A stretch of DNA of 26,204 nucleotides from a virus. The notes beneath the pieces were generated by a model. The model had not been told where the DNA came from. It did not search any database and worked only from the letters and a program-made list of their open reading frames with translations. Below, piece by piece: positions 1-26,204 of this stretch (positions are counted from its first letter, which is position 1; each line of letters starts with the position of its first letter). The DNA lies in IMG/VR virus record IMGVR_UViG_3300012920_009446, positions 1-26,204 of that record; one strand, given 5' to 3'. Made by a program: the position numbers and the translations under genes.

Positions 1-739
1 CTTGAGTTGTCTCAGCTTCACCACTAGCAGGCAAGCAATTTCCACCGTCATTAAAGTCGACTACAATGTCTCCAGGTTTGATACAAGCTACTTGAGCATC
101 ACCACTAAAAGTGCCAGTATCAGAAGCTGCAGGGAAGTTTGAATGCGTGCCAGTGAGGTCATCACCAGTTTCGAGATCAACACCAGGATTAGGAATCTCT
201 GTTCCAGAAGCATTAAAGCGAAGATTTGCAGCTTCAACACTTACAGAAGCGGTAGGCATGTCTCCAACAGCAGCTTCCACGCTGTAGTTAGTAACATAAC
301 CGTTACCAATTCCAATTACTCCTTCAAGAGTTTCGGAAGTGCCACTGCCTGCTGTGTCCTTTGCGTCAACACCTTCAGCGGATACTGAGATATAGTAATT
401 CTTTCCGCTGTCATTTTTCAAAAAGTTAGCTGTTGCTTGATTTAAACCACTGGTATCGCCTGAGGCGCGGTCTGTAGTTTCGCTAAAACCAATAAGCTTT
501 TCATTGCGTCCGCCATGAACATAATAAGAAAAGTCTAAACTTACTGTAGGAGGCTCAATAACTTCACGCTTGATAGCTGCCAATTGACCAAATTCGTTAA
601 CGTCTGTTCTGGCAAGCTCAACTCCATGAGAAATGTCCTGCACGCGGAGAAGCTGATCGGATGTTCCAACGGACGCGTGTTGGCCCATTTCCTTCACGAA
701 TAAAGCTTCTGATTGATATATTACTCTGTTTCTACCCAT
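1..739 (-). CDS. Probable major tail (tail tube) protein, 3' end outside window
   Basis: An open frame runs from an ATG at 737-739 to the left edge without a stop, giving about 246 residues of an incomplete protein that starts MGRNRVIYQSEALFV. The product is rich in Gly, Ser, Thr, Ala and acidic residues with alternating beta-type segments, few charged clusters and no membrane segment, as expected of a phage tube or other repeated virion protein. It is the last visible gene of the connector/tail series, which is where tailed phages usually place the tail tube gene. No strong Shine-Dalgarno is seen before the ATG, and 86 AT-rich bases separate it from the preceding gene. The function is inferred from position and composition; another virion protein is possible. 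Confidence 0.55.
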   Translation of the reverse strand, partial: MGRNRVIYQSEALFVKEMGQHASVGTSDQLLRVQDISHGVELARTDVNEFGQLAAIKREVIEPPTVSLDFSYYVHGGRNEKLIGFSETTDRASGDTSGLNQATANFLKNDSGKNYYISVSAEGVDAKDTAGSGTSETLEGVIGIGNGYVTNYSVEAAVGDMPTASVSVEAANLRFNASGTEIPNPGVDLETGDDLTGTHSNFPAASDTGTFSGDAQVACIKPGDIVVDFNDGGNCLPASGEAETTQ

Positions 740-825
740 AATGATTTAGTGTTAAAAAGGTTAAATTAATCTGTACCTTTTATTACATACCAAAAGATCA
801 AAAGAGAACTTTTTTTTTATATATA

Positions 826-1734
826 TTATATTTCTGTCCTAGGAGTACGAACACAAGAGACAGTAAAATCTATAAATCCTATTCTTAACCCTTGAGGAAT
901 TTGAGTGCCAGACCGATCAAATAACTTTGAAACTGTTACTTTTTGAATATAAGCTCTGTCTCTATTTTCAGATTTTTTATTTTGTATAAAGTCTGGATAA
1001 TAGTAAGGAAATTGCTTGACATGATAAAATTCTCCAAATGGAAAGTCTTCAAATTCAACCAAACAAAAAGTTGTAGATTTAGTATCCCTAAATAGCGAAA
1101 GTGCTGCGTCAAGACTATAATTACTATCGGTTATGACCACAACCCTTATTACTGTTTGAGTATCATCTAAACCTCCAAGCGCCCAATCTTTATTTGATGA
1201 ACTATTTAAACTAATAAACGCTGCAGGTAAAGTGTATTTTCTGTCGCCAAGTTCGGCTTGCTGCTTTAGGTATGTAGGCTCTCCAGCAACATCACTCAGA
1301 ACAAAATCGTTCTGAAGAAGTAGTTGCTCTTCTGTTTCGTTTGTAATATATACGTTAATTTCTTTCCTTTTAAAATCTCCAGTGACTTGAGCATCAATCA
1401 AATCTACACCCCCATTAGCTACAGAATTGGTGAGAATTCTGCCTTCCATATGATCAATCATTAATCCATAAGTTGAATCTCCTTGTTCTACAAAATCTCC
1501 GTTAACATATACTCCAGAGGGCTCATCAATTCCATTATTTACCAACTGTCTGTCAGAACAGTAATACGCGTCTAAGTTTTCAGGAATATCTATAGCATCT
1601 TCAGAACCGCCCCTTATAACCACATCAAACTCTTGCCCGCCCATATCAACAAAGCCCTCAGCCTGTCGAGTCAGCTTGTCGTCAAACCAAAGATAAAAAC
1701 TTGACTGTAAAACATGATCAAACTGAGCTTTCAT
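826..1734 (-). CDS. Phage virion structural protein, tail/neck region (302 aa)
   Basis: The product has 302 residues, is acidic and mostly beta-rich, with no signal peptide, no membrane segment and no catalytic motif I recognise. Its ATG overlaps the stop of the preceding gene in an ATGA arrangement, so translation is probably coupled. It lies between a gp10-like candidate and the presumptive tail tube gene, where tailed phages carry neck, tail-terminator or tail-completion proteins. Late residues (around 205-300) contain aromatic clusters such as FPYYYPDF, which would suit an assembly interface. The exact role cannot be read from sequence; structural protein is the safest description. Confidence 0.5.
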   Translation of the reverse strand: MKAQFDHVLQSSFYLWFDDKLTRQAEGFVDMGGQEFDVVIRGGSEDAIDIPENLDAYYCSDRQLVNNGIDEPSGVYVNGDFVEQGDSTYGLMIDHMEGRILTNSVANGGVDLIDAQVTGDFKRKEINVYITNETEEQLLLQNDFVLSDVAGEPTYLKQQAELGDRKYTLPAAFISLNSSSNKDWALGGLDDTQTVIRVVVITDSNYSLDAALSLFRDTKSTTFCLVEFEDFPFGEFYHVKQFPYYYPDFIQNKKSENRDRAYIQKVTVSKLFDRSGTQIPQGLRIGFIDFTVSCVRTPRTEI

Positions 1735-2318
1735 TTCATGTCAAGGGTAGATGTTAAATTTTTAATTAAGTTAGCAATGATTTCTGTGATATAAGGAGTT
1801 CCAGACAAAGCAGACTGCCTAACTTGACCGTCAACCTGTATACCTGTTCCAGACCTACTAGAACTAGATTGCTTTACGAGAAATCTTCCTAATCCAGATA
1901 CACCTCTTTCGACTTCATCAATCCAACTTCTTCCTGCTGCCCACGGCAAAGGAGAGATTGCGTCCATTTCTTCTTTTGAGGGAATATCAAGCATAAAAGA
2001 AAATCCAACCTCATTTCTACTAATATTTTTAACTTTTACTTTAAGAGAGTTTAGCAAAAAAGCTCTTAATCTATCAACTGGATCATCTCCCGCTTCAAAA
2101 CCTATAAGCGCGAATAAACTTCCTCCTCCTGAAAGGTTTGACGCAGAGGGCCCTGCTTCAATATCTTTAGTTACTGCGTGAGATTCAAATTCTGCAATCA
2201 TTTGTTTTTTAACTTTTTCTACATTAGATATAATTTGCTTTTCAACACTCTTTTTAAACTTAGCAGAGTACTGTCCAGCGACTTCTCTTTTCAATCCCTG
2301 CATATTAATCCTAGCCAT
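1731..2318 (-). CDS. Possible tail-completion / HK97 gp10-like protein (195 aa)
   Basis: The product has 195 residues. The first 50 or so are basic and helical (MARINMQGLKREVAGQY, then many Lys), followed by a Gly/Ser linker (SNLSGGGSLF), a small beta region and a flexible Ser-rich stretch near residues 150-160. A short basic helical N-terminus followed by a compact domain is reminiscent of gp10-like tail-completion proteins, and the gene occupies the matching place between connector and tail genes. There is a one-base gap to the upstream gene and a four-base overlap with the downstream one. No diagnostic motif was seen, so the role is positional inference. Confidence 0.4.
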   Translation of the reverse strand: MARINMQGLKREVAGQYSAKFKKSVEKQIISNVEKVKKQMIAEFESHAVTKDIEAGPSASNLSGGGSLFALIGFEAGDDPVDRLRAFLLNSLKVKVKNISRNEVGFSFMLDIPSKEEMDAISPLPWAAGRSWIDEVERGVSGLGRFLVKQSSSSRSGTGIQVDGQVRQSALSGTPYITEIIANLIKNLTSTLDMK

Positions 2319-2319
2319 G

Positions 2320-2772
2320 TTAATCCTTTCTTTTGAAATACATTATAAAGTAATGAACCTCAAATGGCCCAGTTTTGGCAGAATCACTAACAAGCTCATA
2401 TAGCTGACTGTCTATTTCGACTCTAGATGATTTCTTCAAAATGGCATGTCCTTCTGCATCTATTTTCAACCTGACAGATCCATCAGGTAGAGGAACATTA
2501 ACTTGCGCACCAACTGCAGAAACATTATATTTTTCTTGCCTATCAATATAATCTATTCTGGCTTTAACTTTTGTCTGGGTAACTTTTCCAAGGGTTTTTT
2601 GCTCTCCTTTTAATCTAGAATAAAGAGCATTATAAGTTGACGAACTACTAGCAACAAAAGATTCTGTCTTCCTTTTGAATATGGTGATTTCTCGCGCAAA
2701 AGTTTCATGCATATCTTCTAGCGCAGATCTTACGCTATTTCTCATGCTTTCTGGAACCAGATTGTCTCCCAT
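2320..2772 (-). CDS. Possible head-closure / head-tail connector protein (150 aa)
   Basis: The product has 150 residues. The N-terminal third is probably helical (SMRNSVRSALEDMHETFARE), followed by a beta-rich half with a hydrophobic C-terminal strand (FEVHYFIMYFKRKD). Size, architecture and position directly downstream of a candidate connector gene fit head-closure or stopper proteins of siphoviruses and myoviruses. Two bases separate it from the preceding stop. I do not recognise a family motif, so the call rests on size and gene order. Confidence 0.4.
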   Translation of the reverse strand: MGDNLVPESMRNSVRSALEDMHETFAREITIFKRKTESFVASSSSTYNALYSRLKGEQKTLGKVTQTKVKARIDYIDRQEKYNVSAVGAQVNVPLPDGSVRLKIDAEGHAILKKSSRVEIDSQLYELVSDSAKTGPFEVHYFIMYFKRKD

Positions 2773-2774
2773 TT

Positions 2775-3302
2775 TTATTCTCCGTCAAATCCAGACACTT
2801 GAGAGGGAGGAGACCCCTGAATATTATAGCTCGCCACAAGTTCTCCTATATTTATTGCTGCAGCCTCCATTAAATCGTAATATCTTTGGCTAATTTTTGT
2901 AATATCTAATCCTCCGCTTGCGGTAGAAGTGGTATAAAGAGGTTGTCTTTCGATTGTTGTATCTCCTTCCTGAATTCTCGTCCAATCACTCATTCCAGTA
3001 ATACTGGTAGTAGAAGAACCTGCAGTAACAGACTGACCTAATAATGTTTTTCTTGCGGCTTTAGAGTAATAATCCCTCAGAAACATCTGAGAAAAAATCG
3101 CTGCTTCTTCATGTCCAAATACATAATTTACCCCTGCTGGAGAAGACAGGTCATTGTCAAAAGAGGTATGTATTTTAGAATTTAGTTGACCTACATTAGC
3201 TTCAAGCCAACCAGATATTCTTACTTGCGTAGTAAGATCCGAATCCGAGTCAAACTCATTTACAAATATACCTGAGGATAAAGATTCTAAAGAATAAGAC
3301 AT
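2775..3302 (-). CDS. Possible head-tail adaptor/connector protein (175 aa)
   Basis: The product has 175 residues and is acidic, with several probable helices: residues about 60-85 contain GHEEAAIFSQMFLRDYYSKA and residues about 135-160 contain YYDLMEAAAINIGELV. Small, mainly helical proteins lying a little after the capsid gene are commonly the gp6/gp15-type adaptor that sits on the portal. The gene starts 11 bases after the SAP-like gene and ends two bases before the next one. No motif is decisive, so the role is inferred from order and helical character. Confidence 0.42.
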   Translation of the reverse strand: MSYSLESLSSGIFVNEFDSDSDLTTQVRISGWLEANVGQLNSKIHTSFDNDLSSPAGVNYVFGHEEAAIFSQMFLRDYYSKAARKTLLGQSVTAGSSTTSITGMSDWTRIQEGDTTIERQPLYTTSTASGGLDITKISQRYYDLMEAAAINIGELVASYNIQGSPPSQVSGFDGE

Positions 3303-3313
3303 TTCTAAGCATA

Positions 3314-3763
3314 TTATTTTTTATTAGACCAAATATCATTAACTCTTTTTTGCAGGTCAGAATCTGGAAATTTAGAAGAATCATTAATTGGTATTACTGG
3401 CTTTCGATTACCTCCTCCTTTAGCGAAATCTTCAAAACCTTTGATTAGTTTTTTTCTTAAAACTGTTGCATTACCACTTGGAAAAATTCCCGCAGTTACT
3501 GCAATTTCTCTTAGGTCTGTTAAATTTTTTCCTTTTAAAGATTCTTCAAATTCCTGCATGTTGCTGGCTTTAAATGGGTTGTTTTTTCGCATTCCTAATA
3601 TTTCATCTAGTGCCTGTGATTTTCTTACAGTTTCAGACACAACATCTTCTTCTACACGCCCATGCACCTGCTCGATTCCATCGGTTTTTTTTGCTCTTGC
3701 TTTTGTACTTTTAAGTTTTCCGTTGGTTTGCTGAATTTTTGTTGTTGTTTTTTTTCTTGCCAT
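3314..3763 (-). CDS. SAP/Rho-N-like domain protein, probable virion-associated (149 aa)
   Basis: The N-terminal 30 residues are extremely basic (MARKKTTTKIQQ, many Lys/Arg/Thr). Residues 78-112 (LTDLREIAVTAGIFPSG then LRKKLIKGF) have the helix-extended-helix pattern of SAP or Rho-N-like nucleic-acid-binding domains. This combination suggests a small DNA- or RNA-binding protein, either packaged with the genome or acting at the head. It is the first gene after the capsid terminator and has its own sigma70-like promoter candidate (3783-3817), so it would lead the connector/tail transcription unit. The domain call is by pattern only; the biological role is unknown. Confidence 0.5.
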   Translation of the reverse strand: MARKKTTTKIQQTNGKLKSTKARAKKTDGIEQVHGRVEEDVVSETVRKSQALDEILGMRKNNPFKASNMQEFEESLKGKNLTDLREIAVTAGIFPSGNATVLRKKLIKGFEDFAKGGGNRKPVIPINDSSKFPDSDLQKRVNDIWSNKK

Positions 3764-3782
3764 GATAATTCTATTAGAGTTT

Positions 3783-3817
3783 AATGACTATTATACTCGT
3801 TAATACACAAAAGTCCA
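3783..3817 (-). promoter_or_regulatory. Sigma70-like promoter for the connector/tail unit
   Basis: On the minus strand a TGGACT box (3812-3817) is followed after 16 bases by a perfect TATAAT (3790-3795). Transcription would start near 3783, about 20 bases before the ATG at 3763. It lies immediately after the capsid terminator, where a restart promoter makes sense. The -35 box matches the consensus at four of six positions. The DNA is AT-rich, so a chance TATAAT is possible. Confidence 0.45.
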
Positions 3818-3826
3818 GATCGTGTG

Positions 3827-3866
3827 AAAAAATAAAGGGCCTACAGGAATAAACCTGCAGGCCCTT
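3827..3866 (-). terminator. Rho-independent terminator after the major capsid gene
   Basis: A 13-base inverted repeat (3835-3847 with 3854-3866) encloses a 6-base loop. Read on the minus strand the stem is fully paired with a single G-U wobble, and it is followed by a U-rich tract (UAUUUUUU, 3834-3827). On the plus strand the wobble becomes an A-C mismatch and there is no matching U-tract, so the element is built for minus-strand transcripts ending after the capsid gene (stop at 3898). Confidence 0.85.
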
Positions 3867-3897
3867 AGGGAGGTGGGGGTTAGGAAAAACTAACTTC

Positions 3898-5034
3898 TTA
3901 GCCTTCGAGCGCGATACCGTACAGCGCACGGTTATCAAGAATGATTCGTCCCTCCTCGAGCGAACCATAATAACCAATCTTGCCCTGACGGACGCTGTAT
4001 TGGTCATCAACCAAGAGCGAGAACTCAGAACCGTTGTCTGCGTCTGTAGCAACAGCCTTCCAGAGGGAGCTAACGGAATTATCTAGACCGATGATGATTT
4101 CGTCTACATCAGCATCAAAGTCTGCGATAACGGTTCCATCTCTAGCTGGGCCAGTGGAAAGTTCTTTATAAACCTTATTGAACTTTTGACCCTTGCCGAG
4201 CTCGTGCATTTCCTGCAAGCGAATTCCGAAGAATTCAGGAATGCCAGCGTTGCTCCAAAGAGCTTGTCTTTGAGCGTCAGTAGCCAAGTGGCCATCAACG
4301 CCATGGGCGTCAGCCTCTTTGCCCTTATAACTCGACTCAGTGTTGATCGGGTTGTATGCCATAGCACGAATACCCTCAACAACTTCAGGAGAAACAAGCA
4401 AGTCAGTAACGCCCCTACGAGCGCCTGCTTCAGGTGTTCCACCTGTCCAGGAGGTGTGAATTCTCTTTGAAAGAGTTAATAGTTTATTGAAATCTTCGAG
4501 AACCAAACGTTTTCCAGCGGCCTTAAGCGTATGCTTTTTGTCGCCAGTTTTGGCTTCAGCCAAAGCGCCGATTACGAGATTTGCGGAAGTAGATTCTTGC
4601 TTAAGCATAACTTCTTGAGCGATGCGGGTCATGCTCTTTCCAATAACATCCATACGAGACTTAGCGGCATAACGCTTGTCAAAGCTGATAGCGCTGTCCA
4701 GACGATAAGTCGTGAACTTCATTTCAGCGTGCGTAGGTGTTACTTGGTTAGTAGGCAGACCTCCAGCAAGAGACTGGCTCCATGTTTGGATATAATCCTC
4801 ATCGGTTATATCGTAATACAGATCCAGTGGGAAGCTGGGATTATCGTCAGCGTTAAATGTAAAGCTTTGAAACTTATTACTAAGAGTCGGAGCTTGATTT
4901 ACTACTTGTGCAAGCACAGGAGCGATAAATTTAGCGAGTGCAGCTTGGGCTTCATAGGCAACGTCCCTATTATTGGAAGCCATGGCCTTTACAAGCTCAA
5001 TTTGCTCGTCGGTATGTTTTAATGTAATTTCCAT
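3898..5034 (-). CDS. Major capsid protein (HK97-fold candidate, 378 aa)
   Basis: The product has 378 residues, a usual size for a HK97-fold shell protein without a long delta domain. It has a helical N-terminus (about 1-45), an extended N-arm-like segment (about 50-85, many Pro/Asp/Thr), then mixed alpha/beta domains, and no membrane segments. It follows portal, protease/scaffold and decoration genes in the classical order. A strong Shine-Dalgarno (AGGAG at 5046-5050, 11 bases before the ATG) and a strong downstream terminator indicate high expression. Its codons look more GC-rich than those of neighbouring accessory genes, as is common for very highly expressed proteins. The call combines position, length and expression signals; no single motif proves the fold. 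Confidence 0.8.
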   Translation of the reverse strand: MEITLKHTDEQIELVKAMASNNRDVAYEAQAALAKFIAPVLAQVVNQAPTLSNKFQSFTFNADDNPSFPLDLYYDITDEDYIQTWSQSLAGGLPTNQVTPTHAEMKFTTYRLDSAISFDKRYAAKSRMDVIGKSMTRIAQEVMLKQESTSANLVIGALAEAKTGDKKHTLKAAGKRLVLEDFNKLLTLSKRIHTSWTGGTPEAGARRGVTDLLVSPEVVEGIRAMAYNPINTESSYKGKEADAHGVDGHLATDAQRQALWSNAGIPEFFGIRLQEMHELGKGQKFNKVYKELSTGPARDGTVIADFDADVDEIIIGLDNSVSSLWKAVATDADNGSEFSLLVDDQYSVRQGKIGYYGSLEEGRIILDNRALYGIALEG

Positions 5035-5053
5035 AATTATTTATTCTCCTATA

Positions 5054-5767
5054 TTAAAGGTCAAGTTTAATAACGACGTAGTAAGCAGACTCTCCAGCAG
5101 GACCAGCGAACTGATCAGTATTCTTTTGAGAGGTACGCTTGCCAGAGCCAAGAACGTTTCCAATAACCCTTGCAGATCCAGCGGAGTTCGAAAGAACGAT
5201 TTGTCCGTTGTCGCCTTGAACAGCTAATGTATTCTTCGAAGACATAGCGCTAGAGGAAACTTCCCAAGCTGCATCATCCCATGTGCTCGAGTCGCTTCCG
5301 TCACTAGCAGTTCCGTCGGTTGAGTTCACAGCTTCAATAGCAGACTCATCAAAAGTAAAGATACCTTTACTTGCAACTGGTACAGCTTCTCCAGAAGTTA
5401 CAGCAAAAAGCTCAGCCTTCTTTTGAGGGTAACGAAGCAGATTTTCGCCGTTTTCGTCGTGCGTTAATGTTTGATTCAATGTGACTCCGATAGCTACGTC
5501 TGTTTTGCTAGCAGCCTCACAAGTAAGTGGTACTTGCGGCATGCCATTTCGTGCGACGTGCGGATAACCGCTAGAACCTAGCAAGGTATGAGAACCTAAG
5601 TACTCAATTGGGTCCTTGCTAAGATCGGAATCACTCACCTTAACAAGCATGCCCGAATCAGCTGTTGTGGTATCGGGAGCACCTCCTCCGAGGTCTCCGT
5701 CAAACTTAAACAGGTTGATTACATCTTGCTCGTCGTATTGTCTGAATGGTAGTAATCTTAATGCCAT
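5054..5767 (-). CDS. Capsid decoration / head stabilisation protein candidate (237 aa)
   Basis: The product has 237 residues, is acidic and rich in Gly, Ser, Ala and Asp with a beta-rich profile, and begins MALRLLPFRQYDEQDVINLF. It lies between the protease/scaffold gene and the major capsid gene, the position of lambda gpD-like decoration proteins. A Shine-Dalgarno-like AAGGAAA about ten bases before the ATG suggests good translation, as expected for a capsid-stoichiometry protein. The conserved-looking N-terminus (LRLLPFRQY) may be an anchor to the shell. Decoration is inferred from context; another abundant head protein is possible. Confidence 0.5.
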   Translation of the reverse strand: MALRLLPFRQYDEQDVINLFKFDGDLGGGAPDTTTADSGMLVKVSDSDLSKDPIEYLGSHTLLGSSGYPHVARNGMPQVPLTCEAASKTDVAIGVTLNQTLTHDENGENLLRYPQKKAELFAVTSGEAVPVASKGIFTFDESAIEAVNSTDGTASDGSDSSTWDDAAWEVSSSAMSSKNTLAVQGDNGQIVLSNSAGSARVIGNVLGSGKRTSQKNTDQFAGPAGESAYYVVIKLDL

Positions 5768-5788
5768 AGTTAATGTTTCCTTTTAAAA

Positions 5789-7333
5789 TTAGTATTTAAT
5801 TGAAATATTTTCTTGAGAGAATGCCTGAGCAAACTTCTCTTCGAGTGTTTCGTCAGATTCAGCAGACTCAGAATTATTGTTAGGAACAACTTCTTCTTGT
5901 TCTTCGACTTGCTCTAATGCAGCTTCAACAACAACTTCAGGCTCTTCCTGAGATTGCTCTTGCTGAGGCTCTGCGAGTCTCTTTTGAACTTCTGCCTCAA
6001 TTCTAGACTCAAGCTCTTCAGCTTGGGCCTTGAGAAATTCTTTGTTTTTATGAGCCCAAATCTTATCGAACTTTTCTTTATAGGAAGCGAATGCGTCTTC
6101 TGTTACTTCGAGAGACTTAACCTCGGAGGCAATCAACGCCAAATCTTCTTCCCCAAGATCGAATTCGCTATTAAGCTGTTCCATTCTGCCATCAAAAGCG
6201 GCGTCGGATAGTCTTTGAGCGTTTTCAGCTTCGAGAGATTCAAGTTTTTCTTGAGCGGTTTTCAATTCCTGATTGACTACATCATACTTTTCAGTAAGCT
6301 CTGCCTGAGACTGCGCCAGCTCATCTTTTTGAGCTTGTGCTTCCTCCACCTGCGATTTCCATTCCGCAGACTTTTCGATAATGACGTCGTTAACCAGTTT
6401 AGAAATGCTCGCCACGGCTTCTTCGGAAAAATCGTTTGCACGACGCTTCTCGTCTAGAAGGGCTTCTAAGCTATTAATTAGTTTTTCAGTTTCCATATTA
6501 AGAGTTTCGTTGTGATCAATTACATTTATTTTTAAATTTTGTGAACTTTTATTTTTCATAATATTATTTTTATCATTTTTTGCAACTAATTCTTTTGTTT
6601 TATTTTGTTCTTTTTCGTTTGCAACAAAAATTCCTTTCACATCTGCTGCGGGTTTCGTGGTGAATGCAACACCAAGAGGGTAAACTTCTCCAACAACAAG
6701 ACGATAGCAGTTTCTACCATCATCAAGTTTTCCGCTTCCTCCAAAAGCAGTGAGGTTTTCCTTGACATTTTCAGCGTCGTCGCCTGTCAGTATCTCACAA
6801 TTTTTTAAATCTTCAGAGCCCACCGCAACAGCATAATCATTAAATCCTAATTCCCAGCTTGTAGAAATAATGGTATTCATATTACTTTCTTGGCTTTCTT
6901 CTAACATATCAGCCAAAGAAGCGTTTGCCATTTTATATACCACTGCTCCTAAAGATATATTAACAGGATCTTTGGTTTCAAGAACCTCTTCCTTAGACAT
7001 AATGCTGCTATCAGTAAAAGAAGAAAAGCCTGAAGATACTATATGACCAACGACCTTTTCCCTGTCGTGTTCTATATTAGTTGGCTTATGAACGAAGTAG
7101 TCATTTATAGCAACTGCAGTGGCAGAATCTATCCCATCTCCATTTTTATTAAATTTGTTTACTACTGCAGCATTAAAGGCAACACCCATAAGGTCAATAT
7201 TTTTTTCAAGATCTACAGAGGAAGGAATCAATGATTCTAAGTTATCTAAAGATGCCCTAGAGACATAACCCTTAAATGCTTCGGTTGAAGCAGATACTTC
7301 CTGCTCAAAGGTCGCTGTATACTTATACTCCAT
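5789..7333 (-). CDS. Prohead protease fused to scaffold (514 aa)
   Basis: Residues about 1-235 form a compact domain like a capsid-maturation protease: His89 in NIEHDREKVVGH is a good catalytic His, and Ser157/Ser159 in the STSWELGF segment is a candidate nucleophile (the HK97/S78 and related proteases use a Ser in a comparable S-x-E context). Residues about 280-450 form a long charged coiled coil rich in Glu, Gln, Lys and Ala, and the tail (about 450-500) is Glu/Gln-rich, typical of scaffold. The two halves are joined by an AT-rich, Asn/Lys-rich linker (about 236-280). The ATG overlaps the previous stop (TAATG). The scaffold would guide shell assembly and the protease would clear it. The catalytic assignment is inference. 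Confidence 0.7.
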   Translation of the reverse strand: MEYKYTATFEQEVSASTEAFKGYVSRASLDNLESLIPSSVDLEKNIDLMGVAFNAAVVNKFNKNGDGIDSATAVAINDYFVHKPTNIEHDREKVVGHIVSSGFSSFTDSSIMSKEEVLETKDPVNISLGAVVYKMANASLADMLEESQESNMNTIISTSWELGFNDYAVAVGSEDLKNCEILTGDDAENVKENLTAFGGSGKLDDGRNCYRLVVGEVYPLGVAFTTKPAADVKGIFVANEKEQNKTKELVAKNDKNNIMKNKSSQNLKINVIDHNETLNMETEKLINSLEALLDEKRRANDFSEEAVASISKLVNDVIIEKSAEWKSQVEEAQAQKDELAQSQAELTEKYDVVNQELKTAQEKLESLEAENAQRLSDAAFDGRMEQLNSEFDLGEEDLALIASEVKSLEVTEDAFASYKEKFDKIWAHKNKEFLKAQAEELESRIEAEVQKRLAEPQQEQSQEEPEVVVEAALEQVEEQEEVVPNNNSESAESDETLEEKFAQAFSQENISIKY

Positions 7334-7527
7334 TAATCCTTAAGTGAATCGTAGTCAGCTTTGCTGCAGAACTTGGTTAACTTTGTGCCGTCTTCATCTA
7401 CCGCCGCAAACGCATACCTAATAGATTCTTTGCCACTTTTGAGCATTCTTTTATATTCCTTTTTTTGGACTTGGTCCTCAGGAATTTGTACTTTAGACTT
7501 TTTCTTAACGTTGTAAAATTCTATCAT
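7333..7527 (-). CDS. Small hypothetical protein between portal and protease (64 aa)
   Basis: The product has 64 residues and is basic overall, with a Lys-rich first half (FYNVKKKSKVQIPEDQVQKK) and a single Cys. It is likely a genuine gene: it fills the gap between portal and protease/scaffold genes exactly, its stop overlaps the next start by one base (TAATG), and it shares the operon direction. I recognise no family. Small basic proteins in this spot may be head-assembly chaperones, but nothing here shows that. Confidence 0.6.
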   Translation of the reverse strand: MIEFYNVKKKSKVQIPEDQVQKKEYKRMLKSGKESIRYAFAAVDEDGTKLTKFCSKADYDSLKD

Positions 7528-7550
7528 AGTGACTCATATTACACAAAATA

Positions 7551-9575
7551 TTATGAATCTTCAACTTTTTTACTATGATAAAGAATTGCAGAGGGATATA
7601 CGGGAAGCTGATGAGTTTCTGAAATTTCTATAATTTCATTATTTTGACCCAGTTCTGATATTTTATTAAAATCACGCACGCACGCAAGGCCTGTAGTTTC
7701 CCATAGTTCTTTTTTCTCAGATACTACAACAGACTCAACTAAGCTATCTAAAGTTTTTAACTGAGTTTTATTTAACCTTTTTACTTTGTGGTTTTTTCTT
7801 AACTCGGAAGCAAGACAGGTTCTTAATTTTTCTATATCATATACAGTATTTTGTATATCTGCTCTGTTAAAACTTGCTGTAGCTCCTGTAGGTCTTCCAG
7901 TCTCATTTGGAACATTATTTTGCTGTTGCTTTGCTGCTCTTCTTCTTTCTAAAGTTGCAGCCTTCTGGGCTTTTTCTTGAAGAGCTCTATCTTCCTCTGC
8001 TCCAGCAGGCTCAACTGGAGGAACTCCTCCAACCAAAGGATTATACATCCCTTCCTCTCTTTGGTCTACGTATTTCTTTTGAGCATTTTCTAATTCTTCA
8101 GGAGTAGGATAAACGCCAGTTTGAATTGTTCTTAAGCCTTGTTCTGCGGGGAGAACGCCCAACTCTATAAGTCTTGTTGCAACTCTTTGAAGTTGGACTT
8201 CGTCTTTAATGTCAATGTTTTCAAATTTAGCAATAGGAAATTTTCTAAATCCCATTGCTCTGCACAGTATTTTTATTTGCGGCTGAAGGAAATCATTTAA
8301 AAATGCATTTCGAGCTTCTTTTAATCTTTCTAAAAATATCTGAGCTTTAACTTGAGTGTTTGCATATTTTTCTTGACCTACAATTATATTTTGTAAAGCA
8401 TCTCTAATATCTTCATTAACAACTTTATACTTTTCAGAACCAAGAACTTTATTTATATCAGGAATAATAAAATCTGCTTTAGTTGTATAGTCGCTAACCA
8501 AAACTCTTCCAACACTTTCGTTTTGAAAAAGTTGCTGCATAGCATTAAGGTTATTTGGATTAATTCCTCCATCGTCTGGTTTAGCTCCCATCGTTATCAT
8601 TAAAATAACGTTTTCTACAGTTCTACTAATTGCTTGGTCAATTTTTTTCAACTCTAACTTCCAGTTAATATCATCCAATACGGGAAACCCAAATGGGATT
8701 GCGAACGGTTCGTAATCTTGTTTTTTATAAAAGCTGTATGATAACTTTTCTGGATCAAGTGTTACAAAAATACCATCAGTAAAAAAAGCCTTATTTTTAA
8801 TTTGCTTTCTAACTTCAGCAGGCAGACTGTCAAACAGCTCTTTATCTTCTTTTGTTTTAGGGTTACGTAATCTATCAAGCTCGTACTCAGAAAGAATTTT
8901 CTTGTAATCCCCGTCTTCAAAAGCTGTAGTTTTTGTAGCAATTATATCGTAAGGATTTAAAAGTATATATCGAATAGGTATTTTGCCCAATTCTAAATTT
9001 GCATTAGCTCCGTAAATAGAAGATATTTTTTTAAAATCTTCTCTTTGAAATTTTCCATCTATCCTATAAAAGAATACATTTCCGCTTCTATAATACTCTC
9101 TAAAGTATTGGTCTTTGAGCGACCAAACCTTAATTCTATCCATCCATTTTGAAATAAACTCTCTTGCAGGTGCGGTGCCTCCCTCAAGATAAATAGGTGA
9201 ATTTGCAAATTCAGCCATAACATCGATTGCGTTTCTGAAAATTGCAACATTGCAATAAGCTTTTTGGCAGAGTTCTATCGACTGCCTAATTGAAACTCCA
9301 CTATTGTTGGATTCGAAAGGTAATATACCTTGCTGAATATTTTGATATTTATTCTTAACGTTGTTTTTATAAATTTTGTTAGACCTTGACAAACCTTCGC
9401 TTCCAGAAGTCGGTTGAGACCTCGTGTACGAAGCGGATGAATAAAAAGAATCACCACAAAACTTTGGCTCGATTTGATCTGAATCGTTTTTTAAAAGTTC
9501 CCCCAAATTGTTGTTGGGAACATTCTGCTTAAATTGATTCCAGTATTCGGATGTTTTTGTATATTTCCTAGGCAT
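7551..9575 (-). CDS. Portal protein (about 674 aa)
   Basis: This is a large soluble protein directly downstream of the terminase region and upstream of protease and capsid genes, the standard portal position. It has an N-terminal low-complexity Asn/Ser arm, then a region with many aromatic and basic residues including RNAIDVMAEF and YFREYYRSGNVFFYR, the type of helix-strand alternation seen in portal wing domains. A long helical stem/crown region (about 330-480) follows, then a Gln/Ala/Arg-rich C-terminal part (AAKQQQNN). I chose the ATG at 9573-9575; an in-frame TTG at 9593 adds six residues, and neither has a clear Shine-Dalgarno. The dodecameric portal role is established for the family; the assignment rests on context plus size. 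Confidence 0.8.
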   Translation of the reverse strand: MPRKYTKTSEYWNQFKQNVPNNNLGELLKNDSDQIEPKFCGDSFYSSASYTRSQPTSGSEGLSRSNKIYKNNVKNKYQNIQQGILPFESNNSGVSIRQSIELCQKAYCNVAIFRNAIDVMAEFANSPIYLEGGTAPAREFISKWMDRIKVWSLKDQYFREYYRSGNVFFYRIDGKFQREDFKKISSIYGANANLELGKIPIRYILLNPYDIIATKTTAFEDGDYKKILSEYELDRLRNPKTKEDKELFDSLPAEVRKQIKNKAFFTDGIFVTLDPEKLSYSFYKKQDYEPFAIPFGFPVLDDINWKLELKKIDQAISRTVENVILMITMGAKPDDGGINPNNLNAMQQLFQNESVGRVLVSDYTTKADFIIPDINKVLGSEKYKVVNEDIRDALQNIIVGQEKYANTQVKAQIFLERLKEARNAFLNDFLQPQIKILCRAMGFRKFPIAKFENIDIKDEVQLQRVATRLIELGVLPAEQGLRTIQTGVYPTPEELENAQKKYVDQREEGMYNPLVGGVPPVEPAGAEEDRALQEKAQKAATLERRRAAKQQQNNVPNETGRPTGATASFNRADIQNTVYDIEKLRTCLASELRKNHKVKRLNKTQLKTLDSLVESVVVSEKKELWETTGLACVRDFNKISELGQNNEIIEISETHQLPVYPSAILYHSKKVEDS

Positions 9576-9622
9576 ATTAGATGTTACACCCAAAAATCTA
9601 AAAGTCTAACTAAAGTTAAAAG

Positions 9623-10396
9623 TTAACTTTCAAAGTTCTCTGCTCTTTCTATGGATTGCCTTAGTGCTATAGAAGGATCGACGTACTTTAGAAAAGCATT
9701 TAGCGGCGAAGTTTTAGTGCAAGATATAAGCTCAACACCGATGGGTGCTCCATATTTTGCAAAAGAATGGAAAAACGACAACTGCTGCATATAAAGCCTT
9801 TTGTTTTTATCTTCTTGAGCTTTTGATATTTCTCCTGCGGGAGAGTCTTCGTCGTGATTAAAAGGTCTATATTCCGTGGAATCTGAAAAATAAGGTTTTT
9901 CTGAAAAACCTAGATCGGAACCAATTAAATGTATCCTCTTGAAGCCCATCCATATCAACATATGCATGGCTGTGGCAACAGTATTGTTTGCCCATATAAA
10001 TTTAGCCTTATGCGCTCTGCGCCTAAAAATCTCTCTTGCAGGATCTTTCGTCATATCAGAATCTATAGTAGCAAAATAAACAAAAGGAAAGTCTTTGACT
10101 TTTTTGCCTCTAACCGTGTGCTGATTATAAGGGTTTCTTAAAATTTTCCAAAATGGTTCTGTCCATATTTTTTCATTAAAACATTTTGGGTAATCCATCC
10201 CTAACCATATATCAGGTTTTATTTTAGGATATGTGGTATTTATACCTATTTTAAAAATAGGCTTATCGTTAAAGTCTTCAGCCTTAATAGCTTTCAGCGA
10301 CGGGCCAGAAGAAAAAACATAAGCGTCTATATTTGAATTGGCTTTTGCAAAAAAAGCATCTACTAAACCCGCGCCACATTCATAAACTAATCCCAT
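9623..10396 (-). CDS. DUF115/MptE-like protein, possible glycosyltransferase (257 aa)
   Basis: Residues 26-34 (YVFSSGPSL) match the GPSL nucleotide-loop motif of DUF115 (Maf/MptE-like) and related sialyltransferase-type proteins. A second block at about 137-163 (NNTVATAMHMLIWMG, then IHLIGSDLGF) matches the C-terminal part of that fold, with a middle KPDIWLGMDYP segment also typical. Proteins of this superfamily include Maf flagellin glycosyltransferases, so sugar transfer is a reasonable inference, though the fold also hosts pterin enzymes. It lies oddly between TerL and portal genes, inside the morphogenesis operon, so it may modify a virion protein or the host envelope during assembly. The family resemblance is by eye. 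Confidence 0.6.
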   Translation of the reverse strand: MGLVYECGAGLVDAFFAKANSNIDAYVFSSGPSLKAIKAEDFNDKPIFKIGINTTYPKIKPDIWLGMDYPKCFNEKIWTEPFWKILRNPYNQHTVRGKKVKDFPFVYFATIDSDMTKDPAREIFRRRAHKAKFIWANNTVATAMHMLIWMGFKRIHLIGSDLGFSEKPYFSDSTEYRPFNHDEDSPAGEISKAQEDKNKRLYMQQLSFFHSFAKYGAPIGVELISCTKTSPLNAFLKYVDPSIALRQSIERAENFES

Positions 10397-10428
10397 GTAG
10401 ATTTTATATTTGTAATATTTTTTTTCTA

Positions 10429-12294
10429 CTATCTTATAAACATTGGAGTAAAAGTAGAAACGGTATTGTCTTTTGCACTCATCATATCATAATGAATCTT
10501 AATCATCCAATTACCTAAAACGAGTGCAGAATAACTATCTTTTCTGGCTTTTTCTGGACCAGTCTGCCTTTTGAGCGTTGGGGGCAAATCAAAAGTTTGA
10601 GTGCCCTGAGGAGATGTAGTTATCTGTATAAGGGAGCATTCAGTTTTTGTCAACTCTATTATATCTTCTTGATGCTCGACAAAGTCAATCATTTTTGCAG
10701 AAGAACTTTGTTTTTCTTTGTCAATAATATTTGAAAACTTTAAGCTATCAATAGGGATTTTCTTTTTTCTTTGGGTTTCGTAATATTCGTCCATCGCTTT
10801 AGAAGCAAACCAAATTCTCTTATGATCAAAGTTAGCTTGCAATAATTCATTTGCCCGACGAATCCATGCACTTGTAGGCTTCCTGAGTACGCATATTTTT
10901 CTGTCTTTTAAAGAGTATTGTTTTTTAGCTTGCATAAGGGCGGATTGGTAGTCATCAATGTCGTCCCAGTTTGCATCAATCATTCCAATTTCAATACCGC
11001 TATTTTTAAATTGAGAGCTTTCGTTTGCAGCGCTAAGGAACTGAACTCCGCCATTATAATCCCCTACAATCGAAACCACGTTAAAGTTAGTCAACAAATA
11101 ATGCATATAGTTTATATGCTGTTTCATTGGCGCACCAGCTAAAGCGTAACTATGTACAAGCACGCCCTGTTTGGTTTCATCGTTTAATTTAAACATGTGT
11201 ATTGCAAAATCGTCACTACTTTCACTTTCTGCCCAGCTGGGGTCAAATGCCATAAGGTATTTTGACTTAGGATCTCCTTGAACCTCTACGCTTGGAGGTT
11301 GACCTTCTGGAACCGTACAGGCTGCCATTTTCGATGTCTTAAAGTATCCAGAACTATCATCAGTAAATACTGCCCCAAACTCTCTGTCAAACTGCGATTG
11401 ACTCATGGAAGCTTTTGCTTGATCAATTAAGTTTTGATCATAAAGCTGTTGAGGAGCACAATCATAACTAAAATGCATAACTACCCTATTTGCTTCTGTA
11501 GGGTTTTTGTTCCCAGCCTGAATTAAATTATCAAACTGTTCATAAACTTTATACATATACTCAAACTTATAAGACGCAGAGGAAAGCATGATCAATTTAT
11601 TGTTTGGCCAAACATATCGATCCTCTTCTTTCATTTCTCCTTTCTCAATTAAACTAGTCTCTAACTTATACAGGTCGTCTCGCTGGGTAGGGTTTTCAAC
11701 TACCGACAAGAACGGAATAATAACCTCATTATAAATTCTTTCGGGCATCAATAAAAACTCGTCGATAATGATTCTATGAAAACGAAACCCACGAAGCTTT
11801 TCTCCATCTCCTAGGGGCAATGCATGAATTTGACTATCACCAATAGAAAGAGTCCATTGGTCGTTTGTTTTTGAAGTCTTCGTAATACATTGCGATAAAA
11901 ATGCAGCTTCTGGCTTATTTGCTATGTCTTCAATTTTTTTAAAAATCATTTTTGCCTGCCTAAAAGATTTAGATAAAATTCCTATTTGTACTCCTTGGTT
12001 GAGCATCGCATCCATGAATGCGAAAACTCCAGTAGTCCAAGATTTAGACATTCCTCGACTCCATACTCCTAAGAAGTAATCCGTCTGGAACATTGACTTG
12101 ATCGCCATATGCTGAAAGGGAAAAAGCTTGACGCCAGCAATTAAATCTGTTGCAAAAGTTGTATTACCTCTTAAAAACTTATACAACAAAAGCTTTGCTT
12201 CTTTTTCTTCAAGATAGCCTTTTTTAGAAAGGATTTCTTGATTAATATTAGAGTAAGATTCTCTTGCGATTTGATTGCCAACTTCCCAACTCAT
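10429..12294 (-). CDS. terL: Terminase large subunit, packaging ATPase-nuclease (621 aa)
   Basis: The ATPase domain shows a Walker A-type loop at residues 78-86 (WSRGMSKSW) and a Walker B at about 175-179 (IIIDE, with Glu179 as catalytic base). The nuclease domain begins near residue 348 with MAFDPSW (Asp351), a second acidic site in IVGDYNGG (about 412-418), and an Asp in RKDSYSAL near residue 590, matching an RNase H-like metal triad. TerL translocates DNA into the prohead through the portal and cuts the concatemer. The length is at the upper end of the usual range. The start overlaps the zinc-finger nuclease gene by four bases; the upstream AGAAG is a modest Shine-Dalgarno. Confidence 0.92.
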   Translation of the reverse strand: MSWEVGNQIARESYSNINQEILSKKGYLEEKEAKLLLYKFLRGNTTFATDLIAGVKLFPFQHMAIKSMFQTDYFLGVWSRGMSKSWTTGVFAFMDAMLNQGVQIGILSKSFRQAKMIFKKIEDIANKPEAAFLSQCITKTSKTNDQWTLSIGDSQIHALPLGDGEKLRGFRFHRIIIDEFLLMPERIYNEVIIPFLSVVENPTQRDDLYKLETSLIEKGEMKEEDRYVWPNNKLIMLSSASYKFEYMYKVYEQFDNLIQAGNKNPTEANRVVMHFSYDCAPQQLYDQNLIDQAKASMSQSQFDREFGAVFTDDSSGYFKTSKMAACTVPEGQPPSVEVQGDPKSKYLMAFDPSWAESESSDDFAIHMFKLNDETKQGVLVHSYALAGAPMKQHINYMHYLLTNFNVVSIVGDYNGGVQFLSAANESSQFKNSGIEIGMIDANWDDIDDYQSALMQAKKQYSLKDRKICVLRKPTSAWIRRANELLQANFDHKRIWFASKAMDEYYETQRKKKIPIDSLKFSNIIDKEKQSSSAKMIDFVEHQEDIIELTKTECSLIQITTSPQGTQTFDLPPTLKRQTGPEKARKDSYSALVLGNWMIKIHYDMMSAKDNTVSTFTPMFIR

Positions 12295-13232
12295 TTTTCT
12301 TCTATTTTTTTATCTATAAAGTATTGCATATCGCAAGTCCATAAAGGCCTTCCAAAACCCAGTAATCTTGGAATGAGGTACTGAGAAGCTTTCCTTCCTC
12401 CTGAGAATATAATCTGAGAAACGTCAGAGTACTCTCTTGTCAGTAGTCTTGCATTATGAAATATATATGCCAAATTAGATTTATGTGGAGAAAATACGTT
12501 ATTCTTTTTTATTTTCTCTATATTGCTCTCAACAACGATGTATAAAAAACTATTAAAGTCTCTCGCTCTTTCTAGCTCTCTTTTAAATCTTTCAAAGCCA
12601 ACAGACATTGTAGACTTAAAGTCTCCTTCGCTTTTTCTGTCAACGTATGTGTAGCTATAGCTACTCCCACCTAATGTGTAGTCCCCAAAATCAAGCTTTA
12701 AACTTTTTGATTTTTTAAACTCTAAAGGTTTTTGCTCTCTTGTATCTATGAAAATCTCAAGCTCTTCATAACGACAGTCTTTATCAAAAAATCCTTTTAC
12801 TATATTATGAGGAAACCTCGGCTCAATTTGAGCTTGACTACAAGCCTCACTAAAACTTCCAAAGCATTTCTTGTACATATCAACAGTAGGCATATCAGAA
12901 AGAACTAAATCAATGTGACAGGGAGATTTAGTTAAATCTTTGTCCTTTATCATATTTTTAAGCTTACCAAGAATATATTTTTTTGTTTCTTCTGTTGGGC
13001 CTTCCCTATCAAACCATTGTTTTAGTTGAGACAAGCTTGAAAAATCTTTAGAGAAGTATTCTTTTTTGTTTTTGAATGGCATGGGCTTTCCAGTAAGTAG
13101 ATTTTTTCTAGGAAAAAATTTCGTATAATATTCAGCCACAGTGAGGTTATGTTTTTTGAGGTGGGCATGCAAAGACCTTTCGGTTTTAAACTTTTGACCG
13201 CATTCCTTGCATTCTAGTATTGATTCACTCAT
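12291..13232 (-). CDS. C2H2 zinc-finger + ERCC4-type nuclease (313 aa)
   Basis: The N-terminus carries a C2H2 finger (Cys8, Cys11, His24, His28; pattern CKECGQKF..SLHAHLKKH) followed by the LTVAEYY segment that often accompanies such fingers in phage endonucleases. Residues about 158-290 form an ERCC4/XPF-type nuclease: IDTREQKP (Asp163), GDY (Gly183-Asp184), then VDRKS (198-201) and Asp204, with a helix containing ERFKRELE. The usual GD..ERKxxxD motif has Asp198 in place of Glu, which may or may not preserve activity. It sits directly before TerL in the operon, so it may process branched DNA for packaging or recombination. The eukaryotic-style combination in a phage is notable. Confidence 0.8.
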   Translation of the reverse strand: MSESILECKECGQKFKTERSLHAHLKKHNLTVAEYYTKFFPRKNLLTGKPMPFKNKKEYFSKDFSSLSQLKQWFDREGPTEETKKYILGKLKNMIKDKDLTKSPCHIDLVLSDMPTVDMYKKCFGSFSEACSQAQIEPRFPHNIVKGFFDKDCRYEELEIFIDTREQKPLEFKKSKSLKLDFGDYTLGGSSYSYTYVDRKSEGDFKSTMSVGFERFKRELERARDFNSFLYIVVESNIEKIKKNNVFSPHKSNLAYIFHNARLLTREYSDVSQIIFSGGRKASQYLIPRLLGFGRPLWTCDMQYFIDKKIEEK

Positions 13233-13575
13233 ATTTTTCCGCGTGACCTTCTGACACCATCATTTCGTTAACACTTTTTCCTTCTTTAAATATTTCTCCT
13301 ATGATTCTTCCGTATTTGCCTATACCGTGACACCTTAATATAAGATCGCCGTTATTTGCAGAGCAAATTTCAATTAATCTTTTTGTTGCAGCCATACCTT
13401 TTTTCTTTTCTTCTAAATCTCTCGTTCTTGACTCTGGAGCATTGATTCCATATAGTCTAATTCTTTTTTTCAGGGATATGTGAAAACCTAAATCAATAAT
13501 AACGTCAACGGTGTCTCCGTCAACAAATTTTGTTATTTCTTTTATTAAATAGGTATATGCAGGTGAGCTTGCCAT
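13225..13575 (-). CDS. Staphylococcal nuclease-like (SNase/thermonuclease) protein (116 aa)
   Basis: The short chain carries the SNase core: VDGDTVDV (18-25), RLYGINAPES (Arg40, Glu48) and YGR (Arg90). These correspond to the Ca-binding Asp and the catalytic Arg-Glu-Arg set of the family. It lacks a signal peptide, so it would act inside the infected cell, perhaps in host DNA degradation or DNA end processing. Its ATG overlaps the previous stop by one base (TAATG), and its end overlaps the zinc-finger nuclease start by eight bases. SNase-like genes are a familiar accessory in marine phages. Confidence 0.88.
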   Translation of the reverse strand: MASSPAYTYLIKEITKFVDGDTVDVIIDLGFHISLKKRIRLYGINAPESRTRDLEEKKKGMAATKRLIEICSANNGDLILRCHGIGKYGRIIGEIFKEGKSVNEMMVSEGHAEKYE

Positions 13576-14639
13576 TATATTGCATCGTTTTTAGAGATTC
13601 CGAGAATTCTTGCTTTCCAGGCGGGCATTGATTCCATTTTTTCAGCCTCCTCTTCCACAAGTTTATTTTGCATTTGAGCCATTTTAACCATAATCTCCCT
13701 CTCCTCCTCTTCTTGAAATAACTTTACCAAGGCAAGGATGTTTGCTGTCTGTTGCTGTTTACTATTTAATCTTTTTGCTCGGTCACCCTGAAGCTTAGTA
13801 ATTACTCTGTCTATTCTGCCCACACATTGATTATACTCTTCGCTTTTAGTTTTTAGTATCTCTGTAAGCCTTATTGTAAAATCATTACCCTCTTCTGCAT
13901 CGTCAAACATATCATTTAGTTTTAATTTTTGTTTTTCAATTTGCTTGAGATTAATGTAATCCATGCATACATTTATGTATAAATTAATTTCATCTGGAGT
14001 CAGGTCTGGCTTATCCCAACAGGCTCGAATGAATTCTGCCTCAAATAAAGTTCTATCATGGCTATCGCTGTAACTATTTATTTGGTACAAAAATCTAGGA
14101 GATGACAATATTGCCTGCATAAAGTCAATAGATACCTCCTCAGACCTAGTCATTTTCTCAGCAGAAAGATTTATTGATGCAGCAGAATTTATTTTTTTAA
14201 TTGTTGACACCCTAGATGAAGGAGGGCAGTACTCAACTCCTCTGGCAGAATCCTCAGGCGTAATACTAAGCGGCATTTCTTCCCTTATAAATTCAGCTAT
14301 AACAGTAGTTTCTTTACTTAACGGAGTTATCTTATCATTGGCAAATATAATTTTAGCAATCTGAAAGGCATTCATTCCGTCCGAAGCATGAATCTTGATA
14401 AACTCTTTATTTTCTTCTGTAAGCTCTACAGGCTTAGCGGGAGCGTTTTTTGTAGTAGTAAACTCTGTCCCTTTTTCTATAAGGTATGCTCTTACAGCTC
14501 TACCTTCTTTTGTGCGGCCATCAAGAGAGTCATCCATAAATACCGCTCTGGTTAACTCAATTAAATCAGTTATTGAGGATGCATTTTTATCGATAAAATT
14601 TTTTTGATCCTCTGAAAGTTTAATAGATTTACTGCTCAT
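13575..14639 (-). CDS. Candidate terminase small subunit with duplicated N-terminal domain (354 aa)
   Basis: Two copies of an approximately 52-residue unit lie in tandem at residues 6-57 and 71-122. Both share the pattern L-[ST]-E-x-x-K-x-F-I-x-x-x-A-S and later F-x-x-[DN]-D. Each could fold as a small helical DNA-binding domain. The middle is helical and acidic (about 210-260), and a charged, probably coiled, C-terminal segment (about 275-340) ends in KAWKARILGI-like residues. Position upstream of the nuclease genes and TerL, DNA-binding-like repeats and a coiled oligomerisation region fit a small terminase, but no family motif proves it. It could equally be a transcription-associated protein with the sigma-like gene next door. 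Confidence 0.5.
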   Translation of the reverse strand: MSSKSIKLSEDQKNFIDKNASSITDLIELTRAVFMDDSLDGRTKEGRAVRAYLIEKGTEFTTTKNAPAKPVELTEENKEFIKIHASDGMNAFQIAKIIFANDKITPLSKETTVIAEFIREEMPLSITPEDSARGVEYCPPSSRVSTIKKINSAASINLSAEKMTRSEEVSIDFMQAILSSPRFLYQINSYSDSHDRTLFEAEFIRACWDKPDLTPDEINLYINVCMDYINLKQIEKQKLKLNDMFDDAEEGNDFTIRLTEILKTKSEEYNQCVGRIDRVITKLQGDRAKRLNSKQQQTANILALVKLFQEEEEREIMVKMAQMQNKLVEEEAEKMESMPAWKARILGISKNDAI

Positions 14640-15337
14640 AAAAATATATCCTTTGTTTGCATTATTTTCTTAGCCATGTCTTTAAATTGTTTTTTCAGGT
14701 TTTTAATCTGCTTATATCCCGCCGACCTACCCTTTTCGTTGGTCTTATATCCCATTTCTTTTGCGACCTCTTCTTCACTTTTAAATTCTATAAATAGCAT
14801 TTCATAAACTTTGTAATGCCTAGCGTTTAGCTGCTTCTTAATCTCTAAATGCAACCTATTAGCTGCACTAGTCATATCGACTTCTTTGTGTTGAATTTTC
14901 TTGACTTCATACTCCTTTGTTTCTATAGGTACTGCCATTTTTATATCGTATGCGGATTTTTTAGTCTTCTCCCATTTTGCAAACAGCGGGCAGCTACTAT
15001 CTTGCTCTTTAGATTCAGTAAATGAACAAGAATCTCCATCTCCAGAACTAGAGGAAAGATTAAATGGGCAATTTAAACATGGCCTAACAAAGTTAGAATA
15101 ATTGTTTCTAAGTATATTCTTAAATTGGTTGCTAATAATTTTATTAACCCAAGGTATTAGTGGTCTTGCAGGATCCCATTGATCCCATTTGTTATAAATG
15201 TGAGCAGAAATTATTTGCTTAACGTCTTCAAAATCCATCCAGGCCAAAGAGGATAAAAACCATTTTGGCCTTCTTTTATCTATCTCTCTGGCAATTTCGG
15301 AATAATGATCTTCGTATTTCGCTTTTTTTTTAGCCAC
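14636..15337 (-). CDS. Sigma-70-like RNA polymerase factor with Cys4 insert (233 aa)
   Basis: Residues about 34-80 (FEDVKQIISAHIYNKWDQW then PWVNKIISNQFKNILRN) match sigma region 2, the core-binding and -10 recognition helices. Residues about 172-228, including EEEVAKEMGY and a following recognition-like helix, look like region 4. Between them lies a Cys cluster (Cys87, Cys90, Cys104, Cys116) that probably binds zinc. The gene would redirect host RNA polymerase to phage promoters, most plausibly late ones. It begins with GTG (15335-15337), overlapping the zinc-ribbon gene stop by eight bases. Region 2 is convincing; the promoter specificity is unknown. Confidence 0.7.
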   Translation of the reverse strand: MAKKKAKYEDHYSEIAREIDKRRPKWFLSSLAWMDFEDVKQIISAHIYNKWDQWDPARPLIPWVNKIISNQFKNILRNNYSNFVRPCLNCPFNLSSSSGDGDSCSFTESKEQDSSCPLFAKWEKTKKSAYDIKMAVPIETKEYEVKKIQHKEVDMTSAANRLHLEIKKQLNARHYKVYEMLFIEFKSEEEVAKEMGYKTNEKGRSAGYKQIKNLKKQFKDMAKKIMQTKDIFL

Positions 15338-15689
15338 GTTCGTCTATGTCCTTGCTCTTGCTCGACCTGCACATTTCTACAGAATCTTGTAAGGCGCTTC
15401 CATGCTTAGGGACATAAGGCTTTCTTTTAGTTTCTCCAATCGATCCTTTTCCAATTATAGAACCAAAAGTTTCATCGTTTCTTGGTTTATTTGTAATTTC
15501 AAAATCAAGCTTCGTAATCTTGGGCACATGTGAGCTTCCTTGAACCTCTTCTTGGGGAGCAGGAGCGGGGTTATTAGTTATCTGTCGAGATGATACAGAC
15601 AGTGAGGTTCCACATTTTGGACAAAAATTAGGCTTTTGAAGGCTATACTCGATTTTATTTCCACAAGACTGACAGTACATAAAAGACAT
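15330..15689 (-). CDS. Zinc-ribbon protein (119 aa)
   Basis: The N-terminus carries two CxxC pairs (CQSCG and CPKCG, 15 residues between them), a standard zinc ribbon. The rest is Pro/Lys-rich and probably disordered. It is immediately upstream of the sigma-like gene and overlaps it by eight bases, so the two may work together at the transcription complex, in the way small zinc-ribbon cofactors assist some phage sigma factors. I chose ATG at 15687-15689; a TTG at 15716 would add nine residues, and a further ATG lies three codons downstream. Function beyond metal binding is unknown. Confidence 0.65.
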   Translation of the reverse strand: MSFMYCQSCGNKIEYSLQKPNFCPKCGTSLSVSSRQITNNPAPAPQEEVQGSSHVPKITKLDFEITNKPRNDETFGSIIGKGSIGETKRKPYVPKHGSALQDSVEMCRSSKSKDIDERG

Positions 15690-15720
15690 ATGAATATTAT
15701 AATCGAATATCGACAACTTT

Positions 15721-16329
15721 CTATTGGGCGATATATCCTGTAATAATTTTTGCAGCAGCCCTTAGGCAATTAATTTCATCTTCTTCAAGGCTTCTAGGGC
15801 CTTTAACATAGTCTAACCCTATGAATCCTATGCTTCTTCCGCTAAAGGTCCTAATAGGTATGTTGTAGAGGCTTTTAACGCCTTTTTTGGTTAATAAAGA
15901 TTTAAGCAGTGCGTCAGAATGCATATTATTTACATCTTCCACAATATAATCTCTCTCGTGAATCATCGAACTAATATAGTCATTATAGTTAGACATTCGA
16001 TACTCTCCAGGATTATGGCATTCAGCACTAACACCATCTGAGACTACTTCATATGTACATGTAAATTTTTGCATAGGCATGCCTGATGAAAAATAATCTC
16101 CATTATGAAACTCAAAAACATAAGCTCGGTCTGCCTTAAAGTCTAAAAGTATGCCTTGTAGAACTTTTATTATTTCTGCATTCTTAAATGCAGCAGTTTC
16201 TAATTCTTTTTGATGGCCTTTATCTCCCCACCTTTTCCTAAGCCAAAGACCGCCAAAAGTTGTCAATACAGTAATAAAAGCAACTAGAATACTTTCTACA
16301 GCAATTAATGTTTCAAAAAATTTATTCAC
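15721..16329 (-). CDS. Membrane-anchored GAF-like domain protein (202 aa)
   Basis: Residues about 8-30 form one hydrophobic segment (LIAVESILVAFITVLTTFGG), followed by a basic WLRKRWGDKGH stretch, suggesting a single anchor with a cytoplasmic domain. The remainder has a GAF-like profile, notably RAYVFEFHNGDYFSSG (about 68-83), GVSAE and IPIRTFSGRSIGFIGLDY near the C-terminus. Proteins of this form occur near phage holin genes, but their role is not established. It starts with GTG (16327-16329) and overlaps the lipoprotein gene by eight bases, so it seems part of the lysis/membrane module. A ligand- or signal-sensing role is inference. Confidence 0.6.
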   Translation of the reverse strand: MNKFFETLIAVESILVAFITVLTTFGGLWLRKRWGDKGHQKELETAAFKNAEIIKVLQGILLDFKADRAYVFEFHNGDYFSSGMPMQKFTCTYEVVSDGVSAECHNPGEYRMSNYNDYISSMIHERDYIVEDVNNMHSDALLKSLLTKKGVKSLYNIPIRTFSGRSIGFIGLDYVKGPRSLEEDEINCLRAAAKIITGYIAQ

Positions 16330-16627
16330 TTTTATTGCATTTAATTAAAGCTGATGATATGCACATCAGTAAAGTTAGGGATATGATTCCGACAGTAATC
16401 CATATTGGGGCGGATTGCTCATAGACAGGAGATTGGCTTTTAGCGGATTGATTGAAAGCTTTTACCTCTGCCCGAGATATATCTCCATCTTCATCTAAGT
16501 CTATATCTTCAAATTCTACATCTTGCCTTTCGACAATAATTGGGTTTGGAGAGCTTTTTTGATTCAGTAGGGGCGTAGAGACGCACCCAGAAAAAAACAA
16601 CACAAAGAGCATTAAAAGTTTTTTCAT
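16322..16627 (-). CDS. Lipoprotein with EF-hand-like Ca loop and C-terminal TM (101 aa)
   Basis: The N-terminus MKKLLMLFVLFFSGC is a clear lipoprotein signal with a lipobox ending at Cys15. Residues about 42-56 include DLDEDGDISRAE, a perfect 12-residue EF-hand loop (Asp at 1, 3, 5; Gly 6; Ile 8; Glu 12). A second hydrophobic segment (about 75-93, IWITVGIISLTLLMCISSA) follows near the C-terminus. Between a holin-like gene and a membrane GAF-like gene, this could be a spanin-related envelope protein responding to calcium. It overlaps both neighbours by 4-8 bases. Only the lipobox and Ca loop are directly visible; the spanin idea is inference. Confidence 0.65.
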   Translation of the reverse strand: MKKLLMLFVLFFSGCVSTPLLNQKSSPNPIIVERQDVEFEDIDLDEDGDISRAEVKAFNQSAKSQSPVYEQSAPIWITVGIISLTLLMCISSALIKCNKSE

Positions 16628-17058
16628 CTTGACCTACTAGGTATGGCATAAAAGCCTATTATCATAAAACATAAATCCATAAAAGAGGCAAGCATAAGGC
16701 CTCCCGTCATTTTTACCATGTCCCAATCTTTTGCTCCAAATATCCAGCTGAAAAAACCAGACCTAGCACCATCCCCTTTGGGGACGATTAAATCGTAACT
16801 AATGCTTGGGTTCATGGCATAATATATCATTAAAAAACACATTGTAAATGTAATTGTTAAAAATAGTATTCTTCTCGTAACCTTAACGAATGGATCTAAT
16901 GCTTGCTTAGATTGGTTTTCAATTAACGCTTTTAACATCTCTGTATCTCTGGCAGCAAGAATCATTTGATCTGCCCTTTTTTGCTCTAGCCAATAATTTA
17001 TAAGATTTGCTCCAAGCTTAATTCCTGCGCCTATAACTGTATTCAATATTGGTCCCAT
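16624..17058 (-). CDS. Holin-like protein with hydrophobic helices (144 aa)
   Basis: An N-terminal amphipathic segment (MGPILNTVIGAGIKLGANL) and two clear membrane helices (about 64-83, RILFLTITFTMCFLMIYYAM; about 116-138, MTGGLMLASFMDLCFMIIGF) are separated by a charged region. This resembles the 3-TM holins known from gene-transfer agents and marine phages, which allow endolysin or host enzymes to reach the cell wall. It heads the minus-strand operon. I chose ATG at 17056-17058; a GTG at 17073 adds five residues. No endolysin is present in this window. Confidence 0.6.
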   Translation of the reverse strand: MGPILNTVIGAGIKLGANLINYWLEQKRADQMILAARDTEMLKALIENQSKQALDPFVKVTRRILFLTITFTMCFLMIYYAMNPSISYDLIVPKGDGARSGFFSWIFGAKDWDMVKMTGGLMLASFMDLCFMIIGFYAIPSRSR

Positions 17059-17114
17059 GTTAGCTATATACACATTTTATTTTAATTTAGCTTTTTAATC
17101 ATATAATAATATTA

Positions 17115-17327
17115 ATGAACCGAAAAACTTTTCAAATACTGGAAATTTTATCTGACTCACTTCCATCTTATATTGCAACCAATTGGCTAGGAACTCCTTT
17201 GGAAAAATTTCAAGGAAGAACTCCATACGAATTAATAAAAACTGGACAGGTTGAAAGGGTGTATGCAGAAGCCTATCAGTACATAAAGTCATACAAGCAA
17301 AAAAGGAAAGGAAGGAGCAGCAAGTGA
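17115..17327 (+). CDS. MbcA/ParS/Xre-type toxin-binding-like small protein (70 aa)
   Basis: Residues about 20-50 (IATNWLGTPLEKFQGRTPYE then LIKTGQVERV) resemble the C-terminal toxin-binding domain of MbcA/ParS/Xre antitoxins (DUF2384), whose signature is W-L-x-T-P-x-x-x-[FL]-x-G-x-[TS]-P-x-E-L. A helical N-terminus and a basic tail (KSYKQKRKGRSSK) complete it. There is no partner RES-domain toxin nearby, so it may act alone as an anti-defence or regulatory protein. It is divergent from the virion operon; a TATAAT at 17102-17107 is a possible -10, with no good -35. The match is by eye. Confidence 0.55.
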   Translation: MNRKTFQILEILSDSLPSYIATNWLGTPLEKFQGRTPYELIKTGQVERVYAEAYQYIKSYKQKRKGRSSK

Positions 17328-17364
17328 AAACTTGCAACTCCTTGTAAATCTTTATATATTTTTA

Positions 17365-17571
17365 ATGAAAGAGGAAATAAAAAACAACAACAGAACAATT
17401 ATATTGTGTGGCAGAGGGAGATGTTGTCCGAAAATAAGTCATCATAATTCTTCAAAAGAAGAATATATTACAATATCTGACGACTATAATGGAACAGTTA
17501 AATTAACTGTAGAAGAAACAAAAGACCTGAAAAAAGCCATATCAAAGTTGCTCGACAACTCCGTCGTTTAG
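17365..17571 (+). CDS. Small Cys-containing hypothetical protein (68 aa)
   Basis: The product has 68 residues, starting MKEEIKNNNRTIILCGRGRCC. The CGRGRCCP segment (Cys15, Cys20, Cys21) could bind metal, and the rest reads as a small beta-strand unit with a C-terminal helix (VEETKDLKKAISKLL). I chose the ATG at 17365-17367 over an in-frame TTG at 17332. It is 37 bases downstream of the previous plus-strand gene and probably co-transcribed. Its 3' end overlaps the convergent GT29-like gene by 30 bases. I recognise no family. Confidence 0.6.
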   Translation: MKEEIKNNNRTIILCGRGRCCPKISHHNSSKEEYITISDDYNGTVKLTVEETKDLKKAISKLLDNSVV

Positions 17572-18231
17572 CCATCTTTTGTAAACTTCTGCATCGGACT
17601 GCAGGTTATGGCCAGTAATTTCCGTTTGAAGGCCTCGTTTGCCATCCCAGTAATGAGACCTATGTTCTAGAAAGAAATCAAAGCCAATAGTAGATACATT
17701 ATATCCCAAGACAAATTTAAAATAAGCAATTGTTGCGAGTCCCGTTGTCGGGTACGCAACAGTATTTACCGAAATTCTCTCACTTATATATTCTGGTACA
17801 AATGTTATATTATCTCTTGTATCATGTAAATCAGGAGAATTGTTATCTTTCCATATAGAAAACTCGTCTGTTTTATAACCCCATCTTTTTAATAGTTCTT
17901 TCTTTATGTATGGTACTGTTTCATACATACTTCCATCTGTGTTGTATTTGTCCTTAGTGAATTTTCTCCACATGGGAAATATTTGAACTGGCCACAAAAC
18001 TATAGTATATTTATTCTTTAGGCTTCTGCCTCTACTCCATTTTGGGATTTGTCTGCCTCCTCCTGTAACCCAATGAGTAATCTTTGAGCCAACATCTTTT
18101 TGGTATCCGTTTACAACCCAGTCGTTAATTCTACATACATTCTTAAAGTCATCTATCTTTCGCCCTTTACCTTGTCCTAAGACCGATGACGAATTTCCCA
18201 CAATACATATGTGCTCTTTAGTAACATCCAT
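17542..18231 (-). CDS. GT29 sialyltransferase-like protein (229 aa)
   Basis: Three GT29 sialylmotifs appear in order. Motif L is at residues about 9-57 (CIVGNSSSVLGQGKGRKIDD, then CRIN and KDVGSKITHW). Motif S is at about 160-185 (YPTTGLATIAYFKFVLGYN ending IGFDF). Motif III is SHYWDG (His193, Tyr194, Trp195), followed by His208 and Glu215 in the VS-like position. Eukaryotic GT29 enzymes use this set to bind CMP-sialic acid. There is no membrane anchor, so it would be cytosolic. It is the last gene of the glycan operon, 32 bases after the GT-B gene. The donor sugar may not be sialic acid; the motif match is strong. Confidence 0.75.
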   Translation of the reverse strand: MDVTKEHICIVGNSSSVLGQGKGRKIDDFKNVCRINDWVVNGYQKDVGSKITHWVTGGGRQIPKWSRGRSLKNKYTIVLWPVQIFPMWRKFTKDKYNTDGSMYETVPYIKKELLKRWGYKTDEFSIWKDNNSPDLHDTRDNITFVPEYISERISVNTVAYPTTGLATIAYFKFVLGYNVSTIGFDFFLEHRSHYWDGKRGLQTEITGHNLQSDAEVYKRWLNDGVVEQL

Positions 18232-18263
18232 CGTTTTGATAATACGATATACGGCCCAATTTT

Positions 18264-19226
18264 CTATAAAGACTTATATATATCTGAATTTATTATCGAT
18301 TGCTTAAAATGTTCATAGGAAAAATGTGACTTATCTTTATTTTTCAAATATATATGTGCGCTTTTAATTAAATCTATATCTTGAAGCATTTCTTCTGCAT
18401 GAGATTTGCTTTTAAAAAGCAAGGGGTAATCTTTACCGAGATACTCTTCTGCGGCGGGATGTTTGTTAACAAGAACAGGAGTTGAGGAAGTAATGCAATC
18501 TATGATGGTATTATTTGAAGTAAAATCGTACAAATCAAGATAAAAAATATTAGAAGCTAGCAATAACTCATATTTTTCATGATTGGTTTTTCTCATTTTC
18601 TTTACCCATTTATGCCTCCATTCATCGATAGTGACATCATCCCTATTGCAACACTGCTCTAGCTGCTTTTTATTCCATTTATCAAAAGGTTTAATCGCCT
18701 TATGCCATTCATATCTAGTATTCTCGTTATAATGAGTGTTTAAATTAAAAATGGAATATATTTTCCTTAACCAGTAACCGCTTTGAATTACTTTTTTTTC
18801 ATTATTAACGTTAAATCTGTCCCAGTTAAAGTTATAGGTTATCTTCCTAGCTGGATGAATCAATGATTCAACTTTTAAGTCTTTCAGCTTAAGCTCTTTT
18901 GCATACTTTTGCCATTTCTTTTTCTCTGCCGTTGACATTAAAAATAAACCTTTGCAATTTTTCATTGAGTCCAGAAAGCCTTTTCCGCCAAACTTATACC
19001 TTTTTTCTCCGTTAAACTTATAACTATCTATTGGCGTATGAATAATTCCTATCCATGGCGACTTTATTGTATTCGCAATTCTGGGCCAGTTAGGCCTATA
19101 GTTAAACCAGTCCTCTAAAAAAGAAAAAAACAAAACCCCTTCAGGAAGATCGATTGATTCGATCGCATTTTCTGCTTTCGTCCAAGCCCCATGAACGAAT
19201 TTATCTTTACTTCTTATCAAGCTCAT
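18264..19226 (-). CDS. GT-B fold glycosyltransferase (320 aa)
   Basis: This is a soluble protein with an N-terminal segment typical of retaining GT-B enzymes (IGIIHTPIDSYKF at about 58-70), a central linker with IHPAR, and a C-terminal donor-binding region (about 235-265: FTSNNTIIDCITSSTPVLVN, then HPAAEEYLG). The last resembles the E-x7-E-type donor loop region of GT1/GT4-like families, where a glycosyl nucleotide sits between Ser/Thr/Asn-rich strands and an Ala-Glu-Glu helix. It overlaps the preceding sulfotransferase gene by 20 bases. Sugar and acceptor are unknown. Confidence 0.65.
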   Translation of the reverse strand: MSLIRSKDKFVHGAWTKAENAIESIDLPEGVLFFSFLEDWFNYRPNWPRIANTIKSPWIGIIHTPIDSYKFNGEKRYKFGGKGFLDSMKNCKGLFLMSTAEKKKWQKYAKELKLKDLKVESLIHPARKITYNFNWDRFNVNNEKKVIQSGYWLRKIYSIFNLNTHYNENTRYEWHKAIKPFDKWNKKQLEQCCNRDDVTIDEWRHKWVKKMRKTNHEKYELLLASNIFYLDLYDFTSNNTIIDCITSSTPVLVNKHPAAEEYLGKDYPLLFKSKSHAEEMLQDIDLIKSAHIYLKNKDKSHFSYEHFKQSIINSDIYKSL

Positions 19227-20010
19227 GAATTATAACCTCATTGTAGTACTGTCTAAACTTCTTTGGATTTTTAAACTTTTCGAAGTAATATTTTGTTTTA
19301 TCTTGCTTTACGAAAAAACGATTCTCTAGGCAGACCTCGCCAAGCTCGAGATCAAAAGCCCTTGAAACCGCAGACTTAATCCAGTCCACCTGCGTTGACG
19401 TTGATTCTTTTGGAACCTTATCATAATCTATTATAAGAAAAGGAATTTTATTAATCTTAACAAAGTCTTTGATTTCGTTTTTAGGCTTAATAAATTTATC
19501 CTTAAACCACTCATATCTATTTTTATCAAATTTTATCTTTATGTCAGAAGTGTCTTGATTTGACCATAAGTTATTAGTTTGAGCTTTTTCATAAGATATG
19601 TAAGAGTCTAAAACAGTTCTTTCTGTAAAGATTACCCCGTCCATAGTTTTCACTATCTTTTTAATTTGACTTTGAGTAAGATGTCCTGGAAAAACCTTAA
19701 AATAAAAGTTCTCCAAATTCATGCATGACGCATATTCATTAATAAATTCAGCAGGACATTGTTCTGAAAATATGCCTTTTTTATCCCATTCGCTTTCTTT
19801 GTTTATTTTTGCCAGATCTCTACAAAACTGAAGGGGCTTTCTATCGATGCATTTATTTTTTTTAACTATTTCTTGTGCCAACTCTTTGATTATGAAAGCT
19901 TTGTCGTGAAATATTTCATATTTTACTGAAATTCTATCACAAATATTGATTGACTCGCAAATCATATTTGAACCAGTTCTTGGAGCGCTAATTTGCACAA
20001 ATTTTTTCAT
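19207..20010 (-). CDS. Stf0-like sulfotransferase (267 aa)
   Basis: The 5'-phosphosulfate loop is ISAPRTGSNMI (residues 7-17), and the 3'-phosphate site is at about 128-143 (FTERTVLDSYISYEKA; Arg131, Ser139). The R-x-x-x-x-x-x-x-S spacing and following NNLW fit Stf0/NodH-like sulfotransferases acting on carbohydrates. The enzyme would move sulfate from PAPS to a sugar hydroxyl; PAPS must come from the host, as no PAPS synthesis gene is seen. It is the first of four sulfotransferase genes from the left and differs clearly from the others in its loop, so it is not a recent duplicate. It overlaps the upstream gene by four bases. Confidence 0.78.
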   Translation of the reverse strand: MKKFVQISAPRTGSNMICESINICDRISVKYEIFHDKAFIIKELAQEIVKKNKCIDRKPLQFCRDLAKINKESEWDKKGIFSEQCPAEFINEYASCMNLENFYFKVFPGHLTQSQIKKIVKTMDGVIFTERTVLDSYISYEKAQTNNLWSNQDTSDIKIKFDKNRYEWFKDKFIKPKNEIKDFVKINKIPFLIIDYDKVPKESTSTQVDWIKSAVSRAFDLELGEVCLENRFFVKQDKTKYYFEKFKNPKKFRQYYNEVIIHELDKK

Positions 20011-20741
20011 CGACGGAGCAAATTACGTGCTTCGAATTTCTTTAAGTTTTCACTCACAAGATCTAGATCGTACTCATGATGCTCTCTTGCGAAATAATAT
20101 TTATAACCGACTCTGTATTCGGCTTTTGTTCTTATTCCTTCTTTACGGGAATTTATTATAGGAATACAACCGCACATTAATGACTCGTAAAACCTGAAGC
20201 TCCACGGGCTATCCCCTCCAGGACATAGACAAAATTTCGCTTGACACATTTTTTTATAATAATCTTCATCAAAGTAGACCTCGGCACCAGGTATTTCAGC
20301 TTCTCTTGGAACAAAAGCTTTCTTGAAATGTTTATTGGTTTTTGATGATCTCCAAGGTTTAATTGTATAGTCAAAGCCTTTGTCCTCGGGAATGTTCTCA
20401 AATCTATCAGAGCTTGTATACATTAGCTTTGTATAAGAATCCGAAAATTCTAAAAAAGAATTTTCATTAAAATGTTGTTTTACGAAATCAAGAATCCATT
20501 TTCTGTTTCTATAGACGCGTTGGCTCCGCGACCTTCTTCCTGAATCAAAAGAGCAAACTCCAGCATTCATATTTCCTATAAATATATAATCTATAGATTT
20601 GTCTACTTCTGATTTTATTTTTTGTATTTTCTCAAAATATGACCGCGGCCACACGGTTCTTCTCTTAAGCATAAATTTTAATTTATATGACTTACTGGAT
20701 TCGCTTATTGCTTGGATTGCAAGATCTCTTAACTGTTTCAT
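20007..20741 (-). CDS. Exostosin/GT47-like glycosyltransferase (244 aa)
   Basis: Residues 161-196 carry the exostosin-family core: YYKKMCQAKFCLCPGGDSPW then FYESLMCGCIPII, the same order of F-C-L-x-P-x-G and E-x-L-x-x-G-C-I-P seen in eukaryotic EXT proteins and plant GT47 enzymes. Upstream residues (about 50-130) are basic and may bind the acceptor. It overlaps the neighbouring sulfotransferase genes closely. An ATG at 20739-20741 is chosen; a TTG at 20765 would create a TTGA overlap with the upstream stop and add eight hydrophobic residues, so that start is also credible. The donor sugar is unknown. Confidence 0.72.
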   Translation of the reverse strand: MKQLRDLAIQAISESSKSYKLKFMLKRRTVWPRSYFEKIQKIKSEVDKSIDYIFIGNMNAGVCSFDSGRRSRSQRVYRNRKWILDFVKQHFNENSFLEFSDSYTKLMYTSSDRFENIPEDKGFDYTIKPWRSSKTNKHFKKAFVPREAEIPGAEVYFDEDYYKKMCQAKFCLCPGGDSPWSFRFYESLMCGCIPIINSRKEGIRTKAEYRVGYKYYFAREHHEYDLDLVSENLKKFEARNLLRR

Positions 20742-20761
20742 ATAATATATAATATACAATA

Positions 20762-21415
20762 TCAAGCAAAATCATAATTAAAATATTCCAAATCTTTTTT
20801 ATTTTTTGTTTCTACTATTTTTATAGATTTATCGTTGTAAATTTCTCTTAAATTTAACTCCATAAGAGGAGACCTATTCTTGTGGGGAGTTTTCGGGAAC
20901 TCCTTTAAGCCTATTTTTTTGTAAATTTTTAATAAATCAGAATTTATATCTTCGAAGCGGCCTATAAAATTCAATGGCTTACCATCGCTGTCAAAAAAAG
21001 TATCGTGCATTGTTAGCGCTCTTGCATACCACTTTGAGTTTATATATTGATTAAAGTTCATTTTTTGCAAACTTTTAAATCTTTCTTTGCTGGTCCATTT
21101 CCAATTTTTTGTAGGCTTTGTCCGCTTGAAATACCTAAAGGCTGAAAATGCAAGATAAAAAGGGTTTCGCGCAAAACCAAAGGTGAAGTAGTTTTCGCGA
21201 CTAATGATTGGCACCATTTCCTTTATCTCAGCAATGCCTGCATGTTTTTTTTGATAAAAAATAGAAGGCTTATAAACAGAAAGGTTTTCTCGAGAATAGT
21301 CTCCTGCAATAATATCTCCACCCTCACAAACACTTGACAGACAAGAGCCTATGCTTGAGCCTGCGGTTTTTGGATGATGAATAAAAACAAATTTTTTACT
21401 ATGAGATATTATCAT
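20762..21415 (-). CDS. Family 2 sulfotransferase (217 aa)
   Basis: The PAPS 5' loop is FVFIHHPKTAGSSI (9-22), and the 3'-phosphate site is FARNPFYLAFSAFRYF (about 81-96; Arg83, Ser91), matching the Sulfotransfer_2 pattern of animal carbohydrate sulfotransferases. A later FIGRFEDI segment is also standard. I chose the ATG at 21413-21415, which forms an ATGA overlap with the upstream gene and places the loop a normal distance from the N-terminus; a longer start at 21481 would bury 22 extra residues in the previous gene. It would sulfate a sugar made by neighbouring transferases. Confidence 0.8.
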   Translation of the reverse strand: MIISHSKKFVFIHHPKTAGSSIGSCLSSVCEGGDIIAGDYSRENLSVYKPSIFYQKKHAGIAEIKEMVPIISRENYFTFGFARNPFYLAFSAFRYFKRTKPTKNWKWTSKERFKSLQKMNFNQYINSKWYARALTMHDTFFDSDGKPLNFIGRFEDINSDLLKIYKKIGLKEFPKTPHKNRSPLMELNLREIYNDKSIKIVETKNKKDLEYFNYDFA

Positions 21416-22233
21416 TTCTGCCTTAATTTTTTTAAACTGCATCGAAAATGAAAAAACATAATCTCTGGAAACGCGGACCATTTAAAACTTTTAGCTTTTC
21501 TTTTTCCTCCGCATAAAATTTTAGGAGTATGCGCAGTCTTTAGCTCTATACATGTTGGGTATTTTATCTGAGCTAACCATTTCGCGTGAGAATCCAATGT
21601 TTCTCGGTGCCTTTTGAGCACAGGCTTTTGAGGGTCAATTAATTTTAAATAGTTGCCATCTAAGTCTCTAGGCCCTTCAGTGATTTGGCAAAACTTAAAT
21701 AGCCTAAATCCAGGATTTTTTTCTATAAACTCTTTTAAGTTTTTTGAGCTTCTTAGCACAATAAACTCATCAGGATCAATAAAAAGCGTCCAATCTGGAT
21801 TGAATTTTACGAGAAAATTCTCAAAGCCTTTTTTTTGAGATGTAGGGTATCCAAATTCATGATGCCTTCCTTTTACCCAAGGTACAACGGTAACTTCTGG
21901 ATATTTTTTCTCAATTTCCGAAAGCTTAAGTAAAATTTCTTCGTCCGTAAATTGGGGGTGGTGGTCGGCATACGGTTTTTTCTCCCAAACATATTTTTTA
22001 AAATTTGGATCTACTTCTCTAAGGAATTTTAATCTCTTTCGTTGGTCATTTTTCTTCTTGTATTTTCCCTTAAGGCCAGCTCTCCAGTGAGCATTTTTGT
22101 CGTGCTTTGGTCTTAATCCATTATTATACAAAACAATATTATCCACACCTAATTTTAAATGATAATCTATCCAGTACTCAAGATAAGGAACCTCTAACCT
22201 CGGAAGTATAATAGAATATATCGATACCTTCAT
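21412..22233 (-). CDS. GT92-like glycosyltransferase (273 aa)
   Basis: The N-terminal block (EVPYLEYWIDYHLKLGVDNI, then LYNNG) is characteristic of GT92 and Glyco_tranf_2_4 proteins, and WTLFIDPDEFIVL (about 148-160) contains the metal-binding DPDE motif expected of a GT-A enzyme. Basic residues are frequent around 60-75 and near the C-terminus. GT92 members include beta-galactosyltransferases of animals, plants and bacteria. It overlaps both neighbours by four bases. Linkage and sugar are not predicted. Confidence 0.75.
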   Translation of the reverse strand: MKVSIYSIILPRLEVPYLEYWIDYHLKLGVDNIVLYNNGLRPKHDKNAHWRAGLKGKYKKKNDQRKRLKFLREVDPNFKKYVWEKKPYADHHPQFTDEEILLKLSEIEKKYPEVTVVPWVKGRHHEFGYPTSQKKGFENFLVKFNPDWTLFIDPDEFIVLRSSKNLKEFIEKNPGFRLFKFCQITEGPRDLDGNYLKLIDPQKPVLKRHRETLDSHAKWLAQIKYPTCIELKTAHTPKILCGGKRKAKSFKWSAFPEIMFFHFRCSLKKLRQK

Positions 22234-22883
22234 CCTGGCCTACTGTATTTAAATATATCAATATCTTCTTCGTATTTTTTTTCTACAATTCGCATAAGCT
22301 CTTCGGTGTAATCGTTCATCCAGTGTGTTCTTGGTCCAAATTGCCTATTTACGTGTCTTAGTCTTTTTTTTGCATTTTTAAATCTATCATGCATTGACAG
22401 CATCTTTTCGTAATCTTCTTGAAGGTTTTCAAATCTACCAACAAAGTCTGCGCCTTGGCAGTAAAAAGCCTGAGTCCATCTTGTCTTACTATACCATAGC
22501 GCACTAGGATCATCGAGTCGGTGAACAAATTCTGAAAAATTTAAATCTGCATAATCTTTAGTCCAATATTCTCCAGATAATTTTGTAAACCTATACTGAG
22601 AGTGAACCCTTAGCCACGGATTTCTTACAAAAGAAAATTTAAAAAAATTTTTATACCGTTCTGGATTTACTGCGTCTTTTATATAAGGCAAAGGGATATG
22701 ATTTAGGTCAAACTGATGCTTATTTTGAATCCAATTAATGTTTATCCAACCTTGCTTTCCTCTTATTGTCGCCGCCCACTTCCTAAAGCGTTTGGTGTGA
22801 TCTCCATGAATTCCATACATTATTGAGCTTGATCCAGTCTTAGGAACGCGCGCAAAAATACATTTTTTTTTCCAGTTAATCAT
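22230..22883 (-). CDS. Family 2 sulfotransferase (217 aa)
   Basis: The 5' loop is CIFARVPKTGSSSI (8-21) and the 3'-phosphate site is FKFSFVRNPWLRVHS (81-95; Arg87, Ser95), followed by QYRF. A downstream DFVGRFENLQEDY segment is typical of family 2. The protein is basic and soluble with no membrane anchor, unlike the Golgi enzymes of animals. It overlaps the upstream sulfotransferase gene by eight bases and the GT92-like gene by four. The amino-acid sequence is quite different from the next sulfotransferase, so distinct acceptor positions are plausible. Confidence 0.8.
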   Translation of the reverse strand: MINWKKKCIFARVPKTGSSSIMYGIHGDHTKRFRKWAATIRGKQGWININWIQNKHQFDLNHIPLPYIKDAVNPERYKNFFKFSFVRNPWLRVHSQYRFTKLSGEYWTKDYADLNFSEFVHRLDDPSALWYSKTRWTQAFYCQGADFVGRFENLQEDYEKMLSMHDRFKNAKKRLRHVNRQFGPRTHWMNDYTEELMRIVEKKYEEDIDIFKYSRPG

Positions 22884-23703
22884 TGTTAAAATCTTGGCTT
22901 AAAAATTCTGAGAAAAGTATATAGTCATCTTCATACATATGATACACTTTTTCTTCTTGCCTAGATGTTAACTTAACGGAATTAGTTTCTTTTGTTCTGT
23001 TTCTTTTGTGGGGGATGGTATCGCATGGAATATTTATTTTATTCATAATGATTTCTGTTTGATTTTTAAAATCATGAAAATCTGCAATAAAATCAATCGG
23101 CGTCAAATCCTTACTCCATGAACAATAATCTTTTGGCTCTACATTGTTAACACAAAAAGCTCTTGCATTCAAACCTTTAACTTTATCATTGGCACATATG
23201 TCAAATTTTTGACCTTGAGACAAAATAAAATAATGCTGCGGCAAAAGATGGTAACCTATGTTTCCGCGATCCCCGAATGGGTACCTGATTTGCCTCCGCT
23301 TCCAGCATTTTTTTTCAACAAGCTTTTTTAGATTTTTTTCTTTTACCATTCTATGGTTTTCCAATATTGTATCGTTTTCTATCAATCTATAGAATCTTTC
23401 TGGACGACTACGAATAAAAACTTCAGTTTCGGCAATAAATTGGTCTATATTTTTTTTGCTTGCAAAATGCTTCCATGCCGATATAAATCTATCTATTGGG
23501 TCCCTAGTATATGCGAACTTAAAATAATCAGGGAATTCTTTACAAAGATCAAACAAACCTTTATTTCTTATATTTTTCGTGCGCTTGGCCCATTCACCTC
23601 CAGTGGGAGGCACGGCACTGTAAGGTCTTAGTATCGATTCAATCGAGGTGCCACCGCATTTAGGAATATGAATAAAAATAAATTTATGCGTGTGACTTAT
23701 CAT
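22876..23703 (-). CDS. Family 2 sulfotransferase (275 aa)
   Basis: The 5' loop is FIFIHIPKCGGTSI (8-21), and the 3' site is FKFAYTRDPIDRFISAWKHF (61-80; Arg67, Ser75), with RDP instead of RNP. It is the longest of the three family 2 proteins and has an insertion of about 60 residues with several Cys (GNIGYHLLPQHYFI near 148-161 is shared with heparan 2-O-type enzymes). It overlaps the GT2/GT7-like gene by 20 bases. The acceptor is unknown; the PAPS site is clear. Confidence 0.8.
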   Translation of the reverse strand: MISHTHKFIFIHIPKCGGTSIESILRPYSAVPPTGGEWAKRTKNIRNKGLFDLCKEFPDYFKFAYTRDPIDRFISAWKHFASKKNIDQFIAETEVFIRSRPERFYRLIENDTILENHRMVKEKNLKKLVEKKCWKRRQIRYPFGDRGNIGYHLLPQHYFILSQGQKFDICANDKVKGLNARAFCVNNVEPKDYCSWSKDLTPIDFIADFHDFKNQTEIIMNKINIPCDTIPHKRNRTKETNSVKLTSRQEEKVYHMYEDDYILFSEFLSQDFNND

Positions 23704-24343
23704 TTCCTGGCGACTTAAACTGACTCTCGCATAATTTAATATTCCTCAATTTAGACGCTTCCCTGTCTTTGTTTTTATGATTTTCGACAGAAAGGTCTCG
23801 TGAGTGAGGAATGTGAAACAAAAATTTTTTAGGACTTTTAATAATAAATTCAGATAAGCCTGATTTTGTTAGACGCGAATAAAGATCTACGTCTTCGTAA
23901 CCCCAATCTTCTAAATCCTCGTTATATCCTCCGATTTTTTCAAAATCTGCCTTATTAAAGATGCAGAATCCAGTTAAATGACTGCTGACATTCGAGGAAT
24001 GGGCGAAAGATTTTGGCTGTAAAGTTTTTCTTAAATGTCTTTTTAGGATTTTTTTATTAGTAAGCACATAATCTATATCTATTTTTATAACATTACTATG
24101 TGTGCAATTCCTTACTGCTAAGTTAAATGACCTTGATCTAGAGAAGTATTTTTCCTTGTCAACGCGAATTATTTTTATTTTTTTATTATTAAAATTTTCT
24201 TTTCTTAAAAGTTCTTCAACAGGTCGCCTAGAGTTCCAGTCGACCAAAACGAACTCGTGGCAACCCTCCCATTTAAGCCATGACCGCAAGCATCTTATAA
24301 CCCTATCATTACGACTCATTACCGAAGTAGCGATAGAATTCAT
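23684..24343 (-). CDS. GT2/GT7-like glycosyltransferase with WGYEDVD motif (219 aa)
   Basis: A GT-A domain begins near the N-terminus (MNSIATSVMSRNDRVIRCL), has FSRSRSFNLAVRN (68-79), a DxD site IDIDY (Asp89, Asp91), and the donor/acceptor segment GFCIFNKADFEKIGGYNEDL then WGYEDVDLYSRL (147-158). The WGxEDxD pattern is a hallmark of beta-1,4-galactosyltransferase 7 and chondroitin-polymerase type enzymes. It starts two bases after the dioxygenase stop, making it the second gene of the operon. It is probably an early transferase in chain assembly. The exact sugar cannot be told. Confidence 0.78.
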   Translation of the reverse strand: MNSIATSVMSRNDRVIRCLRSWLKWEGCHEFVLVDWNSRRPVEELLRKENFNNKKIKIIRVDKEKYFSRSRSFNLAVRNCTHSNVIKIDIDYVLTNKKILKRHLRKTLQPKSFAHSSNVSSHLTGFCIFNKADFEKIGGYNEDLEDWGYEDVDLYSRLTKSGLSEFIIKSPKKFLFHIPHSRDLSVENHKNKDREASKLRNIKLCESQFKSPGNDKSHA

Positions 24344-24345
24344 TC

Positions 24346-25152
24346 TTAAATTGTCTCTCTCCAGCTTAATGATTGTAGATTTTCGTCAGTTTCTGCAACA
24401 AACGCAGGAGATAGTAATTTTTTTTCAGTTTGTGATTTTGCGTATTTGCAGTAAGGTTCTACCGCTTCCTTCCAAGGATGAAAGCAACAAAAACCTGAAG
24501 TATACATAAGGTATAAAGAAATTCTCTCCCCAGAATGCGCAGAAGATCCATGCACCAAAGAGTCTGCAAAAATTAACAGATCTCCCGTTTTTCCCTGAGG
24601 AATGACTACTTGCTTAAGATATACTTTCTCTGGCGGGCAGTTTCTTTTGCATTTATTTCGATTACCCCCTTTATGAGTTCCTGGAATGGCTTGAGCCCCT
24701 CCTATTGTTGGGCCGAAGTCTGTCAACGCGAGACTTACGTTTAATCTAAATGTTCTGACAAGATTTTTTTCTAAAGGCATGCCGCCTCTATAGAAATTCA
24801 TACCAAGGTTTGAATTGACCCCTCCGTGCATATTTTTTGTAGCAAGCTTTCCTGGAACAGCATTGCCCGAAATTTTGTAGCCAAATGCATGATCAAATCT
24901 CATATGGGGGCCTAACATCCTTTTGCAAGCTTTTATTATATTTTCATTTGAAATTAAATTCACTAGACTTTCTCCAAGAAATTCGCATGAAAATTTTGCC
25001 TCTTGTCCGCCCTTCCATTTTTTTGAAGAGTTTTGTTTTAAATTATCTTTTGTCTTATTGACAATTTCGTCAACCAAGCTGTCATCTATGGCATTTCTTA
25101 AAACTGTAAAACCATTTTTCTCTATTTGTTTTAAATTAGACATTAATTCCAT
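24346..25152 (-). CDS. PhyH-family Fe(II)/2-oxoglutarate oxygenase with HGG motif (268 aa)
   Basis: The core reads MHGGVNS (His109-Gly110-Gly111), LALTDFGPTIGGAQAIPGTH (141-160), FADSLVHGSSAH (distal His201) and GERISLYL (Arg210, 2OG-binding). The expected HxD has Gly111 in place of Asp, so the iron would have a two-His triad, as in SyrB2- or WelO5-type halogenases; a similar HGG version also seems to occur in some bacterial PhyH-like proteins that are not proven halogenases. It heads the glycan operon. It could modify a sugar or a sugar acceptor. ATG at 25152 is taken; an ATG at 25143 is three codons downstream. Confidence 0.72.
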   Translation of the reverse strand: MELMSNLKQIEKNGFTVLRNAIDDSLVDEIVNKTKDNLKQNSSKKWKGGQEAKFSCEFLGESLVNLISNENIIKACKRMLGPHMRFDHAFGYKISGNAVPGKLATKNMHGGVNSNLGMNFYRGGMPLEKNLVRTFRLNVSLALTDFGPTIGGAQAIPGTHKGGNRNKCKRNCPPEKVYLKQVVIPQGKTGDLLIFADSLVHGSSAHSGERISLYLMYTSGFCCFHPWKEAVEPYCKYAKSQTEKKLLSPAFVAETDENLQSLSWRETI

Positions 25153-25266
25153 GTTTATTATATTGTAAAATTATTTTTTTGCGACACAATTTCCCAAATG
25201 AGACAGTATAGAGCCATGTTGACATTGCTAGGCCAATAGAATCGGCTTAGATGCTTTAAAAATAAA

Positions 25267-25283
25267 TTGGCACGTATATTGCA
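25267..25283 (+). promoter_or_regulatory. Sigma54-type -24/-12 promoter candidate for Hsp20
   Basis: The plus strand reads TTGGCACGTATATTGCA, a near-perfect match to the sigma54 consensus (TGGCACG, four bases, TTGCA), with the GG and GC dinucleotides twelve bases apart. The predicted start is near 25294, which would place the Hsp20 ATG (25295-25297) at the very 5' end of the RNA. I found no clear upstream activator site in the 140-base spacer. The rest of the spacer (25153-25266) shows no other convincing element. Confidence 0.5.
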
Positions 25284-25294
25284 AATATGAATAT

Positions 25295-25681
25295 ATGAAA
25301 AATTCACTTAACAATTATTATGGTTTCGGAAGCTCCTTGCTGTCCGATTTTTTTAATCTTGACTCTAACTCAATTGTGGATTCCGCAATGAGTTCCTATA
25401 AGTTTAAGACAGATGTAGAGGAAAAAGATGGGGAGTATGTAATTACTGCTGCTGTTCCTGGATTAAGCAAGAAAGATATCAAAGTCGAAGTACTACATGA
25501 TAGAGTAATTATAGAAGGATCAAAAAAGATTAACGATAGAATGAATTCAGAGATTAAAAGAGAATTCGCGGTATATAGTGATGTTGACCCTGACTCTGCA
25601 TCTGCTAAGGTTCAAGATGGTATATTAACTGTCACTGTCCCAAAGAAAGCAAAGAAAAGGAAATTACTAGAAATCAAGTAA
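25295..25681 (+). CDS. Small heat-shock protein (Hsp20/alpha-crystallin, 128 aa)
   Basis: Residues about 34-118 form an alpha-crystallin domain: YKFKTDVEEKDGEYVI, AVPGLSKKDIKVEV, and DGILTVTVP (108-116, containing the signature G-I-L). The N-terminal arm is short and aromatic (YYGFGSSLLSDFF), and the C-terminus ends in LLEIK, similar to the I-x-I anchor. It is an ATP-independent holdase that prevents protein aggregation. Marine phages often carry Hsp20, perhaps for virion assembly. It is divergent from the glycan operon and lacks a Shine-Dalgarno; the start codon lies just behind a sigma54-type element. Confidence 0.93.
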   Translation: MKNSLNNYYGFGSSLLSDFFNLDSNSIVDSAMSSYKFKTDVEEKDGEYVITAAVPGLSKKDIKVEVLHDRVIIEGSKKINDRMNSEIKREFAVYSDVDPDSASAKVQDGILTVTVPKKAKKRKLLEIK

Positions 25682-25747
25682 GGTCCGATTTTTTTTTCGT
25701 TCAAGCAATTATTATAAATTAAAAAGTCTATTTTATATTGAAGAAAA

Positions 25748-25806
25748 CCACCCCCGCCCGATTTTGACAGGCTTACGCTTTGCGTTTTTTGAAAAAAGGG
25801 GGGTGG
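25748..25806. repeat. GC-rich inverted repeat with internal hairpins, possible terminator
   Basis: An eight-base inverted repeat (CCACCCCC at 25748-25755 and GGGGGTGG at 25799-25806) encloses 43 bases. Inside are ACGCTTTGCGT followed by TTTTT (25775-25790) and TTTTTTGAAAAAA (25785-25797). The inner ACGC hairpin with T-tract could terminate the Hsp20 message. The outer arms may pair over it. The arms stand out sharply against the AT-rich surroundings. Confidence 0.45.
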
Positions 25807-25810
25807 GGAG

Positions 25811-26122
25811 TTAAGAAACTTGGACTATGGTTTTTGGTTCGTGAGTCTTTACGAACCAAGCGAACGGGTCAACAGGTTGACCGTCAAGGTGGGGTTCAAA
25901 ATTGACTTGATGAAAATTCAAGCCCGTTATGCCGTTGACCCTTTCCCGAGTCGTTGGGGTGTTCCACCCTGCAAGAGTAGCCATCACGACACCGCTTGCG
26001 TCACGAGTTACAATCTTGTTGCCATGTAGCCAAACGCTTTGTCCGTCTGTGTGAGTGTTGCCAATGGTCTTGGCTTTTCGCTGCTCGAATGCTTCTTTTA
26101 TCTGTTGCGTTACTTTTCTCAT
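25811..26122 (-). CDS. Conserved-looking phage hypothetical protein (103 aa)
   Basis: The product has 103 residues starting MRKVTQQIKEAFEQRKAKT. The middle reads GNTHTDGQSVWLHGNKI and AGWNTPTTRERVNGI, a pattern I associate with small hypothetical proteins in many tailed phages, function unknown. The ATG at 26120-26122 is selected because GGAG (26132-26135) lies nine bases before it; a start at 26155 would overlap the previous gene and lose this signal. It follows the upstream partial gene by four bases, so the two are probably co-transcribed. Base composition is more GC-rich than the glycan operon. Confidence 0.75.
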   Translation of the reverse strand: MRKVTQQIKEAFEQRKAKTIGNTHTDGQSVWLHGNKIVTRDASGVVMATLAGWNTPTTRERVNGITGLNFHQVNFEPHLDGQPVDPFAWFVKTHEPKTIVQVS

Positions 26123-26126
26123 AAAA

Positions 26127-26204
26127 TTATTCTCCAAAAATTTCTGCCATTTCACCGCTTATGGCGTTCATGTCAACGAGGTTTTCGTCATTGTCAAAAT
26201 CCTC
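26127..26204 (-). CDS. Hypothetical acidic protein, 3' end only
   Basis: An open minus-strand frame enters from the right edge and ends at TAA (26127-26129). Only 25 residues are visible; they read EDFDNDENLVDMN and end in GEMAEIFGE, giving a strongly acidic tail. The downstream gene's Shine-Dalgarno lies within its last codons, supporting translational coupling. No family can be named from so little. Confidence 0.6.
   Translation of the reverse strand, partial: EDFDNDENLVDMNAISGEMAEIFGE
26132..26135 (-). promoter_or_regulatory. Shine-Dalgarno that sets the 103-aa gene start
   Basis: GGAG on the minus strand sits nine bases before the ATG at 26122, inside the last codons of the preceding gene. 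It decides between this start and an upstream one at 26155. Confidence 0.7.

Follow-up and report, generated by a model that had tools for sequence, protein, structure and literature searches.

The hsp20 gene of this virus is preceded by what we read as a real sigma-54 promoter, worked by a host activator of the bEBP type at two upstream dyads, probably the one that the host uses for its own hsp20 operon, and yielding a leaderless message for the viral chaperone. We give this reading as a whole a probability of about 0.7. Sigma-54 control is well supported because the element is conserved in both related phages available, because rpoN is present in the presumed host group, because the hsp20 promoters of that group are of the same type, and because pairs of candidate activator sites lie upstream. 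The usual view is that phages rely on the primary sigma factor of their host or on one of their own. A sigma-54 promoter is silent until its activator fires, and would thus provide a phage gene with a genuine off state, tied to the alarm of the host.

Results

A sigma-54 element abuts the hsp20 start codon

The window, that is the whole stretch of DNA analysed, comprises the 26,204 bases of a virus record. It was compared with two phages, G001 (locus L001) and G002 (locus L002), and the features discussed below are collected in Table 1. In all three phages hsp20 lies on the strand opposite to its neighbours, and hence needs a promoter of its own.

Table 1. Features at and around hsp20 (positions are those of the window).
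Feature	Position	Strand	Basis
Distal activator site (UAS) candidate, GCGACACAATTTCCC	25181..25195		7.3 bits with the host-promoter matrix; centre at -80 from the T at -26
Proximal activator site (UAS) candidate, GAGCCATGTTGACAT	25211..25225		9.0 bits with the host-promoter matrix; centre at -50 from the T at -26
Sigma-54 -24/-12 promoter element, TTGGCACGTATATTGCA	25267..25283	+	sequence read; conserved in L001 and L002
Predicted transcription start (+1)	25294 +/- 2 nt	+	predicted from geometry, C25282 taken as -12
hsp20 coding sequence, 128 aa	25295..25681	+	ORF list; Pfam HSP20 PF00011, 1.5e-15
37 nt after the hsp20 stop, GGTCCGATTTTTTTTTCG...	25682..25718	+	identical in the window, G001 and G002
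GC-rich stem-loop between hsp20 and the convergent gene 25811-26155	25750..25811		fold, -24.4 kcal/mol

The sequence-only reading had reported a near-perfect sigma-54 element abutting the Hsp20 start, and this was confirmed. TTGGCACGTATATTGCA carries GG at 25269-25270 and GC at 25281-25282, that is GG-N10-GC, and it scores 19.4 bits with a sigma-54 matrix. The predicted +1 precedes the hsp20 ATG by one base, which places the ATG at +2. When both strands of the window were searched with TGGCACNNNNNTTGCW, a single match without mismatch was found, for about 0.01 exact matches expected by composition arithmetic. Weak look-alikes are common, as 21 matches were obtained when up to 2 mismatches were allowed, against a shuffle mean of 9.8. 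Two more sites of 18.5 bits were present in G001, the 116-kb relative, both across predicted ORFs, and the exact 17-mer TTGGCACGTATATTGCA was also found in two viral contigs (L004 and L005) that the hsp20 search had not retrieved. The motif match by itself is not decisive. We place the element above chance because it is kept before hsp20 in three phages, and because hsp20 promoters of the presumed hosts match it.

The element and its distance to the ATG are conserved in related phages

Two viral contigs encode close relatives of the Hsp20 protein, with 97% amino acid identity for G001 and 71% for G002. Together with the window they form one phage group, as judged from synteny and from terminases 86-90% identical to that of the window. 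The element of G001 is identical to TTGGCACGTATATTGCA, and that of G002, TTGGCATGAATACTGCA, differs by three changes, which fall at two C/T positions and in the spacer. Sigma-54 promoters vary at those two C/T positions and in the spacer. In all three phages 11 nt separate the element from the ATG, with different letters in G002. Conservation upstream of hsp20 in related phages had been proposed as the check on the element, and it held in two relatives out of two, with the ATG at equal distance. Nucleotide homology with the window begins at 25263 for G001 and at 25267 for G002; further upstream the sequences are unrelated and gave no alignment.

At 18264-25152 the window carries a block with sulfotransferase, glycosyltransferase and phytanoyl-CoA dioxygenase-like genes (among those scanned against Pfam), which is diverged or rearranged among the three related phages. 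In G001, the regions L060 8357-11757 and L061 13163-18201 contain DUF1501 and DUF1549/1553 genes, and also encode DNA polymerase III alpha and an AAA protein of the Clp type.

The hosts are likely Verrucomicrobia-type bacteria with rpoN

G001 encodes a DUF1501 protein and a DUF1549/1553 protein, which belong to families typical of Planctomycetes and Verrucomicrobia. The best matches to the DUF1501 protein were found in Verrucomicrobiales and Akkermansiaceae MAGs, with 42-50% identity, and one Planctomycetaceae-labelled MAG matched it at 49%. The second of these, a PSCyt2-type protein considered as another host marker, failed to separate Verrucomicrobiota from Planctomycetota: its best match, at 400 bits, was in a Planctomycetaceae-labelled MAG (five such genomes searched), and the best among 145 Verrucomicrobiota genomes reached 353 bits. 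For the phage Hsp20 itself, the best cellular match scored 56 bits among 387 Verrucomicrobiota genomes and 46 bits among 149 genomes of Planctomycetota. Peptide patterns retrieved no relatives of the phage hsp20 from genome contigs, whereas a profile search does find distant ones. On the DUF1501 matches, the hosts are likely Verrucomicrobia-type bacteria.

rpoN was found in 19 of the 20 genomes searched from this group, to which the actual phage host would belong. The set was drawn from 21 of the 22 Verrucomicrobia-labelled loci among 41 DUF1501 loci, L088 being left out as it comes from the same isolate as L086. The search for a phage rpoN covered the window record.

hsp20 genes of the presumed host group have sigma-54 sites and paired upstream dyads

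In the family of G024, an Akkermansiaceae-labelled MAG genome, an Hsp20 match was present in 65 genomes out of 74. From the match list we hand-picked 40 loci, mostly adjacent pairs, together with 20 control loci of a second class. Scored with the sigma-54 matrix, a site of at least 11 bits precedes hsp20 in 35 of the 40 loci, versus none of the 20 controls; under a different anchoring, one control (L179) had a site. Upstream, 34 loci out of 36 carried at least two dyads that agree with GnGnCAnnnTGnCnC at 7 or more of its 8 fixed positions; counted from the T at -26, most have their centres near -86 and -130. This amounts to 73 sites, versus a mean of 2.4 and a maximum of 7 in shuffles. For this count, four of the 40 loci (L184, L200, L201 and L203) had been dropped owing to the lack of a site, truncation or membership of another class, and the two kept loci without two dyads were L188 and L149, the latter with 52 nt of upstream DNA only.

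The distance between the site and the first in-frame ATG is 27-95 nt in most host hsp20 loci. It is shorter in L146 (3 nt) and L187 (24 nt), which have an MKLVRY start further down. None of the 74 genomes of the host family contained the element and the ATGAANAA start as a single pattern, which is expected since host leaders are longer and the sites vary.

The survey was widened to 30 loci taken from the best Verrucomicrobiota-wide matches, 9 of which had a sigma-54 site of at least 11 bits together with both dyads at 5 bits or more. Among 30 Planctomycetota hsp20 loci, a sigma-54 site was present in 11, two strong GnGnCAnnnTGnCnC-type dyads in none, and a sigma-54 site with a weaker dyad pair in one. 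In two Planctomycetota loci, L258 and L263, a related yet different dyad, CTGCCAnnnTGGCAG, was seen by eye upstream of the sigma-54 site. If our reading of the phage promoter is right, it also exposes a host regulon, in which Verrucomicrobia hsp20 operons would depend on sigma-54 and on a precise dyad pair for the activator.

Dyad pairs are found upstream of the element in the three phages

Upstream of the element, a matrix built from the host sites alone detected the two candidates of Table 1 in the window, GTGACGGTTTGGCGC (-48) and GCGTCGCAATGTGTC (-71) in G001, and TAGGCAATTTGTCTC (-69) and GGGTCAATTAGTCGT (-38) in G002. The dyad consensus, for its part, was written after host and phage sequences had been viewed together. 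The score of the pair was matched in 1, 0 and 4 of 2,000 shuffles for the window, G001 and G002, respectively. It was reached by 13, 0 and 13 of 21,188 other segments of the three phages, which overlap one another, and by 3 of 7,734, 0 of 7,734 and 0 of 3,601 GC-matched segments; when the promoters themselves were kept in, these counts became 27, 9 and 45 of 21,298. Phage dyads are weaker than those of the host, one or two of the eight fixed bases being off, and they are placed nearer to the element (-38/-69, -48/-71 and -50/-80, versus about -86/-130), with a spacing that varies among phages. Their assignment as activator sites is a statistical one.

It may be asked whether the sigma-54 promoter is real and the dyads are there by chance, the promoter being opened by another host activator, or by one acting from solution. 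Degenerate dyads, whose spacing differs from one phage to the other, would fit such a situation, as would the absence of an activator gene near the host operons: a bEBP adjoining the host operon was considered and set aside, as in 5 host loci no bEBP motif was found up to about 6 kb away from hsp20. Chance, however, does not readily account for a pair that each of the three phages has ahead of the element, in DNA that is otherwise unrelated. Such pairs are moreover rare in the same phage genomes, and none accompanies the 11 other sigma-54-like sites of at least 12 bits that the three phages contain. We therefore hold chance dyads to be unlikely, and keep the reading in which the dyads bind an activator.

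Proposed control of hsp20

In that preferred reading, hsp20 would be a stand-alone transcription unit, read by the host RNA polymerase with sigma-54 at the element. A host AAA+ activator (bEBP) would bind the two dyads of Table 1 and open the promoter, and this activator would most likely be the driver of the host's own hsp20 operon. Proteotoxic or other infection stress would switch on the viral chaperone, from a message starting about one base before the ATG and translated in a leaderless or near-leaderless fashion. If this is right, the phage would read a stress signal of its host through enhancer sites, and the virus may let the host stress alarm turn on a viral chaperone.

Host nitrogen or stress activators had been suggested from the sequence. 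Nothing was found in support of nitrogen control, which we dropped, and the evidence favours instead the activator by which the host controls its own hsp20 operon. The dyad resembles a ZraR site. A ZraR-type activator stays a guess, as the literature excerpts held no site sequence to compare. The phage seems not to bring an activator of its own, since no GAFTGA-type motif was present in the predicted ORFs of at least 50 aa of the three phages, which may be fragments. One candidate, the Clp-type AAA protein of G001, reached the Pfam cut-off for Sigma54_activat with 41.5 bits, but over that stretch its score as AAA_2 was far higher, at 198 bits. The Pfam scan covered 30 proteins, among about 370 to 400 ORFs of at least 50 aa in the three phages.

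The start of translation

The absence of a Shine-Dalgarno sequence before the hsp20 ATG of the window, noted in the sequence-only reading, was borne out, but turned out to be ordinary in these phages. Among predicted genes of at least 100 aa, a Shine-Dalgarno precedes 8 of 31 in the window, 20 of 119 in G001 and 8 of 69 in G002, the corresponding numbers for shuffled leaders being 3.1, 14.2 and 4.1. Since this motif precedes few of the phage genes, its absence before hsp20 is weak evidence for a leaderless mRNA. The hsp20 message is nevertheless predicted to be leaderless or near-leaderless, and the prediction is a purely geometrical one, with the ATG at +2 and the same spacing in the three phages. 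In two hsp20 loci of the host family, L160 and L193, only 14-15 nt separate the sigma-54 site from the ATG, and near-leaderless sigma-54 messages may exist in bacteria too.

Translation might alternatively start at the TTG at 25337, which has a conserved GGAAG before it and would leave an ordinary leader of about 43 nt; the three phages hardly differ in the sequence concerned, TTCGGAAGCTCYTTGCT. We find this improbable, because the frame is open from the ATG, with an N-terminus partly conserved between the window and G002 (NS, NY, GFGSSLL), and because the spacing between the ATG and the element is constant in the phages. A start at the ATG, abutting the predicted +1, is preferred.

Other readings of the promoter region

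Further upstream, a 10/12 match to a sigma-70 promoter ends at 25164, and ATAAATT at 25262-25268 resembles by eye a T4-type late box, so that an ordinary sigma-70 promoter or a late promoter of the phage could drive hsp20, the sigma-54-like match being a coincidence. T4 late boxes have been searched for in marine T4-like phages, according to the excerpted text of PMC3037559. Sigma-70 promoter-like matches were near the shuffle level in the region 24300-26204 (7, versus a mean of 4.2), and ATAAATA occurred at chance in the window (13, versus 12.6), with none near hsp20. A T4-type late promoter (TATAAATA-type box) was rejected, as the 6/7 look-alike ATAAATT is not retained in G001 or G002. Since the upstream DNA is unconserved whereas the sigma-54 element is conserved, we regard a promoter of either kind as quite unlikely, and retain sigma-54.

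The segment 25263-25803 of the window, an hsp20 cassette with the promoter core, forms a homology island with differing flanks, and its left boundary coincides with the promoter. Common descent of a mobile hsp20 cassette, with no selection acting on the promoter, would explain such an island of hsp20 and its near flanks in otherwise different DNA, the 94% identity between the window and G001 within it and the identical 37 nt of 3' flank in all three phages, but it is very improbable given that G002, with a coding region at 71% amino acid identity, has changed the element at degenerate positions only, with the spacing fixed, and that the activator-like pairs lie outside the island.

The 37 nt in question are unchanged although the coding region of G002 has diverged, and they showed no clear structure on folding. 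Downstream of them, the stem-loop at 25750-25811 is a possible shared terminator of hsp20 and of the convergent gene; its folding energy corresponds to a z of -1.84, a weak signal, with 13 of 200 shuffles equally stable.

Origin of the gene and of its control

Other viral hsp20 genes belong to the same protein family and differ from that of the window in what precedes them. A sigma-54 site was found in none of 28 such loci, and a GGAG-containing run was seen by eye just before the start in 27 of them. When 109 Hsp20 proteins were placed in a tree, those of the three phages grouped with 7 of these other viral ones (98/92), and not with the sigma-54-driven class of the host; branches are long in this tree and the alignment is short. 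The capture of a whole sigma-54-driven hsp20 gene from the host was rejected on this placement of the phage proteins among viral Hsp20s, a placement that carries the caveat of the long branches. As the phage proteins group with viral Hsp20s, the control was probably acquired separately and, on present evidence, a viral gene seems to be under host-like control. We tentatively suggest, at somewhat less than even odds, that a viral hsp20 independently gained the host module (sigma-54 core and paired enhancers), with a leader of about one base, which would be a case of convergence and not of gene capture.

Small heat shock genes under sigma-54 have been described in bacteria. ibpB of E. coli is transcribed by sigma-54 (excerpt of PMC4370416), and sigma-54 control of IbpA/COG0071 small Hsps has been predicted in Planctomycetota and Bacteroidota (excerpt of PMC12316311). 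In Chlamydia, 10 of 13 sigma-54 targets rise upon heat shock (excerpt of PMC8762339). The promoter of the window resembles those of E. coli ibpB and of the IbpA/COG0071 genes in having a -24/-12 element before hsp20 and an activator-dependent logic; it differs in being phage-borne, in having dyads like those of the presumed host, and in a predicted start that abuts the ATG. The verrucomicrobial hsp20 operons (L144-L163 and most of L185-L202) likewise combine a sigma-54 site with paired GnGnCAnnnTGnCnC dyads, but these dyads are stronger and mostly at -86/-130, and the distance from site to ATG is longer in most.

The cyanophage genes that have NtcA or Pho boxes are not known to involve an alternative sigma factor with enhancer sites. 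They are otherwise comparable, as phage genes placed under a stress regulator of the host; the excerpted text of PMC3037559 counts hsp20 among the core genes of cyanophages and describes host NtcA boxes in these phages. The link between a prophage and a host sigma-54 operon found in the excerpt of PMC9879122 is a different matter. Among the papers listed by mostly multi-term queries of the open-licence literature, there was no report of phage sigma-54 promoters or of verrucomicrobial sigma-54 small Hsps.

Control of this kind had been called uncommon for a phage gene. This is so for hsp20, as judged from the 28 other viral loci, but does not extend to another phage, G004 (L026, L241; IMGVR_UViG_3300030101_001011), which has four strong sigma-54-like sites. 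They lie at 44723, 47165, 48580 and 48942, all on the - strand, with scores of 17-19 bits. The four sites span 4.2 kb, and after each come AT-rich sequence, similar in all four cases, and a small ORF. Given this arrangement, several G004 genes may be under sigma-54 as a set.
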